From positions 62,001-126,000 of the forward strand of contig JANXSZ010000009.1 of the NCBI GenBank assembly GCA_025356445.1: 64,000 bases of DNA, read 5' to 3'. Each line of letters begins with the position of its first letter. The stretch's first letter is position 1. The notes under the pieces were generated by a model. The model was not told the DNA's origin and searched no databases. It saw only the letters and a program-made list of their open reading frames with translations. Shown here one piece after another: positions 1 through 64,000 of this stretch. Source of the stretch: Betaproteobacteria bacterium (GTDB taxonomy: Bacteria > Pseudomonadota > Gammaproteobacteria > Burkholderiales > Burkholderiaceae_C). Both the position numbers and the translations under genes were made by a program.

Positions 1-1
1 G

Positions 2-625
2 GCGCATGAGTCGCCCCAGTTGGCTCGTGACACCAAGCCTCACCAAGACATTTATGCCACGGTAAACCGCCCCTGCTTTGGCGAAGTGCTCAGTGGCGAC
101 CGCCCGATTGTGCTGGTGCTGCCTACCGGTGTGCTGATCGGTATGGTTGACGTGCTGGGCCACGGCCCTGAGGCGCATCAACTGGCGCTGCACTGCGAGC
201 GCTTGCTGATGGCGCAGGCCTCTGGTGCGGTGGAGGATTTGCTCTACGCTCTGCACCGTGACATCAAAGGCAGCCGGGGTGCTGCCATCAGCTTGGCCTG
301 GATTTCGTCCAACAGACCGCAGCAGGTGACGGTGGTCGGGGTGGGCAATACCCTGCTTTATGCCCTGCAAGACAAGGTCACGCCCATCAGCGCGCAGCCT
401 GGCACGCTGGGGGGCAATATGCCCCGGTTGCGGCCCATGGTGCTGCCGCTTGAGGCGGGGGATGTGCTGCTGCTGACCACGGACGGTATGTCGGAGCGGG
501 TGGACAGCCGGCAGCTGTTGTCGCTGAAAAACTGGCCCCTCAGGCGCATTGCCAACGAGGTGTTGCGGGTGTACGGCAAAGTCCATGATGACGCCGCTTG
601 TGCGGTGCTGCGCCATGGCCCTTGA
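2..625 (+). CDS. SpoIIE/RsbX-type PP2C serine phosphatase (5' end uncertain)
   Basis: This is a small PP2C-like phosphatase of the RsbX/SpoIIE type, a family that dephosphorylates STAS-domain proteins in partner-switching (stressosome-like) modules. Visible motifs are an N-terminal GEVLSGD metal-site segment, VDVLGHGPEA (the conserved D-x-GHG) and LTTDGMSERVD near the C-terminus. The frame is open from base 2. A TTG at 20 is a possible start, but the gene may begin before the window. It overlaps the downstream kinase start by 11 nt, implying translational coupling. RsbR/S/T-like genes would be expected just upstream; that is inference. Confidence 0.75.
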   Translation, partial: AHESPQLARDTKPHQDIYATVNRPCFGEVLSGDRPIVLVLPTGVLIGMVDVLGHGPEAHQLALHCERLLMAQASGAVEDLLYALHRDIKGSRGAAISLAWISSNRPQQVTVVGVGNTLLYALQDKVTPISAQPGTLGGNMPRLRPMVLPLEAGDVLLLTTDGMSERVDSRQLLSLKNWPLRRIANEVLRVYGKVHDDAACAVLRHGP

Positions 626-3329
626 GCAACTGGGCACCCTGGAACTGGTGGACACCGCCCATATCCACCAGGCCTGCGCCAAAATGCGAACAATGCTGCA
701 CACCTGCGCTGTGGCCGCTGACCGCATGGACTATCTGCTGAGCGGCTTTACCACCCTGTGCCGTGGCTTGCAAGCCGCTGGTGCGCGGCGCATGGACATT
801 TTGCTGGGGCCCCAAGCCCTGCGGCTGCAAGCCACCTGTGCAACGTGCCCCCATTTGCCCAGCGCGGCTGTCTTTTTTGCGCTGCGGTCGGGGGAATCGG
901 TGCATGTGGTGGTGGATGTGGCGCTGGCTACCTCGCCGCAGCATGCCGTGGCGCATTTGCGTGAGGTGCTGAGCGTCAAAACCCGCGAGCAGCTGATCGT
1001 TGAGCTGGAGCAGCACAAAGCCAACCTGGAGCGCGATGTGGCAGAACGCACCGCCGCCATGGTGCAGCGTGAGGGGCAAATCCGCGACATGCTGGAGCAA
1101 AGCCCGGTGGCTTTGCGGGTGTCGGTGTTGAAAGACCGTGGCTTGTTGTTTGTGAACCAGGCCTGTGCCGACTTGTTTCAGCAGCCTAAAACCAACCTTG
1201 CCGAGCTGAGTACCTGGACGACCTACGACAACCCGGACGACGACCTCTACATTGGTGAAGTGCTGCGGCGTGGCGAAAACATCCTGAACCTGCCGTTGGC
1301 TATCCGCACCAAGAACAACACCGTGCTGCAGGTGATGGCCTCGTTCATCCACATCACATACGACAACTCGCCTTGCGTGATCGCCTGGTTTTTTGACGTG
1401 ACTGAACTCAGGCGCGCCAAGGAGCTGGCCGAAGAGGTCACCCGCATGCGTACGGATTTCCTGGCCAACATGAGCCATGAGATACGCACCCCCATGAACG
1501 CCATCATCGGTATAGGCCATTTGGTGCTTAAAACGGCACTCACGCCCCAGCAAACCAATTACCTGCAAAAAATCACCAGCGCTTCGCAGTCGCTGCTGCG
1601 CATCATCAACGACATTCTGGATTTCGCCAAAATTGACGCCGGCAAGATGACACTGGAAGCGGCCCCTTTCCCGCTGCGGGGCATGCTGACCGAGGTGTTC
1701 GATCTGGTGGGTGAGCGGGCGAAAGAAAAGGCCTTGAGCCTGGATATGGATGTACCCCGCAGCATGCCCATGCATTTTGTGGGGGACGCTTTCCGCCTTA
1801 GCCAGGTGCTGGTGAACCTGTTGAGCAACGCCATCAAATTTACAGCAACCGGCGAGGTGGTGCTGACGGTGCGGCAGGGACGGGTGGCTGATAACGCACG
1901 CACAGAGCTGTTGTTTTTCGTTCGGGATACCGGTATTGGCATGTCGCCTGACCAGCTGCGCAAAATTTTCCAGCCTTTCAGCCAGGCCGACAGCTCCACC
2001 ACCCGCCAGTTTGGTGGCACCGGCTTGGGCTTGGTGATTGCACACCAGCTGGTGACGCAGATGGAAGGCGTACTGCAGGTTGAAAGCACGTTGGGGCAGG
2101 GCTCGGTGTTCCACTTCAGTGTTTGGCTGGGTGAAGGCACGGCCCTTGCCGAACCTTTGGTGCTGGACATGGCCACACAGCACGATGCTGGTGGTGCTCA
2201 CCGTGCCGATCTTGCCGGTTTGCACCTGCTGCTGATTGAAGACAACCTGATGAACCAGGAGGTGGCGTTGGCCCTGTTGACCAATGTGGGCATCACCGCC
2301 GCCGTGGCCAACCACGGGCAAGAAGCCTTGAGCATGTTGGCGGCCGAGTCGTTTGATGGCATTTTGTCGGATATCCAGATGCCCATCATGGATGGCTACC
2401 AAACGGCCCGCGCCATTCGCCAGCAGCCTCAATTCAAAGACACCATCATCATCGCGCTGACCGCCAATGCCATGCCAAACGATCTGGCGCGTTGCACGGC
2501 GGCAGGTATGAACGACCATGTGGCCAAGCCGATCAACGTGGACAAGCTGTATGCCACCCTCAACCAATGGCTGGGTGCCAGGGCGCAAGAAAAGCGGGCT
2601 GGGGCGCTCGTTTGCGCCCCTTCACCGTCCACCCGACACCTTGCGCAAGAGACCACGCAACCGGTCACGTTACAGACCGCCGTAGTCAGCATTGCACCAC
2701 CACTGCCACCGCCACCGTCCAACGATTTGCCCCAGCTCACAGGGGTGGACGTGCTGCGTGGCCTGAGCCATGTGGCGGGTAATGCCTGGCTCTACCTGAA
2801 GTTGCTGAAGAGCTTCTTAGACCATGAACACGATTTTCCTGAGCGCTTTACGGTGCTGGCCCAGGCCTCAGATTGGGCTGGAGCGCAGCGCGCAGCCCAC
2901 ACGCTCAAAGGCTTGGCTGGCACTTTGGGTGCCCTCGCGCTGCAAGCCGTTGCCGCCCGGCTTGAGGCCCAAAGTAACCCTGATCAGGCGATGGATGCCA
3001 TCAACACCCTGGCTGAATTAACGCCTTTATTGCGCGCACTGACCCTCAACATTGCAACTGCCCTGGCGACACCCCCTGCAAAAGACCCCGAGCACACGCA
3101 TTTTTCTGGTGTCAACATGCTCACCTCGCAGCACCTCACAACTTTGCGTGGTTTGCTGGAAGACAGCGACGCAGAAGTGCTCGATGTTCTGGAGGCTATG
3201 AATTTCAGCCAGACCAGCGCAGTGACACAGCGTCTGTTTGCCACACTGTCTGCGTACGTACAGGCGTTTGAGTTTCAAGAAGCACTTGCCGTGCTGGCGC
3301 TGATAGAAGGCATGCTGCCCGCTGGATGA
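615..3329 (+). CDS. Hybrid sensor histidine kinase with PAS, HisKA, HATPase, receiver and Hpt domains
   Basis: 904-aa multidomain kinase. In order: an uncharacterised N-terminal region (1-130), a coiled-coil stretch (about 130-160), a PAS-like domain (about 165-270), HisKA with SHEIRTPMN (phospho-acceptor His288), an HATPase_c domain with GTGLGL, a receiver with DIQMPIMDG (phospho-acceptor Asp586), and a C-terminal Hpt with AAHTLKG (His762). It therefore holds a full His-Asp-His relay but no output domain. The ATG at 615 is preferred over an upstream ATG at 549 because 549 lies deep inside the phosphatase gene. No transmembrane segment is evident, so it is probably cytosolic and tied to the phosphatase partner-switch. 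The final His-to-Asp target lies outside this gene. Confidence 0.9.
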   Translation: MALEQLGTLELVDTAHIHQACAKMRTMLHTCAVAADRMDYLLSGFTTLCRGLQAAGARRMDILLGPQALRLQATCATCPHLPSAAVFFALRSGESVHVVVDVALATSPQHAVAHLREVLSVKTREQLIVELEQHKANLERDVAERTAAMVQREGQIRDMLEQSPVALRVSVLKDRGLLFVNQACADLFQQPKTNLAELSTWTTYDNPDDDLYIGEVLRRGENILNLPLAIRTKNNTVLQVMASFIHITYDNSPCVIAWFFDVTELRRAKELAEEVTRMRTDFLANMSHEIRTPMNAIIGIGHLVLKTALTPQQTNYLQKITSASQSLLRIINDILDFAKIDAGKMTLEAAPFPLRGMLTEVFDLVGERAKEKALSLDMDVPRSMPMHFVGDAFRLSQVLVNLLSNAIKFTATGEVVLTVRQGRVADNARTELLFFVRDTGIGMSPDQLRKIFQPFSQADSSTTRQFGGTGLGLVIAHQLVTQMEGVLQVESTLGQGSVFHFSVWLGEGTALAEPLVLDMATQHDAGGAHRADLAGLHLLLIEDNLMNQEVALALLTNVGITAAVANHGQEALSMLAAESFDGILSDIQMPIMDGYQTARAIRQQPQFKDTIIIALTANAMPNDLARCTAAGMNDHVAKPINVDKLYATLNQWLGARAQEKRAGALVCAPSPSTRHLAQETTQPVTLQTAVVSIAPPLPPPPSNDLPQLTGVDVLRGLSHVAGNAWLYLKLLKSFLDHEHDFPERFTVLAQASDWAGAQRAAHTLKGLAGTLGALALQAVAARLEAQSNPDQAMDAINTLAELTPLLRALTLNIATALATPPAKDPEHTHFSGVNMLTSQHLTTLRGLLEDSDAEVLDVLEAMNFSQTSAVTQRLFATLSAYVQAFEFQEALAVLALIEGMLPAG

Positions 3330-3349
3330 GCAGGCACGCACGGCTGCGG

Positions 3350-3363
3350 GATAATCCCCTGCA
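3350..3363 (+). promoter_or_regulatory. Putative -10 box directly before rodA (possible leaderless start)
   Basis: GATAAT at 3350-3355 is followed by 7 nt and then the rodA ATG. No Shine-Dalgarno fits between them. If this is the -10 element, transcription would begin at or next to the start codon. The -35 region is poor. Confidence 0.4.
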
Positions 3364-4517
3364 TGGCTTTTGTATTTGAGAAACCCTCGCTGTTTCAGCG
3401 AATCGCCCCCTTGTTTCAGGGCTTTGATGGGCCGCTGGCCTTTGCGGTGTTCCTGCTCGGGTGTGCTGGTCTGCTGACCATGTATTCCTCCGGGTACGAC
3501 CACGGTGCCCGCTTTGTGGATCATGGCCGCAACATGCTGATTGCCGGCACCATTTTGTTTCTTGTCGCGCAAATCCCCCCGCAGCGCCTGATGTCCCTGG
3601 CTGTGCCACTGTATGTGCTGGGGGTGACGTTGCTGGTGGCTGTGGCAGTGTTTGGCGTCACCAAAAAGGGGGCCCGCCGCTGGCTGAATTTGGGCGTCAC
3701 GATCCAGCCCAGTGAAATCCTCAAAATTGCCATGCCTTTGATGCTGGCCTGGTGGTTTCAAAAGCGTGAAGGCCTGCTGCGTCCGCTGGACTTCGCTGTG
3801 GCGCTGGTGCTGCTGGCGGTACCTGTGGGCCTGATCGTCAAGCAGCCGGACTTGGGCACTGGCATTCTGGTGCTGTCGGCAGGGCTTTCGGTGATCTTCT
3901 TTGCCGGCTTGAGCTGGAAGCTGATCTTGCCGCCCTTGCTGATTGGCCTGTGCGGCATGGCCGCTATTGTGTGGTTTGAGCCTGAACTGTGCGCTGATGG
4001 TTTTCGCTGGCCCGTGCTGCACGATTACCAGCAGCAGCGCATTTGCACCTTGCTGGACCCCTCGCGCGACCCCTTGGGCAAGGGTTTCCACATCATTCAG
4101 GGCATGATCGCCATTGGCTCGGGTGGCACCTGGGGCAAGGGCTTTATGCAGGGCACGCAAACGCACCTGGAGTTCATCCCCGAGCGCACCACCGATTTCA
4201 TCTTTGCCGCGTTTTCTGAGGAGTACGGTTTGGTGGGTAACCTGCTGCTGATTGCGGGCTTCATCTTCTTGCTGGTACGCGGCCTGATGATCGCGCTTTA
4301 CGCCTCCACGCTGTTCACCCGCTTGCTGGCGGGTAGCGTGTCGCTGATTTTCTTCACCTATGCTTTCGTCAACATGGGCATGGTCAGTGGCATCTTGCCT
4401 GTGGTGGGTGTACCCTTGCCCTTTATCAGCTACGGCGGCACCGCGATGGTGACGCTGGGGCTGGGGATTGGGATTTTGATGTCCATTGCGAAATCGAAAA
4501 GACTGGTTCAGTCCTGA
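3363..4517 (+). CDS. rodA: Rod-shape-determining SEDS glycosyltransferase RodA
   Basis: 384-aa polytopic membrane protein of the SEDS family, which polymerises lipid II into peptidoglycan during cell elongation together with PBP2. Diagnostic segments are QPSEILKIAMP, the extracytoplasmic TTDFIFAAFSEEYG containing the conserved catalytic-loop Asp, and the C-terminal FISYGGTAMVTLGLGIG. Length matches the family (about 370-400 aa). It starts 33 nt after the kinase gene but has its own -10-like box. mrdA (PBP2) is not visible downstream, so it would have to lie elsewhere. Confidence 0.95.
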   Translation: MAFVFEKPSLFQRIAPLFQGFDGPLAFAVFLLGCAGLLTMYSSGYDHGARFVDHGRNMLIAGTILFLVAQIPPQRLMSLAVPLYVLGVTLLVAVAVFGVTKKGARRWLNLGVTIQPSEILKIAMPLMLAWWFQKREGLLRPLDFAVALVLLAVPVGLIVKQPDLGTGILVLSAGLSVIFFAGLSWKLILPPLLIGLCGMAAIVWFEPELCADGFRWPVLHDYQQQRICTLLDPSRDPLGKGFHIIQGMIAIGSGGTWGKGFMQGTQTHLEFIPERTTDFIFAAFSEEYGLVGNLLLIAGFIFLLVRGLMIALYASTLFTRLLAGSVSLIFFTYAFVNMGMVSGILPVVGVPLPFISYGGTAMVTLGLGIGILMSIAKSKRLVQS

Positions 4518-4544
4518 TCGCCCCCCTCTTTCGACCGTCTTACC

Positions 4545-4557
4545 TACAATTCCATCA
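4545..4557 (+). promoter_or_regulatory. Putative -10 box directly before tldD (possible leaderless start)
   Basis: TACAAT at 4545-4550 sits 6 nt before the tldD ATG at 4557, with no Shine-Dalgarno. This spacing predicts a transcript beginning at or next to the AUG. Confidence 0.4.
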
Positions 4558-6017
4558 TGATTTCACGCGAACCCACCCTCGAACGTCTGGCTATTGCCCA
4601 AGGCCTGTTGCTGCAACCTTTTGGCCTCGATGAGTCGCACCTGACCCGTGCACTGGCCGAGATCACCGCCCACAAGGTGGACGATGCTGATCTTTACTTT
4701 CAATACACCCGCAGCGAAGGTTGGAGTCTCGAGGAAGGCATCGTTAAAACCGGCTCCTTCAGCATCGACCAAGGCGTGGGCGTGCGGGCCGTCAGCGGTG
4801 AAAAAACCGCGTTCGCTTACTCCGACGACATCTCCGAGGCTTCGTTGCTCGATGCGGCACGCACAGTGCGCACCATTTCGGCTGCAGCGCAGAACAGAAA
4901 AGCGAAGGTAGCTACTCAAAAGATAGCAAAAAGCCGCTCGCTCTACAGTGGCCTTGATCCTATCGCCTCGATGGACAGCACTGCCAAAGTCGAGCTGTTG
5001 GGCCGCGTCGAAAAACTCGCCCGCGCCAAAGACCCCCGCATCATGCAAGTGATGGCCAGTTTGGCCAGCGAGTACGACGTGGTGATGGTTGCCCGCATGG
5101 ACGGCACCCTGGCCGCCGATGTGCGCCCGCTGGTGCGCCTGTCCGTCACGGTGATGGCCGAGCAAAATGGTCGCCGCGAAACCGGCTCCGGTGGCGGCGG
5201 TGGCCGTTTTGGCTTCGCCTACTTTGACGACGCCAAGATCGAAGAGTACGTGAGTGACGCTGTGAACGCTGCTTTGACCAACCTGGAAGCTCGCCCCGCC
5301 CCCGCAGGCGAGATGACCGTGGTGCTGGGCTCGGGCTGGCCCGGTATCTTGCTGCACGAAGCCATTGGTCACGGCCTGGAAGGGGACTTCAACCGCAAAG
5401 GCTCCAGCGCCTTCGCAGGCCGCATCGGCCAACGCGTCGCCGCCAAGGGCGTGACGGTGCTGGATGACGGCACCATCAGCGACCGCCGGGGTTCCCTCAA
5501 TGTGGACGACGAAGGCCATGTCAGCCAGCGTAACGTGCTGATCGAAGACGGCATCCTGAAAAGCTACATCCAGGACGCCATGAACGCCCGCCTGATGGGT
5601 GTCAAGCCCACCGGCAATGGCCGTCGCGAAAGCTACGCTCACGTTCCTATGCCACGCATGACCAACACCTACATGCTGGGCGGCGACAAAGACCCGCAAG
5701 AAGTCATCGCCAGCATCAAAAAAGGCCTATACGCCAGCAATTTTGGTGGCGGTCAAGTGGACATTACTTCTGGCAAGTTTGTCTTCTCGGCGAGCGAAGC
5801 GTTTTGGGTGGAAAACGGCAAGATCCAGTACCCTGTCAAAGGCGCCACGATTGTGGGCAGCGGCCCTGAATGCCTGAAGAAAGTCAGCCTCATCGGCAAT
5901 GACATGAAGCTTGACCCCGGTGTCGGTACCTGCGGCAAAGAAGGCCAGAGCGTGCCCGTGGGCGTGGGGCAGCCTACGCTGCGGATTGATGGATTGACCG
6001 TGGGCGGGACGGCTTAG
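4557..6017 (+). CDS. tldD: Metalloprotease TldD
   Basis: 486 aa, matching TldD of the TldD/TldE (PmbA) protease, which trims modified peptides and degrades unfolded peptides. The zinc site HEAIGHG (His267, His272) is intact within GILLHEAIGHGLEGD. The C-terminal VGVGQPTLRIDGLTVGG is typical. Residues about 113-130, between the N-terminal domain and RSLYSGLDPI, contain a segment coded by an AT-rich 17-mer repeat (4911-4927) in a variable loop. No pmbA/tldE is adjacent. Confidence 0.95.
   Translation: MISREPTLERLAIAQGLLLQPFGLDESHLTRALAEITAHKVDDADLYFQYTRSEGWSLEEGIVKTGSFSIDQGVGVRAVSGEKTAFAYSDDISEASLLDAARTVRTISAAAQNRKAKVATQKIAKSRSLYSGLDPIASMDSTAKVELLGRVEKLARAKDPRIMQVMASLASEYDVVMVARMDGTLAADVRPLVRLSVTVMAEQNGRRETGSGGGGGRFGFAYFDDAKIEEYVSDAVNAALTNLEARPAPAGEMTVVLGSGWPGILLHEAIGHGLEGDFNRKGSSAFAGRIGQRVAAKGVTVLDDGTISDRRGSLNVDDEGHVSQRNVLIEDGILKSYIQDAMNARLMGVKPTGNGRRESYAHVPMPRMTNTYMLGGDKDPQEVIASIKKGLYASNFGGGQVDITSGKFVFSASEAFWVENGKIQYPVKGATIVGSGPECLKKVSLIGNDMKLDPGVGTCGKEGQSVPVGVGQPTLRIDGLTVGGTA
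4911..4927. repeat. 17-mer dispersed repeat copy in tldD
   Basis: GCTACTCAAAAGATAGC: exact GCTA-N9-TAGC ends, AT-rich centre, in frame within tldD. Confidence 0.5.
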
Positions 6018-6061
6018 GCCTCTTCTCAATCACTTGGTTTACCCAGGTGCTCAGGCGCCTG

Positions 6062-6070
6062 TGCTACATT
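6062..6070 (+). promoter_or_regulatory. Putative extended -10 promoter of the aroG leader
   Basis: TGCTACATT matches an extended -10 (TGn-TAnnnT). It places transcription start near 6076-6078, next to the leader-peptide ATG at 6079. No convincing -35 is present, which is common for extended -10 promoters. Confidence 0.4.
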
Positions 6071-6078
6071 TCACAACT

Positions 6079-6150
6079 ATGCAGCTTCGCAAATTTGCCT
6101 ATTTTTACTTTTGGTTCTCAGTCCCCGGCGGACGAGAGGCGCAACTGTAG
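6079..6150 (+). CDS. Putative aromatic-rich leader peptide upstream of aroG
   Basis: This 23-codon ORF begins MQLRKFAYFYFWFS and ends GREAQL then TAG. Seven of the eight residues at positions 6-13 are aromatic (Phe4, Tyr2, Trp1; only Ala7 is not). It ends 18 nt before a strong intrinsic terminator that lies just upstream of the DAHP synthase gene. This is the architecture of ribosome-mediated attenuation: ribosomes stalled at scarce Phe/Tyr/Trp codons would favour readthrough into aroG. There is no Shine-Dalgarno, but the start lies 8 nt after a -10-like box, so it may be translated from a leaderless end. Confidence 0.75.
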   Translation: MQLRKFAYFYFWFSVPGGREAQL

Positions 6151-6168
6151 ACCTGCACACCTCACGAC

Positions 6169-6205
6169 AACCGCCAGAGTTTCACAACTCAGGCGGTTTT
6201 TTTTT
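6169..6205 (+). terminator. Intrinsic terminator / attenuator before aroG
   Basis: Arms AACCGCCAGAGTT (6169-6181) and AACTCAGGCGGTT (6186-6198) form a 13-bp stem with one mismatch around a TCAC loop, followed by nine Ts. The 5' arm CCGCC (6171-6175) can alternatively pair with GGCGG at 6127-6131 inside the leader ORF, a weak candidate antiterminator. The aroG start codon is 49 nt downstream. Confidence 0.85.
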
Positions 6206-6253
6206 GCCCCTTGTATTTTGTTGATTTTTTGATTTCACCTTGAGGAAACCACG

Positions 6254-7399
6254 ATGACCGCCTTGAAACAAGCCCCCGCCAGTTCCACCGATGCCGACAC
6301 CTGGTATCCACCCGGCACGCAACCCATCGACCGCACCAGCCAGACCGACGACGAGCGTATCAAGGACATCACCGTGTTGCCCCCTCCAGAACATCTCATC
6401 CGCTTCTTCCCCATCCGGGGCACCGCCACCGAGCAGCTGATTGACGGCACGCGCAAGCGCATCCACAACATCATGACGGGCAAGGACGACCGCTTGCTGG
6501 TGGTGATTGGCCCTTGCTCCATCCATGACCCGGCTGCCGCCATTGACTACGCCCGCCGCCTGAAGCCGCTGCGCGAGCAGTACGCCGACACGCTGGAAAT
6601 CGTGATGCGCGTGTACTTCGAGAAGCCCCGCACCACGGTGGGTTGGAAGGGTCTCATCAACGACCCGTACCTCGACGAGAGCTGCCGCATCGACGAAGGT
6701 CTGCGCATTGCCCGCCAGTTGCTGATCGAGATCAACCGCATTGGCTTGCCCGCAGGCAGCGAGTTCCTGGACGTGATCTCGCCCCAGTACATCGGCGATT
6801 TGATCTCCTGGGGCGCTATCGGTGCGCGTACCACCGAAAGCCAGGTTCACCGCGAACTGGCCTCGGGCTTGTCAGCCCCTATTGGCTTCAAAAACGGCAC
6901 CGATGGCAACATCAAAATCGCGACCGACGCCATCCAGGCTGCAGCGGGTGGGCACCACTTTTTGTCGATCCATAAAAACGGCCAGGTCGCCATCGTGCAA
7001 ACCAACGGCAACAAAGACTGCCACGTCATCCTGCGTGGTGGCAAAGCACCGAACTACGACGCCGTCAGCGTGGCTGCCGCCTGCAAAGACTTGGTTGCCG
7101 CCAAATTGCCCGCATCATTGATGGTCGATTGCAGCCATGCCAACAGCAGCAAGCAGCACCAAAAGCAAATTGAAGTGGCGGGTGATATTGCCGCGCAGAT
7201 TGCCGGCGGCTCGCACAGCATCTTTGGCGTGATGATTGAAAGCCACATCAATGCCGGGGCACAGAAATTCACACCCGGCAAAGACGACGTCAGCAAGCTG
7301 ACCTACGGCACCAGCATCACCGATGCCTGCATTGGTTGGGATGATTCTGTGGCGACGCTGGGTGTGTTGGCGCAGGCGGTGAAGACGCGGCGCGGTTAA
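6254..7399 (+). CDS. aroG: 3-deoxy-7-phosphoheptulonate (DAHP) synthase, class I, AroG-like
   Basis: 381-aa enzyme that condenses phosphoenolpyruvate and erythrose 4-phosphate, the first step of the shikimate pathway. The sequence follows E. coli AroG closely from memory: DDRLLVVIGPCSIHD, RVYFEKPRTTVGWKGLINDP, GAIGARTTESQVHRELASGL, DCSHANSSKQ and a terminal VKTRRG. A Shine-Dalgarno (TGAGGA) precedes the ATG. Regulation appears to be by the leader peptide and terminator immediately upstream. Which aromatic amino acid inhibits the enzyme cannot be told from sequence by eye. Confidence 0.95.
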   Translation: MTALKQAPASSTDADTWYPPGTQPIDRTSQTDDERIKDITVLPPPEHLIRFFPIRGTATEQLIDGTRKRIHNIMTGKDDRLLVVIGPCSIHDPAAAIDYARRLKPLREQYADTLEIVMRVYFEKPRTTVGWKGLINDPYLDESCRIDEGLRIARQLLIEINRIGLPAGSEFLDVISPQYIGDLISWGAIGARTTESQVHRELASGLSAPIGFKNGTDGNIKIATDAIQAAAGGHHFLSIHKNGQVAIVQTNGNKDCHVILRGGKAPNYDAVSVAAACKDLVAAKLPASLMVDCSHANSSKQHQKQIEVAGDIAAQIAGGSHSIFGVMIESHINAGAQKFTPGKDDVSKLTYGTSITDACIGWDDSVATLGVLAQAVKTRRG

Positions 7400-7412
7400 T
7401 TCACCAGCTCAC

Positions 7413-8192
7413 CTACCGCCCGATAGCAAACACTGCTGGTGTCGAATTGTTCGGCGCACCAGCGGCGTTGAGGTTCTGTTTCCACGCTTTCACGCCTTGG
7501 CTACAGGTGGCCGCCGTTGCCAACGTCAACCCGCTGCTGACCGCCAGCCGCGTGTTGGCTTGCAGCGTCTGCACCAGCGCTTGCAGCAGTTGGGCATTGC
7601 GGTAGGGTGTTTCGATGAACAACTGCGCTTGGCCAGTTTTCAGCGCCAGGGACTCCAGCTCGCGGATGCGTGCGGTTCGGGCGTCTCCTTCTTGCGGCAG
7701 GTAGCCGACAAAGGCAAAGTTTTGACCGTTCAAGCCGCTTGCCGCCAAGGCCAGCAGCAGCGACACCGGCCCGACCAGTGGCACCACCGTCAGCCCCAGT
7801 TCGTGGGCGGCCCGCACCACAGACGAACCTGGGTCTGCCACGGCAGGCATTCCCGCCTCGCTGACCAGCCCGATGTCATGCCCACCGTTCGTCGCCAGTG
7901 CAGCTGCCAGCAGCGGCTTGGCGTCAAAGCTGTGGGGTTGGTGGTCGCCCTTCTTGTGGACTTCACGCGGCAATTCCTGAATGTGTAGCGCCTGTAGCTC
8001 ACTGGACAAGGGCTGCAAGGCATTAACACGCTTTAAATAAGCCCGTGTGGTTTTGGCGTTTTCGCACACCCAGTGCTGCAAACGTGCCGCAACGACCAGC
8101 GTGCCACGGGGGATCACATCGTCCAGCGGGGCCTGTGTGTTGCAGCCGAAATCCAAGGGCGCGGGGACGAGATAGAGGCGACCGTTACCCAT
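7413..8192 (-). CDS. RsmI-like SAM-dependent methyltransferase (tetrapyrrole methylase fold)
   Basis: 259-aa protein of the RsmI-related methylase group. Typical elements are an N-terminal LYLVPAPL, GHDIGLVSEAGMPAVADPGSSVV (the SAM-site region), VVPLVGPVSLLLALAASG and NFAFVGYLP. RsmI 2'-O-methylates C1402 of 16S rRNA. This protein is a shorter, divergent relative, so the RNA substrate is inferred only. The ATG at 8192 overlaps the maf stop (ATGA), indicating a maf-methylase operon; a longer frame reaching 8285 lies inside maf and was not used. Its 3' end converges on aroG. Confidence 0.8.
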   Translation of the reverse strand: MGNGRLYLVPAPLDFGCNTQAPLDDVIPRGTLVVAARLQHWVCENAKTTRAYLKRVNALQPLSSELQALHIQELPREVHKKGDHQPHSFDAKPLLAAALATNGGHDIGLVSEAGMPAVADPGSSVVRAAHELGLTVVPLVGPVSLLLALAASGLNGQNFAFVGYLPQEGDARTARIRELESLALKTGQAQLFIETPYRNAQLLQALVQTLQANTRLAVSSGLTLATAATCSQGVKAWKQNLNAAGAPNNSTPAVFAIGR

Positions 8193-8806
8193 CACAGCAC
8201 CTTCACGCCAGCGGCGCGCAGCAGGGCGCATGTGCGGATCAGCGGCAGGCCCACCAACGCGCTCGGGTCGTCGTTGTCGATGCAAGACAGCAGTGCAATG
8301 CCCAGGCCTTCACTTTTGGCGCTGCCGGCACAGTCATAGGGTTCTTCGGCGCGCAAATAGCTTTCGATTTCCGCGTTGTCCAGATCTCGGAACTGCACCC
8401 GCACCGGGGCCAGCAGCATCTGCTCGAAGCCTGTCGCCAGACAAGCCACCGCCACCGCCGTTTGAAACACCACCGATTGCCCGCGCATCTGCCGCAACTG
8501 CGCGACCGCCCGTGCGTGGTTGCCCGGTTTGCCCAGCGGCTCGCCATTCAAATCAGCCACTTGATCAGAGCCAATCACCACCGCATCGGGGTACAGCGCC
8601 GCCACAGCACGGGCTTTGGCGATGGCGAGACGGCAGGCGAGGGCGGCGGGGGCTTCGCCGGGCAGTGGGGTTTCGTCCACATCCGGCGAATGCACGTCAA
8701 ACGGCAGCCGCAGGCGCTGGAGCAGCTCACGCCGGTAGCGCGAACTGGAGCCGAGGATCAGGCGGCGGGGCGAGGCGGAAATCAAGGGGAGAGGCGCAGA
8801 GGTCAT
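8192..8806 (-). CDS. maf: Maf family nucleotide pyrophosphatase (YceF-like)
   Basis: 204 aa. Maf/YceF proteins hydrolyse non-canonical nucleoside triphosphates; YceF acts on 7-methyl-GTP. Recognisable segments are LILGSSSRYRRELL, VDETPLPGE, VVIGSDQVADL and YDCAGSAKSEGLG. It is divergent from yceD, the usual betaproteobacterial arrangement, and shares an operon with the methylase downstream. Confidence 0.9.
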   Translation of the reverse strand: MTSAPLPLISASPRRLILGSSSRYRRELLQRLRLPFDVHSPDVDETPLPGEAPAALACRLAIAKARAVAALYPDAVVIGSDQVADLNGEPLGKPGNHARAVAQLRQMRGQSVVFQTAVAVACLATGFEQMLLAPVRVQFRDLDNAEIESYLRAEEPYDCAGSAKSEGLGIALLSCIDNDDPSALVGLPLIRTCALLRAAGVKVL

Positions 8807-8863
8807 CCACTGATTTTCGCGGATTCGGCGACGCTTGCCGCCGTATGCGTTCCAGCTTTCTTT

Positions 8864-8876
8864 TACACTGCCCCTA
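8864..8876 (+). promoter_or_regulatory. Putative -10 box directly before yceD (possible leaderless start)
   Basis: TACACT at 8864-8869 is followed by 6 nt and the yceD ATG at 8876. No Shine-Dalgarno is present. Confidence 0.4.
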
Positions 8877-9433
8877 TGACTACAGAGTTTGACCCCCTAC
8901 GCCTTGATGTTCAGGCCTTCGCACTGGCTAATGCCACGCTTTCTGCCACCGATTCGCTCTCAAAATATGAGCGTCTTACGCATGAGGGACTTGCTCCTGA
9001 AGCTGATTCGACCACTGATTCCCTTGTCACTTGGTCGGCCCATTGTGAATGGCGCGAAAAGCATGGCGAGGCTTCGCAGGCCTGGTTGCACATCACCGCA
9101 GAGGCCTGTGTGCCGCTGACCTGCCAACGCTGTCTGACCCGCATGGACGCTGATTTATACGCTGACCGCTGGTTCCGTTTTGTCGCGGATGAAGCCACCG
9201 CTGAGGCGCAAGACGACGATGCTGAAGAGGATTTGCTCGTCACCAGCCACACGTTCGATGTGCAAGCGTTGGTGGAAGACGAGCTGCTGATGTCGCTGCC
9301 CATGGTGCCGGTGCATGACGTGTGCCCGGTCAAGGTCAAGCTGCAGGTGGCAGACGAAGGTTTTGAAGAAGCCAACGCGGCCAAAGAAAACCCGTTTGCC
9401 GCGTTGGCCGGGCTGAAGAAACCAGGGAAGTAA
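8876..9433 (+). CDS. yceD: DUF177 / YceD large-subunit ribosome assembly factor
   Basis: 185 aa. YceD (DUF177) proteins have a CxxC-type motif, here LTCQRCLTRMD, a second Cys in MVPVHDVCPVKV, and a C-terminal NPFAALAGLK. In most proteobacteria yceD is directly followed by rpmF (ribosomal protein L32) and links to 23S rRNA/ribosome assembly. Here rpmF does not follow. The start MTTEFDPLRLD was chosen because it matches family N-termini; the frame stays open far upstream but overlaps maf. Confidence 0.9.
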   Translation: MTTEFDPLRLDVQAFALANATLSATDSLSKYERLTHEGLAPEADSTTDSLVTWSAHCEWREKHGEASQAWLHITAEACVPLTCQRCLTRMDADLYADRWFRFVADEATAEAQDDDAEEDLLVTSHTFDVQALVEDELLMSLPMVPVHDVCPVKVKLQVADEGFEEANAAKENPFAALAGLKKPGK

Positions 9434-9619
9434 GCTTTTAACGGGTTACGGCTTATCAGTGGCAACCGACTTGGTGCATACCCTGATGCTGCTGGTGCAG
9501 CGCGCACCAGACAGGCGTAGCGTGCTCTGATTTTTGATGTGAAAGCGTTCCCAGGGATTGGCATGATGCTTGCAATTCCTGGAGTTCCTGCTTTTCATAT
9601 CAACCTCAAAGGGCACCCG
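9434..9619 (+). other. Intergenic stretch where rpmF would be expected
   Basis: I see no L32 coding segment in these 186 bases in any frame. They contain a hairpin, CTGGTGC (9492-9498) / GCACCAG (9504-9510), without a T-tract. Otherwise nothing recognisable. Confidence 0.6.
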
Positions 9620-10441
9620 ATGAATTTCAAAACGACAGGCGCAGCGCTTATCGCAGCCGTTTCCGCTTTGGCCGCCAGCCCCTCTGCGCAAGCAGCGGAA
9701 TGGAGCGACACCTCCATCGGCTACCGCTACGGCAGCAATTTTCAAGAGCCCTTCAACGGTAAGAAAATTGCCAAAGACATTTTCAATATCACCCATGCCA
9801 GCGGCTACAAGTACGGCAGCAATTACCTGAACGTGGACTTGTTGCAGTCCGATGCTGTGGACAGCAGCGCGCAAGAGGCCTACGTGGTCTACCGCAACAC
9901 GCTGGATTTGGGCAAAGTCACCGGTAAAACCTATGCGTTTGGCCCTGTGCGCGGCGTCGGTCTCACCGCAGGCTTTGACTGGAACACCAAAAACGACACG
10001 GGCTATGCGTCCAAAAAACGCATGCTGGTGATCGGCCCTACGTTGATGCTCGACGTGCCCGGCTTTTTGAACGTCAGCCTGCTGGTATTGCAAGAAAGCA
10101 ATATGCCTAAAAGCATCACCAGCCGCTACACCTACAAAACCCACCCCATGTTGACGGCGGCCTGGGGTATCCCTGTCAGTGCAGTGCCGGGTCTCTCGTT
10201 CGAGGGGTACATGAATTACATCGCAGCCAAAGGCTCGAACGAATTCGGTGGTGGCACTTCGCCTGAGACCAACATCGACGCTACCTTGTTTTACGACGTG
10301 GGCACGCTGATGGGGGCTGGCAAAAACACCTTCCGCGTAGGCGTGGGCTACCAGTACTGGCGCAACAAGTTCGGCAACCCGTCCAATGTGTCGGGTTCGT
10401 TGGCCAAGACACCGATGCTGCGGGCGGATTACCACTTCTAG
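9620..10441 (+). CDS. Tsx-like outer membrane channel / outer envelope protein
   Basis: 273 aa with a signal peptide (cleavage after SAQA, about residue 24) and a sequence dominated by alternating beta-strand patterns ending in a C-terminal aromatic (RADYHF), as in outer membrane barrels. IGYRYGSNFQEPFN near the N-terminus and FRVGVGYQYWRNKFG near the end resemble the nucleoside-specific channel (Tsx) family. The start MNFKTTGAAL is chosen as the first residue of the signal peptide. Nucleoside uptake would fit the purine genes downstream, but that link is inference. Confidence 0.75.
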   Translation: MNFKTTGAALIAAVSALAASPSAQAAEWSDTSIGYRYGSNFQEPFNGKKIAKDIFNITHASGYKYGSNYLNVDLLQSDAVDSSAQEAYVVYRNTLDLGKVTGKTYAFGPVRGVGLTAGFDWNTKNDTGYASKKRMLVIGPTLMLDVPGFLNVSLLVLQESNMPKSITSRYTYKTHPMLTAAWGIPVSAVPGLSFEGYMNYIAAKGSNEFGGGTSPETNIDATLFYDVGTLMGAGKNTFRVGVGYQYWRNKFGNPSNVSGSLAKTPMLRADYHF

Positions 10442-10565
10442 CCTGTCTCGTTTTTCAATCCAGCCCTACCGCGATCCACAGGGCATTGCTGATCACTTGC
10501 ATAAACTCCTTAAGTACAGACCCTCTACGCGACCTGCGGTAGAAATCAGTACAGTGCGGGGCACT

Positions 10566-10572
10566 GAAGGAG
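10566..10572 (+). promoter_or_regulatory. Strong ribosome binding site fixing a GTG start
   Basis: GAAGGAG lies 5 nt before the GTG at 10578. It decides the start of the ABC binding protein, whose signal peptide begins there. Confidence 0.75.
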
Positions 10573-10577
10573 ACATT

Positions 10578-11708
10578 GTGAAAAAGATAAGCAATTTCAT
10601 GCGGATTGCCGCATTGTGTGGCAGTTTGATGGCCGCCCCGTGGGCGGCCGCTCTGCCGATCGTGGTAGGGCAAGTTGGCCCTTTGTCGGGGCTGGACGGT
10701 ACCCAAGGCCGTACTTACGCTGCAGGTATGCAGCTTTATTTCAACCAGGTCAACAAATACGGTGGCGTGAACGGGCACACTTTTGTGCTCGTGAGCAAGG
10801 ATGACCGTGGGTTTCCTGAAACCACGGTCAGCAAGACCAAGCAGATGCTGCTGGAAGACAGCCCCACCGTGTTGGGCGGGTACTTTGGCAACCGCAACAT
10901 AGCCGAGTTGGTTGCGTCGGGCGTGCTTGAGAAAGAGCAGATTGCCCTGGTCGGCTACCGAACCACGGATGTCCGTGCGGAAACCCCATTGCTGTACAGC
11001 ATTCGCGCAGGTGTGCGTGACGAAATCGCCAAGCTTATCGAGCACCTCGTTACTGTGGGCATTACCCGTCTGGGCTTTGTCTATGAAGACGGGCCAGGCG
11101 GCGCAGGTCTGATGGCGGCTGCCGAAGAAGCTGCCAAAAAATCCCATGCCCAGATTGTTGTCAGCGCGACGTACCCGGAGGGCACCACACGCGTAGCGCC
11201 CGCCATAGCCACCATGTTGACCGCCAAACCTCAAACGGTGCTCCTTATCACCAGTGGCGCTGCCGCTGCTGGTTTTATTGAGCAGTACCGTTCTGAAGGG
11301 GGCGCGGCACAGTTGTTCGCCCATTCGGGGGCCGATATTGAGCAGCTCTCAAAGCGTCTGGGAGAAGACCACATGAAGGGGGTTGCCATTGCCCAGGTAA
11401 CCCCCAGCCCCTACAAGATCACCAACCGGCTGACGAAAGATTTTGCAGATACCGTGGCCAAAGCCAAAGACCTCAACGTGCCGGTGAGCTACGCCATGAT
11501 GGAAGGCTATATCAATGCCAAGGTCATTGTGGAGGCCGTACGTCGCTTGGGGGCCCGCCCAACGCGCCAGGGCATCGCTGCCACGCTGGACACCATGTCT
11601 GCATTCGACATGGGGGGCTACAACGTCAGTTTTAAGCCCGGAATGCGGGCAGGCTCCAAGTTTGTCGAGCTGTCCATCATCACCGTTGACGGCAAGATTC
11701 GCCAGTAG
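10578..11708 (+). CDS. ABC transporter substrate-binding protein, Leu/Ile/Val-binding type (orphan)
   Basis: 376 aa with a signal peptide (cleavage about after PWAAA). The mature protein begins LPIVVGQVGPLSGLDGTQG, the hallmark of Peripla_BP_6 receptors for branched-chain amino acids and related ligands. Fold-I periplasmic binding domains follow, for example GGYFGNRN, VALVGYRTTDVRAE and VSYAMMEGYINAKVIVEA. No permease or ATPase lies next to it, so it either supplies a distant transporter or acts as a sensor. The ligand cannot be told from sequence. Confidence 0.85.
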   Translation: MKKISNFMRIAALCGSLMAAPWAAALPIVVGQVGPLSGLDGTQGRTYAAGMQLYFNQVNKYGGVNGHTFVLVSKDDRGFPETTVSKTKQMLLEDSPTVLGGYFGNRNIAELVASGVLEKEQIALVGYRTTDVRAETPLLYSIRAGVRDEIAKLIEHLVTVGITRLGFVYEDGPGGAGLMAAAEEAAKKSHAQIVVSATYPEGTTRVAPAIATMLTAKPQTVLLITSGAAAAGFIEQYRSEGGAAQLFAHSGADIEQLSKRLGEDHMKGVAIAQVTPSPYKITNRLTKDFADTVAKAKDLNVPVSYAMMEGYINAKVIVEAVRRLGARPTRQGIAATLDTMSAFDMGGYNVSFKPGMRAGSKFVELSIITVDGKIRQ

Positions 11709-11743
11709 GCACGGCACCCCAAGCGCCCATGTGGCGCCCGTGC
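11709..11743 (+). terminator. Possible factor-assisted terminator hairpin after the binding protein gene
   Basis: GCACGG (11709-11714) pairs with CCGTGC (11738-11743), and GCGCC (11723-11727) with GGCGC (11733-11737), giving a long bulged hairpin right after the stop. There is no T-tract, so this is not a classical intrinsic terminator. Confidence 0.3.
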
Positions 11744-11747
11744 GTTC

Positions 11748-12140
11748 TCAGGGGTGTCGCAAGGGCGATGTTCTGTTCATCAGGTGCGCTGGCCCGAGCT
11801 CTGTGCATGCCGTGGCACCCAGCATGGCCAGATTGCGGTCAATCTCGGCGCGCAGCAGCGCAATGGCACCGTCCAGTTGGCGGCCTCCGTGGTTGCTGAC
11901 GATGATGCCATCGGCACCGTGCTGGCGGGCCAGCGTAGCGTCCAGCGGGCTGAGAATGCCTTTGACCACCAATGCGCCTTTCCATTGGCGGCGGATATGG
12001 GCGATGTGGCTCCAGTCAAAGTGATCTCGCGCTGCAAAGTCGCGCTGCACACGGGAAGACAAAACAGGTGCGCCGCGCTCGGCGAACGAGTTTTCAAAGT
12101 ATGGCATACCGTGGTGGACGAGTGTGCGCAACACCGTTCC
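11748..12140 (-). pseudogene. Remnant of an FMN-dependent alpha-hydroxy-acid (L-lactate type) dehydrogenase
   Basis: About 128 codons align with the C-terminal part of LldD-type enzymes: HFDWSHIAHIRRQWKG, then LVVKGILSPLDATLARQHGADGIIV and SNHGGRQLDG (active-site/FMN region). The text then jumps to IALLRAEIDRNLAMLGATACTELG, which belongs at the extreme C-terminus. Roughly 80 residues carrying the FMN-phosphate site are missing between these blocks, and about 220 N-terminal residues are absent. An in-frame TGA lies shortly upstream. The enzyme cannot be functional. Confidence 0.8.
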
Positions 12141-12142
12141 TG

Positions 12143-12780
12143 CCAGTCAGCGCGGTTTTTACTGGGCGGCAAGTTGTAGCACCTTTGCCATGGCGGCCGA
12201 GCGTGTGCACCTGTCGGTGTCCTCGCTGTCCAAGCGCATTACCGAGCTGGAGGCGTCACTGGGCCAGTCGCTCTTTGACCGGGCAGGACACCGCGCCGAG
12301 TTGACCGAGGCGGGCACGCAGCTGCTGCCCTTGGCTGGGGCTTTGCTGCAACAGGCCGATCGCTTGCGCCAGGACATTGGCGCGGTGACGGGTTTGCGCG
12401 GTTCGTGCCACATCGGCGCAGGCGAGCTCAGCGCACTCACTTGGTTGCCGCGTCTGGTGGTCGCTGTGGGCCGGGCCCACCCACAACTTGACGTGACGGT
12501 GCATGTGGACATTGGCGAGACCCTGGCCGACAGGCTGGACCGGGGTGAGCTGGACGTGGCCCTGATTGCCGGACAGTCGCGCCGCAGTGCTTTGCAGAGC
12601 ACTCCGCTGGCGCAGGCCGAGTTTGCGTGGTGTGCTGGTGCGCCTGCACAGCCCGTACCCATTAGACGCCCTGGACTATGCGTTGCACACCCGGCGCAAT
12701 GACCTGCGCCCTCTGGTGGAAACCTTGCGGGCCATGACGGTCAGGCGGTTGATTTCACGGCCGACAGTGGCGTGTTCTGA
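12143..12780 (+). pseudogene. Remnant of a LysR-family transcriptional regulator
   Basis: A LysR helix-turn-helix is readable (FAMAAERVHLSVSSLSKRI, then LGQSLFDRAGHRAELTEAG), followed by the start of the effector domain to about 12640. The frame then shifts. C-terminal LysR-like text (PLDALDYALHTRRNDLRPLVETL) continues in another frame to about 12735, and a third frame ends at the TGA near 12780. The first residues of the DNA-binding domain and about 80 residues of the effector domain are missing. It lies head-to-head with the dehydrogenase remnant, as a regulator and its target usually do. Confidence 0.75.
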
Positions 12781-12860
12781 CGTCGCAGGGGCATCCCGTT
12801 TGGCCTGTACATGCTATTCTTTCTTTCCGTCAGCGTTTGGCGGTTTGATAAGGAGACACC

Positions 12861-14012
12861 ATGCCTGGATTACTTCCCCACATCGATCCCGATGGCCTGC
12901 TTGAGTTTTCGGTGGTTTACACCGACCGCGCGCTGAACCACATGTCCAAACGCTTTCAGGGCGTGATGACGGACATCTCCGCCATGCTCAAAACCGTTTA
13001 CGCCGCCCATTCCGTCGCGCTGATTCCGGGCAGCGGCACGTTTGGCATGGAGTCCGTGGCGCGCCAATTCGCAGGGGGCAAGCATGTGCTGGTGATCCGC
13101 AATGGCTGGTTCAGCTACCGCTGGACGCAGATTTTCGAGCTGGGCAAGATTCCCAGTTCGCACACTGTCCTGAAGGCTCGCCGTACGGATGCCAGCACGA
13201 CCTCTAACGCTACGGCCCCTTGGACACCTGTGCCTATCGAAGAAGCCGTCGCCACCATTGCCCGCGAGCGCCCCGCCGCCGTGTTCGCTCCCCATGTGGA
13301 AACAGCGGCAGGCATGATCTTGCCCGATGGCTACCTCTTAGCCCTGGCCGACGCCGTGCATGCGGTGGGTGGCCTGCTGGTGCTCGATTGCATTGCGTCC
13401 GGTGCCGTATGGGTGGACATGCGCGCAACGGGCGTGGATATTCTGATCAGTGCCCCCCAAAAAGGCTGGAGCAGCTCACCCTGCTGCGCGATGGTGATGC
13501 TCAGCGAGCGCGCCCGCAAAGCTATCGACAGCACCCAAAGCAGCACCTTCGCCATGGATTTGCGCAAGTGGCTGCAAATTATGGAGACCTACGAACAAGG
13601 TGGCCATGCCTACCACACGACTTTGCCGACAGATGCCTTGCTGCGGCTGCGCGACACCATGAAAGAAACCCAAGCCTATGGCTTCGCCAAGGTACGTGAT
13701 GAACAAATCGAATTAGGCCGCCAAGTGCGAGCCCTGCTTGAAAGCCACGGCTTTGCCAGCGTTGCCGCCCCAGGGTTCCAAGCCCCCGGCGTGGTGGTGA
13801 GCTACACCGACGACGCCGACATCCAGTCCAGCAAGAAATTCCTCGCTGCCGGTTTGCAAACTGCCGCTGGCGTACCCCTGCAATGCGACGAACCGGCAGA
13901 CTTCCGCACCTTCCGCCTGGGCTTGTTCGGACTGGAGAAATGGCACAACGTGGGACGCACGATTGAGCAACTGGAACGGGCGCTGGCTGAGGTGGTGCCG
14001 GTTACGGTTTGA
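12861..14012 (+). CDS. Class V PLP-dependent aminotransferase (alanine/serine-glyoxylate type)
   Basis: 383 aa of fold-type I class V. The PLP lysine is probably Lys201 in LISAPQKGWSSSP. Other signatures are LIPGSGTFGMES, HVETAAGMILP (substrate/cofactor region) and LLVLDCIASGAVWVDM (PLP-ring Asp). A good Shine-Dalgarno (AAGGAG) precedes the ATG. Relatives include alanine-glyoxylate, serine-glyoxylate and ureidoglycine-glyoxylate transaminases. Nearby purine genes make the last thinkable, but no ureide-pathway genes are adjacent, so the substrate is left open. Confidence 0.85.
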   Translation: MPGLLPHIDPDGLLEFSVVYTDRALNHMSKRFQGVMTDISAMLKTVYAAHSVALIPGSGTFGMESVARQFAGGKHVLVIRNGWFSYRWTQIFELGKIPSSHTVLKARRTDASTTSNATAPWTPVPIEEAVATIARERPAAVFAPHVETAAGMILPDGYLLALADAVHAVGGLLVLDCIASGAVWVDMRATGVDILISAPQKGWSSSPCCAMVMLSERARKAIDSTQSSTFAMDLRKWLQIMETYEQGGHAYHTTLPTDALLRLRDTMKETQAYGFAKVRDEQIELGRQVRALLESHGFASVAAPGFQAPGVVVSYTDDADIQSSKKFLAAGLQTAAGVPLQCDEPADFRTFRLGLFGLEKWHNVGRTIEQLERALAEVVPVTV

Positions 14013-14260
14013 GGGAGGGTGCCGTGCGCTCAACGGATCAGATTTATTCGGTGAGGATGCACGGTCTATGCAAGAAAAGAAAGGATCTGACAGAAATTCA
14101 GACCAAATCTATCCTCAGAGCATGTAAATAAAGCATGGTAAGCTATTAATTTAATAGCATTAGTGGGTTCGCCAATGGCGTGCCACCAGTGATGGAGCCC
14201 ACGCCTGTGCTCACAACCCCCGATAATCGCCCTATCCCCCAACGTGCCCACCCCTTTGCC
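14013..14260 (+). other. AT-richer intergenic region before the Rpn gene
   Basis: No gene is evident in these 248 bases. The part from 14040 to 14165 is clearly more AT-rich than its surroundings. It holds a copy of the 17-mer GCTATTAATTTAATAGC (14142-14158) and a separated 7-bp inverted repeat, TGAGGAT (14052-14058) / ATCCTCA (14111-14117). The composition is compatible with a recent insertion boundary. Confidence 0.5.
14142..14158. repeat. 17-mer dispersed repeat copy, intergenic
   Basis: GCTATTAATTTAATAGC: exact ends and a perfect 7-bp dyad, upstream of the Rpn gene. Confidence 0.5.
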
Positions 14261-15136
14261 ATGTCAAGCCGCTACCTCGATCCCAAAGTAGACCTCGCTT
14301 TCAAGCGTGTGTTTGGCGAGCATGAGCATTTGCTGCGCAGCTTTTTGAATGCGATGTTGCCGCTGCCTGAAGATGCCCTGATAGAGCGTCTGGAGTACCT
14401 CAATACAGAGCAGACGCCTGAGATTCCGGGCTTCAAGAACAGCATTGTGGATGTCAAGTGTGTGGATGCTCAAGGGCGGATTTTCATTGTTGAGATGCAA
14501 ATGATGTGGAAGCCATCGTTTGAGAGTCGCTTGGTGTTCGGCGCTTCGCAGGCTTTTGTGAAACAACTCAAAGCGGGGGAGGGCTACCGCGCCTTGCAGC
14601 CCGTGTATGCCCTGGCGTTGATCAATGACTGGTACAACCGTGCCGTGCCTGAGTTCTACCATCACTTCAAAATCACCAACGTGCAGAACACCGGGGCCAC
14701 CCTGGAAGGCTTGCAGTTTGTGTTGATTGAGCTGCCCAAATTCAAAGCAGCCAACTTCAGCAACAGACGGATGCAGGTGCTGTGGCTGAGGTTTCTCAAA
14801 GAGATTGGGCAAGACGGCGTGGAGCCGGACGCCGAGATGCTGGCGAGCGCAGAGATCGCGGAGGCGTTGGCACTGATGGAGGTGAGTCGCCTCAACACCC
14901 AGCAGCTCGATGCGTACCATGCCGACCTAGACCGTGCACGCATTGAAATAAGCGTCATGGAGGATGCTAGGGAAGAGGGGGTTGCAATGGGCAAAGCAAT
15001 GGGCAAAGAAATGGGCAGAGCAGAAGGCAAAGCAGACATGATCAAAGCCCTGCACACTAGCGGTATGCCGACGGAGCAGATCGCCGCCATTGCTCAACTG
15101 TCACAGGCTGAGGTTCAGTGCATCCTCCAGCGCTGA
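14261..15136 (+). CDS. Rpn family recombination-promoting nuclease / PD-(D/E)XK transposase-like protein
   Basis: 291 aa. The N-terminus YLDPKVDLAFKRVFGEHEHLL and the core SIVDVKCVDAQGRIFIVEMQMMW (D, then E-x-Q) match the PD-(D/E)XK nuclease of the Rpn/TIGR01784 family, which acts as an endonuclease in recombination and, in some hosts, phage defence. The C-terminal part has a charged, repetitive stretch (MGKAMGKEMGRAEGKA) typical of the family. The start MSSRYLD is the family N-terminus; an upstream in-frame ATG at 14180 is less likely. It occupies the place where xdhC is often found beside xdhAB. Confidence 0.85.
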   Translation: MSSRYLDPKVDLAFKRVFGEHEHLLRSFLNAMLPLPEDALIERLEYLNTEQTPEIPGFKNSIVDVKCVDAQGRIFIVEMQMMWKPSFESRLVFGASQAFVKQLKAGEGYRALQPVYALALINDWYNRAVPEFYHHFKITNVQNTGATLEGLQFVLIELPKFKAANFSNRRMQVLWLRFLKEIGQDGVEPDAEMLASAEIAEALALMEVSRLNTQQLDAYHADLDRARIEISVMEDAREEGVAMGKAMGKEMGRAEGKADMIKALHTSGMPTEQIAAIAQLSQAEVQCILQR

Positions 15137-15157
15137 TGGCAAGGGCGCGGCCCTAAC

Positions 15158-17488
15158 TCAAATCTTGTCCGATTGTCCCAACGCCCCCAATACCCGCTCC
15201 CCCGTAGCCGGCGCATTTAGCCTAGGCTGTACCTCCCCCGTCACCCCCGCCACCGCGTCTCGCAGCGCCTCGAACACGCTGATGGCCAGCATGAAGGGGG
15301 GCTCGCCCACGGCTTTGGAGCCGAAGACGTTGTCTTCCCGGTTCGGCTCGGGCCATAAATCGACCTTAAAGTGCGCGGGAATATCCCCTGTAGCTGGGAT
15401 TTTGTAGGTGCTGGGGGCGTGGGTGGACAAGTGACCTTTGGCATTCCAGACCAGTTCTTCGGTGGTTAACCAGCCCATGCCTTGCACGAAGCCGCCTTCG
15501 ATTTGGCCGATGTCGATGGCGGGGTTGATGCTGGTTCCCACGTCGTGCAGGATGTCCACTTTCAGCACCCGGCTTTCGCCGGTCAGTGTGTCGATGGCGA
15601 CTTCGGTGCAGGCGGCGCCGTAGGCGAAGTAGTAGAACGGGCGGCCAGTCAGCGTGGTTTTGTCGTAGTGGATTTTGGGCGTGCGGTAAAAGCCATCGCT
15701 CCACAGCTGGATGCGGTTGGCGTAGGCTGCCGCCACCACGTCGGTGAAGCTGCGACTTTGGGTGGGTGTGATGACTTGCCCGCCTGCAAAGCGCACGGCA
15801 CCTGCACCGCAGCCGTCCAGGCCGCAGACGAACGCGGCGAGGTTGTCACGCACATGGCGGGCGGCGAACTGGGCGGCGCGGCCGTTCAAGTCGGTGCCTG
15901 CTGACGCGGCGGTGGCTGAGGCGTTGGGGATTTTGCTGGTGTCGCTGGCGGTGGACTGCACGCGCTCGAAGGGCACACCCAGTTCATCAGCCACGATTTG
16001 CGCGATCTTGGTGTTCAGGCCCTGGCCCATTTCGGTGCCGCCGTGGTTCACCTGCACGCTGCCATCGGTGTAGACATGCACCAGTGCACCGGCCTGGTTG
16101 AACAGCGTGGCGGTGAAACTGATACCGAATTTCACCGGGGTGAGGGCGATGCCGCGCTGGATCACCGGGCTGGTGGCATTCCAGGCTGCAATCTGCTGTT
16201 TGCGCGCTCTGTAGCTCGAAGTTTGCTCTAGTTTCAAGAGCAAAGGGGCCAGAATGTTGTCTTCTACCACCATGCCGTAGTGCGTGGTGTTCCGGCTCGG
16301 TTCGTGCTCAGGTGTGCCGTAGAGGTTGCGCAGTCGCACGTCCAGCGCGTCCAGGCCAAGGTCGCGTGCAATGTCGCCCAGGATGGCTTCGGTGACGATC
16401 ATGCCCTGTGGCCCGCCGAAGCCACGGAAGGCGGTGTGGCTTTGGGTGTTGAGTTTGCAGCGGTACGAGGTGATGGCCACATCGCTCAGGTGGTAGGCAT
16501 TGTCGGCGTGGAAGATGGCACGGTCGGCGACCGGGCCACTCAGGTCGGCGCTGAAGCCGCAGTTGGCCGCCATCATCAGTTGCAGGCCGGTGATGCGGCC
16601 TGTGGCGTCAAAGCCGACGGTGTAGCCGTAATGGAAGGGATGGCGCTTGCCCGTGACCATGAAATCGTCGTCGCGGTCCATGCGCAACTTGATGGGGCAC
16701 TTCAGCTTGTTCGCCGCCACCGCTGCCCACACCGCCATGTGGCCGCTTTGGGTTTCTTTGCCACCAAAACCACCGCCCATGCGGCGGCATTCGACGGTGA
16801 TGGCGTTGACTTCCAAGTGCAGTGCGTGCGCCACCCAGTGCTGGATTTCGCCGGGGTGCTGGGTACTGCTGTAGACCAGCCACTGGTTTTGCTCTTTGGG
16901 CACCACGTAGGCGACTTGGCCTTCCAGGTAGAAATGCTCCTGGCCACCGACTTCCAGCGTGCCGCTGAGCGTATGGGGGGCCACGCTCAGCGCTTTGGCG
17001 GCGTCGCCACGGGTGACGGTGACGGGCGGCAGCACGTAGTTTTTGGCGGCCAGCGCATCCTGCACGGTGAGGATGGCGGGGAGTTCTTCGAAGGTCAATT
17101 GGACTTGCCGCGCTGCCCGTCGCGCGGCCATCACCGAAGTGGCTACCACCACGCCGATGACCTGGCCAATGTGTTCGACCAACGTGGTGGCAAAGATGGG
17201 TTCGTCGTGCGAGAAGCTGGCCAGGATGGGGTCACCAGGGATGTCGTTGGCCACGATCACGCCGCGTACACCGGGCATGGCCCGCGCGGCGCTGGCGTCC
17301 ACGCTCAGCAGCCGTCCGTGGGCAACGGTGGAGAGGATGGGCGCGGCGTACAGTGTGCCTTTGATTTCGGGGATATCGTCGATGTAGGTAGCCGCACCGG
17401 CGACTTGGGCGCGGGCGCTTTCGTGTGGGCGGGATTGGCCTGCTGAGGGGGCTACGGCAGGGGCTGCCGAGAGGGCCGTTGTGTTCAT
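15158..17488 (-). CDS. xdhB: Xanthine dehydrogenase molybdopterin-binding subunit XdhB
   Basis: 776-aa large subunit that binds the molybdenum cofactor and oxidises hypoxanthine to xanthine and xanthine to urate. Typical segments are GAATYIDDIPEIKGTLYAAPI at the N-terminus, RRMGGGFGGKET (cofactor-binding loop), SHTAFRGFGGPQGM and VNHGGTEMGQGLNTKIAQI. The start overlaps the xdhA stop by 4 nt (ATGA). A 17-mer repeat relative lies at 16225-16241 inside the gene. xdhC, the usual insertase partner, is not downstream. Confidence 0.95.
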   Translation of the reverse strand: MNTTALSAAPAVAPSAGQSRPHESARAQVAGAATYIDDIPEIKGTLYAAPILSTVAHGRLLSVDASAARAMPGVRGVIVANDIPGDPILASFSHDEPIFATTLVEHIGQVIGVVVATSVMAARRAARQVQLTFEELPAILTVQDALAAKNYVLPPVTVTRGDAAKALSVAPHTLSGTLEVGGQEHFYLEGQVAYVVPKEQNQWLVYSSTQHPGEIQHWVAHALHLEVNAITVECRRMGGGFGGKETQSGHMAVWAAVAANKLKCPIKLRMDRDDDFMVTGKRHPFHYGYTVGFDATGRITGLQLMMAANCGFSADLSGPVADRAIFHADNAYHLSDVAITSYRCKLNTQSHTAFRGFGGPQGMIVTEAILGDIARDLGLDALDVRLRNLYGTPEHEPSRNTTHYGMVVEDNILAPLLLKLEQTSSYRARKQQIAAWNATSPVIQRGIALTPVKFGISFTATLFNQAGALVHVYTDGSVQVNHGGTEMGQGLNTKIAQIVADELGVPFERVQSTASDTSKIPNASATAASAGTDLNGRAAQFAARHVRDNLAAFVCGLDGCGAGAVRFAGGQVITPTQSRSFTDVVAAAYANRIQLWSDGFYRTPKIHYDKTTLTGRPFYYFAYGAACTEVAIDTLTGESRVLKVDILHDVGTSINPAIDIGQIEGGFVQGMGWLTTEELVWNAKGHLSTHAPSTYKIPATGDIPAHFKVDLWPEPNREDNVFGSKAVGEPPFMLAISVFEALRDAVAGVTGEVQPRLNAPATGERVLGALGQSDKI
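16225..16241. repeat. 17-mer repeat relative in xdhB
   Basis: GCTCTAGTTTCAAGAGC: same length with compensating GCTC/GAGC ends, in frame in xdhB. Confidence 0.35.
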
Positions 17489-19050
17489 GCCAGCTCCTTC
17501 AGCGTGAAGTTGTCCAGATTGATCTGTGTGACGCCTTGGCTTTCCAGCCAGTAGCGTTGCAGCAAGTTGCCCAGCACCTGCGTGCGGTAAGCAGCAGAGG
17601 CACGCATGTCGGAGAGCGGGTGGAATTCAGCGCGCAGCACCTGCATTGCAGCATCTATTGTGGCTTTAGAGTAGATCTGGTGTGCTAGGGAAGCTTCTGT
17701 TTTGATAGCGCGTGCAGGCACTGCTGCTACACCGCCTGCACCTATTGATGCGGTGGTGACTTTGCCGTCGTGGATGTGCAAGCGGATGGCGAGGCAGACG
17801 GCGGAGATGTCGTCGTCGAAGCGTTTGGAGATTTTGTAGACCTTGAGGTTTTCACCCGGCTGGGGCTTGGGGACTTTGATCCATGCCAGCACCTCGTCTT
17901 TGGCCATCACGTTTTGCCGGTAGCCGGTATAGAGGTTTTCTAGCGGCATTTCCCGGTGTCCGCGCGTGCTCATCAGCACCACATTCGCCCCCAGCGCGAT
18001 CAGCAGTGGCATGGAGTCACCAATCGGTGAGCCGTTCGCCACGTTGCCGCCCAGCGTACCTGAGTTGCGCACTGGCAGGCCAGCGAAACGGCGCGCGAAG
18101 GTTTGGAGCTGCGGGCGATCCGCGACCAGTGCGGCGAACGCATCGCTCAGTGTGACCGCAGCGCCGATGGCGATGTGGTGCGGATACTGCTCGACGCGGC
18201 GCAGCTCGGCGACACGGGTCACGTCCAGCACGTGGGCGAACTGCTTGTGCTGCTTGGTCACCCACAGGCCCACATCGGTGCAACCGGCGACCAGTTGGGC
18301 CTCGGGGTGGGCGGCGCGGGCGGCCAGCAAGTCGGGCAGGGTGGTCGGGGCTTGGTAGGGCAGTTTTTGAATGGAATCAGTCTGTTGGGGGCTTCCGATG
18401 GGCTTGGGTAGCTTCAGTTTTTGTAGCAATTCGGCTTCATCAATCTCTACCCGTGGCAGGGATCCCATGGCTTGTGCTGCGTCAAAAATCGGCCGGTAAC
18501 CCGTGCAGCGGCACAGATTGCCTGAAAGCTCGGCTTGTGCCAGTTCGCGCGTCACAGGCTGGCCTTGGCAGACGTGGTTTTGGTAGATGCCGAACAGGCT
18601 CATCACAAAGCCAGGTGTGCAAAAACCGCATTGACTCGCGTGGCACTGCACCATCGCTTGCTGTACCGGGTGGAGTAAGGGGGCTTGTGCTGTGGTTGCC
18701 GCCGCGCCGGGCCGCCCCAAGCAAGGCACGGCCCCCTCGGGGGGCAGTGAAGACACGTCAGTGCGCAGCGTGGGGGCTATATCTTCGACAGTCCAAAGCG
18801 CCATGCCGTTGATCGAGTGGGCCAAGCGGATGCAGCTGTTGATGGCGCGGTAGCTGAGGTGGCCACCGTCCGCCTGTGCCTCGCCCAGCACCACGGTGCA
18901 CGCGCCGCAGTCGCCTTCGCCGCAGCCTTCCTTGGTGCCTGTGCAGCCGAGGTCTTCACGCAAAACCTCCAGCAAAGTGCGCTCGGGTGGTACATTGGAA
19001 AGCGAGATCCGCTCGCCGCGTCGGATGAAGCTGAGAGTTTGTGTGTTCAT
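17485..19050 (-). CDS. xdhA: Xanthine dehydrogenase small subunit XdhA (two [2Fe-2S], FAD)
   Basis: 521 aa. The plant-ferredoxin [2Fe-2S] site (EGCGEGDCGACTVVLG) is followed by the second cluster (CHASQCGFCTPGF and GNLCRCTGYRPI), then a FAD-binding domain (RNSGTLGGNVANGSPIGDSMP). It passes electrons from the Mo subunit to NAD+. Between VEDIAP and LLHPVQQAM there is an extra in-frame segment of about 30 residues that looks like a translated GC-rich repeat (about 18680-18779). Two 17-mer repeat copies (17693-17709, 18411-18427) also lie inside. The ATG at 19050 is preferred; another in-frame ATG exists at 19077. Confidence 0.93.
   Translation of the reverse strand: MNTQTLSFIRRGERISLSNVPPERTLLEVLREDLGCTGTKEGCGEGDCGACTVVLGEAQADGGHLSYRAINSCIRLAHSINGMALWTVEDIAPTLRTDVSSLPPEGAVPCLGRPGAAATTAQAPLLHPVQQAMVQCHASQCGFCTPGFVMSLFGIYQNHVCQGQPVTRELAQAELSGNLCRCTGYRPIFDAAQAMGSLPRVEIDEAELLQKLKLPKPIGSPQQTDSIQKLPYQAPTTLPDLLAARAAHPEAQLVAGCTDVGLWVTKQHKQFAHVLDVTRVAELRRVEQYPHHIAIGAAVTLSDAFAALVADRPQLQTFARRFAGLPVRNSGTLGGNVANGSPIGDSMPLLIALGANVVLMSTRGHREMPLENLYTGYRQNVMAKDEVLAWIKVPKPQPGENLKVYKISKRFDDDISAVCLAIRLHIHDGKVTTASIGAGGVAAVPARAIKTEASLAHQIYSKATIDAAMQVLRAEFHPLSDMRASAAYRTQVLGNLLQRYWLESQGVTQINLDNFTLKELA
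17683..17709. repeat. 11-mer plus 17-mer repeat in xdhA
   Basis: TGCTAGGGAAG (17683-17693) runs straight into GCTTCTGTTTTGATAGC (17693-17709). The 11-mer recurs at 14965-14975 and 46149-46159. Confidence 0.45.
18411..18427. repeat. 17-mer repeat relative in xdhA
   Basis: GCTTCAGTTTTTGTAGC: one base off the GCTA-N9-TAGC form, in frame in xdhA. Confidence 0.35.
18680..18779 (-). repeat. GC-rich hairpin repeat inserted in frame within xdhA
   Basis: This segment of about 100 bp includes the hairpin GCCCCC-TCG-GGGGGC (18731-18745), flanked by CGGCCGCCCC-like and CCCCCACGCTGCGCAC-like text on the coding strand. From memory it matches the dispersed CCCCGAGGGGG-type repeats of Comamonadaceae intergenic regions. 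It codes for about 30 extra residues between the iron-sulfur and FAD regions without breaking the frame. Confidence 0.65.
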
Positions 19051-19167
19051 GAACGCGTGGCTTAATTTGAAATTCAATCTTCTGCAATTTTTAGATTTCT
19101 ACAGCCTAAAGCCCACAGGGGCTTTGCAGCATAAGCATCTGCCTATAACAAGAATGCAACTACCGGT
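19051..19167 (+). promoter_or_regulatory. Divergent promoter region between xdhA and a LysR regulator
   Basis: 117 bp between two divergent starts, AT-rich toward xdhA. A TATAAC box (19144-19149) could serve the LysR gene. A LysR-type operator would be expected here, but I cannot single out a convincing T-N11-A site. Confidence 0.45.
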
Positions 19168-20127
19168 ATGAGAGACCAAGCGCTTTTCGACAAGATAGAC
19201 CTCCACTTAATCAGGGTCTTGCATACCGTGTTGACTGAACGCAGTGTCTCTCGTGCCGCCATCCGCCTAGGGATGCACCAACCCGCCGTGTCCGCTTCTC
19301 TCAAGCGATTGCGCGACTTGGCGGGCGACCCACTTTTGGTGCGCTCAGGTTCCAGTATGGTGCCCACCGAGGCTGCCTTGCAGATGGTAGAGCCTGCTGC
19401 CAGCATTCTTCGTGCCGCTGAAGTGCTGTTTTCTGACGCCAGGGGGTTTGACGCCAAAACTTCACGCCAGACCTTTCGGGTGGCCGCTGCCGATTATCTC
19501 GATCCGCTGTTTTTGCCGCAGCTGGTCAGCCAGATCAAAACCATGGCGCCGCTGTGCCAGATTGAAATTCACCCTCTTTCGGCCAATTCCGACTACCAAG
19601 CGCGTCTGGCGCAAGGCGATGTCGATGTGGTCATTGGCAATTGGCTCCAGGCCGCAGGGGACTTGCACCTGGGGCGTTTGTTTGAAGACGACATCGTCAG
19701 CCTGCTCAGCCGCGAACACCCGGCGGTACGGCGGGGCTGGGACGTGGCAGGGTGGCTGGAGGCTGAGCACATTGCCCCCACGCCCACGCACCCAGGTGCC
19801 CGTGGGGTGATTGATGACCACCTGGAATCCATGGGTTTGAAGCGCAATATCACGGCCCGTTGTGCCCATTTTGGACTGATGCCCGCCATGGTGGCATCGA
19901 GCTTGCTGGTACTCACCACAAGCAGCCAGTTTTGTGCGCGTTATGTGCACGCGCTGACCCCACCAAGTACGCCAGCGGGTACCGACCTCAGTGCTTTAAG
20001 GATTTTGAAATGCCCCGTCGAATTTCCCCGAATGCGCTACTACCAGCTCTGGCACGAGCGCACGCACACCTCGAGTGCCGCGCGGTGGTTGCGCGAACGC
20101 ATCAAGGCCGTGGCGGCAGCGCTGTAG
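19168..20127 (+). CDS. LysR-family regulator, likely of xdhAB
   Basis: 319 aa with an N-terminal winged helix-turn-helix (RSVSRAAIRLGMHQPAVSASLKRLRDLAGDPLLVRSG) of the NodD/LinR-like LysR branch and a C-terminal effector domain (FRVAAADYLDPLFLPQLV). Divergent orientation to xdhA suggests it controls xdhAB and perhaps the transporter genes that follow 50 nt downstream. The inducer is unknown; a purine is a reasonable guess. Confidence 0.88.
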   Translation: MRDQALFDKIDLHLIRVLHTVLTERSVSRAAIRLGMHQPAVSASLKRLRDLAGDPLLVRSGSSMVPTEAALQMVEPAASILRAAEVLFSDARGFDAKTSRQTFRVAAADYLDPLFLPQLVSQIKTMAPLCQIEIHPLSANSDYQARLAQGDVDVVIGNWLQAAGDLHLGRLFEDDIVSLLSREHPAVRRGWDVAGWLEAEHIAPTPTHPGARGVIDDHLESMGLKRNITARCAHFGLMPAMVASSLLVLTTSSQFCARYVHALTPPSTPAGTDLSALRILKCPVEFPRMRYYQLWHERTHTSSAARWLRERIKAVAAAL

Positions 20128-20177
20128 TACTTTCATACATGCCCACATAACCACATCAGAAAAGAGACCCGCCCGAC

Positions 20178-21713
20178 ATGAACGCTCCCGCCCTGCATCC
20201 CCGCTTGCAATTGAGTGGCATCACCAAGCGTTACCCCTCGGTCATCGCGAACAGCAATGTCTCCCTCACCGTTGCCCCCGGCGAGGCCCATGCCGTGTTG
20301 GGTGAAAACGGCGCGGGTAAATCGACGCTGATGAAAATCATCTACGGCTCGGTCAAGCCTGACGAGGGCACAGTGCGCTACAACGGCCAGCCTGTGGCTA
20401 TCCGCAACCCGCAAGAGGCGCGGGCACTGGGCATCAGCATGGTGTTCCAGCATTTCAGCCTGTTTGACACGCTTACCGTGGCTGAAAACGTGTGGCTGGG
20501 GCTGGACAAGTCATTGAGCTTGCCCCACGTCACCCAAAGCATCATCGCCAAAGCCACCCAGTACGGGCTGGACATTGACCCCAGCCGTCCGGTGCACACC
20601 CTGAGTGTGGGCGAGATGCAGCGGGTCGAGATCATCCGCGCCTTGCTGACCAACCCCAAGCTGCTGATTCTGGACGAGCCCACCTCGGTGCTGACGCCGC
20701 AGGCGGTGGATAAGCTTTTCATCGTGCTGAAACAGCTGGTCAGCGAAGGCTGCAGCATCCTCTACATCAGCCACAAACTGCATGAAATCCGCGAGCTGTG
20801 CAGCGCTTGCACGGTGCTGCGTGCAGGCAAACTCACTGGTGTGTGCGATCCACGCGAAGAAACCAATGCCTCGCTCAGCCGCCTGATGATCGGTGCCGAG
20901 CCGCCTGCGCTTGTTCACAAGGCCGCACAAGCGGGTGATGTGGTGCTCCGTGTGCAGGGTTTGTCGTTGACCAAGGAAGACCAGTTTGGCGTCACGCTGG
21001 ATGGCATCACGCTGGACGTGCGGGCTGGCGAGGTGGTGGGTATTGCCGGGGTATCGGGTAACGGCCAGCGCGAGCTGCTCTATAGCCTGTCCGGGGAGGA
21101 CACCCGTGCACAGCCCGGTATGGTGCAGATTTTTGACCAACCTGTGGGCAAGTTGGGGCCACGCGCACGGCGGGACTTGGGTTTGCAGTTTGTGCCTGAA
21201 GAGCGCTTGGGCCGGGGGGCTGTGCCGTTGCTTGGCCTCGCGCACAACCTGCTGCTGACGCGTGACAACGCAGTCGGCAAGGGGGGGTGGCTGGATGTCA
21301 AAGCGATGGAGGCCCAGGCCGCAGCCATCATTCAGCGTTTCAACGTGAAGGCGGGTGGGCCGAATGCGCCAGCCAAATCGCTGTCAGGCGGCAATCTGCA
21401 AAAGTTCATTGTGGGGCGCGAGATGGATGCAAGCCCCAAGCTGTTGATCGTCTCGCAGCCCACCTGGGGTGTGGATGTGGGTGCTGCAGCGCAGATTCGT
21501 GGTGCGATTTTGGCACTGCGGGATGCAGGCTGCGCCGTGCTGGTGGTCAGCGAAGAGTTGGACGAGTTGTTTGAGGTGTCCGACCGCTTGTACGTGATCG
21601 CCAAGGGGCAGTTATCGCCCTCGGTGGCACGGGACAAGGCCACGGTGCCGCAGATTGGGGAATGGATGTCGGGGCTGTGGCAAACCAAGGCTGTGGAGGT
21701 GGCCCATGTTTAA
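20178..21713 (+). CDS. Nucleoside/purine ABC transporter ATPase (tandem NBDs, YufO/NupA type)
   Basis: 511 aa with two ATPase domains. NBD1 has Walker A GENGAGKSTLM, signature LSVGEMQRVE and Walker B LLILDEPTSVLT. NBD2 (from about residue 255) has a degenerate Walker A (GVSGNGQREL), signature LSGGNLQKFIVGRE and a non-canonical Walker B (LLIVSQPTWGVDVGA), as usual for the sugar/nucleoside importer class. The 3' end overlaps the next permease by 8 nt. Together with the permeases and BMP lipoprotein it forms a complete importer. Confidence 0.92.
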   Translation: MNAPALHPRLQLSGITKRYPSVIANSNVSLTVAPGEAHAVLGENGAGKSTLMKIIYGSVKPDEGTVRYNGQPVAIRNPQEARALGISMVFQHFSLFDTLTVAENVWLGLDKSLSLPHVTQSIIAKATQYGLDIDPSRPVHTLSVGEMQRVEIIRALLTNPKLLILDEPTSVLTPQAVDKLFIVLKQLVSEGCSILYISHKLHEIRELCSACTVLRAGKLTGVCDPREETNASLSRLMIGAEPPALVHKAAQAGDVVLRVQGLSLTKEDQFGVTLDGITLDVRAGEVVGIAGVSGNGQRELLYSLSGEDTRAQPGMVQIFDQPVGKLGPRARRDLGLQFVPEERLGRGAVPLLGLAHNLLLTRDNAVGKGGWLDVKAMEAQAAAIIQRFNVKAGGPNAPAKSLSGGNLQKFIVGREMDASPKLLIVSQPTWGVDVGAAAQIRGAILALRDAGCAVLVVSEELDELFEVSDRLYVIAKGQLSPSVARDKATVPQIGEWMSGLWQTKAVEVAHV

Positions 21714-22773
21714 GCTCGAAGCGCGGCCTCAGCCGTCGAAATTTTGGACTTATGCAGCGCCTGTGCTTGCATTGCTCGTTACCGTCGTGATTGGCGTGCT
21801 GCTGTTTGCGGCCTTGGGCAAAGACCCGGTGAAAGGTTTGCAGGTGTTTTTTTGGGAGCCGGTCAAAACAGCACGAGGTATAGGCGAATTGATGGTCAAG
21901 GCCACACCGCTGTTGGTGATCGCGTTGGGGCTGGGGGTGTGCTTTCGCTCGAATGTGTGGAACATTGGTGCCGAGGGGCAGTACGTGATCGGTGCCGTGT
22001 TCGCCAGCGGTGTGGCACTGATGGCGGACAAGACGACGGGTGGCTGGATCGTTCTGCCCATCCTGCTTGCTGGCGTAGCGGGTGGCATGGTGTGGGCCGG
22101 GCTGACGGCGGTGCTGCGTGACAAGTTCAACGCCAGTGAGATTTTGGTCAGCCTGATGTTGGTGTACGTGGCTATCTTGCTGCTGGGCTACATGGTGGAA
22201 GGCCCTTGGAAAGACCCCAATGGCTACAACTTTCCGCAAACCCAAACCTTTGAAAAAGCCACGCAAATTCCGCGCTTGATGGCCGGCTCACGCGTGTCCA
22301 TTGGGTTGCTGATAGGGTTGGCAGGCTCGGCTTTGATGTGGGTGTTTTTGTTCCGCACCCGCGCCGGTTTTGCGCAGCAGGTGGGCGGCTTGGCCCCGGC
22401 TGCTGCGCGGTATGCCGGGTTTTCGTCCCGCCGTGCGCTGTACATCGCCTTGCTGACTTCAGGCGGTGCGGCGGGCTTGGCCGGTGCGCTGGAAGTGGCT
22501 GGGCCGATTGGCCAGCTCACGCCTTATGTGCCTGCGGGCTATGGCTTTGCGGCCATCATCGTGGCTTTTGTGGGGCGCCTGCACCCGGTCGGTATCGTGT
22601 TCTCGTCCCTGCTGATGAGCCTGTTCTACATTGGTGGCGAGATGGCCCAATCGCGCATGGGCCTGCCCAAATCGCTGACGGGTGTGTTCCAGGGGTTGCT
22701 GCTGTTCACGCTGTTGGCGGCGGACACGCTGATGGCTTACCGCGTGGTTTACATCGCTAACAAGAAAAACTGA
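21706..22773 (+). CDS. Nucleoside/purine ABC transporter permease 1 (YufP/NupB type)
   Basis: 355 aa, about ten hydrophobic segments, of the BPD_transp_2 family. Characteristic text includes GVCFRSNVWNIGAEGQYVIGAVFA, NASEILVSLMLVYVA and YGFAAIIVAFVGRLHPVGIVFSSLLM. The start MFKLEARPQPSKF at 21706 overlaps the ATPase stop, indicating coupling. Confidence 0.9.
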   Translation: MFKLEARPQPSKFWTYAAPVLALLVTVVIGVLLFAALGKDPVKGLQVFFWEPVKTARGIGELMVKATPLLVIALGLGVCFRSNVWNIGAEGQYVIGAVFASGVALMADKTTGGWIVLPILLAGVAGGMVWAGLTAVLRDKFNASEILVSLMLVYVAILLLGYMVEGPWKDPNGYNFPQTQTFEKATQIPRLMAGSRVSIGLLIGLAGSALMWVFLFRTRAGFAQQVGGLAPAAARYAGFSSRRALYIALLTSGGAAGLAGALEVAGPIGQLTPYVPAGYGFAAIIVAFVGRLHPVGIVFSSLLMSLFYIGGEMAQSRMGLPKSLTGVFQGLLLFTLLAADTLMAYRVVYIANKKN

Positions 22774-22813
22774 ACAAGCACCGAACAAGAACCCAAGAAC
22801 ACAAGGTCAGCAC

Positions 22814-23734
22814 ATGGAATCTTTCGCACTTTTACTCGCCGCCACCTTCAATGCCGGCACCGTTTTGGCGATTGCGGCTTTAGGGCTGCTCATCAACGAA
22901 AAGGCAGGCATCGTTAACCTGGGGGCCGAGGGCATGATGCTGTGCGCGGCCATTGCCGGGTTTGCCGCTGTTGTCCACACGGGCAACCCTTGGATCGGCT
23001 TTCTGGCGGGCATGGCCGCAGGGGCCGTGTTGGCCACCATTTTTGGCGTGCTGGTGATTTGGCTCAACACCAACCAGTACGCCACCGGCTTGGCGCTCAG
23101 CCTGTTTGGGACGGGATTTTCAGCGTTTGCAGGTATCCGGTATGTTCAGGAAAAGTTGCCTGAACAGGTGCATTACGCTATTCCTGGCTTGGCCGATATT
23201 CCCTTCTTTGGCCCTGCACTGTTTCAGCACCATCCGCTGGTGTATTTGACGGTGCTGTTCATGCTGGCACTGATGGGCTTCCTGTACAAAACCCGTGCAG
23301 GTCTGGTGCTGCGCTCGGTGGGGGAGTCCCCGGAGTCTGCTCATGCGCTGGGTTACCCGGTGCGCCGTATTCGCATGATGGCGGTGGTGGCGGGCGGTGC
23401 GCTGTGCGGGCTGGCTGGGGCTTATTTGTCGGTGGTTTACGCACCGCTGTGGGTGGAGGGCATGGTGTCTGGCAAGGGCTGGATCGCTTTGGCGCTCACC
23501 ACCTTTGCCACGTGGCGGCCTGTGCGGGTACTGTTGGGGGCCTACTTGTTCGGCGGCATGACGCAACTTGATTTTTACCTGCAAGGCCTGGGTGTTGAAA
23601 TTCCCAGCCAGTTTTTGTCGATGCTGCCCTACATGTCCACCATTGTGGTGCTGGCCTTGATTTCGCGTAATCCACAGTGGATACGCATCAACATGCCCGC
23701 CAGCATTGGCAAGCCGTTTTATGCGGGGTCTTGA
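22814..23734 (+). CDS. Nucleoside/purine ABC transporter permease 2 (YufQ/NupC type)
   Basis: 306 aa, BPD_transp_2 family, with INEKAGIVNLGAEGMMLCAAIAGF near the N-terminus and ALGYPVRRIRMMAVVAGGALCGLAGAYLSV in the cytoplasmic-loop region. It follows permease 1 by 40 nt in the same operon. The pair is expected to form the heterodimeric membrane channel. Confidence 0.9.
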   Translation: MESFALLLAATFNAGTVLAIAALGLLINEKAGIVNLGAEGMMLCAAIAGFAAVVHTGNPWIGFLAGMAAGAVLATIFGVLVIWLNTNQYATGLALSLFGTGFSAFAGIRYVQEKLPEQVHYAIPGLADIPFFGPALFQHHPLVYLTVLFMLALMGFLYKTRAGLVLRSVGESPESAHALGYPVRRIRMMAVVAGGALCGLAGAYLSVVYAPLWVEGMVSGKGWIALALTTFATWRPVRVLLGAYLFGGMTQLDFYLQGLGVEIPSQFLSMLPYMSTIVVLALISRNPQWIRINMPASIGKPFYAGS

Positions 23735-23845
23735 TGACGTTTGGCGGTCAATTGTCTTCATAACGCTGGTTAACCCCCACTTCGCTTCACCCATAATCTT
23801 TATTTTTTCGCAGTCCCCTCCCTAACCACCAAGAAGGATTTCTCC

Positions 23846-25018
23846 ATGACAGATTTGCAAAAACGTTCCCTGCTGAGACTGAGCGCGCTTGCCGCCGCTG
23901 CCGCCGCCACTGCCGCCTTGGTGGCTTGCTCTCCTCCGCCACCACCACCTCCTCCCCCAGCACCTGAGCCTGCCGCAGCGGCACCCGCACCGGCGCCCAA
24001 GCCTGAGCCACTCAAAATTGGCTTCGCGTACGTCGGCCCGGTCGGTGATGGTGGCTGGACGTTCGCGCACGACAACGCCCGCAAGGCCTTAGAGAAAGAA
24101 TTCGGTGACAAGATCGTTACCAGCTTTGTTGAAAAAGTGCCAGAGTCTGCTGACGCTGAGCGCGTATTCCGTGACATGGCCAGCCAAGGTAACAAGCTGA
24201 TTTTTGGCACCACCTTTGGTTACATGGAGCCGATGCTCAAAGCCGCTGCTGACCTGAAGGACGTGAAGTTCGAACACGCCACTGGCTACAAAACCGCCGA
24301 AAACCTGCGTACGTATGACAGCCGCACTTACGAAGGTGCGTACATGGCGGGCGTGATTGCGGGCAAGATGACCAAGTCCAACGTGTTGGGCTATGTGGGT
24401 TCGGTGCCTATTCCTGAAGTTATCCGCAACATCAACAGCTTCACGCTGGGTGCGCAATCCGTCAACCCCAAAATCAAGACCAAGGTGGTTTGGGTGAATG
24501 AGTGGTTTAACCCACCGAAAGAAACCGAAGCCGCTACTTCTCTCATCAACGGTGGCGCTGACGTGCTGATGCAAAACACCGATTCGTCGGCCGTGCTGCA
24601 AACCGCTGAATCCAAAGGCAAGCGTGCTTTCGGTTGGGACAGCGACATGACCGCCTACGGCCCCAAAGCGCATTTGGGTTCTGCTGTCATCAACTGGGCA
24701 CCGTACTACATCGCAGCGACCAAAGACGCGTTGGAAGGCAAATGGGCGACTGGCAAAGCTTGGTGGGGCGTGAAAGAAGGTGCGATCGACATGGTGTCCC
24801 TGGCAGCTGACGTGCCAGAAGACGCCAAGAAGAAGATCGACGAGATCAAAGCTGGTCTGAAAGACGGCAGCTTCTCGATCTGGAAAGGCCCGATCATGGA
24901 CACCACGGGCAAAGTGGTTGTTGAAAAAGACAAAGTGGCTGACGATGAATTCTTGGGCGGCGTCAAGTTCTACGTTAAAGGCGTAGACGGTAAAGTCCCC
25001 GGCGGCGACAAGAAATAA
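23846..25018 (+). CDS. BMP-family substrate-binding lipoprotein
   Basis: 390 aa. The signal peptide ends with lipobox LVAC (Cys about residue 28), followed by an unusual run of prolines and Pro/Ala repeats that probably acts as a stalk, then the BMP (PnrA-like) domain starting KIGFAYVGPVGDGGWTFAHD. BMP proteins bind purine nucleosides or bases in related systems. The Shine-Dalgarno AAGGA precedes the ATG. The position after two permeases and before adenine deaminase supports purine uptake. Confidence 0.92.
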   Translation: MTDLQKRSLLRLSALAAAAAATAALVACSPPPPPPPPPAPEPAAAAPAPAPKPEPLKIGFAYVGPVGDGGWTFAHDNARKALEKEFGDKIVTSFVEKVPESADAERVFRDMASQGNKLIFGTTFGYMEPMLKAAADLKDVKFEHATGYKTAENLRTYDSRTYEGAYMAGVIAGKMTKSNVLGYVGSVPIPEVIRNINSFTLGAQSVNPKIKTKVVWVNEWFNPPKETEAATSLINGGADVLMQNTDSSAVLQTAESKGKRAFGWDSDMTAYGPKAHLGSAVINWAPYYIAATKDALEGKWATGKAWWGVKEGAIDMVSLAADVPEDAKKKIDEIKAGLKDGSFSIWKGPIMDTTGKVVVEKDKVADDEFLGGVKFYVKGVDGKVPGGDKK

Positions 25019-25042
25019 GACTCCCGCTCTCTGAGCACTGCA

Positions 25043-25068
25043 AGAGCCGCCTTCGGGTGGCTCTTTTT
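25043..25068 (+). terminator. Intrinsic terminator after the purine importer operon
   Basis: AGAGCCGCC (25043-25051), loop TTCG and GGTGGCTCT (25056-25064) form a 9-bp stem (one G-U) followed by five Ts. It ends the ABC operon 25 nt after the BMP stop. Confidence 0.88.
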
Positions 25069-25142
25069 GTTTGGGAAGTCCTGTACCTCATGATTGAAAA
25101 AACTCTTTGGCACCTTGTTGCCGTGCGCCTGCTGGGACATGA

Positions 25143-26249
<1,107 letters not shown>

Positions 26250-26257
26250 CGCGGTGT

Positions 26258-27514
26258 ATGCGACATCTGCCTGCGATCGTCGTTTTTGTTGCCTCTTACG
26301 CGCTGATCGTCTGTACCCACCCTTACGCTCTCCCCGGTAATGGCCTGTGGGCTGGGGTCTACACGGTGGCTTTGGGTGGAGGGGTTGGGCTGCTGTACTG
26401 CGCGCTTTACAAGTGGCCAGCGCTGCGGCGCTGCCTGGCCTATGCGGTGTTTTTTATCACCCCTGTGTTGACCTTCACTGGCCATATCGGGGTGTTAACG
26501 GGGTTTGTAGCAGGCCATAGCCTGAGGGCGGCTGCATTGCCGTGGCTGGGTGTGTCGTTTGTGACGGCAGCGCTGGCGTTGCATGTGTTCACCGGCACCT
26601 TGAGTTCTGCCAGTTTGGTCTGGCGCATTTTGCACCCGCTGCGCTGGAATTCTGGGCCTTGTGCGTTGCCCACCAACACTGTCCGCCGGTCTTTGAGTTT
26701 GCGTCGTGCCCAGTTCTATGGTGCCTGGGTGGTGTTGGGTGCCTTCTTTTATGGCGTACTTGCAGCCGGTTTGGCGCCCTTGCTGGTACTCAAGGAATCC
26801 ACGCATGCACTGGATATTCTGGCGTTTGCGGTGATTTTTGAGGCCTATGTGTACTTTAATTTCAGTGGCATCTCGTTCATGGTGTTTGGCATGCTGAACC
26901 TGGTGGGCAGCAAGACCAATGTGAATTTCAAAAGCCCTTTTTCAGCCCGCGACGTGATTGGCTATTGGCAACGCTGGCACACCAGCTTGGGTGCCGTGTT
27001 TAAACCCTTGTTTTTCAACCCCATCAAAGCCCGGTGGGGGCTGAGCGCTGCGGTATTGGGGGTGTTTGTCTGCTCTGCGCTGTGGCATGGGGTGTCGCTC
27101 AATTTCATGCTGTGGGGGGTATTCCACGCCATGGGCTGGTTACTGACGTACCGGCTGGCCCGCTGGCCTGGCGCAGACTGGGGGCGCTGGGTCAGTCTGC
27201 TGCTGTTTCCCGTCATCGTGGTGTTCGGGCGTTTGATTTTCTCGGAGCTGGACATGCCCACCTTGCTGTTCAAGTTCCGCCAAGTGCTGTACTTTGAAGG
27301 GGGGCGCGACGCATGGCTGCTACATTTGGAAATGGACGCCAGAACAGCTGTGACCCTGTGGGTCGCTGCGTTGGCCCTGGGGGCCGAAGTGCTGTTGCCA
27401 CGGCAGTGCGGCGCTTACCGCCTCTGGCGCAAGCGCGGGGTCACACTGGCCCTCTTGGTGGTGACCTTGGCACTGGGCAGTACCGGCTTGGGCGGTGTTT
27501 ACGGCACACGCTGA
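26258..27514 (+). CDS. MBOAT-family membrane O-acyltransferase
   Basis: 418 aa, about 10-11 transmembrane segments. The MBOAT signature region is clear: NFSGISFMVFGMLNLVG, then DVIGYWQRWHTSLGAVFKPLFFNP, and the catalytic-His segment SALWHGVSLNFMLWGVFHAMG. These resemble AlgI/DltB/PatA-type acyltransferases that move acyl groups across the membrane to polymers. It starts 8 nt after the adenine deaminase stop. With the following SGNH protein it would form a two-gene acylation unit; the acceptor (polysaccharide, wall or other) is unknown. Confidence 0.82.
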   Translation: MRHLPAIVVFVASYALIVCTHPYALPGNGLWAGVYTVALGGGVGLLYCALYKWPALRRCLAYAVFFITPVLTFTGHIGVLTGFVAGHSLRAAALPWLGVSFVTAALALHVFTGTLSSASLVWRILHPLRWNSGPCALPTNTVRRSLSLRRAQFYGAWVVLGAFFYGVLAAGLAPLLVLKESTHALDILAFAVIFEAYVYFNFSGISFMVFGMLNLVGSKTNVNFKSPFSARDVIGYWQRWHTSLGAVFKPLFFNPIKARWGLSAAVLGVFVCSALWHGVSLNFMLWGVFHAMGWLLTYRLARWPGADWGRWVSLLLFPVIVVFGRLIFSELDMPTLLFKFRQVLYFEGGRDAWLLHLEMDARTAVTLWVAALALGAEVLLPRQCGAYRLWRKRGVTLALLVVTLALGSTGLGGVYGTR

Positions 27515-27553
27515 GCTGGCGCCGAACATATACAACGACAACATAAAGGAAAT

Positions 27554-28192
27554 ATGCTTGCAGGCCTCAGTATTTTGATCATCGGTGCCAGCCACATGGC
27601 GGCACCGGGGTATTTGGTGTCCAGCCTGCATGACAGTCTGGTCAATGCCGGGGCACAGGTACATTCAATCGGTGTGTGCGGACTCACCCCCAGTGCCTGG
27701 TTAGAGGTGACGCATGGCGATTGTGGCGGGGCTGAGCGCGTGGGCAAAGGCCCGTTGCGCATCAGCCTTAACCGCGCCAGCAAAACCAGGCCCATCACGC
27801 AAATGATTGAAGCCGAGCATCCGCAGTTGGTGCTTATTGTCATGGGCGACACGCTGGCGGGCTATGCCGAGCCGTATTTGCCCAAGCAATGGGCGTCGCA
27901 AGAGGTGTGGAAACTCACTGGGGCGATTGCCAAAACGAACACCGTTTGCGCTTGGGTGGGGCCACCCTGGGGGGCTGAAGGGGGGGGCTCGGGTAAGACC
28001 TATGAAAGGGTGAAGTTGACGTCCGATTTTTTGGCTGTCAATGTGCAGCCTTGTACCTACATCAACTCGCTCAAAATGGCCAAACCCGGAGAATGGCCTA
28101 CGCTTGACGGCATGCACTTCACCCCGGCAGGCTACAAGCTTTGGGGCGAAGCCATTGCGCGTGCAGTAGGGCAAATGCCTAAAACGCACTGA
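27554..28192 (+). CDS. SGNH/GDSL-hydrolase-like protein, partner of the MBOAT gene
   Basis: 212 aa. Blocks resemble SGNH hydrolases: ILIIGASHMA near the N-terminus (nucleophile Ser in place of GDS), LVLIVMGDTLAG (block III position) and a C-terminal DGMHFTPAGYKLWGEAIA with the catalytic D-x-x-H. No clear signal peptide, though the first residues are hydrophobic. A strong RBS (AAAGGAAA) precedes the ATG. SGNH proteins next to MBOAT genes commonly complete O-acetylation of a polysaccharide (as AlgJ/AlgX-like partners), which is the favoured role here by inference. Confidence 0.7.
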   Translation: MLAGLSILIIGASHMAAPGYLVSSLHDSLVNAGAQVHSIGVCGLTPSAWLEVTHGDCGGAERVGKGPLRISLNRASKTRPITQMIEAEHPQLVLIVMGDTLAGYAEPYLPKQWASQEVWKLTGAIAKTNTVCAWVGPPWGAEGGGSGKTYERVKLTSDFLAVNVQPCTYINSLKMAKPGEWPTLDGMHFTPAGYKLWGEAIARAVGQMPKTH

Positions 28193-28251
28193 ATCAACCC
28201 ACCGAATAAAACCTGCGTCATTAACGCCGCTGACCTTGACCCTGGATTGCC

Positions 28252-28938
28252 ATGCCTACGATAAGACCCCTCACCGCCATTGAAGCCCGCGTGCTCGCCA
28301 CCTTGATGGAAAAGGCCCGCACGGTGCCCGATACCTACCCGCTGACACTTAACGCGTTGGTCAGTGGTTGCAACCAAAAAACGAGCCGTGATGTGGTGAT
28401 GAACATCGCCGACGCCCAGGCCCAAGAGGCACTGGACGACCTGAAGCTGCTGCACCTGGTGAACGAGTCCAGCGGTGGCCGTGTTGCCCGTTATGAACAC
28501 AATTTTCAGCGTGGTGTGGGTGTGCCAGAGCAATCGGCGGTGATCTTGGGGCTGCTGATCTTGCGTGGCCCGCAAACGGCGGGTGAGCTGCGCATCAACA
28601 CCGAGCGCTGGTACAAGTTTGCTGACATTTCATCGGTAGAAGCCTTTTTAGATGAGCTGCAAGAGCGCTCTGCTGAAAAAGGGGGGCCTTTGGTCGTCTG
28701 CCTGCCGCGTGCGCCGGGTGCCCGTGAACAGCGGTGGGCGCATTTGCTGGGTGGCCCGGTAGACGCCACAGCTTTGTCCCGGTGGGGTGCGGTGGACAGT
28801 GCCAATGACCCCACCTTGCAAGCCCGTGTGCTGGCTCTGGAGCAGGAAGTGGCTCAGCTGCGCAGCGCTGTCGCTTATCTGGCGCAAGAGCTGGGGTTGA
28901 CGCTGCCAGCCGATCTCCCCTCTGCCAGCGTGTCCTAG
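28252..28938 (+). CDS. yceH: YceH / DUF480 family protein
   Basis: 228 aa with two tandem winged-helix domains of the DUF480 family: [40 protein letters not shown] and [19 protein letters not shown]. Many members end, as here, with a coiled-coil segment ([21 protein letters not shown]). Function is not established; it may bind nucleic acid. Confidence 0.9.
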
Positions 28939-29000
28939 TGTTTATTCTGGGGTGCCGTGCGTCTGCACGTCCCCGCTGTACCCAAGTTAGGCACGGGGTT

Positions 29001-29036
29001 TATGCCATGTGCCTATATTCGGCGCTTAATGGCATA
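29001..29036 (+). promoter_or_regulatory. Inverted repeat upstream of the chemoreceptor gene
   Basis: TATGCCAT (29001-29008) and ATGGCATA (29029-29036) are perfect inverted copies 20 nt apart, in the 165-bp gap before the MCP gene. This could be an operator or RNA hairpin. No flagellar sigma-28 promoter is obvious. Confidence 0.3.
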
Positions 29037-29103
29037 TAGATTGCTGCCTGTAGATTGTTTTCCCTATTTTCCTTTCCTGTAAAACAACGAAGAGACTCTG
29101 CGT

Positions 29104-30936
29104 ATGAAATTCAACAACCTGAAAGTGGCTCACAAACTGTGGGTGTCGATCATCGGTTTGATGGTCGCGGTACTGTTGGTCGCGATGGCTTTGCAAGTGC
29201 GCTTGCTGAACACGATCGATGTGGCTGAACGGCTGGTTGATGCGAGTGAGCAACATATCACCGCCTCCGTCCAATGGCGGGGGCTGGCCGGCACTGCCAC
29301 GACTTTGGCGATGTCCAGCCTTGTCACCACAGATGAAGGCATACGCAAAGATTTTGACGAGCGCGTTGCGGCGATTACCGCTGAAATAACGCCCATTCAA
29401 GAAGGGATTGTCACTACTGCGATCACAGCTGACGACAAAGCGGCGCTTGAGAAAATTGCGACAGCACGGGCTTTCCTCCGGGGTCAGGCTGAAGCGGTGA
29501 AACAGCTCAAGACCACAGGCGATGCGGCTGCGCGGCAGGCCTTCTCGGATACGGTTTACAAACCCGGCACCAAAGTTTATTTGGACGCGATTGACAAGTA
29601 TGTGGCGGTACAAGCGCGCGAGCGGGATGCTACCCGGGCCGCTGCCATGGATGCCCGCCGTCAAATGATGATGGTGGCTGCCTTGGTGGCTGCGGTCGTT
29701 TTTGGTTTTGGCATGTTCCTGGCCGCCATGCTGGTGCGCTCCATCAACCGTCCGCTGGCGCGTGCCATGGCGGTGGCCGAGGCCATTGCGGCGGGAGATT
29801 TGACGCAGGAAGTCCCCGAGTCCCGGGGTGATGAGTTCGGCCACCTGCTGCGTTCTCTGTCCAGCATGGCCGTCAAACTGCGCACGCTGGTCGCCGAGGT
29901 GCGTACCGGTACGGAGTCGGTGTCCACGGCGTCCAATGAAATTGCCAACGGCAACCAGGATCTCTCTAACCGCACCGAGCAAACGGCCTCCAACCTGCAA
30001 CAGACAGCCTCCAGCATGGAGGAGCTGACCAGCACGGTCACCCAGTCGGCTGACACGGCGCGCCAGGCCAGCCAGTTGGCGTCCACTGCTGCACAAGCCG
30101 CTACCCACGGCGGTGAAGTCGTCGGGCAGGTGGTGGTGAGCATGCAAAATATCAGCAATGCCTCGCGCAAAATTGCCGACATCATCGGCACCATTGACGG
30201 TATTGCTTTCCAGACCAACATCCTGGCATTGAATGCAGCGGTTGAAGCCGCGCGTGCTGGCGAACAAGGCCGTGGCTTTGCGGTGGTCGCTGCTGAGGTG
30301 CGCAGCTTGGCCAAGCGGTCCGCAGAGGCTGCCAAAGAAATCAAAATACTGATCACCGCATCCGAAGAAACTGTGCAATCCGGCTCGCAGCAGGTCACGC
30401 AGGCAGGCGCGGCGATGGCAGAAATCGTCAGCAGTGTGCGTCGGGTGAGTGATCTGATTGGTGAAATCAGTGCCGCCTCCAACGAGCAGCGTGACGGCAT
30501 CAGCCATGTCAACTCGGCCGTGGCCAATCTGGACCAGATGACGCAGCAAAATGCCGCGCTGGTTGAAGAGTCCGCTGCCGCCGCCACAGGACTGCGTGAC
30601 CAAGCGCAGTACCTGGCCCAGGTGGTTTCGGTCTTCAATGTCGGTACGTCTGTGGGCGCTGTACGAAGCAGCGGTGGGCTGGTGGCACATGCCCCGGTGC
30701 CTCGCGCCAGGGTGTCTTCACCCCCGGCTGTGGCCCGTGGCCCTGCGTCCAAAGCGCTGGCATCGTCACGCCCTAGTGTGAAGTCTGTGGCCGCACCGCA
30801 ACTTGCGGCTTCATCTGCCAAGCCCACTGCCGCCAAGCCCGCAACTGCAAAACTGGCCAGACCCACTGCCGCATCGCCATCTGCTTCACTCGCTATGGCC
30901 ACCAAGTCCAATGATTCTGACTGGGAGAGCTTTTGA
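29104..30936 (+). CDS. Methyl-accepting chemotaxis protein with CheR-type C-terminal pentapeptide
   Basis: 610 aa. TM1 is at about 12-32, followed by a periplasmic four-helix-bundle-like domain (about 35-185), TM2 (about 188-210), HAMP, and a signalling domain with the hairpin tip [35 protein letters not shown]. After an Ala/Pro/Lys-rich linker the protein ends DSDWESF, close to the NWETF tether that binds CheR/CheB. The stop codon overlaps the TTG start of guanine deaminase by 4 nt. Location in a purine gene island suggests a purine-related ligand, but the sensor domain gives no direct proof. Confidence 0.93.
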
Positions 30937-32213
30937 AGGCTTACCGCGCTGCTGTACTTCGTTTCACTGATGACCGTACAGCGGTCTATGAAGCCGATGG
31001 CCTGCTGGTAACAGGGCAGGATGCCACTGGACGTGAGGTGGTCAAGGCGGTGGGTGCCTACGGCCCGCTGAGTGCCCAGTTTCCGGGCATTGCCACAGCG
31101 CATTTGCCGGGTCGGCTGATTGCGCCAGGTTTTGTGGATTTGCACATCCATTACCCGCAAACCGATGTGATCGGCGCCCCTGCCGCTGGCTTGCTGCCTT
31201 GGCTTGAAAACTACACCTTTCCGCATGAAAAACGCTTCTCAGCGCCGGACTATGCTGCTGAAGTAGCTCAGTTTTTTATAGCGGAATTGTTGCGCAACGG
31301 CGTCACCACGTCGCTTACCTTCGCGACTTCACACCCCACGTCGGTGCAGGCGCTGTTCACCGAAGCACAGAAGCACAATCTGCGTCTCATCACAGGCAAG
31401 GTGCTGCAAGACCGCAATTCGCCTGACGGGGTGCGGGACGAGACGGAGCAAAGCCTGATCGACACCGAAGCGCTGATCCAGCAATGGCACGGCCTGGGTC
31501 GCCTGGGCTACGCTATCACGCCGCGCTTTGCGCCCACTTCCACAGAGGCTCAACTGAAGGGCGCGGGCGAGCTGGCCGCCAAATACCCCGATGTGTGGAT
31601 TCAATCCCATGTGGCCGAGAACAAAGACGAGGTGGCCTGGGTGCGCGAACTGTTTCCCACATCCCACAGCTACTTGGGTGTTTACAGTGACTTTGGGTTG
31701 CTGCGCGAGCGTGCCCTCTATGCCCACTGCATCCACTTTGACGATCACGATCGTGCGTTGATGCGAGACAGCGGTGCCGCCGCTGCCGTGAGTCCCACCA
31801 GCAATTTGTTCCTGGGCAGTGGGTTTTTTGACTATGAGGCAGCAGACCGCGTGGGCCACCGCTATGGCTTGGCCAGTGACGTGGGCGGTGGCACCAGCTT
31901 CAGCCCGTTTCACACCATGCTGGCGGCGTATTACGTTGGCCGAGAAGGGCAAACCAAACCGGGCTTGTCTTTAAGCCCCCAGAATCTGTGGTGGCAGCAC
32001 ACGGCCGGTGCGGCAGCCGCGCTGGGCTTGGGTGGCGTGGTGGGCAACTTGGCGGTGGGCTGCGAGGCGGACTTTATCGTGTTGAACCCCGAGGCCACAC
32101 CTTTGCTGGCCCGTAAAACAGCCCAAGCCCGCAGTTTGGATGAGCTGCTGTTTGCAATGATCGTGCTGGGCGATGACCGACTGGTGGAGCGTACTGTCAT
32201 TGCACAGGGGTAG
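30933..32213 (+). CDS. guaD: Guanine deaminase GuaD
   Basis: 426-aa amidohydrolase converting guanine to xanthine. Motifs are [18 protein letters not shown] (HxH metal site), [19 protein letters not shown] and [12 protein letters not shown] (metal Asp). The N-terminus [18 protein letters not shown] is family-typical. The TTG start is supported by GGGAGAG just upstream and by the position of the N-terminal strand; it overlaps the chemoreceptor stop (TTGA). A 17-mer repeat relative lies at 31266-31282. XdhAB would oxidise the product. Confidence 0.93.
31266..31282. repeat. 17-mer repeat relative in guaD
   Basis: GCTCAGTTTTTTATAGC: one base off the GCTA-N9-TAGC form, in frame in guaD. Confidence 0.35.
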
Positions 32214-32216
32214 TCG

Positions 32217-33239
32217 TCAAGTCCCGTAATTCAACTCCCGCGCCTTGCCCCAGAACACCCGGTACATGAAGACCGTGTACACAATGATGACGGGCAGCGT
32301 GATTGCGACGCCCACAAAAATCACGTTCAGCGCTTCGGTGGAAATGGCTGCGTCCCACACCGTCATCCGGCCGATCACGATGTCTGGGTAGATGCTGTAC
32401 GACAGGCCACAAAATGCCATGATGAAAATCACCACGGTGGCTGCAAACACCACCCAACCTTGGCCTTTTTGCACCAAATCAGGCCGCATCAGCACCCGCC
32501 GCAGCGCAAAGAAGGCCACCAAGCAGGTCAGCGGGATAGGCATCAGCCAGAACATGGCGGGCAGCGTGAACCATTTGGCGACCACGGCAGCGTTCACCAG
32601 TGGCGTGGCCGCAGAAATCGCTACCAGCGCAATACCCATGGGCCACAGCACGCGGCGTGCGCTGGTGATGGCCAAAGCTTGCAGTGGGCCGTCGGTCTTC
32701 ATGATGAGCCAGCCCGCACCCAGCAGAACGTAAGCCGCAGGCAGGGTCAGCGCGATGCCCAAGCTAAAGGCCAAACCCAGTGTGTTGTTGTCAAATCCCG
32801 TGATGTAACTGCCCAACATCCAACCTTGCGCCACGCTGGCGAGCAGTGAACCGGCAAAGAACGCACGGTTCCAAAAGGGCTTGTACTGCGCTGGTGCTTT
32901 GACGCGAAAATCAAACGACACACCACGCAAGATCAGCCCAATCAGCATCACTGCAACCGGCAAATACAGCGCTTGCAGCACGATGCCGTGTGCCATGGGA
33001 AAGGCCACCAGCAGCACGCCCACACCCAACACCAGCCAAGTTTCATTCGCGTCCCAAAAGGGGCCAATGCTGGCGATCATCAGGTCTTTTTGGTCATCAG
33101 TGGCCAGAGGCAACAGCAGGCCCAAGCCCAAATCAAAGCCGTCCAAAATCACGTAGGCCAGCAGGGCGAGCCCCATCACCGCCAAAAAAATCAGCGGCAG
33201 CAGAGTGCTCCAAGGCATGTTCCAGGGCATCGTGTTCAT
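32217..33239 (-). CDS. cydB: Cytochrome bd ubiquinol oxidase subunit II (CydB)
   Basis: 340 aa, about eight or nine transmembrane segments, with MGLALLAYVILDGFDLGLGLLLP near the N-terminus and IGPFWDANETWLVLG, both diagnostic of CydB/CioB. It pairs with CydA to reduce O2 with quinol. It follows cydA by 10 nt. No small CydX-like ORF is visible before the convergent guaD end 3 nt downstream. Start MNTMPWNMPW chosen; upstream in-frame residues overlap cydA. Confidence 0.93.
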   Translation of the reverse strand: MNTMPWNMPWSTLLPLIFLAVMGLALLAYVILDGFDLGLGLLLPLATDDQKDLMIASIGPFWDANETWLVLGVGVLLVAFPMAHGIVLQALYLPVAVMLIGLILRGVSFDFRVKAPAQYKPFWNRAFFAGSLLASVAQGWMLGSYITGFDNNTLGLAFSLGIALTLPAAYVLLGAGWLIMKTDGPLQALAITSARRVLWPMGIALVAISAATPLVNAAVVAKWFTLPAMFWLMPIPLTCLVAFFALRRVLMRPDLVQKGQGWVVFAATVVIFIMAFCGLSYSIYPDIVIGRMTVWDAAISTEALNVIFVGVAITLPVIIVYTVFMYRVFWGKARELNYGT

Positions 33240-33249
33240 GGTGTTTCTT

Positions 33250-34653
33250 TCAGTTGACGACGACAGGGGTGGATACGCCGACCACAGCATGGGGCGTCTC
33301 GCTGCCTATTCCTGTGTTGTGGTGTGCATGCTTGTGCGGGTTTTCTGCCATGTACTTGAGCACCCCGGCATACGTCACCAGCAGCAATCCATAGACGATC
33401 ACATAGGCCGCCAGCGTGAAGGCGACCAGGGGCGGCGCAGTTTGCGCGACGACTTCACTCGTTCTGACCAAGCCATACACAATGAACGGCTGACGACCAA
33501 TTTCTGTCACGTACCAGCCCGCCAGGGTGGCAACCCAGCCCGCAAACGTCATGCACGACAGCACGATCAGCAAGGGCTTGGGCAGGCTGACCACGCTTTG
33601 CCCTGCGTGTTGGGTACCGCGCGAGCGCCACAGCATCAACATACTGAACCACGCTACCGCCAGCATCAGGCTGCCCACACCTACCATCACCCGAAAAGCC
33701 CAGAACACCGGGGCCACAGGGGGGTGCTTGCCCTCAAACTCGTTCAAACCCTTCAGTTCAGCATCTATGTCGTGCGCCAAAATCAGGCTCGCCAGCTTGG
33801 GGATTTGTACCGCATACAGCGTTTTACCCTGCTTTTCGTCAGGCCAGCCAAACAGCGTCAACGGTGCGCCTTTCTCGGTGTGCCAAATGCCTTCAATGGC
33901 CGCGATCTTGGCGGGCTGGTGGTGCAAGGTGTTCAGGCCATGCGCATCACCCACCAAAAACTGCAAGGGCATGGCAATGGCCGCCGCGATGAGGGCCGTG
34001 CGCATCGCCTTGTGGGTACCTGCCGTGGCACTGTTTTTCAGCAACTGCCATGCGGACAGACCTGCTATTAAAAAAGAAGCAGTTAACGTAGACGCAATCA
34101 GCACATGCGCGAAACGGTAGGGAAAAGATGGGTTGAACACCACGGCCAGCCAGTCTTTGGCGTAAAACTTGCCAAAGGCGATCTCATAGCCTGCGGGCGT
34201 TTGCATCCACGAGTTCAAACTCAAAATCCAAAACGCCGACATGGTGGTGCCAAACGTGACCAATGCCGTCGCCATCACATGCACCCGCTCAGAAACCCGC
34301 CCTCGGCCAAACAGCATAATGCCCAGGAAGGTGGCCTCCAAAAAGAACGCTGTCAGCACCTCGTAGCCCAAGAGTGGCCCCGATATATTGCCCGTCTTTT
34401 GCATGAAGCCCGGCCAATTGGTGCCGAACTGAAAGCTCATCACGATGCCGGACACCACACCCAGCGCAAACGTCAACGCGAAGACCTTGGTCCAGAAGTA
34501 GTGGGCTTCATCCCATGCCGGGTCTTTCGTTTGCATGAAGCGCACGCGAAAGAACAGCAAAAACCAGCACAAGGCAATCGTGATAGTGGGGAAGAGGATG
34601 TGAAAGCTGATGTTGGCTGCAAACTGCAAGCGCGACAGAATCAGGGTGTCCAT
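33250..34653 (-). CDS. cydA: Cytochrome bd ubiquinol oxidase subunit I (CydA)
   Basis: 467 aa. Conserved elements are His18 in ISFHILFP (heme ligand), RFAHVLIAS (second His ligand), QFGTNWPGF, GYEVLTAFFLEATFLGIMLFG and VTEIGRQPFIVYGLVRTSE. GRQPF replaces the common GRQPW. The quinol-binding loop is of the short type, as in cyanide-insensitive (Cio-like) bd oxidases. The gene lies downstream of a GbsR/MarR-type regulator in the same direction, probably one operon. A 17-mer repeat relative is at 34064-34080. Confidence 0.93.
   Translation of the reverse strand: MDTLILSRLQFAANISFHILFPTITIALCWFLLFFRVRFMQTKDPAWDEAHYFWTKVFALTFALGVVSGIVMSFQFGTNWPGFMQKTGNISGPLLGYEVLTAFFLEATFLGIMLFGRGRVSERVHVMATALVTFGTTMSAFWILSLNSWMQTPAGYEIAFGKFYAKDWLAVVFNPSFPYRFAHVLIASTLTASFLIAGLSAWQLLKNSATAGTHKAMRTALIAAAIAMPLQFLVGDAHGLNTLHHQPAKIAAIEGIWHTEKGAPLTLFGWPDEKQGKTLYAVQIPKLASLILAHDIDAELKGLNEFEGKHPPVAPVFWAFRVMVGVGSLMLAVAWFSMLMLWRSRGTQHAGQSVVSLPKPLLIVLSCMTFAGWVATLAGWYVTEIGRQPFIVYGLVRTSEVVAQTAPPLVAFTLAAYVIVYGLLLVTYAGVLKYMAENPHKHAHHNTGIGSETPHAVVGVSTPVVVN
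34064..34080. repeat. 17-mer repeat relative in cydA
   Basis: GCTATTAAAAAAGAAGC: one base off, within cydA. Confidence 0.35.
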
Positions 34654-34690
34654 GGTGTGTTTTCCAGTCAGATCGTCAGGTCTATACCGA

Positions 34691-35317
34691 CTAGCCTAAG
34701 CGCTGGTCAGCGCTGTCGGTGTCAGTGTCTCTACTTACCGCGCAGGATTGCGCTTTGCCGGACAGCTGACCTTTCAAGCGGTCTTTGAATTCCAGCACTT
34801 TGGTGACTTTGGCGCCCATGCCCATCAGCTGCTTGGCCGTTTCGGGTGCGAGCTTTTGCACATCATCAAACCAGGTCATCAGCCGGTCAATCAGATCGTG
34901 CATTTCGCGCATGCGGCCCTGGGCGAAGATTTCAGCTTCTGTTGCGGGGTGTTCTAACAGTGCGGTGCGCAGCATCGACAGCGTAGGCTCCACTTCGCGG
35001 CGGCGCCGCTCCTCGGCCAGCACGCGGAAGATTTCCCATACATCCCCTGGCGCTTCAAAATACTCACGCCGGTCGCCAGGCTGGTGGCGCAGTCGTACCA
35101 AACGCCACGCTTGCAGCTCCTTCAAGCCCATGCTGACGTTGGAGCGCGAAAACTCAAGGGTTTCAGCAATCTCATCGGCATGAAGGCCACGCTGTGAGAT
35201 AAAAATCAGCGCGTAAATTTGACCAACGGTTCGGTTGATGCCCCAGCGGCTACCCATTTCGCCAAAGTGGGCAACGAATTCGCGGTTGAGGGGGGGGAGG
35301 TGATCTTGCAATGACAT
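34691..35317 (-). CDS. GbsR/MarR-family transcriptional regulator, likely of cydAB
   Basis: 208 aa with a winged helix-turn-helix (LHADEIAETLEFSRSNVSMGLKEL), a wing (RLRHQPGDRREYFEAPGD) and a C-terminal helical region, as in GbsR-like MarR relatives. It sits 37 nt upstream of cydA in the same orientation. The start MSLQDHL at 35317 is supported by a TAAAAT box exactly 7 nt upstream; alternative ATGs at 35335 and 35341 fall on or next to the palindrome. A single Cys lies near the C-terminus. Confidence 0.85.
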   Translation of the reverse strand: MSLQDHLPPLNREFVAHFGEMGSRWGINRTVGQIYALIFISQRGLHADEIAETLEFSRSNVSMGLKELQAWRLVRLRHQPGDRREYFEAPGDVWEIFRVLAEERRRREVEPTLSMLRTALLEHPATEAEIFAQGRMREMHDLIDRLMTWFDDVQKLAPETAKQLMGMGAKVTKVLEFKDRLKGQLSGKAQSCAVSRDTDTDSADQRLG

Positions 35318-35324
35318 AGCGCTA

Positions 35325-35330
35325 ATTTTA
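35325..35330 (-). promoter_or_regulatory. Putative -10 box of the GbsR-cydAB operon
   Basis: Read on the minus strand, TAAAAT is 7 nt before the ATG at 35317. With 17-nt spacing the -35 would be CTGAAA (35348-35353), inside the palindrome, so a protein bound there would block RNA polymerase. Confidence 0.45.
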
Positions 35331-35338
35331 GCCATATT

Positions 35339-35374
35339 CACATGAAATTTCAGTAATTACTGAAACTTCATGTG
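35339..35374. promoter_or_regulatory. 36-bp near-perfect palindrome between gbsR-like gene and dcd
   Basis: CACATGAA...TTCATGTG encloses the perfect 18-bp core TTTCAGTAATTACTGAAA. Only one symmetric base pair breaks the 36-bp dyad. It overlaps the putative -35 of the regulator-cydAB operon and lies 35 nt before the dcd start, so it is a strong candidate autoregulatory operator. Confidence 0.75.
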
Positions 35375-35396
35375 GTGGATGAAGGCCATGCTTGCC

Positions 35397-35410
35397 TACA
35401 ATCCGCCGTA
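35397..35410 (+). promoter_or_regulatory. Putative -10 box directly before dcd (possible leaderless start)
   Basis: TACAAT at 35397-35402 is 7 nt before the dcd ATG at 35410, with no Shine-Dalgarno. Confidence 0.4.
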
Positions 35411-35982
35411 TGAGTATCAAAAGCGACAAATGGATTCGGCGCATGGCCGAACAAACCGGCATGATTGAACCCTTCGAGCCCGGCCAGATCCGGCAGCGCG
35501 ACGGGAACAAAATCATCTCCTACGGCACCAGCAGCTATGGCTACGACATCCGTTGCGCGCCAGAATTCAAAGTCTTCACCAACATCCACAGTACTGTGGT
35601 CGACCCGAAGAACTTTGATGAAAAAAGCTTTGTCGATTTTTCAGGCGACAGCTGCATCATCCCGCCCAACAGCTTTGCCCTGGCCCGCACGCTGGAGTAC
35701 TTCCGTATTCCGCGCAATGTGCTGACGATTTGCCTGGGTAAAAGCACCTACGCTCGCTGCGGCATCATCGTCAATGTGACGCCCTTCGAGCCAGAATGGG
35801 AAGGTTATGTGACGTTGGAGTTCTCCAACACCACGCCCCTGCCTGCCAAAATCTACGCTGGTGAGGGGTGCGCCCAGGTGCTGTTTTTCGAGAGCGACCC
35901 GGACGATGTGTGCGAGGTTTCGTACAAAGACCGAGGTGGGAAGTACCAGGGGCAGGTTGGGGTGACGTTGCCGAGAGCGTAG
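35410..35982 (+). CDS. dcd: dCTP deaminase
   Basis: 190 aa, close to the usual 188-193. It deaminates dCTP to dUTP for thymidylate synthesis. Diagnostic text: [82 protein letters not shown] (catalytic Glu in TLEFSN) and KYQGQ. The ATG at 35410 gives the canonical N-terminus. Confidence 0.96.
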
Positions 35983-36015
35983 TTTCAGGCTTGGGTTGGC
36001 TTTTTCACCAGCGCG

Positions 36016-36324
36016 TCAGTGGTAATCACTTTCGCGCTGGTGCCGCAGCGCCGTGATCGTCACGGTGGTGTCGTTTTCAATCTCAAACAGCGCCACGTAG
36101 CCTGAAGCGCCGAAGTTGATGAGCAGCTCGCGCCAACGTGGGCCCAGTTCGCCGTCGGCGGCTTTGCGGCAAATGAACGGGTTTCGGCATACGGTGTCAA
36201 AAGCCGACTCCATCACTTCCATCGCCCGCTCGGCCACAGCAGCGTCGATGTCGATCAAAAACTCGTAGAGCCGCTTGATGTCGTCGCGGGCATCAGCGGT
36301 GAATTCCAGTTGAAAACCGCTCAT
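36016..36324 (-). CDS. RelE/ParE-family toxin
   Basis: 102 aa with the compact RelE/ParE fold pattern: FTADARDDIKRLYEFLIDID at the N-terminus, RKAADGELGPRWRELLINFGASGYVALFEIE and the C-terminal VTITALRHQRESDYH typical of ParE. Its ATG overlaps the antitoxin stop by 4 nt. ParE members poison gyrase and RelE members cleave mRNA; sequence alone favours ParE but does not prove the target. Confidence 0.85.
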   Translation of the reverse strand: MSGFQLEFTADARDDIKRLYEFLIDIDAAVAERAMEVMESAFDTVCRNPFICRKAADGELGPRWRELLINFGASGYVALFEIENDTTVTITALRHQRESDYH

Positions 36325-36593
36325 GTTTTAAGCGCTTGCTTTTTGCGGTTCAGCATCTCACGCAGCTCTGCCAATACCGATTCACCACCGTAGTAAATCC
36401 CCGTTTCCTTGGCCCGCGCCGCAGAAGCCATGCCGCGTGCGATGAAGTCCCGCTCGCTTTTGCGAAAGGCGATTTGCTTCTTCAGGCTGTCTTCAATGAA
36501 CATCGACAGCGATTCGCCTTCGTTCAGCACCGATTCGGCGAGAGCGCGCATTTCAGGCTGGACGCGCACGGCTGGGAGGGTGGCGGTTTTCAT
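36321..36593 (-). CDS. Antitoxin of the ParE-type module
   Basis: 90 aa. The N-terminal half (TATLPAVRVQPEMRALAESVLNEGESLSMFIEDSLKKQIAFRKS) has a ribbon-helix-helix pattern for DNA binding and the C-terminal half should wrap the toxin. The ATG at 36593 is preceded by GGAG at 8 nt; a longer in-frame extension runs into the neighbouring gene and is not used. Tandem operator-like repeats lie just upstream. Confidence 0.82.
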   Translation of the reverse strand: MKTATLPAVRVQPEMRALAESVLNEGESLSMFIEDSLKKQIAFRKSERDFIARGMASAARAKETGIYYGGESVLAELREMLNRKKQALKT

Positions 36594-36610
36594 AAAGCGG
36601 GCTCCAAAAA

Positions 36611-36631
36611 TGTAATTCAATTGTAATTCAA
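36611..36631. promoter_or_regulatory. Tandem 10-bp repeats upstream of the antitoxin
   Basis: TGTAATTCAA occurs at 36611-36620 and again at 36622-36631, an 11-bp period that puts both copies on one face of the helix. The site is 18-38 nt upstream of the antitoxin ATG and is the likely autoregulatory operator for the ribbon-helix-helix protein. Confidence 0.6.
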
Positions 36632-36648
36632 TGATTTTTATAGCCGCA

Positions 36649-37395
36649 TCATGGTGGCCCATAGAGCCACTGCTGCACATCTTCCAGCACCGACCGCACG
36701 ACCAGCACCAGCAATACCAACGCCAGCGGCAGTGCTGAGATGTACCCCAGGTGCTTGAACCCCAGTGCGCCCACCACGCCACCCGTAAAGAAGCTGGCAA
36801 TCAGCAGGCTTTGAATCCGCAGCTTGTCGCGGCGAGCCAACACTTTGTCGCCCAACCCTGTGCGGTTGATGTAGAGCAACCGCCCCAGTTCAATGCCCAA
36901 ATCCGTCACCAGCCCCGTGATATGGGTGGTGCGGATTTCTGACTTGGATATTTTGGTAATCACCGCGTTTTGCAGCCCCATGATGAAGCACAGCACCAAC
37001 ACCGTGAGGGGTAAAAAAACCAGTGCAAACAGCTTGATGGCGGCACCAAAGAGGCCAAACACCAGCAGCGCCACAGCTTCCACCAGCAAGGGCAGGCCGT
37101 AGCTGCTGTGCAGGTGGTGGCGCAAGCCCCAGTTCACCAGCCATGCCGTGGTCATCGCCCCCAGGACAAAAGCCACCAAGGTGCCCAGGCCAGCCAGTGC
37201 CAGTGTCACATTACCCAGCACCAAGTGGTCTGCGATAGACGAGACCACGCCCGTCATGTGCGAGGTGTACTGCCCGACGGCTAAAAATCCGCCTGCATTG
37301 GCGGCACCAGCCACAAAGCAAAGTGTCGCCCCCAGGCGTGTATTGGTACGCTGGGTACGTTGAACATCGACCCAGCCGTGAATCAAGGGAAACAT
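36649..37395 (-). CDS. YoaK family (DUF1275) membrane protein
   Basis: 248 aa, six or seven transmembrane segments. CFVAGAANAGGFLAVGQYTSHMTGVVSSIAD and the central FIMGLQNAVITKISKSEIRTTHITGLVTDLGIELGR are typical of DUF1275. No function is established for the family. Confidence 0.88.
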   Translation of the reverse strand: MFPLIHGWVDVQRTQRTNTRLGATLCFVAGAANAGGFLAVGQYTSHMTGVVSSIADHLVLGNVTLALAGLGTLVAFVLGAMTTAWLVNWGLRHHLHSSYGLPLLVEAVALLVFGLFGAAIKLFALVFLPLTVLVLCFIMGLQNAVITKISKSEIRTTHITGLVTDLGIELGRLLYINRTGLGDKVLARRDKLRIQSLLIASFFTGGVVGALGFKHLGYISALPLALVLLVLVVRSVLEDVQQWLYGPP

Positions 37396-37446
37396 GGCAT
37401 GACTGTGAGCAACATTCAGGCCTGAACGAGGTTCAAGGTGGACGTG

Positions 37447-39540
37447 TTAACGCACCCGCATGCCCGGCACAGCACCCGGCCACGGCGTCAGCACGTAGAT
37501 GCCAGGGTTGGCCTTTTCGTCCCCGTGGCTACCCGCCAGCACCATGCCCTCGGACACGCCAAACTTCATCTTGCGCGGTGCCAAGTTCGCCACCATCACG
37601 GTGAGTTGCCCGATCAGGTCTTCCGGCTTGTAGGCGCTGGCGATGCCGCTGAAGACGTTGCGGTGCTGGGCTTCACCCACGTCCAGCGTCAGACGAAGCA
37701 GCTTGGTGCTGCCCGTCACTGCTTCGCAGTTGACGATTTTGGCGATGCGCAGGTCGATTTTGGCGAAGTCGTCGATGTTGATGGTGGGGGCGATAGCTTC
37801 GCCGCCGGGCGCTACGTTTTCTGTAGCTGCTTGTGCTGGTTCGGCGAGCGCTGGGGGCTCAAACAATGCATCAAGTTGTTCGGGCGTTACACGCTGCATC
37901 AGGTGTTGGTAAGGCGCGACGTGGTCGGCCAGATTCCTTAAATCTTCCCACTTAGGTTCGCGAGCAATGCCAAACATTGTTTTATATGCTTGTTGCGCCA
38001 ACTCTGGCAGGATTGGGGACAAGTACACGGTGAGGATCTGAAATGCTCTAACGCAGTTGGAGCAAACCTCTTGGAGTTCAGTGTGTTTTGACAAATCTTT
38101 GGCAAGTTGCCATGGCTTGAAACGATCAAAGTAGCTGTTTACGATATCTGCCACTCGCATGATTTCCCGCGTGGCTTTGGAGAACTCGCGGGATTCAAAA
38201 GATTCGAGTATTTCGCCGGATGAGCCAAGTGCTATCAGTACCGGACTTTCGGTTGTCCATGTTTCTGAAGTCGTGTTGGTTGTGGAAAGCTGTCCAGCGA
38301 AGTGCTTGACTAGGAAGCCGGCTGCGCGGCTGGCAATGTTCACGTACTTACCAATCAAATCGCTGTTCACGCGTGCCATGAAGTCGTCGGCGTTGAAGTC
38401 GATATCCTCGTTGCGCGCTGAGAGCTTGGCGGCGATGTAGTAGCGCAGCCACTCGGGGTTCATCCCCAGGCTCAGGTATTTGAGCGGATCCAGCCCGGTG
38501 CCTCGGCTCTTGCTCATCTTTTCACCGTTGTTCACCGTCAAAAAGCCATGCACAAACACCGAGTTGGGCGTCTTGCGGCCACTGAAATGCAGCATCGCGG
38601 GCCAAAACAGGGTGTGGAAGGTGACGATGTCCTTGCCAATGAAGTGGTACTGCTCCAGTGCCGGGTCGGCCATGTAGGCGTCAAAGTCTTCGCCGCGCTT
38701 GTCGAGCAAATTCTTCAGCGAGGCGAGGTAGCCCACGGGTGCGTCCAGCCAGACGTAGAAATACTTGCCCGGTGCATCGGGGATTTCAATGCCGAAGTAG
38801 GGCGCATCGCGGCTGATGTCCCAGTCGCCCAGGCCTTCGCTGGTGCTGCCGTCGGGGTTGGTGCGCACGGAGAACCATTCTTTGACCTTGTTGGCGACTT
38901 CGGGTTGCAGCCTGCCGTCTTGTGTCCACTTCTCCAGAAACTCCACGCAGCGCGGGTCAGACAGGGTGAAAAACAGGTGCTCTGAAGACTTGAGTACCGG
39001 CTTGGCACCGCTCAGCGCAGAGAAGGGGTTGATCAAGTCCGTAGGGGCATAGACTGCACCACAGTTTTCGCAGTTGTCCCCGTACTGGTCAAGGCTGTGG
39101 CATTTGGGGCATTCACCTTTGATGAAACGGTCGGGCAGGAACATGTTCTTCTCGGGGTCAAAGAACTGTTCGATCACCTTGCTGGCGATCAGGCCGTTGG
39201 CTTTCAGGTCGCGGTAGATTTGTTGCGCCATCGCGTGGTTCTCAGGCGCATCGGTGCTGTGCCAGTTGTCAAACGCGATATGAAAGCCTTCCAGGTAGGG
39301 TTTGCGCCCGGCCGCGATATCGGCCACGAACTGCTGTGGCGTCTTGCCGGCTTTTTCAGCGGCAATCATGATGGGGGCACCATGGGTGTCGTCCGCCCCA
39401 ACGAAGTTCACGCTGTGGCCCTGCATCCGTTGAAAGCGCACCCAAATATCGGCCTGGATGTATTCCATGATGTGACCGATATGGAAATTACCGTTGGCGT
39501 AGGGGAGGGCGGTGGTGACGAAGAATTTGCGCGTGGTCAT
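37447..39540 (-). CDS. metG: Methionyl-tRNA synthetase with C-terminal tRNA-binding domain
   Basis: 697 aa. HIGH motif in [19 protein letters not shown], zinc-site cysteines in [23 protein letters not shown] in [17 protein letters not shown], and the C-terminal EMAPII-like tRNA-binding domain ([20 protein letters not shown] ... [13 protein letters not shown]) that mediates dimerisation. The linker between core and C-terminal domain contains a 17-mer repeat (37811-37827). Divergent from apbC. Confidence 0.97.
37811..37827. repeat. 17-mer dispersed repeat copy in metG
   Basis: GCTACGTTTTCTGTAGC: exact ends, followed by TGCTTGTGC, in the linker before the tRNA-binding domain. Confidence 0.5.
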
Positions 39541-39632
39541 GGTGCCGTTTTTCTAATACAAAGGGGTCAAAGGTGCAATTTTAGGTTTAGCCGTGTTCGC
39601 TACACTCCAAGTCAACCCGGAGCACCCTTTTT

Positions 39633-40721
39633 ATGCCTTCCTCAGATCAAATACTGCAAGCCTTGCAAACCGTCCTTGACCCCCACACGGGCAAAGATTT
39701 CGTCACCACCAAAGCACTCAAAAACTTAAGCGTCACCGAGGGCGATGTGTCGTTTGATGTGGAACTGGGCTACCCCGCCAAGAGCCAATTCCCCGCTTTG
39801 CGCAAAGCGCTGGTGGCCGCCGCCAAAACTGTGGCTGGTGTGGACAACGTGTCCGTCAACCTCAGCAGCAAAGTCGTCTCCCATGCTGCCCAGCGTGGAG
39901 TGGCGCTGCTGCCCAATGTCAAAAACATCATCGCTGTGGCCTCGGGCAAGGGCGGTGTGGGTAAAAGCACCACCGCTGCCAATCTGGCGCTGGCGCTGGC
40001 GGCTGAAGGTGCGTCGGTGGGTCTGCTTGATGCCGACATCTACGGCCCCAGCCAACCCACGATGATGGGCGTGGAAGGCCGTCCTGAGAGCGAAGACGGT
40101 AAGACCATGGAGCCGCTGGAAAACTACGGCGTGCAGGTCATGTCCATCGGTTTCCTGGTGGACAAGGACGAAGCCATGATCTGGCGCGGCCCCATGGCCA
40201 CCCAGGCGCTGGAGCAGCTGCTGCGCCAAACCAACTGGCGCGATCTGGACTACCTCATCATCGACATGCCCCCCGGCACAGGTGATATTCAGCTCACGCT
40301 CAGCCAGCGCGTGCCCATGACCGGTGCGGTGATCGTCACCACGCCGCAAGATATTGCGCTGCTGGACGCCAAAAAAGGCATCAAGATGTTCGAAAAGGTG
40401 GGTGTGCCCATCCTCGGTATCGTTGAGAACATGGCCGTCCATGTGTGCAGTAATTGCGGCCACACCGAGCATATTTTTGGTGTCGATGGCGGTAAAAACA
40501 TGGCGGCAGAATACGGTATGGATTACCTGGGTGCGCTACCTCTTGACATCAACATCCGCTTGCAAGCTGACAGCGGTAAACCCACGGTGGTGGCCGACCC
40601 TGACGGGAACGTGTCTGCCATCTATAAGGCGGTAGCCCGCCAAGTCGCGGTCAAAATTGCATCCAAGGCGAAAGATTTTTCGTCGAAATTTCCTTCCATC
40701 AAAATCTCAAACGACACATGA
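39633..40721 (+). CDS. apbC: Mrp/ApbC-type iron-sulfur cluster carrier ATPase
   Basis: 362 aa. An N-terminal MIP18-like domain (ILQALQTVLDPHTGKDFVT) is followed by a deviant Walker A (SGKGGVGKSTTAANLALALA), a switch region (DADIYGPSQPTMMG) and the C-terminal CxxC in VCSNCGHTEHIFG that holds a bridging [4Fe-4S]. It likely delivers Fe-S clusters, which would be in demand for the formate and xanthine dehydrogenases nearby. Its stop overlaps the frmA start (ATGA). RBS CCGGAGCACC precedes the ATG. Confidence 0.93.
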   Translation: MPSSDQILQALQTVLDPHTGKDFVTTKALKNLSVTEGDVSFDVELGYPAKSQFPALRKALVAAAKTVAGVDNVSVNLSSKVVSHAAQRGVALLPNVKNIIAVASGKGGVGKSTTAANLALALAAEGASVGLLDADIYGPSQPTMMGVEGRPESEDGKTMEPLENYGVQVMSIGFLVDKDEAMIWRGPMATQALEQLLRQTNWRDLDYLIIDMPPGTGDIQLTLSQRVPMTGAVIVTTPQDIALLDAKKGIKMFEKVGVPILGIVENMAVHVCSNCGHTEHIFGVDGGKNMAAEYGMDYLGALPLDINIRLQADSGKPTVVADPDGNVSAIYKAVARQVAVKIASKAKDFSSKFPSIKISNDT

Positions 40722-41836
40722 AAACCAAAGCTGCTGTTGCCTGGAAAGCTGGCGAGCCCCTCACGATCGAAACCGTAGACCTGCAAGGCCCGAAATTCGG
40801 CGAAGTGCTGGTGGAGATCAAAGCCACTGGTATTTGCCATACCGACTACTACACCCTCTCCGGCGCTGACCCGGAAGGCATCTTCCCCGCAATTTTGGGC
40901 CACGAAGGCGCCGGCATTGTGGTGGACGTGGGCCCCGGCGTGACCACGTTGCAAAAGGGCGATCATGTGATCCCGCTCTACACGCCCGAATGCCGTCAGT
41001 GCAAATTTTGCCTCTCCCGCAAGACCAATCTCTGCCAGCTGATTCGCGGCACCCAGGGCAAGGGCCTGATGCCCGACGCCACCAGCCGCTTCAGCCTGGA
41101 CGGCAAGCCGATTTTTCATTACATGGGCACCAGCACTTTCAGTAACTACACCGTAGCGCCTGAGATTTCGCTTGCCAAAATACGCAAGGACGCGCCGTTT
41201 GACAAGGTGTGCTACATCGGCTGCGGCGTTACCACCGGCATTGGTGCGGTGCTGTTCACCGCCAAGGTCGAAGCCGGTGCCAACGTGGTCGTGTTTGGCC
41301 TGGGTGGTATTGGTCTTAACGTGATTCAGGGTGCCAAGATGGTCGGTGCCGACAAAATCATTGGTGTCGATCTGAACCCCGAGCGCGAAGCCATGGCCCG
41401 CCAGTTCGGCATGACGCACTTCCTGAACCCCAAAGCGATTGAAGCCGCAGGCGGCAACATTGTGGATGCCATCGTCCAGTTGACCGATGGCGGTGCGGAT
41501 TACAGTTTCGAGTGCATCGGCAACACCAAGGTGATGCGCCAGGCGCTGGAATGCACCCACAAAGGCTGGGGCCGCAGCATCATCATCGGCGTGGCCGAAG
41601 CCGGTGCCGAAATCAGCACCCGTCCGTTTCAACTCGTCACAGGCCGCAAATGGGAAGGCTCAGCCTTTGGTGGCGCACGGGGTCGCACCGATGTGCCAAA
41701 GATTGTGGACTGGTACATGGAAGGCAAGATCAGCATTGACCCGCTCATCACCCACACCATGCCGCTGGAAGACATCAACAAGGGCTTTGAGCTGATGAAA
41801 CGCGGTGAGTCGATTCGCGGCGTGGTTCTCTTTTAA
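40718..41836 (+). CDS. frmA: S-(hydroxymethyl)glutathione dehydrogenase (class III alcohol dehydrogenase)
   Basis: 372-aa zinc alcohol dehydrogenase. Catalytic Zn ligands are in ATGICHTDYYTLSGADPEGIFPAILGHEGAG, the structural Zn site is CRQCKFCLSRKTNLC, and the NAD site is GLGGIGLNVIQGAKM with GVDLNPER. It oxidises the formaldehyde-glutathione adduct to S-formylglutathione. The start is coupled to apbC by a 4-nt overlap, and fghA follows 14 nt downstream. Confidence 0.95.
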   Translation: MKTKAAVAWKAGEPLTIETVDLQGPKFGEVLVEIKATGICHTDYYTLSGADPEGIFPAILGHEGAGIVVDVGPGVTTLQKGDHVIPLYTPECRQCKFCLSRKTNLCQLIRGTQGKGLMPDATSRFSLDGKPIFHYMGTSTFSNYTVAPEISLAKIRKDAPFDKVCYIGCGVTTGIGAVLFTAKVEAGANVVVFGLGGIGLNVIQGAKMVGADKIIGVDLNPEREAMARQFGMTHFLNPKAIEAAGGNIVDAIVQLTDGGADYSFECIGNTKVMRQALECTHKGWGRSIIIGVAEAGAEISTRPFQLVTGRKWEGSAFGGARGRTDVPKIVDWYMEGKISIDPLITHTMPLEDINKGFELMKRGESIRGVVLF

Positions 41837-41850
41837 TCCACCCGCGCTCC

Positions 41851-42714
41851 ATGACCATGACGGTGCCCCTTAAAACCCTCTCCGAGCACGCCTGCTTTGG
41901 CGGTGTGCAGCGCTTTTACGCGCACGATTCGCGTGAAATCGGCTTGCCCATGCGGTTTTCGGTTTTCTTGCCACCCCAAGCTGCCCAAGGCAAAGTGCCC
42001 GCTTTGCTCTACCTTGCCGGGCTGACGTGCAACGAAGAAACCTTCATGGCCAAGGCCGGTGCGCAGCGCGTGGCGGCTGAGTTGGGTGTGGCGTTGATTG
42101 CACCCGACACCAGCCCACGCGGGGCGCAGGTTCCCGGTGAGTCGGACGCTTGGGATTTCGGTGTGGCGGCGGGGTTTTACCTGGACGCGACCCGTGCGCC
42201 CTGGGCCACGCACTACCGCATGGAAAGCTACCTGACGCAAGAGCTGCTGCCCCTGGTGATTGATACTTTGCCCTTGTTGGGTGACCAGATCGGCATCTTT
42301 GGCCATTCGATGGGCGGGCATGGCGCGCTGACTTTGGCATTGCGCCACCCTGCTTTGTTCAAGTCCGTCTCGGCCTTTGCCCCCATTTGTGCACCCTCCG
42401 AATGCCCTTGGGGCCACAAAGCCTTCACCGGCTATCTGGGGGAAGACCGCGCTGCCTGGGCGCAACACGACGCCAGCGCCTTGATGGCGGCTTCTCTGAC
42501 ACCTTTTCCCCAGGGCATCCTGATTGACCAAGGGCTGGGCGATAAATTCCTGGCGGATCAACTGCGGCCTGAGCGCTTCGAGCAAGCCTGTGCCAGCGCG
42601 AACCAGCCCCTCACCCTGCGCCGCCATGCCGGGTACGACCACGGCTATTACTTCATCAGCAGCTTCATGGAAGACCACCTGCGGTTTCACCATGCGCAGC
42701 TGATGTTGGGGTAA
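41851..42714 (+). CDS. fghA: S-formylglutathione hydrolase
   Basis: 287-aa alpha/beta hydrolase (esterase D family). The nucleophile elbow is GHSMGGHGALTLAL, with Asp and His in LIDQGLGDKFL and YDHGYYFISSF. LTCNEETFMAKAGAQR and APDTSPRG are family hallmarks. It releases formate and glutathione, completing formaldehyde detoxification and feeding the formate dehydrogenases downstream. Confidence 0.95.
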   Translation: MTMTVPLKTLSEHACFGGVQRFYAHDSREIGLPMRFSVFLPPQAAQGKVPALLYLAGLTCNEETFMAKAGAQRVAAELGVALIAPDTSPRGAQVPGESDAWDFGVAAGFYLDATRAPWATHYRMESYLTQELLPLVIDTLPLLGDQIGIFGHSMGGHGALTLALRHPALFKSVSAFAPICAPSECPWGHKAFTGYLGEDRAAWAQHDASALMAASLTPFPQGILIDQGLGDKFLADQLRPERFEQACASANQPLTLRRHAGYDHGYYFISSFMEDHLRFHHAQLMLG

Positions 42715-42729
42715 TTGGGGTAACGCTTT

Positions 42730-43683
42730 ATGAATTTGCTCGCTTCCATGCGCTATTTGGTGGCGTTGAGCGAGCACCGGCACTTTGCCCGTGCCGCGCT
42801 GTCGTGCCACATCACCCAGCCAGCGCTATCCAACGCCTTGCGGGCACTGGAGCAGGATTTTGGCGTAGTCATCATCAAGCGCAGCCGCACCTACGCGGGT
42901 CTGACGCCCGAGGGTGAGCGTGTGCTGGCCTCTGCTCAGCGCATGTTGCACGAGCACCGGGTGCTGCAAGAAGAGCTGGCCAGCGAGGCACACAGCCCTG
43001 CTGGGACACTGCGCATAGGCACGATCCCCACTGCTATTCCGATTGCAGCACGCTTTTCGGCGATGCTGCAAGCGCGCCATCCTGGCATCGTGCCCGTGGT
43101 GCTGTCCATGAGTTCAGCAGAACTTGAAACCGGTCTCGAAAACCTGTCCATCGATTTGGCGCTGGGCTATACCGAGCGGATGCGCCTGCGTGACGCCAAG
43201 CTGGCCGCTTGGCCCCAGTACGTCGAGCATTACTTTTTGTTGCGCCGCGCTGCTCTGCCGTTACCTCCGGGCACCATGCAGTTGCAATTTGGCCCACCCA
43301 TCACCTGGGCCGAAGCCGCTGTGTATCCGCTGTGTTTGCTGACGCTCGACATGCACAACCGTGCCTTGGTGGATGCCGCTTTCACCACGGCCGGTACCCC
43401 CGTCAAGCCCGCCATTGAGACCAATTCCATCCTCACCATGGCGCTCAGCGTGGTGGCGGGCAACGTGTGCAGCGTGATGCCCGGTGCCCTGGTGGGCACG
43501 GTGCGTGGCTACCGTGAGCTGGAGGCATTGCCCCTCATTGGCTCCGAGTTGCGCACACCGATTGGGTTCATGCTGCACGGCACTGCGCAGGCTTCGCGCG
43601 CCCTGCAAGCGGCCATGGTGCTTGCACAAGACAGCACCTGGTTACACCACGCGGCAGCCCACAGCGGTTTACTGCGCGAATAA
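42730..43683 (+). CDS. LysR-family regulator, possibly FdsR-like formate-responsive regulator
   Basis: 317 aa. Helix-turn-helix: HFARAALSCHITQPALSNALRALEQDFGVVIIKRSRTYAGLTPEG. The effector domain begins GTLRIGTIPTAIPIAARFSAML. It sits between the formaldehyde genes and the formate transporter/fds genes, all on the same strand. In Cupriavidus a LysR protein (FdsR) controls fds; the same role here is inference from position. Confidence 0.85.
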   Translation: MNLLASMRYLVALSEHRHFARAALSCHITQPALSNALRALEQDFGVVIIKRSRTYAGLTPEGERVLASAQRMLHEHRVLQEELASEAHSPAGTLRIGTIPTAIPIAARFSAMLQARHPGIVPVVLSMSSAELETGLENLSIDLALGYTERMRLRDAKLAAWPQYVEHYFLLRRAALPLPPGTMQLQFGPPITWAEAAVYPLCLLTLDMHNRALVDAAFTTAGTPVKPAIETNSILTMALSVVAGNVCSVMPGALVGTVRGYRELEALPLIGSELRTPIGFMLHGTAQASRALQAAMVLAQDSTWLHHAAAHSGLLRE

Positions 43684-43832
43684 ATTCAACCAAAAGTGCG
43701 CTGCAACATTTAGTTTTTGAATCACCGCATGTTTCGAAAGAATTTGCGCCCTGTGTCATCCCCGGTAACACTCCGCACGCTCAAAAGATCGTCCAGATCT
43801 GCGGGCGCAATAACACCCTATCGGAGACAGGC
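43684..43832 (+). promoter_or_regulatory. Promoter region of the oxalate/formate transporter gene
   Basis: 149 bp without coding. TTGCGCCC (43744-43751) and GGGCGCAA (43803-43810) are inverted copies flanking the middle. GGAG about 8 nt before the ATG is the ribosome binding site. A binding site for the adjacent LysR protein is plausible but not identified. Confidence 0.35.
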
Positions 43833-45461
43833 ATGACTGGAATTTTGGACAAAGAGCGGATCATCGCGGGGCCGGGTTTCAACCGCTGGCTGGTGCCCCC
43901 TGCCGCATTGGCGATTCACCTGTGCATTGGCATGGCGTATGGTTTTTCAGTGTTTTGGCTGCCGCTCTCAAAAGCGCTGGGCATCAAGGACGCCATCAAA
44001 TGCGGCCCGGATGTGGGCTTTTTTGCCGAGCTGTTCACCAGCAGCTGCGACTGGAAAATCTCCACCCTCGGTTGGATGTACACCCTGTTCTTTGTGCTGC
44101 TGGGTTCGTCCGCTGCCACTTGGGGCGGCTGGCTGGAGCGCGCTGGCCCGCGCAAGGCGGGTGTGGTGTCGGCGGTGTGCTGGTGTGGTGGCATGTTGAT
44201 CTCTGCCCTGGGCGTTTACCTGCACCAGTTCTGGTTGATGATTCTGGGCTCTGGCGTTATTGGCGGCATTGGTCTGGGCTTGGGCTACATCTCACCCGTC
44301 TCTACCCTCATCAAATGGTTCCCCGACCGCCGGGGCATGGCCACAGGCATGGCCATCATGGGCTTTGGCGGCGGGGCCATGATCGGCTCACCCTTGGCCG
44401 CTGACCTGATGAAATACTTCGCCAGCCCCACCAGCGTGGGCGTGGCGCAAACCTTTGTGGTGATGGCGCTGATTTACTTTGTGTTCATGATGTTCGGTGC
44501 CTTTGGCTACCGCATCCCCGAGACCGGTTGGAAGCCTGCAGGCTGGACGCCACCCCCAGCCCAGGCCAATAACACCATGATTACCCAGCGCCATGTGCAT
44601 GTCAGCAAGGTCTGGGGCATTCCGCAGTTTTGGTTGATCTGGATGGTGCTGTGCATGAACGTCAGCGCCGGTATCGGTGTGATCGGCATGGCTTCCCCCA
44701 TGCTGCAAGAGGTGTTTGGTGGTTCACTGATTGGCGTGGCCAAGAAGTTTGGCGAGTTGGACAAAACCCAACTGGCGGCTATTGCAACTGTGGCCGCAGG
44801 CTTTACCGCGTTGCTGAGCCTGTTCAACATCGGTGGGCGCTTCTTCTGGGCCAGCTTGTCTGACAAACTGGGTCGCAAAGTCACCTACATCGTCTTTTTT
44901 GTGCTGGGCGGCGTGATGTATTTCAGCATCCCCGGCAGTGCCGCTGCGGGCAGCGTGGCCCTGTTTGTGGGCGCATTCTGCGTGATTTTGAGCATGTACG
45001 GCGGTGGTTTTGCCACGGTGCCCGCCTACTTGGCTGATATCTTTGGTACGCAAATGGTGGGCGCTATCCATGGCCGTTTGCTGACCGCCTGGGCCACCGC
45101 CGGTGTGCTGGGCCCGGTCGTCGTGAACTACATGCGCGAATACCAACTGGGTTTGGGCATCCCGCGTGAGCAGGTGTACAACCAAACCATGTACATCCTG
45201 GTCGGGATGCTGGTGATTGGCTTGGTGTGCAATCTGATGGTGCGCCCGCTGGCCGATAAATGGTTCATGACGGACACCGAGTTGGCCGCTGAGAAACGTC
45301 TTGCGCACGAAAAGGCTGCTGCCTCTGAAGTGCAGGGCAGTGGCAGCGCCAGCGATGCCGTCAGCCCCGCCGTGGTGGTGATTGCCTGGATGGCCGTGGG
45401 TATTCCGCTGGCTTGGGGTGTCTACCGTACATTGCAAAGCGTTGCCAAATTTTTCAATTGA
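43833..45461 (+). CDS. OFA-type oxalate/formate antiporter family MFS transporter
   Basis: 542 aa, 12 predicted transmembrane segments plus a C-terminal extra hydrophobic helix. N-terminal WLVPPAALAIHLCIGMAYGFSVFWLPLSKALG, GGIGLGLGYISPVSTLIKWFPDRRGMATGMAIMGFGGGAMI and GRFFWASLSDKLGRK are typical of the oxalate/formate antiporter (OFA) branch. It is longer than OxlT because of central and C-terminal extensions. Position before fds suggests formate or oxalate movement. No oxalate-degrading genes (frc/oxc) are present in the window. Confidence 0.88.
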   Translation: MTGILDKERIIAGPGFNRWLVPPAALAIHLCIGMAYGFSVFWLPLSKALGIKDAIKCGPDVGFFAELFTSSCDWKISTLGWMYTLFFVLLGSSAATWGGWLERAGPRKAGVVSAVCWCGGMLISALGVYLHQFWLMILGSGVIGGIGLGLGYISPVSTLIKWFPDRRGMATGMAIMGFGGGAMIGSPLAADLMKYFASPTSVGVAQTFVVMALIYFVFMMFGAFGYRIPETGWKPAGWTPPPAQANNTMITQRHVHVSKVWGIPQFWLIWMVLCMNVSAGIGVIGMASPMLQEVFGGSLIGVAKKFGELDKTQLAAIATVAAGFTALLSLFNIGGRFFWASLSDKLGRKVTYIVFFVLGGVMYFSIPGSAAAGSVALFVGAFCVILSMYGGGFATVPAYLADIFGTQMVGAIHGRLLTAWATAGVLGPVVVNYMREYQLGLGIPREQVYNQTMYILVGMLVIGLVCNLMVRPLADKWFMTDTELAAEKRLAHEKAAASEVQGSGSASDAVSPAVVVIAWMAVGIPLAWGVYRTLQSVAKFFN

Positions 45462-45507
45462 TCGTCTGAATCTCTGAAGTTGCTTTTTAAAGTCGCCCCA
45501 AGTTGCC

Positions 45508-47334
45508 ATGAACCTTTCCGCCCCACGCACTGCCCCCCAAGCTGTTGATAACGTCGTCCTGCTGGCCACTGCCGATGAGCTGCGCGAACGCTTGCGGCGT
45601 GAGAACAACCGCAAAAGCAAACTCAAAGGCCGCCAGCCTGACGACGTGTCACTGGCCGAGGTGCGGGCGTTGATCGGCGAAAAGCCTGCTACGGGCTACC
45701 GGCGTGATTTGCTTATCGAGTACCTGCACAGTCTGAACGACGCCTACCGCTGTCTGCACGAGCGCCATCTGGTAGCGCTGGCAAAAACCATGAAGCTCTC
45801 TATGGCGGAGGTATACGAGGTGGCTACGTTCTACCACCACTTTGAAGTGGTCAAAGGCAATGAGCAGGGCGACGGACACGCCCCCAGCCTGACCGTGCGG
45901 GTGTGCGACGGCTTGGCCTGTTCGCTGGCGGGGGCACAGGATTTGTTGGCGCGTTTGCCTGCTATCTTGGGCCACACGGACATCCGCGATGTCCGTGTGA
46001 TAGCTGCCCCCTGCATAGGCCGCTGCGAGCAAGCCCCCGCTGCGCTGGTGGGCCAGCGTGCGGTGCCTCAAGCTGGCCTGGACAGCCTTCAAGCGGCTGT
46101 GTTGAGTGAAATTTCAGCATTAAAAATACCTTCAGAGCAATACCAGTATGCTAGGGAAGCTATCAATTTAGATTACGCCACCTACCGTGCTGCGGGTGGC
46201 TATGCCCTTGCCACAGCCCTGGCCACCGGCACCCAAGACCCCGAAGCTGTCCTTAAAACGATGGAAGATTCCGGTCTGCGTGGACTGGGCGGTGCGGGCT
46301 TTCCGGCAGGGCGCAAGTGGCGCATTGTGCGCGGCGAGTCTGCCCCCAAGCTCATGGCCGTCAACATCGACGAAGGTGAGCCCGGCACCTTCAAGGACCG
46401 CTTCTACCTGGAGCGCGACCCGCATCGTTTTTTGGAGGGCATGTTGATTGCTGCCCAGGTGGTGGGTATCAGCGCCATTTACATCTACCTGCGCGACGAA
46501 TACCACGACTGCCGCGCCATGCTGACCGCTGAATTGGCCAAGCTGCGTGCCGATCCGCCGTACCCCGTTCACATCCCGCTGCCCCTGATTGAGCTGCGTC
46601 GCGGTGCCGGTGCCTACATCTGCGGCGAAGAGTCCGCCATGATCGAAAGTATCGAGGGCAAACGTGGCGAGCCTCGCATGCGTCCGCCCTACATCGCCCA
46701 GGTCGGTCTGTTTGGCCGTCCCACGCTGGAGCACAACTTTGAAACCCTGTATTGGGTGCGTGACCTCATCGAGCACGGCCCCCAGTGGTTCAACGAACAG
46801 GGCCGCCATGGCCGCAAAGGCTTTCGATCCTTCAGCGTCAGTGGCCGCGTCAAGCACCCCGGCGTCAAAATCGCTCCCGCAGGCATCACGTTGCAAGAGC
46901 TGATTGACGAGCACTGCGGCGGCATGCAAGCTGGCCACCAGCTCTACGCCTACCTGCCGGGAGGCGCCAGCGGCGGTATCCTGCCCGCCAGCCTGAGCAA
47001 CATCCCGTTGGATTTCGACACCCTGCAACCTTACGGCTGCTTCATAGGCTCCGCCGCCGTGATGGTGCTCAGCCAGCACGACCAAGCCCGTGACGCCGCA
47101 CTGAACGTGATGCGCTTTTTCGAACACGAGAGCTGTGGCCAATGCACGCCTTGTCGCGTCGGCACCGCCAAAGCCGCCCAACTGATGCAGGCTCCCGTGT
47201 GGGACAACGACACGCTGGAGGACTTGAGCCAGGTCATGGGCGACGCCTCCATCTGTGGACTAGGTCAGGCCGCGCCGAATCCGATTCGCAGCATTCAGAA
47301 ATACTTTCCTCAAGAAATCGGGAGCGCAGCATGA
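45508..47334 (+). CDS. fdsGB: NAD-linked formate dehydrogenase, fused gamma-beta (NuoE-NuoF-like) subunit
   Basis: 608 aa. The N-terminal half is NuoE/FdsG-like with the thioredoxin-fold [2Fe-2S] ligands Cys133, Cys138, Cys169 and Cys173. The C-terminal half (from about 225) is NuoF/FdsB-like with FMN/NADH motifs GLRGLGGAGFPAGRKW, NIDEGEPGTFKDR and GAGAYICGEESAMIES, and the N3 [4Fe-4S] site ESCGQCTPCRVG ... ICGLG. In Cupriavidus these are separate proteins. The linker (about 203-226) is coded by a stretch carrying AT-rich repeat words (46149-46174). It passes electrons from FdsA to NAD+. Confidence 0.93.
   Translation: MNLSAPRTAPQAVDNVVLLATADELRERLRRENNRKSKLKGRQPDDVSLAEVRALIGEKPATGYRRDLLIEYLHSLNDAYRCLHERHLVALAKTMKLSMAEVYEVATFYHHFEVVKGNEQGDGHAPSLTVRVCDGLACSLAGAQDLLARLPAILGHTDIRDVRVIAAPCIGRCEQAPAALVGQRAVPQAGLDSLQAAVLSEISALKIPSEQYQYAREAINLDYATYRAAGGYALATALATGTQDPEAVLKTMEDSGLRGLGGAGFPAGRKWRIVRGESAPKLMAVNIDEGEPGTFKDRFYLERDPHRFLEGMLIAAQVVGISAIYIYLRDEYHDCRAMLTAELAKLRADPPYPVHIPLPLIELRRGAGAYICGEESAMIESIEGKRGEPRMRPPYIAQVGLFGRPTLEHNFETLYWVRDLIEHGPQWFNEQGRHGRKGFRSFSVSGRVKHPGVKIAPAGITLQELIDEHCGGMQAGHQLYAYLPGGASGGILPASLSNIPLDFDTLQPYGCFIGSAAVMVLSQHDQARDAALNVMRFFEHESCGQCTPCRVGTAKAAQLMQAPVWDNDTLEDLSQVMGDASICGLGQAAPNPIRSIQKYFPQEIGSAA
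46149..46174. repeat. 11-mer plus decayed 17-mer in the fdsGB linker
   Basis: TGCTAGGGAAG (46149-46159) overlaps GCTATCAATTTAGATTA (46158-46174), at the join between NuoE-like and NuoF-like halves. Confidence 0.4.
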
Positions 47335-50192
47335 ACGCACCAGCCACACGCGCCGAAGTCACCCCCATCATGGTGGACTTGCAACTCAATAACCTCGCTA
47401 TCCAGGCCTACGAGGGCGAAACCCTCTTCAAAGCTGCCCAGCGCCACGGCATTGGTATTCCCCACCTTTGTTACAAAGACGGCTACCGCCCCGATGGCAA
47501 CTGCCGCGCTTGTGTCGTCGAAGTGGCGGGTGAGCGCACGCTGGCCCCCAGCTGCTGCCGTGTGGCTACAGCGGGGATGAAGGTTCAAACCGACAGCCCT
47601 CGCGCTGTCAAAAGCCAGCAGATGGTGCTGGAGATGCTGCTGTCCGACATGCCGGATACCGGGCACAAATGGCTGGCCGATGCGCGTGGCAAAGACGATG
47701 CCACCCAGCAGCATGGCGAACTCAGCGCCTGGGCTACCGCGCTGGAGGTCACGGTGCGCCCCGCGCTCAAGGCGCTGCGCCGTGAGCAGCCCAAAGCCGA
47801 TGCGACGCATCCTGCGATGGCTGTCAACTTGGACGCCTGCATCCAGTGCAACCGCTGCGTGCGTGCGTGCCGCGAAGAGCAGGTTAACGATGTGATTGGC
47901 TACGCCAAACGCGGTGCGCACAGCGAGATCGTGTTCGACTTGAACGATGCGATGGGCGAAAGCAGCTGTGTGGCCTGCGGGGAATGCGTCCAAGCCTGTC
48001 CCACCGGCGCACTCAGCCCCAAGACACTCATCGGCCCGCAAGTTGTCGACAAAGCCGTCGATTCCGTGTGCCCTTTCTGCGGCGTGGGCTGCTTGCTGAC
48101 CTACAAAGTGCGCGATGAAAAAATCGTCGGTGTGGATGGCCGCGATGGCCCGGCCAACCAAAGCCGCTTGTGCGTCAAAGGCCGGTTCGGCTTCGACTAC
48201 GTTCACCATGCGGGCCGTCTCACCGTGCCCTTGATTCGCCGCAGCGATGTGCCCAAAGATGCAGAGGCCCTCAACGCCCGCATCTCGGTGCGCGATGCCG
48301 ATTGGCACGAAGTCTTCCGCGAAGCCACCTGGGAAGAGGCGCTGGCCCTGACCACGGGCAAGTTGACGGGCCTGCGCGACGGCTATGGCCCCAAATCGCT
48401 CGCCGGTTTTGGCAGCGCCAAGGGCACCAATGAAGAAGCCTACCTGTTCCAAAAACTGGTGCGCACCGGCTTCGGCTCGAACAACGTAGACCACTGCACC
48501 CGCCTGTGCCATGCGTCCAGCGTGGCTGCGCTGCTGGAGGGCGTGGGCTCAGGGGCGGTCAGCAACCAGGTGAATGACGTCGAGCACGCCGAGCTCATCA
48601 TGGTGATCGGCTCCAACCCCACGGCCAACCACCCTGTTGCCGCCACCTGGATGAAAAACGCTTCCCAGCGCGGCGCCAAAATCGTCCTGGCCGACCCGCG
48701 CATCACCGACATTGGCCGCCATGCGTGGCGCACCCTGCAGTTCAAGCCTGACAGCGATGTCGCCTTGCTCAACGCCATGATCCACACGGTGATTGACGAA
48801 GGCCTGGTTGCTACGCAATTCATAGCTGATCGTGCTGATAATTTCAGCGCGCTGGCCGAAAACGTAGCCCATTTCAGTCCCGAAGCGATGGCCCCGGTCT
48901 GCGGCATCCCGGCTGAAACCATCCGCGAGGTGGCCCGCGCCTTTGCCACCGCCAAAAGCGCGATGATCCTGTGGGGTATGGGTATCAGCCAGCACGTGCA
49001 TGGCACCGACAACGCCCGTTGCCTGATTGCGCTGTGCGCCGTCACCGGCCAAATCGGCAAACCCGGCAGCGGCTTGCACCCTCTGCGCGGACAAAACAAC
49101 GTGCAAGGTGCCAGCGACGCGGGGTTGATCCCGATGATGTTCCCCAACTACCAGCGCGTGGACAACGCGGCAGCCCACGCTTGGTTTGAAGATTTCTGGA
49201 AAACACCTTTAGACAAGACCCCCGGCTACACGGTGGTTGAAATCATGCACAAAGCGCTCGCTGACGACAGTGATCCGCACAAAATACGCGGCATGTACGT
49301 GATGGGCGAAAACCCGGCCATGAGCGACCCCGACCTGAACCATGCTCGCCATGCGCTGGCCAACCTGGAGCATTTGGTGGTGCAAGACATCTTCATGACC
49401 GAGACCGCGTGGCTCGCCGACGTGGTGCTGCCCGCGACGGCTTGGCCTGAGAAAACCGGTACCGTCAGCAACACCGACCGCATGGTGCAAATGGGCCGCA
49501 AAGCCATTGATGCCCCCGGCGATGCACGGCCTGATTTGTGGATCATCCAGCAGCTCGCTGCGGGCTTGGGCTTGCAGTGGAACTATGCTGGCGAACACGA
49601 TGGCGTGGCCGCTGTGTACGAGGAAATGCGACTGGCCATGCATACCGCTATCGCTGGCATCACCTGGGAGCGTCTGGAGCGTGAAGGCAGTGTCACCTAC
49701 CCTTGCCTAAGTGCCGAAGACCCAGGTCAGCCTACCGTTTTCATCGACCAGTTCGCTACGGCTGATGGCCGTTTGAAGCTGGTTCCCGCTGGCCTCATCC
49801 CTGCCGACGAACGTCCTGATACGGACTACCCGTTTGTCCTCATCACCGGCCGACAGCTGGAGCACTGGCACACTGGCAGCATGACGCGGCGGGCCACCGT
49901 GCTGGACGCCATCGAGTCCGAAGCCACTGCCAGCCTGTGTGCCAAAGACATGGCGCGCTTGGGTATACCTGCGGGTGGCCATATTGCCGTGCGTTCGCGT
50001 CGCGGCAGTGTCACGCTGTTGGCCCGTTTAGATAACGGCACACCCGAAGGCTCGGTGTTCATCCCGTTTGCCTACGCGGAAGCGGCGGCGAATTTGCTGA
50101 CCAACGCGGCCTTAGACCCGTTTGGGAAGATTCCGGGGTTCAAACATTGCGCCGTGGCGCTTTCCGCCGTGTCAGAGGCTGTGGAAGCCTGA
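47331..50192 (+). CDS. fdsA: NAD-linked formate dehydrogenase catalytic subunit FdsA
   Basis: 953 aa. N-terminal plant-type [2Fe-2S] (CYKDGYRPDGNCRACVVEVAG), a His-Cys cluster region, two 4Fe-4S motifs (CIQCNRCVRACREE; CVACGECVQACPTG), the proximal cluster (CPFCGVGC) and the bis-MGD domain with the Mo ligand Cys393 in CTRLCHASSV (Cys, not Sec). Oxidises formate to CO2. The start at 47331 overlaps the previous stop (ATGA). The 3' end overlaps a convergent gene by 21 bp. No fdsC/fdsD follows. 17-mer repeat at 48810-48826. Confidence 0.95.
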   Translation: MNAPATRAEVTPIMVDLQLNNLAIQAYEGETLFKAAQRHGIGIPHLCYKDGYRPDGNCRACVVEVAGERTLAPSCCRVATAGMKVQTDSPRAVKSQQMVLEMLLSDMPDTGHKWLADARGKDDATQQHGELSAWATALEVTVRPALKALRREQPKADATHPAMAVNLDACIQCNRCVRACREEQVNDVIGYAKRGAHSEIVFDLNDAMGESSCVACGECVQACPTGALSPKTLIGPQVVDKAVDSVCPFCGVGCLLTYKVRDEKIVGVDGRDGPANQSRLCVKGRFGFDYVHHAGRLTVPLIRRSDVPKDAEALNARISVRDADWHEVFREATWEEALALTTGKLTGLRDGYGPKSLAGFGSAKGTNEEAYLFQKLVRTGFGSNNVDHCTRLCHASSVAALLEGVGSGAVSNQVNDVEHAELIMVIGSNPTANHPVAATWMKNASQRGAKIVLADPRITDIGRHAWRTLQFKPDSDVALLNAMIHTVIDEGLVATQFIADRADNFSALAENVAHFSPEAMAPVCGIPAETIREVARAFATAKSAMILWGMGISQHVHGTDNARCLIALCAVTGQIGKPGSGLHPLRGQNNVQGASDAGLIPMMFPNYQRVDNAAAHAWFEDFWKTPLDKTPGYTVVEIMHKALADDSDPHKIRGMYVMGENPAMSDPDLNHARHALANLEHLVVQDIFMTETAWLADVVLPATAWPEKTGTVSNTDRMVQMGRKAIDAPGDARPDLWIIQQLAAGLGLQWNYAGEHDGVAAVYEEMRLAMHTAIAGITWERLEREGSVTYPCLSAEDPGQPTVFIDQFATADGRLKLVPAGLIPADERPDTDYPFVLITGRQLEHWHTGSMTRRATVLDAIESEATASLCAKDMARLGIPAGGHIAVRSRRGSVTLLARLDNGTPEGSVFIPFAYAEAAANLLTNAALDPFGKIPGFKHCAVALSAVSEAVEA
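48810..48826. repeat. 17-mer dispersed repeat copy in fdsA
   Basis: GCTACGCAATTCATAGC: exact ends, in frame in fdsA. Confidence 0.5.
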
Positions 50193-51245
50193 CGCAAGAG
50201 TTTGGGTGATTTCCGCTGCACCTGTAGCCCGGCACCCGCTCGCGTTTTGTCCCGCCCACAGCGGTGAAAAATCCCCACTGCCCAGTGCCTCGGCTTTGGA
50301 CCGAAGCGGCGTTATGGCGGTGGTGGCCAGCGGAAACGCCGGTGCGATGGGGCTCAGCGGCCCCAATTCACGCATGACCCGGTTGACGATGCCGCGTGCC
50401 GGGCGGCCTGTGAACAGGCGTGTCAAGGCCGTGTGGTTGGCGGCATCGCTGGCCAACGCAGCACGGTGAATGGCGCTGGTGGTGGCTTCAGGGCACAGCA
50501 TGTAGGCCGTGCCGACCTGCACCCCCGCTGCACCCAAAGCCACGGCTGCCGCTACGCCTTGGGCATCCGCAATGCCGCCTGCAGCAATCACAGGCAAGTT
50601 CACCGCTTGCACGATGCGTGGGAGCAGCGCGAAGGTACCGAGTTGCGTCGTCACGTCATTGGTCAAAAACATGCCCCGGTGCCCTCCGGCTTCCAACCCT
50701 TGGGCGATGATGGCGTCAACCCCGTTCGCCTCCAGCCAGCGCGCCTCTGCCACGGTGGTGGCCGAGGACAGTACCACCGCGCTCCAGCGGCGCACCTGTG
50801 CCAGTAAGGTGGTCGATGGCAAGCCGAAGTGAAAACTCACAACGGTGGGTTTGAATTCAGCCAACAGCTCAGCCGCCTCTGCCGTGAACGGTGCGCGTCC
50901 TGGGCCGGCTGTGATGTCCTCAGGGGCTATGCCGAATTCAGCGTAGTACGGGGTCAAGGCTGCGCGCCACTGCTGTTCGTGCAGGGCGTCTGGCGTGGGC
51001 GGAGTGTGGCAAAAGAAATTGACGTTAAACGGCTTGTCTGTCGCAGCCCGCAGCGCCGTTAATTCAGCGTGCAAGGCATCCAGACTGAGCATGGCGCAGG
51101 GCAGTGACCCTAATCCACCGGCGTTGCAAACGGCTGCCGCCAGGGCATGGTTTTGCACACCGGCCATAGGGGCTTGGATCAAGGGGTAAGTGGTGCCGAG
51201 CAAGGTCAGCAGGGCTTGGGTATGAGGGCTGGAAGTCTGTGTCAT
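50172..51245 (-). CDS. Nitronate monooxygenase (2-nitropropane dioxygenase family)
   Basis: 357-aa FMN-dependent TIM-barrel. Signatures: YPLIQAPMAGVQNHALAAAVCNAGGLGSLPCA, QGLEAGGHRGMF (catalytic-His region), LPVIAAGGIADAQGVAAAVALGAAGVQVGTAYM. It oxidises propionate-3-nitronate or related nitronates. The ATG at 51245 gives the family N-terminus. The last 7 codons overlap the fdsA 3' end on the opposite strand. It interrupts the two formate dehydrogenase gene sets and has no evident role in them. Confidence 0.9.
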   Translation of the reverse strand: MTQTSSPHTQALLTLLGTTYPLIQAPMAGVQNHALAAAVCNAGGLGSLPCAMLSLDALHAELTALRAATDKPFNVNFFCHTPPTPDALHEQQWRAALTPYYAEFGIAPEDITAGPGRAPFTAEAAELLAEFKPTVVSFHFGLPSTTLLAQVRRWSAVVLSSATTVAEARWLEANGVDAIIAQGLEAGGHRGMFLTNDVTTQLGTFALLPRIVQAVNLPVIAAGGIADAQGVAAAVALGAAGVQVGTAYMLCPEATTSAIHRAALASDAANHTALTRLFTGRPARGIVNRVMRELGPLSPIAPAFPLATTAITPLRSKAEALGSGDFSPLWAGQNASGCRATGAAEITQTLASGFHSL

Positions 51246-51374
51246 GGTGGGTTGGGGCAGTGGTGTTGGCATTGTGCTTGTGTGGCAACCGGTCGCAGTT
51301 TATAGATTTCAACTTGTTTTGATGTGAAATTTGATTCAAAATAACATCATTTTTGAGTCTCAAGAAACCCAATC
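51246..51374 (+). promoter_or_regulatory. AT-rich divergent region before vapB
   Basis: 129 bp between the nitronate monooxygenase start and vapB, with a markedly AT-rich second half. TGATGT (51320-51325) and ACATCA (51344-51349) form an inverted pair that could be the VapBC operator. Confidence 0.4.
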
Positions 51375-51581
51375 ATGCGAACCACTGTCACTATCGAAGA
51401 CCCGTTGTACGACAAAGCGCTGTCCCTTGCTGACCCCGGCACCGACAAAGCGGATATTTTTCGCATTGCGATGAAAGCGTTTGTGCAGCTGCAAAGCGCC
51501 AAACGCTTGGCAGCACTGGGCGGTATGGCCCCTGACATGGCAGACATTCCACGTCGACGCGAGGATTCGATAACAGCATGA
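51375..51581 (+). CDS. vapB: VapB-type antitoxin
   Basis: 68 aa. The N-terminus MRTTVTIEDPLYDKALSLAD is the ribbon-helix-helix of VapB/DUF2191 antitoxins, and the C-terminal residues should neutralise the PIN toxin. Stop and toxin start overlap (ATGA). Confidence 0.85.
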   Translation: MRTTVTIEDPLYDKALSLADPGTDKADIFRIAMKAFVQLQSAKRLAALGGMAPDMADIPRRREDSITA

Positions 51582-51961
51582 ATGTGCTGGTAGATACCTC
51601 CGTTTGGAGCGCCCATTTTCGACAGGCTGATGCGCGTTTGATCGCTTTGCTGCACGCGGGGCGGGTGCTTTGCCATCCTTGGGTCGTGGGCGAAATAGCT
51701 TGCGGCACGCCCCCCGCGCCGCGCAGCGTCACCTTGCAGTTTTTCAAGGCGCTGGAATTGAGCCATACGGCGACTTTGGAGGATGTGGCGGTGTTCATTG
51801 AAGCCCACAGGCTTTATGGCCGAGGCTGTGGGCTGGTCGATCTGTCTTTGCTCGCCTCTGTCTGCATCACGCCAGAAACGGTGCTCTGGACTCTGGATTT
51901 GCGGCTACAGGCATTGGCCGTAGGGTTAGGCAAAGCCTATGTGCCTCCGCTTCATTCTTGA
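51578..51961 (+). CDS. vapC: VapC-type PIN-domain ribonuclease toxin
   Basis: 127 aa with PIN acidic residues in VLVDTSVWSAHFR, VGEIACG, GLVDLSLLASV and WTLDLRL. VapC toxins cut tRNA or rRNA. Translation is coupled to vapB. Confidence 0.88.
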   Translation: MNVLVDTSVWSAHFRQADARLIALLHAGRVLCHPWVVGEIACGTPPAPRSVTLQFFKALELSHTATLEDVAVFIEAHRLYGRGCGLVDLSLLASVCITPETVLWTLDLRLQALAVGLGKAYVPPLHS

Positions 51962-51983
51962 TACGTGCAGTTACAGTTACCCC

Positions 51984-52589
51984 ATGACCCTTGCCGATGC
52001 CATTCGCCCCGCCTTAGACGTCGCTGTCATCATGCGCCGTGAGCGCATTGTTGGCCCCATGAGCCGCTGGCAGACCTGGCGCTGGATATTGGACGACGTG
52101 CTGCTGTACGAACCCAGCTTTGGCGAGCAACCTCGGTTGCTGTATAAAAACGACAGCGGCCAACGCTGGATGCATGTGCGCTACAGCGTGGAGTTGTTCC
52201 CGGACGATGCCGAAGGCTACCAACTGAACATCACCACCGCCGCGCCGTGCTGGTTCGTGCTGTGGCGTATGGAAGAGGTGCCGTCCACGCTGCCGCTGCG
52301 GGATGTTGCAGCGCTTACCCATGAATTTGGCACCGAGGGTTTTGCCCAGCCCCAAGCCGTCAGCCTGAGTTACCACGACGCTGGGCGCTGGCTCGATGCG
52401 CAAGAAACGGTCGAGCAAATACCCGCGCCGCCCGCCGTCATTGAATGGTTGCAAGCCTACGTGGACGAGCACTACCTGCCTGAACCCAAGCGCCGCAAGC
52501 GGCCCGAGAGCTTCAAAACACTGACAGACCGCTTTGGTAACCCAGCATCGGTTTCGACCGATAAGCCGCGCGGTGGTGGGCGTGGCTGA
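51984..52589 (+). CDS. DUF3305 protein, formate dehydrogenase locus
   Basis: 201 aa. Recognised as DUF3305 from VAVIMRRERIVGPMSRWQTWRWILDDV and HVRYSVELFPDDAEGYQLNITTAAPCWFVLWRME. The family is almost always found next to DUF3306 and Tat-dependent formate dehydrogenase genes; its biochemical role is unknown. No signal peptide. Begins the second formate dehydrogenase operon, 22 nt after vapC. Confidence 0.85.
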   Translation: MTLADAIRPALDVAVIMRRERIVGPMSRWQTWRWILDDVLLYEPSFGEQPRLLYKNDSGQRWMHVRYSVELFPDDAEGYQLNITTAAPCWFVLWRMEEVPSTLPLRDVAALTHEFGTEGFAQPQAVSLSYHDAGRWLDAQETVEQIPAPPAVIEWLQAYVDEHYLPEPKRRKRPESFKTLTDRFGNPASVSTDKPRGGGRG

Positions 52590-53238
52590 GGCGCGTGGCT
52601 TTCTCAGCCGCTGGTCGCAGCGCAAAGTCGCTTTGGCCAAGGGGGAGGTGTTGACGGAGCCGCTGCCACCTGTGCCCCTCTCACCCTTGACGCCCCTTGC
52701 GCCGCCCGTTTTACCGAATGCGCTCCAAGCCCATCCAGAACCGGTGCCGCCTGCGCCTGTTGAGCTGCCACCACCCCTGACTTTGGACGACGTGAAGCTG
52801 CTGACGGCCGAGTCCGATTTCGTCCCATTCATGGCCCGCAGTGTCACGCCCGAAGTCAAGAACGCGGCGATGAAAAAACTTTTTACCGATCCGCACTACA
52901 ACGTGATGGACAGGTTGGACATCTACATCGACGATTACTCGCGGTCTGACCCGCTGCCCGAATCGATATTGCGCCAAATGGCCAGCGCCAAGTTCCTCAA
53001 GCTGTTTGACGAAACTGAAGACACTGAAAAAGTGCTGGCCGAGAATGCCGCCCTTCCTCGGGATGATGCCGATGGCTTTGTGCCCGCTGACGTGGCACAT
53101 TCCACCTCTGTTCCTGAATCCTTTAGCCCGTCTGAACCTGCCGCTCAGCCTAGCCACTTCCACAATGCCGACCCTCATTTGCGACTGCAACCAGACCATG
53201 CCATTGAACCCGAAACTCCTCGGGACCGTGCTGCATGA
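52582..53238 (+). CDS. DUF3306 protein, formate dehydrogenase locus
   Basis: 218 aa. The N-terminal GFLSRWSQRK and the core LTLDDVKLLTAESDFVPFMARSVTPEVKNAAMKKLFTDPHYNVMDRLDIYIDDYS are DUF3306 hallmarks, separated by a proline-rich linker. The GTG at 52582 is preferred since it puts the family motif near the N-terminus; GTGs at 52573 and 52576 are possible. It overlaps DUF3305 by 8 nt and extends into the next gene by 74 nt. Confidence 0.8.
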   Translation: MAEARGFLSRWSQRKVALAKGEVLTEPLPPVPLSPLTPLAPPVLPNALQAHPEPVPPAPVELPPPLTLDDVKLLTAESDFVPFMARSVTPEVKNAAMKKLFTDPHYNVMDRLDIYIDDYSRSDPLPESILRQMASAKFLKLFDETEDTEKVLAENAALPRDDADGFVPADVAHSTSVPESFSPSEPAAQPSHFHNADPHLRLQPDHAIEPETPRDRAA

Positions 53239-55336
53239 AGACCTGACACGCCACAGCACCCTGTGCCGCCGTGAGGCAGGGGCGTTTGTGAAAGCACTGG
53301 AAGTCAGTACGGCTGGAGGTGAGCAGCTTGTCGTGGCCTGCACCCAGGAAAGCCGTTTGTTCGTGGATTTGGCCCAGCAGGCATCGGCCACTTCCTCTGT
53401 TTCACCGATCAAATTCGTGAACATCCGTGAAACCGGGGGCTGGGGGTGGGAAGCCGCCAAAGCCATGCCCAAAATCGCAGCGCTCTTGGCGGTGGCCCAT
53501 TTGCCAGACCCCGAGCCGGTGCCCACCATCACTTACACCAGCGCAGGCCGCTTGCTCATCCTTGGCCCTTTAGGCGCGGCCGAAGCGGTGGCAGCCTTGC
53601 TGGACGATGTGCTGGAGGTCAGTATTTTCAGTACCGGTGGTGTTGTCGGGCAGGGCGACAGCATGGCAGGTGGTGCCCAAGAGCGCCGCTACCCCGTTCT
53701 GGCCGGTTCTGCTGTCAGTTTGACCGGCTGGTTGGGGGCTTTTGCGTTCACATGGCGGCGTGATAACCCGATTGACCTGGACGTATGCACCCGTTGTAAC
53801 GCCTGCCTGAGTGCTTGCCCCGAGGGCGCGATTGGCTTGGACTACCAAATTGATAGCGCACTGTGCCAATCTCACCGGGCCTGTGTGTCCGTTTGTGGCG
53901 TGGCTGGAGCGATTGATTTCACCCGTGAGCCAGAGTCGGAATCGCAAGCGTTTGACCTGGTGCTGGATTTACGTACCAACCCATCACCCCACAGCACCTT
54001 TCTCCAGCACGCGCCACCCCAAGGCTACTTTCGAACGGGGGCTATGGGTGCGGATGCTAAAACGTTGATCGCTTTGCGTGGCTTGATCGGTGAGTTTGAG
54101 AAAGCCAAGTTCTTCTCCTACAAACAAAAACTCTGCGCCCACAGCCGTAACACCACGGTCGGTTGCAATGCGTGCATCGACATCTGTTCGGCAAAAGCCA
54201 TCAGCTCGGAACCCAAGCGCCAGCAAATCAGTGTCAATCCCAACCTGTGCGTAGGCTGCGGTGCCTGCACCACGGTGTGCCCGACAGGTGCACTGGGTTT
54301 CGCTTACCCGCGCACCCATGAGCAGGGCCTGAAGCTCAAAACCCTGCTGACAACGTACACCGCAGCTGGTGGCCAAGACGCTGTGCTGCTGCTGCACAGC
54401 CAAGGTGCAGGGCAAACGCGCATCGAACAGCTGGGCCGTGCCGCCCAGCTCAGACAAGCCCGTGGTGTTCCTGCCAATGTGATCCCCGTTGCGCTGTGGC
54501 ACACCGCCAGCACGGGACTGGACTTGTGGCTCAGCGCCATCGCCTTCGGTGCGCGCAGCGTGGCTGTGCTGCTGACCGACGAGGAAGCGCCGCAGTATGT
54601 GCAAGGCTTGCGCGAGCAAATGGCCGTGGGCCAAGCCTTGCTGAACGGGTTGGGCTACAGCGGCGTGCATTTGCATCTGTTGGACGGCGTAACGAACGGA
54701 CAAAATAACGAACAAAGCGTGACCGCTCTGGATGCTTGCCTGCAAGCCCTCGCCAGTGCCACAGCCCAAGCGGTGGGTCAGCCTGCCCGCTTTGCGGTTA
54801 CTGCCGAAAAGCGAAGCACTTTGGAGTTGGCGCTGGACCACCTCATCACCCAGGCGCCAGCGCCTGTGGCGGCCTTGCCCGAAGCGATTGCCTTGCCGTC
54901 TGCGGGTTCGCCTTTCGGCAGCGTCGTCGTGAACAAAGAAAAATGCACCCTGTGCCTTGCCTGCGTCAGCGCCTGCCCGGCCAGTGCCTTGGCCGACAAC
55001 CCGAATTCACCGCAACTGCGCTTCACCGAAAAGAACTGCGTCCAGTGCGGCTTGTGCGCGCAAACCTGCCCTGAAGACGCCATCGCGCTGATGCCCCGCC
55101 TGCTGTTGACGCCACAGCGCAAAGACATCCGTGTGTTGAACGAGATGCGCCCCTACGCCTGTGTGCGTTGTAGCAAGCCTTTTGGTACGCTCAAGGCCAT
55201 TGAGGGGATGTTGGGCAAACTGGCGGGTCACGCGATGTTTCAAGGTGCCGCGCTGGAGCGCCTCAAAATGTGCGGGGACTGCCGCGTGATTGACCTTTAC
55301 TCTGCCGACAATGAAACCCGTATCACCGACCTTTGA
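53165..55336 (+). CDS. Polyferredoxin-like 4Fe-4S protein of the formate dehydrogenase locus
   Basis: 723 aa. Four canonical CxxCxxCxxxC motifs are visible (CTRCNACLSAC, CVGCGACTTVC, CTLCLACVSAC, CVQCGLCAQTC), plus two degenerate sites (CQSHRACVSVC; GCNACIDIC) and a C-terminal pair CVRC ... CGDC that could bind a metal. The N-terminus PTLICDCNQTMPLNPKLL is not a signal peptide, so it is probably cytosolic. It may supply electrons or clusters for enzyme assembly; no function is proven. The ATG at 53165 matches family N-termini, and the gene overlaps both neighbours. Confidence 0.85.
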   Translation: MPTLICDCNQTMPLNPKLLGTVLHEDLTRHSTLCRREAGAFVKALEVSTAGGEQLVVACTQESRLFVDLAQQASATSSVSPIKFVNIRETGGWGWEAAKAMPKIAALLAVAHLPDPEPVPTITYTSAGRLLILGPLGAAEAVAALLDDVLEVSIFSTGGVVGQGDSMAGGAQERRYPVLAGSAVSLTGWLGAFAFTWRRDNPIDLDVCTRCNACLSACPEGAIGLDYQIDSALCQSHRACVSVCGVAGAIDFTREPESESQAFDLVLDLRTNPSPHSTFLQHAPPQGYFRTGAMGADAKTLIALRGLIGEFEKAKFFSYKQKLCAHSRNTTVGCNACIDICSAKAISSEPKRQQISVNPNLCVGCGACTTVCPTGALGFAYPRTHEQGLKLKTLLTTYTAAGGQDAVLLLHSQGAGQTRIEQLGRAAQLRQARGVPANVIPVALWHTASTGLDLWLSAIAFGARSVAVLLTDEEAPQYVQGLREQMAVGQALLNGLGYSGVHLHLLDGVTNGQNNEQSVTALDACLQALASATAQAVGQPARFAVTAEKRSTLELALDHLITQAPAPVAALPEAIALPSAGSPFGSVVVNKEKCTLCLACVSACPASALADNPNSPQLRFTEKNCVQCGLCAQTCPEDAIALMPRLLLTPQRKDIRVLNEMRPYACVRCSKPFGTLKAIEGMLGKLAGHAMFQGAALERLKMCGDCRVIDLYSADNETRITDL

Positions 55337-55964
55337 TCCGACCTCTGAAGACCTGCAACTCAGCGCCACAGTCGGCTTTGACGAAGAAACTGCCCGTGCA
55401 GAGCTGTATGGCCTGCTGGCGCTTATCTACAGTGCTGCACCAGCTACGGATTTCATAGCATCTCTGTGCGTTGCCGTGACCGATGCCCCTGCCCAGGGCG
55501 GCCATTTGGAGGCGCCCTGGCGCTCGCTGGTGGCTGCTGCGCGTGAGATGAGCGACACCGCCATCCAGCGTGAATACGACGCCTTGTTCGGTGGCATAGG
55601 CAAACCCGAGGTCTACCTGTTCGCTTCGCACTACCTCAGCGGATTTTTGAATGAAAAGCCATTGGCCCAGTTACGCACCGATTTGGCGGTGTTGGGGCTA
55701 GGGCGGGACGAAGACTCCGCCGACACCGAAGACCACATCGCCTACCTGTGCGAAGTGATGCGCTACCTGATTGCCGGGGACGATGTGGGCGTGGCCAATC
55801 TCACCGCGCAGCAAGTGTTTTTCACCAAGCATCTGCAGCCTTGGGTGGACAAGCTGTGCGATGCGTTGGCTGCGCACCCCAAAGCCCAGTTTTATGCTGC
55901 TGCGGCAGAACTGACGCGCGCTTTTGTGCAAGTCGAGGCGCAAGGGTTTGACATGCTGATGTGA
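55311..55964 (+). CDS. TorD-family chaperone for the exported formate dehydrogenase
   Basis: 217 aa, all-helical. ARAELYGLLALIYSAAP and REYDALFGGIGKPEVYLFASHYLSGFLNEKPLAQLRTDLAVLGL match TorD/DmsD-like chaperones that bind the Tat leader of a molybdoenzyme and assist cofactor loading. It starts inside the end of the ferredoxin gene (26-nt overlap). A 17-mer repeat (55443-55459) codes part of the segment after YSAAPA. Confidence 0.88.
   Translation: MKPVSPTFDPTSEDLQLSATVGFDEETARAELYGLLALIYSAAPATDFIASLCVAVTDAPAQGGHLEAPWRSLVAAAREMSDTAIQREYDALFGGIGKPEVYLFASHYLSGFLNEKPLAQLRTDLAVLGLGRDEDSADTEDHIAYLCEVMRYLIAGDDVGVANLTAQQVFFTKHLQPWVDKLCDALAAHPKAQFYAAAAELTRAFVQVEAQGFDMLM
55443..55459. repeat. 17-mer dispersed repeat copy in the torD-like gene
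   Basis: GCTACGGATTTCATAGC: exact ends; differs from the fdsA copy at two positions. Confidence 0.5.
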
Positions 55965-56051
55965 CGTGGCGTGGGGCATTGCGCCAGGGTGACAGGCCAT
56001 GCCAACGGTGGCTGGTGCGGTTGGCTAAAATTCGCCAACTTGAGGTAATCC

Positions 56052-56570
56052 ATGAACCCGTCGTCCAACTCCGCTGCAGTTTCCATTTCCGTTGCCAAAC
56101 CCCGCATCACTTTGCGCAGCCGTATCGCCATCGTGTCTGCCTCGTGGCACACCGACATCGTCCAGCAGGCGCGGGACGCCTGCGTTGCCGAGCTGGCCCG
56201 CCAAGGTTGGCCCAGCGACCAGATTGACCTGCTCGCGGTGCCTGGTGCACTGGAAATTCCCTTGCATGCTCAAAAACTGGCGAAGACAAAGCGCTATGAC
56301 GCCATCATCGCCTGTGCCTTGGTGGTGGACGGTGGCATCTACCGACATGAGTTTGTCACCGCTGCTGTGATCGACGGCCTGATGCGTGTGCAGCTGGACA
56401 CGGAAGTGCCGGTGTTTTCCGTGGTGCTCACGCCCAAGGATTTCCAGGAAAGCGATGACCATGTGCAGTTCTTTGCCGCGCACTTTGTCAAAAAGGGCAC
56501 CGAGGCTGCGCGGGCTTGTTTGCAGACGGTAGCGGGTTTGCAAGCGGTAGAAATGCTCCACACGGCGTGA
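56052..56570 (+). CDS. ribH2: Lumazine synthase, RibH2 type
   Basis: 172 aa. IAIVSASWHTDIVQQARDACVAELARQG, LAVPGALEIPLHAQKLAKT, VVDGGIYRHEFVTAAVIDGLMRVQLDTEVPVFSVVLTP match the RibH2 branch known from Brucella, in which the usual GxTxH loop is replaced by DGGIYRHEF. Lumazine synthase joins the pyrimidine and butanone-phosphate precursors of riboflavin. No other rib genes or FMN riboswitch are adjacent. Its place between torD and the fdh structural genes is unusual. Confidence 0.88.
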   Translation: MNPSSNSAAVSISVAKPRITLRSRIAIVSASWHTDIVQQARDACVAELARQGWPSDQIDLLAVPGALEIPLHAQKLAKTKRYDAIIACALVVDGGIYRHEFVTAAVIDGLMRVQLDTEVPVFSVVLTPKDFQESDDHVQFFAAHFVKKGTEAARACLQTVAGLQAVEMLHTA

Positions 56571-56593
56571 TGCCAATGTCGCTGAAGTAATGC

Positions 56594-56612
56594 TTACGTC
56601 ATGCTGACGTAA
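56594..56612. promoter_or_regulatory. 19-bp inverted repeat upstream of the exported formate dehydrogenase genes
   Basis: TTACGTCA, spacer TGC, TGACGTAA: perfect 8-bp arms in the 213-bp gap before the Tat-signal gene. It is followed by an AT-rich tract (56613-56660). Looks like a binding site for a dimeric regulator; the protein is unknown. Confidence 0.55.
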
Positions 56613-56783
56613 TCCGTATTTACACTTAGGTTTTTGAAGTGAATATTTACCTATTTGAAGGGCTGGCAGCCCCCATGGCACCGTAAATTCAGTCAGAATT
56701 TGGAGGCTTGTAACCACGCGTTTTCGTGGTGCATTGGCCTGTATATCCGCTATCCCGCCTCAAGCCAGCTTTGGAGACATTCC

Positions 56784-57017
56784 ATGCCAGCAGCTTCTCT
56801 TCGCTCGACCGAGCAACCTGCCACAGCACCCTCGCGCCGAGGGTTTTTCTTCGGTGCAGCGACCGCAGGTGTCGCAGCCGCAGCCGTGACCACGCTGCCT
56901 CACCTGCAAACCCCCATGCCCGTTGCGGCTGAAGTACTGCCCCCCCCACCTGAAAAAGGTGGCGGTTACACCGCATCCGTCCACGTCCAGCGCTATTACA
57001 CAACCGCCCGCGTCTGA
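56784..57017 (+). CDS. Small Tat-signal protein of the formate dehydrogenase operon
   Basis: 77 aa. The twin-arginine motif SRRGFFFGAATAGVAAAAV is followed by a short tail (PEKGGGYTASVHVQRYYTTARV). Such proteins precede Tat-exported formate dehydrogenase subunits in many proteobacteria; a role as accessory or small subunit is likely but unproven. GGAG precedes the ATG. Confidence 0.8.
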   Translation: MPAASLRSTEQPATAPSRRGFFFGAATAGVAAAAVTTLPHLQTPMPVAAEVLPPPPEKGGGYTASVHVQRYYTTARV

Positions 57018-57046
57018 ATCCCTTTGCTCATCCTTTGGAGCAGCTT

Positions 57047-60025
57047 ATGTTGTTGACTAAAAAAACGAGTTCTCACGCGTCGGGCGGTGCAATGCCTGCT
57101 GCTGCCTCCCCCTTTATCCATCGCCTGCACCGTGGTTTGTCGCAGGCTTTGCCCACCATGGATCGGCGTGGTTTTTTGCGCCGTTCTGGCTTGGGGGTGG
57201 GCGTGGGGCTGGCAGCGTCGCAGCTTGCACTGGTGAAAAAAGCCAAAGCGTCGGATGGCAAACCGAATGGTTTTGGCAAAGGCAAGATCGAGGTCAAGCG
57301 CACCGTGTGTACCCACTGTTCGGTTGGCTGCGCTGTGGATGCCGTTGTAGAAAACGGCGTTTGGGTGCGCCAAGAGGCGGTGTTTGATTCGCCCATCAAC
57401 CTCGGTGCACATTGCGCCAAAGGGGCTGCGCTGCGCGAACACGGGCACGGCGAATTCCGTTTGCGTTACCCCATGAAACTGGTGAATGGCAAGTACGAGC
57501 GCATCAGCTGGGACACCGCACTGAATGAAATCAGCGCCAAGATGCTGGAGTTGAAAAAGGCCAGCGGGCCAGACAGCGTGTACTTCGTCGGTTCTAGCAA
57601 ACACAACAACGAACAAGCCTATTTGTTACGCAAATTCGTTAGTTTCTGGGGCAGCAACAACTGTGACCACCAGGCCCGCATTTGCCACAGCACCACCGTT
57701 GCTGGCGTGGCCAACACCTGGGGCTATGGGGCGATGACCAATTCGTACAACGACATGCAAAACAGCAAGGTCGCGATGTACATCGGCTCCAACGCCGCCG
57801 AGGCGCACCCCGTCAGCATGTTGCACATGCTGCATGCCAAGGAAACCGGCTGCAAGATGATCGTGGTGGACCCGCGTTTCACCCGTACGGCAGCCAAAGC
57901 CGACGAGTACGTGCGTATTCGCTCTGGCTCTGACATTGCTTTCCTGTTTGGGCTGCTGCACCACATCTTTAAAAACGGCTGGGAAGACAAGCAGTACATC
58001 AACGACCGTGTCTATGGCATGGACAAGATCAAAGAAGAAGTGCTGGCCAAATGGACGCCTGACAAGGTCGAAGAAGCCTGCGGCGTGAAAGAAGCGCAAG
58101 TGCTTAAAGTGGCGACCATGCTGAACGAGAGCCGCCCTGGCACCGTAGTCTGGTGCATGGGTCAAACCCAGCACACCATCGGCAACGCCATCGTGCGTGC
58201 TTCGTGCATCTTGCAACTGGCCCTGGGCAACATCGGTAAAAGTGGTGGTGGTACCAATATTTTCCGAGGTCATGACAACGTGCAAGGTGCGACCGACGTG
58301 GGGCCGAACCCCGATTCGCTGCCTGGCTACTACGGCTTGGTCGAAGGCAGCTGGAAGCACTTTGCCAAGGCCTGGGGTGTGGATTACGAGTGGATCAAAA
58401 AGCAATACGCCAGTCCCGCCATGATGACCAAGCCCGGCATCACCGTGTCGCGCTGGATTGATGGTGTGCTGGAGAAAAACGAACTGATTGACCAGGACAG
58501 TAACCTGCGCGCGCTCTTCTTCTGGGGCCATTCGCCCAACTCGCAAACCCGGGGTTTGGAGATGAAGCGCGCTATGGACAAGCTGGATTTGCTGGTGGTG
58601 GTAGACCCCTACCCGTCAGCTACGGCGGCGATGGCTGCGATGCCCGGCAAGCCAGAAGACCAGAACCCCAACCGCGCCGTCTACCTGCTGCCTGCGGCAA
58701 CGCAGTTTGAAACCAGTGGTTCGTGTACTGCATCCAACCGCTCTTTGCAGTGGCGTGAAAAGGTCATCGAGCCGCTGTGGGAAAGCCGCAGCGACCACAT
58801 GATCATGCACCAGTTCGCACAAAAACTAGGCTTTGCGACTGAGCTGTCCAAGAACTACAAAATGCAAATCGTCAAAGGCCTGGAAGAGCCTGTGCCTGAA
58901 GACATCCTGCGTGAGATCAATAAATCGTGTTGGAGCATTGGCTACACCGGCCAAAGCCCTGAGCGCCTCAAGGCCCACATGCGCAACATGCATTTGTTTG
59001 ATGTGAAAACCCTGAAAGCCAAGGGCGGACGTGACAAAGAAACTGGCTATGACTTCACTGGCGATTACTTTGGTCTGCCTTGGCCCTGCTACGGCACGCC
59101 CGAATTGAAGCACCCCGGCAGCCCGAACCTGTACCAAACCGACAAGCATGTGATGGACGGTGGGGGTAACTTCCGCGCCAACTTTGGTGTGGAGCGCGAA
59201 GGCAAGAGCTTGCTGGCCGAAGATGGCTCCCATTCCGTGGGGGCCGACATTACTACCGGCTACCCCGAGTTTGACCATGTGCTGGTCAAAAAACTAGGCT
59301 GGTGGGGCGAATTGACCGAGGCTGAGCAAAAAGCGGCTGAAGGCAAAAACTGGAAAACGGACAACTCCGGCGGCATCATCCGCGTGGTGATGCAAAACCA
59401 CGGCTGCCATGTGTTTGGCAATGCTAAAGCCCGCGCTGTGGTCTGGAATTTCCCCGATGCCATCCCCCAACACCGCGAACCACTCTATGGCAACCGTGCC
59501 GATCTCCAAGCCAAATACCCCACACACGACGATAAAAAGAGCTTTTGGCGTTTGCCCACGCTGTACAAAACCATTCAGCAAAAAAACATCGCCGACAAGG
59601 TGCATGAGAAGTTTCCGTTCGTGATGACTTCGGGTCGCTTGGTGGAATACGAAGGTGGTGGCGAAGAAACCCGCTCCAATCCCTGGTTGGCCGAGTTGCA
59701 GCAAGAGATGTTCATCGAGATCAACCCCAAAGTGGCTGCTGACAAAGGCATACGCAACGGCGAGCGCGCCTGGGTCTCCACGCCCACAGGCGCTCGCTTG
59801 AACGTGCAGGCTTTGGTGACAGAGCGCGTTGGGCCAGACACGGTGTTCATGCCGTTCCACTTCTCTGGCCGCTGGCAAGGGCAGGACATGCTGGCCTACT
59901 ACCCCGCAGGCGCGGCACCCATCGTGCGTGGCGAGGCGATCAATACCGGCACCACGTATGGCTATGACAGCGTGACGATGATGCAAGAGACAAAAACCAC
60001 GGTCTGCAATGTAGAGCGGGCATAA
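57047..60025 (+). CDS. fdhA: Tat-exported formate dehydrogenase catalytic subunit
   Basis: 992 aa. A long N-terminus with Tat motif DRRGFLRRSGLGVGVGLAAS (about 39-58), the proximal [4Fe-4S] motif CTHCSVGC, then bis-MGD domains. The Mo ligand is Cys213 in CDHQARICHSTTV (not Sec). Other marks: GGGTNIFRGHDNVQGATDVG and the C-terminal molybdopterin dinucleotide domain. Oxidises formate in the periplasm, with electrons passing to FdhB and FdhC and on to quinone. The ATG at 57047 has TTTGGAG at proper distance; a TTG at 57035 is unlikely. Confidence 0.95.
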   Translation: MLLTKKTSSHASGGAMPAAASPFIHRLHRGLSQALPTMDRRGFLRRSGLGVGVGLAASQLALVKKAKASDGKPNGFGKGKIEVKRTVCTHCSVGCAVDAVVENGVWVRQEAVFDSPINLGAHCAKGAALREHGHGEFRLRYPMKLVNGKYERISWDTALNEISAKMLELKKASGPDSVYFVGSSKHNNEQAYLLRKFVSFWGSNNCDHQARICHSTTVAGVANTWGYGAMTNSYNDMQNSKVAMYIGSNAAEAHPVSMLHMLHAKETGCKMIVVDPRFTRTAAKADEYVRIRSGSDIAFLFGLLHHIFKNGWEDKQYINDRVYGMDKIKEEVLAKWTPDKVEEACGVKEAQVLKVATMLNESRPGTVVWCMGQTQHTIGNAIVRASCILQLALGNIGKSGGGTNIFRGHDNVQGATDVGPNPDSLPGYYGLVEGSWKHFAKAWGVDYEWIKKQYASPAMMTKPGITVSRWIDGVLEKNELIDQDSNLRALFFWGHSPNSQTRGLEMKRAMDKLDLLVVVDPYPSATAAMAAMPGKPEDQNPNRAVYLLPAATQFETSGSCTASNRSLQWREKVIEPLWESRSDHMIMHQFAQKLGFATELSKNYKMQIVKGLEEPVPEDILREINKSCWSIGYTGQSPERLKAHMRNMHLFDVKTLKAKGGRDKETGYDFTGDYFGLPWPCYGTPELKHPGSPNLYQTDKHVMDGGGNFRANFGVEREGKSLLAEDGSHSVGADITTGYPEFDHVLVKKLGWWGELTEAEQKAAEGKNWKTDNSGGIIRVVMQNHGCHVFGNAKARAVVWNFPDAIPQHREPLYGNRADLQAKYPTHDDKKSFWRLPTLYKTIQQKNIADKVHEKFPFVMTSGRLVEYEGGGEETRSNPWLAELQQEMFIEINPKVAADKGIRNGERAWVSTPTGARLNVQALVTERVGPDTVFMPFHFSGRWQGQDMLAYYPAGAAPIVRGEAINTGTTYGYDSVTMMQETKTTVCNVERA

Positions 60026-60034
60026 GGAAACACC

Positions 60035-60661
60035 ATGGCAAGAATGAAATTTGTTTGCGACGCCGAGCGTTGCATCGAGTGCAATGGCTGCGTTACCGCC
60101 TGTAAAAACGAAAACGAAGTGCCTTGGGGTGTGAACCGCCGCCGCGTGGTCACGCTGAACGACGGCGTGCCCGGTGAAAAATCCATCTCTGTCGCCTGTA
60201 TGCACTGCTCCGATGCGCCTTGCATGGCGGTGTGCCCCGTCAATTGCTTCTACCGCACCGACGAAGGCGTTGTGCTGCACGACAAAGACGTGTGCATCGG
60301 TTGCGGTTACTGCTCATACGCCTGTCCCTTCGGTGCACCGCAGTTTCCCAGTCAGGGCACGTTTGGTGTGCGTGGCAAGATGGACAAATGCACTTTTTGC
60401 GCTGGTGGCCCCGAAGAAAACGGCAGTGAAGCCGAGTTTGAAAAATACGGCCGTAACCGCCTCGCAGAAGGCAAGCTGCCTGCGTGCGCTGAAATGTGTT
60501 CCACCAAAGCCCTGCTCGCGGGGGATGGCGACGTGGTTGCTGACATCTTCCGTAACCGCGTGGTGCAGCGCGGAAAGGGTGCTGAAGTATGGGGCTGGGG
60601 CACGGCCTACGGTGCCAAGCAAGCCGGTCAAGCGCCTGCTGCTGCGGGAGCCAAATCATGA
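60035..60661 (+). CDS. fdhB: Formate dehydrogenase iron-sulfur subunit
   Basis: 208 aa with four 4Fe-4S sites: CIECNGCVTAC, CMHCSDAPCMAVCPV, CIGCGYCSYACPF, and the split C-terminal set CTFC ... CAEMC. It carries electrons from FdhA to the cytochrome b subunit. No own Tat signal, so it is probably exported as a complex with FdhA. RBS AAGGAAAC. Stop overlaps the next start (ATGA). Confidence 0.95.
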   Translation: MARMKFVCDAERCIECNGCVTACKNENEVPWGVNRRRVVTLNDGVPGEKSISVACMHCSDAPCMAVCPVNCFYRTDEGVVLHDKDVCIGCGYCSYACPFGAPQFPSQGTFGVRGKMDKCTFCAGGPEENGSEAEFEKYGRNRLAEGKLPACAEMCSTKALLAGDGDVVADIFRNRVVQRGKGAEVWGWGTAYGAKQAGQAPAAAGAKS

Positions 60662-60954
60662 CGCGGCTGGCGCTCACGGTCTGTGCCGCTGGCCTGGTGC
60701 TGATGTTGGCGGCGTGCAGCGAAAAGCCCCAAACTGCCGGTACGCCCAAACAAGACCAGCAGGCTTACGCAGGTACGGGTGTCGTTGTCTTCACCGCCCC
60801 AGGCTGGACGCCAGGCGACAAAACCAGCTGGGCCAGCGCGCAAAAAGCCCGTCAACAGTACGGCCAGAATGAGTACAGCCGTACGACCGCTGTGTCTGCG
60901 GTGATGGCGCCCGCAGTTCCAGCGGTTCCATCGGCTAAACCCAGCACCAATTAA
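60658..60954 (+). CDS. Small putative lipoprotein in the formate dehydrogenase operon
   Basis: 98 aa. Signal peptide with lipobox LAAC (TRLALTVCAAGLVLMLAAC), then a short mature part including VVVFTAPGWTPGDKTSW. I do not recognise the mature domain. Tight coupling to fdhB (4-nt overlap) and fdhC (12 nt) suggests a function with the complex. Confidence 0.75.
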   Translation: MTRLALTVCAAGLVLMLAACSEKPQTAGTPKQDQQAYAGTGVVVFTAPGWTPGDKTSWASAQKARQQYGQNEYSRTTAVSAVMAPAVPAVPSAKPSTN

Positions 60955-60966
60955 CGGGGAGTGCAT

Positions 60967-62145
60967 ATGAAACGTGCATTGTTAGCTGCGTTATTCGCAG
61001 CGTTAGGTGCAGTGGGTATGACAGCCATCGCAGCGGATGCAGCAGATACCGGCACCGCGCCCGGCATCCAAAGCGCCAACATCATGGACGTGAAGCCCGA
61101 GGCCAGCCAAGACCCCAACTACGCTAGCCAAAGCAACGGCGAGCGTATGAAGGTGCAGCCCGGCAACAACGCGCCGATATGGCGTCAGGTTGGCCAGGGC
61201 ACCACTGGCTACAGCAGTTTGCCGTTGTCTGAAGCGCCTGAGGCAGGGAACCTGATCCAGCCGTTTGTGCAGTACCCCGGTTCGCGCCTGACGAACGCGG
61301 GTGAAGCGTGGCGGCAAGTGCGCAACCAGTGGCTGCTGCCCTACGGTGGCGCGTTGCTGGTGATCGTGCTGGGGGCTGTGGCGCTGTTCTTCTTTGGCTT
61401 TGGCCCCATCAAGCTGCACGGCAAAGAAACAGGCCGCAAGATTGAGCGCTTCACCCCGTTTGAGCGCTCTGCCCACTGGGCTAACGCCATCGCGTTCTGT
61501 GCCCTGGCGATCTCAGGCGTGGTGATGGCGTTTGGCAAATCGTTGATCTTGCCGGTGATTGGCACCACGCTGTTCGGCTGGTTGGCTTACGTGCTGAAGA
61601 ATGTCCATAACTTTGCCGGGCCGTTGTTTACGGTGTCTTTGGTGATCGTATTTTTCACATTTTTGAAAGATAACTGGCTTGACAAAAGCGATATCGCGTG
61701 GTTGCTCAAGGGCGGTGGGTTTTTCGGCGGTGGCGAGCCCCCCTCAAACCGCTTCAATGCGGGTGAAAAAATTGTATTCTGGGGCGGTGTGTTTGCATTG
61801 GGGTTGGTCGTGGTGGGCTCTGGCTTGGTGCTTGACAAGCTGATTCCGAACATCGTCTACCTGCGCAGCACCATGCAGATGGCCAATATGGTTCACGTGG
61901 TCGCTACGGTGCTGATGATGGCGATGTTCATCGGCCATATTTACATTGGCACGGTTGGCATGGAAGGCGCTTACAGCGCCATGCGCACCGGCTATGTGGA
62001 CGAGGCCTGGGCCAAAGACCACCATGGGTTGTGGTACGACGACATCCAGGCTGGCAAAATTCCAGCGCAGCGCAGTGTGTTGCCTGCGGCATCCACGGGT
62101 GCTGCCACGGCCACCCGTGCTGAGCATGTGACCCAATCTGTTTGA
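60967..62145 (+). CDS. fdhC: Formate dehydrogenase cytochrome b subunit
   Basis: 392 aa. A signal peptide and about 100 residues of periplasmic N-terminal extension are followed by TM segments: LLPYGGALLVIVLGAVALFFFGFGPIKLHG, then the four-helix cytochrome b556 core with heme-ligand His candidates in RFTPFERSAHWANAIAF, NVHNFAGPLF and MANMVHVVATVLMMAMFIGHIYIG. The C-terminal DEAWAKDHHGLWYDD is typical of FdhC/FdoI. Much longer than E. coli FdnI (217 aa) owing to the N-terminal part. The ATG at 60967 follows GGGGAG; a GTG at 60961 is part of that RBS region. Confidence 0.92.
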   Translation: MKRALLAALFAALGAVGMTAIAADAADTGTAPGIQSANIMDVKPEASQDPNYASQSNGERMKVQPGNNAPIWRQVGQGTTGYSSLPLSEAPEAGNLIQPFVQYPGSRLTNAGEAWRQVRNQWLLPYGGALLVIVLGAVALFFFGFGPIKLHGKETGRKIERFTPFERSAHWANAIAFCALAISGVVMAFGKSLILPVIGTTLFGWLAYVLKNVHNFAGPLFTVSLVIVFFTFLKDNWLDKSDIAWLLKGGGFFGGGEPPSNRFNAGEKIVFWGGVFALGLVVVGSGLVLDKLIPNIVYLRSTMQMANMVHVVATVLMMAMFIGHIYIGTVGMEGAYSAMRTGYVDEAWAKDHHGLWYDDIQAGKIPAQRSVLPAASTGAATATRAEHVTQSV

Positions 62146-62155
62146 GGCCAAGACG

Positions 62156-62476
62156 ATGTTATCTAAAACTCTTATTTTGATAGCTGGTGTAGCACTGTCC
62201 ATCAGCGCAGTAGCTAAATTGCCTGCACCTGTATTGACGGACGAAGCCAAGGCCAAAGCTGCTGAAACCGCCGCCAAGACAGCGTGGTCAGGCAAGGTGG
62301 ATGCCTTCCAGCTTTGCAAAGCGCAAAACCAAACCGCAGTGGTTTACTTCAAGTCTGCCAAAGCCGCAGGCAAAGACACCAAACCTGCTGCTGAAACGCC
62401 TGCTTGTGCCGATCCTGGGGTGTTTGTTTATACCCCGGTAACCACCGCTGCACCTGTGCCAGCTAAACCCGCGTGA
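62156..62476 (+). CDS. Small exported protein of unknown function
   Basis: 106 aa with a signal peptide (LILIAGVALSISAVA) and an Ala/Lys-rich mature part with two cysteines (FQLCKAQ; PACADPG) and a Pro-rich tail. Not recognised. It lies between fdhC and fdhD with a 4-nt overlap to fdhD. A 17-mer repeat relative (62168-62184) lies inside the signal-peptide coding part. Confidence 0.7.
   Translation: MLSKTLILIAGVALSISAVAKLPAPVLTDEAKAKAAETAAKTAWSGKVDAFQLCKAQNQTAVVYFKSAKAAGKDTKPAAETPACADPGVFVYTPVTTAAPVPAKPA
62168..62184. repeat. 17-mer repeat relative in the small exported-protein gene
   Basis: ACTCTTATTTTGATAGC: right half as in the xdhA copy (TTTTGATAGC), left end decayed. Confidence 0.3.
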
Positions 62477-63375
62477 GTGTGCTTCCCTACCTCACGCAGG
62501 CCCGCGCACCGCTGACGCAAACCATCCCCGCCATCGACGAATTTGGCGAGATACGCAGCATCTCTATCCCCGCAGAGCGACCGTTGACAGTCTATGTCGA
62601 CAAGCGTGAACTCGTCACGCTGATGACGCTGGGCGCGCAACCTGAATTGCTGGTGCTGGGCTATTTGCGCAACCAACGCTTGGTGCGTTCAGTGGACGAT
62701 ATCGAATCCATCACCGTGGACTGGGATTTGGGCGAAGGTTTGATGGAGGGCGCAGGGGTTGCCGCTGTCAAAACCCGTTCTGGCATTGCCGAAATCGAAG
62801 CACGGACTGCTAAAAAAGTGGTCACTACCGGCTGCGGTCAGGGCAGTATTTTTGGTGAGTTGCTGGACGAGATTGATGCGGTGCAGCTGCCCCCCCTTAG
62901 CGATGCGCGAATCACCCAGTCTCAACTTTACAGCGTGGTCAACACCATACGCTTGAAGGAGACGACTTACAAATCTGCCGGTTCCGTCCACGCCTGCGCC
63001 CTGTTTGCTGTGGGGGTGCCGGCAGGGGATGCCCCGGAGATTCTGATGTTTGTTGAGGATGTAGGCCGCCACAACGCCATCGACACTATCGCCGGGTGGC
63101 TGTGGATGCAGGCGCCATCCCAAGGCAGCGGTGCAGACAAGCTTTTCTACACCACAGGCCGTTTGACCAGCGAGATGGTCATCAAATCAGCGCAAATGGG
63201 CGTGCCGCTGGTGGTGTCGCGCAGTGGGATCACGCAAATGGGTTACCAAGTGGCCCAGGCGCTGGGCTTGTGCACGGTAGGCCGGGCGACGAACCGCCAT
63301 TTCCTGTGCTACAGCGCTGCTGAACGCTTGGTTTTGCAAGCTCAAGCTCAAGCCCATGCACAACCCCACGTATAG
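62473..63375 (+). CDS. fdhD: FdhD, formate dehydrogenase sulfurtransferase
   Basis: 300 aa. FdhD carries sulfur from IscS to the Mo cofactor of formate dehydrogenases. RPLTVYVDKRELVTLMTLGAQPELLVLGYL, SAGSVHACALF, VEDVGRHNAIDTIAGW and TTGRLTSEMVIKSAQMGVPLVVSRSG are diagnostic. Cys121 sits in TTGCGQGS; E. coli has a CxxC there (Cys121, Cys124) but the second Cys is Gly here. The GTG start overlaps the preceding stop (GTGA). It may serve both formate dehydrogenases in the window. Confidence 0.94.
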   Translation: MSVLPYLTQARAPLTQTIPAIDEFGEIRSISIPAERPLTVYVDKRELVTLMTLGAQPELLVLGYLRNQRLVRSVDDIESITVDWDLGEGLMEGAGVAAVKTRSGIAEIEARTAKKVVTTGCGQGSIFGELLDEIDAVQLPPLSDARITQSQLYSVVNTIRLKETTYKSAGSVHACALFAVGVPAGDAPEILMFVEDVGRHNAIDTIAGWLWMQAPSQGSGADKLFYTTGRLTSEMVIKSAQMGVPLVVSRSGITQMGYQVAQALGLCTVGRATNRHFLCYSAAERLVLQAQAQAHAQPHV

Positions 63376-63389
63376 CCTGAGGCACCGGT

Positions 63390-64000
63390 TCATGTTGAAG
63401 GCTGACTGCGTGAATTCAAAATCTGCGCCTCAAACGCCGTGAGCGTAACCGGCTTGCCGACCAAATAGCCTTGGAACACGGCGCAGCCATTCGCTTCCAG
63501 GAAAGCGCGCTGGGTTTCTGTTTCTACGCCCTCGGCAATCACTTCCAGTCCTAGGTTGTGCCCCATGCTGATGATGGTCTGCACGATCACCGCATTGCCA
63601 CGTGCGAAGCCTATGCTCTGCACAAAGGATTTGTCGATCTTGAGCTGCTCCAGTGGCAGCTGTGTCAGGTAGGCCAGTGACGAGTAGCCAGTACCAAAAT
63701 CGTCCATCGCAAAGCACACGCCTGCATCTCGCAGGCACTGCATTTTGGCCACGGTATCTGCCATGTCATGCAGCACCAAGCTTTCGGTCAACTCCAGCTT
63801 GAGGCGGCTGGGATTGACGTGATGGCGTACCAAGGTAGCCATCACCTGTGCCACAAAGTCGATCTGGTGGAACTGGCGTGGGCTGACGTTGATGGCCAGT
63901 TGCAACCTGCTCGTGGTGGGGCTGCCGCTCCAAAGGTTGAGTTGTGTGCAGGCTGCTTCCAGAACCCATTGCCCGATAGGTACGATCAGCCCAATTTGCT
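63390..64000 (-). CDS. EAL-domain cyclic-di-GMP phosphodiesterase (partial, runs off the window)
   Basis: About 203 C-terminal residues of an EAL domain: INVSPRQFHQIDF, KLELTESLVL, AMDDFGTGYSSLAYLTQLPLEQLKIDKSFVQSIG, VIAEGVETETQRAFLEANGC, VFQGYLVGKPVT. The metal- and substrate-binding residues (E in LTES, DDFGTG, K in LKIDKSFV, E in AEGVE) are present. The 5' part lies beyond base 64000, so any sensor or GGDEF domain is unseen. Confidence 0.9.
   Translation of the reverse strand, partial: QIGLIVPIGQWVLEAACTQLNLWSGSPTTSRLQLAINVSPRQFHQIDFVAQVMATLVRHHVNPSRLKLELTESLVLHDMADTVAKMQCLRDAGVCFAMDDFGTGYSSLAYLTQLPLEQLKIDKSFVQSIGFARGNAVIVQTIISMGHNLGLEVIAEGVETETQRAFLEANGCAVFQGYLVGKPVTLTAFEAQILNSRSQPST

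Follow-up and report, generated by a model that had tools for sequence, protein, structure and literature searches.

Among the described systems close to the locus studied here is the AroR leader of the aroF operon in Corynebacterium glutamicum (Neshat et al. 2014 as cited in PMC11802643; also PMC4046766). An aromatic leader peptide and ribosome-mediated attenuation act there on a DAHP synthase gene, as we propose for our locus, but the host is an actinobacterium, the leader reads Phe-Tyr-Phe only, with no Trp reported there, and it is reported to respond to Phe and not to Tyr; the two leaders were compared by description only (PMC11802643). The uORFC-13-1 motif upstream of aroF in Acholeplasma, represented by 24 sequences, is also similar in that a DAHP synthase gene is preceded by a predicted upstream ORF, in which a U run encodes Phe, and by an intrinsic terminator, but it belongs to another phylum, has a ribosome binding site, and is noted for at least one Phe (PMC8632094). 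An attenuator leader ORF on a leaderless mRNA is known from a proteobacterium, namely rnTrpL/peTrpL of Sinorhizobium meliloti, which reads Trp only and lies upstream of trpE; its start site has been mapped, whereas that of our leader is predicted (PMC7298713, PMC10117765).

Upstream ORFs with F and Y have been noted at shikimate genes in five other genomes. In Escherichia coli the DAHP synthase isoenzymes are controlled by TyrR and TrpR. The pheL-pheA and trpL-trpEDCBA attenuators of this species have the same four-strand logic of control codons, antiterminator, and terminator as the leader described below, but they respond to one amino acid each and act on other target genes. Leaders that read several end products of a branched pathway are known from ilvGMEDA (Ile/Val/Leu) and thrABC (Thr/Ile) of E. 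coli, and the aroG leader would resemble these in its multi-residue reading, in a different pathway. No Rfam family (trp, phe, and other leaders, T-boxes, riboswitches) reached its gathering threshold anywhere in the window, by which we mean the whole 64-kb stretch of DNA analyzed, and relaxed thresholds gave only chance matches there.

Results

A sequence-only reading of the window had proposed a 23-codon ORF with F-A-Y-F-Y-F-W-F at residues 6-13, and both the ORF and its translation were present as claimed (Table 1). A stretch with seven aromatic residues out of eight occurs only once across all six frames of the window; 20 Markov-simulated windows contained a mean of 0.0 stretches of this kind and 0.1 of the 6-of-8 kind. 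The suggestion that one leader reads all three aromatic amino acids holds for this genome and for most of its relatives, with F, Y, and W all present in 111 of 128 leaders, but a minority of lineages has no Trp codon (F and Y only in 16 of 128). Phe is dominant, the mean numbers of codons per leader being 4.5 F, 1.8 Y, and 0.93 W. The presence of Tyr in 127 and of Trp in 112 of the 128 leaders points to strong retention of these rare residues.

The identification of the downstream gene as a DAHP synthase gene was confirmed by its match to DAHP_synth_1, and this aroG is the only class I DAHP synthase match in the source genome, where no class II match was found. In the stem of the terminator preceding aroG (ΔG, -16.2 kcal/mol), CCGCC (6171-6175) pairs with GGCGG (6192-6196), and beyond these lie one A/A mismatch, GAGU(U)/(A)ACUC, and A-U closing pairs (6169-6198). 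The nine Ts had been read correctly, but the stem has about 12 bp with one A/A mismatch and not 13 perfect pairs, and we counted 48 nt, not 49, from the last T to the aroG start codon. The tldD gene, on the same strand, ends upstream of the leader at 6017. An inverted repeat lacking a T-run, CAGGTGC-TCAG-GCGCCTG (6044-6061), is located just upstream of the -10 element.

Table 1. Features of the aroG leader region (positions in the window)
Feature	Position	Strand	Description
Extended -10 element	6062..6070	+	TGC-TACATT; 8 nt before leader ATG; putative promoter
Leader peptide ORF	6079..6150	+	MQLRKFAYFYFWFSVPGGREAQL, 23 aa; ATG 6079 to TAG 6150; aromatic control codons 6094-6117
Strand 1	6115..6124	+	UUCUC-A-GUCC; overlaps last Phe codon; predicted to pair with GGAC/GAGAG, sequestering strand 2
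Strand 2	6127..6139	+	GGCGG 6127-6131, CG 6133-6134, GAGG 6136-6139; 5' side of predicted antiterminator
Strand 3	6160..6175	+	CCUC 6160-6163, CG 6165-6166, CCGCC 6171-6175; partner of strand 2 or of the terminator 3' arm
Intrinsic terminator	6169..6205	+	3:4 hairpin 6169-6198; nine-T run 6197-6205
Shine-Dalgarno of aroG	6242..6248	+	GAGGAAA, from sequence
aroG	6254..7399	+	class I DAHP synthase, 381 aa; DAHP_synth_1, PF00793, E 4.7e-95

Conservation of the aromatic run and the terminator upstream of aroG, which had been named as the check to make, was found in Comamonadaceae-level relatives, in distant Burkholderiales, and beyond the order. Our sample of relatives comprised 61 genomes, 37 of them from the same family as the source genome. 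All 37 carried an aromatic leader upstream of the aroG orthologue, and the terminator was scored in every one except L034, where the scan ended inside the hairpin. We collected 98 distinct leader-plus-terminator loci, and the aromatic leader recurs in more than 120 loci. Loci with GTDB names include those of Variovorax, Polaromonas, Acidovorax, Comamonas, Hydrogenophaga, Burkholderia, Paraburkholderia, Caballeronia, Massilia, Rugamonas, Janthinobacterium, Rubrivivax, Ideonella, and a Bordetella MAG. The leader-terminator pair was absent upstream of all 20 paralogous DAHP synthases, among which we observed a single chance 5-of-8 ORF, without a terminator; orthologues that lack the leader mostly lack the terminator too.

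We searched further with R1, a covariance model trained on Burkholderiales sequences only. Strict filtering at E ≤ 1e-4 left matches, some of them shorter than full length, in 94 of 300 genomes of the order, and the other matches in the source genome were mainly partial and fell on the terminator end of the model. Full-length matches were found upstream of DAHP synthase genes (57-64% identity of the enzymes) in other gammaproteobacterial families outside the training set (L141-L144; for example MNAARASFYFWYYFPKPLAEEGLRSP and MLPNRYWFYFFYVF) and in another proteobacterial class, which we infer to be the Alphaproteobacteria, with FWYF-type leaders (L197-L207; for example MITVATSYFWYFSYDSLLAAGGSRSI and MIHLTASFWYFYYSSLAAGGLRSI). 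At L213 (genome G058) an R1 match, MLRTAPYFFWFWYPTLLAAGRK, precedes the first of a tandem pair of DAHP synthase genes, and the DAHP synthase match of this first gene has one in-frame TGA. A contig labelled as a Devosia sp. MAG (L130) has the leader MNLRAAYSYWYFSTGSRWQPKGAV and a terminator before a DAHP synthase that is 63% identical to the one in the window; this may be a genuine member from another class or the result of misbinning.

None of 97 leaders had a tetramer resembling a Shine-Dalgarno sequence at positions -16 to -4; aroG of the window does have such a sequence (Table 1). In 67 of 98 leaders the ATG follows 6-8 nt after a -10-like hexamer, the extended -10 consensus TGTGCTACATT is kept in the Comamonadaceae-type leaders, and base -1 is C in 76% of leaders, giving the usual pyrimidine-purine start. 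In the leaders of the other class we recognized by eye GTGACA, about 17 bp, TATATG, and 6-7 nt before the ATG. Hence, because a Shine-Dalgarno sequence is lacking and about two thirds of the leaders have the hexamer at this distance, the leader mRNA is probably leaderless, starting at or within a few bases of the ATG. Leaderlessness is not universal, since several Burkholderia- and Massilia-type leaders have a -10-like box about 35 nt upstream instead, also seen by eye.

The antiterminator had been called the weak point of that reading, with only a 5-bp GGCGG/CCGCC pairing evident. This pairing is present, but it is extended in the window by a helper helix (GAGG:CCUC), which gives a whole antiterminator of about -16.6 kcal/mol, and it covaries. 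The longest exact match between strands 2 and 3 in the window alone (5 bp) is within chance (p 0.30), so support for the antiterminator rests on the family. Over seven pairs, 93% of cells were consistent with 2:3 pairing, compared with 15-52% when one strand was slid by 1-3 bases. The inner core is nearly invariant and thus neutral for covariation, and the covariation at pairs 4 and 5 (exchanges of G-C to A-U; C-G, U-A, A-U) was reached by none of 1000 shuffles, which ignore relatedness. When each sequence was folded without strand 1 and before the addition of strand 4, the core of the 2:3 pairing had a probability above 0.97 in all 98 homologues, and additional pairing of the segment following GGCGG with the segment preceding CCGCC was also predicted in 98 of 98. 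The helper helix is moderately above chance, at 4.6 bp versus 3.9 bp expected (mean z -0.97, spacer shuffled).

GGCGG stands at the anchor position in 112 of 120 distinct homologues and does so across all three reading frames (frame 0 in 65 leaders, frame 2 in 59, and frame 1 in 4). After the aromatic run the nucleotides GGCGG..GAGAG or GGCGG..GGAGG are kept and the encoded residues vary (SVPGG, HRTGGG, PLADREG, NPKAVE, SLAAGG); L026 and L027 even use a frame unlike that of their close relatives and retain the nucleotide motif. Conservation of GGCGG irrespective of frame is what would be expected for an RNA element and not for a peptide motif.

The 1:2 protector hairpin is the weakest and least certain element of the model. 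Folding of each sequence predicted 1:2 pairing in 94 of 98 homologues, and in the free window transcript to 6182 the pairing of strand 1 had probabilities of 0.98 (inner) and 0.82 (outer). Compared with shuffled versions of arm 1 the mean z was only -0.66. RNAalifold gave no consensus structure for the region from the run to the stop codon and did not recover the 1:2 hairpin, probably because indels misplace strand 1, and this gap was handled by per-sequence folding and anchored covariation.

Folding also confirmed that the locus can form mutually exclusive structures, with 2:3 covarying. In the free transcript to 6182 the 1:2 hairpin had a probability of 0.98 and the 2:3 pairing one of 0.02. 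Stalling was modeled with the ribosome edge 15 nt from the first P-site base. On the same transcript, a stall at Phe6 raised the probability of 2:3 to only 0.36, and stalls further along gave 0.94 (Tyr8), 0.97 (Phe9), 1.00 (Tyr10, Phe11, and Trp12), and 0.80 (Phe13); thus, codons for all three amino acids lie inside the effective zone. With the ribosome at the stop codon of a partial transcript ending before strand 4 the probability was 0.39, so the repressed state would need ribosome release and the 1:2 hairpin, or the stability of the terminator. With strand 4 present, the terminator is favored over the antiterminator at equilibrium in every modeled state, and the switch must therefore be kinetic. 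A kinetic decision is accepted for classical attenuators.

Other aromatic leaders were met during these searches. The source genome has a separate Trp-type (WLW) leader, MFIRRNIPTGAMPGRQDRGAWLWRKPVH, upstream of the larger-scoring chorismate-binding gene, which is probably trpE (about 575-670 of L168, from G000:C8). This leader has TGCTACACT 7 nt ahead of the ATG, lacks a Shine-Dalgarno sequence, and is probably a second leaderless attenuator, for Trp only. The gene with a PDT domain (pheA type) in this genome is closely preceded by another gene, and its upstream region has no aromatic leader. In one Burkholderiales family, L212 and L217 (G653), L218 (G592), and L219 (G683) have an almost identical aromatic leader, MITFSAVFNAYFYWYRSSRRLQGASLD, with a GGCGG/CCGCC terminator. 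Downstream of these leaders is an ORF of 206 aa that matches no Pfam family; in L212 at least, the ORF after it, of 112 aa, resembles a membrane protein, and the 7.5-8.5 kb examined contained no DAHP synthase match. Possibly, these are aromatic leaders on another gene.

Discussion

The aroG leader is very probably a ribosome-mediated transcription attenuator, judged from its parts, their conservation and covariation, and the thermodynamic feasibility of the switch. It has a short ORF rich in codons for the end products, an intrinsic terminator between this ORF and the gene, and an antiterminator that excludes the terminator and lies just downstream of the control codons. From these features we infer where the promoter and start site lie, that the leader is translated, that ribosomes stall on it, and that the switch responds to Phe, Tyr, and Trp. 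Transcription would start at or a few bases from the leader ATG, and the peptide would be read off a leaderless or nearly leaderless mRNA. With plentiful charged tRNA-Phe, tRNA-Tyr, and tRNA-Trp, the ribosome would clear the run and strand 2 would be either covered or held in the 1:2 hairpin, leaving strands 3 and 4 to form the terminator and end transcription before aroG. If any of the three charged tRNAs were scarce, the ribosome would stall on the run and cover strand 1, and strand 2 would pair with the emerging strand 3 (GGCGG:CCGCC and GAGG:CCUC), pre-empting the terminator so that DAHP synthase could be made.

We consider it rather unlikely that attenuation responds mainly to Phe and that the Tyr and Trp codons have little effect. 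Phe codons dominate the leaders, Trp is missing from 16 of 128, and the C. glutamicum aroF leader is reported to respond to limitation of Phe and not of Tyr (PMC11802643); against this, nearly all leaders retain Tyr and most retain Trp, and in the window a ribosome stalled at Tyr10, Phe11, or Trp12 would cover strand 1 and leave strand 2 free. Attenuation by shortage of any one of the three might also be joined by an action of the terminated leader RNA or the peptide in trans, as for rnTrpL/peTrpL of S. meliloti. We regard this as improbable: rnTrpL is a short leaderless attenuated RNA of the same form (PMC7298713), but outside the run the residues vary from lineage to lineage.

A further alternative is sensing of the nascent peptide or of free amino acids by the ribosome, as in TnaC, in place of codon stalling. 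In the Comamonadaceae group the run ends in a conserved peptide, WFSVPGGRE, for which a role in the exit tunnel is conceivable, yet what is conserved after the run is nucleotides and not residues, with shifts of frame, and the residues differ by lineage, which makes a TnaC-like mechanism very improbable. An ordinary terminator of tldD next to a chance ORF deserves practically no credence. The position of tldD, upstream on the same strand, would allow it, but the aromatic run has no counterpart elsewhere in the window, is found again in more than 120 loci, and accompanies the DAHP synthase orthologue but not the paralogues; conservation refutes this explanation.

Overall, a proteobacterial aroG leader was not described in the literature we searched, a search that was incomplete and whose silence is not proof. 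The leader is well conserved and apparently undescribed, the idea of aromatic leaders on DAHP synthase genes being already known. It is quite possible, and we propose it tentatively, that an ancient, proteobacteria-wide leaderless attenuator acts as a translational OR gate, in which a shortage of any one of Phe, Tyr, and Trp opens the common pathway, and that it serves lineages, the present one among them, in which isoenzyme-specific repressors cannot control the single DAHP synthase. The leader offers a test case for attenuation from leaderless mRNAs and, as a naturally occurring RNA part that possibly responds to three amino acids together, would be useful for engineering aromatic compounds. 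For lineages including Variovorax, Polaromonas, Acidovorax, Comamonas, Burkholderia, and Massilia, in which the papers searched describe no such regulator, it predicts control of aromatic synthesis at the entry step.
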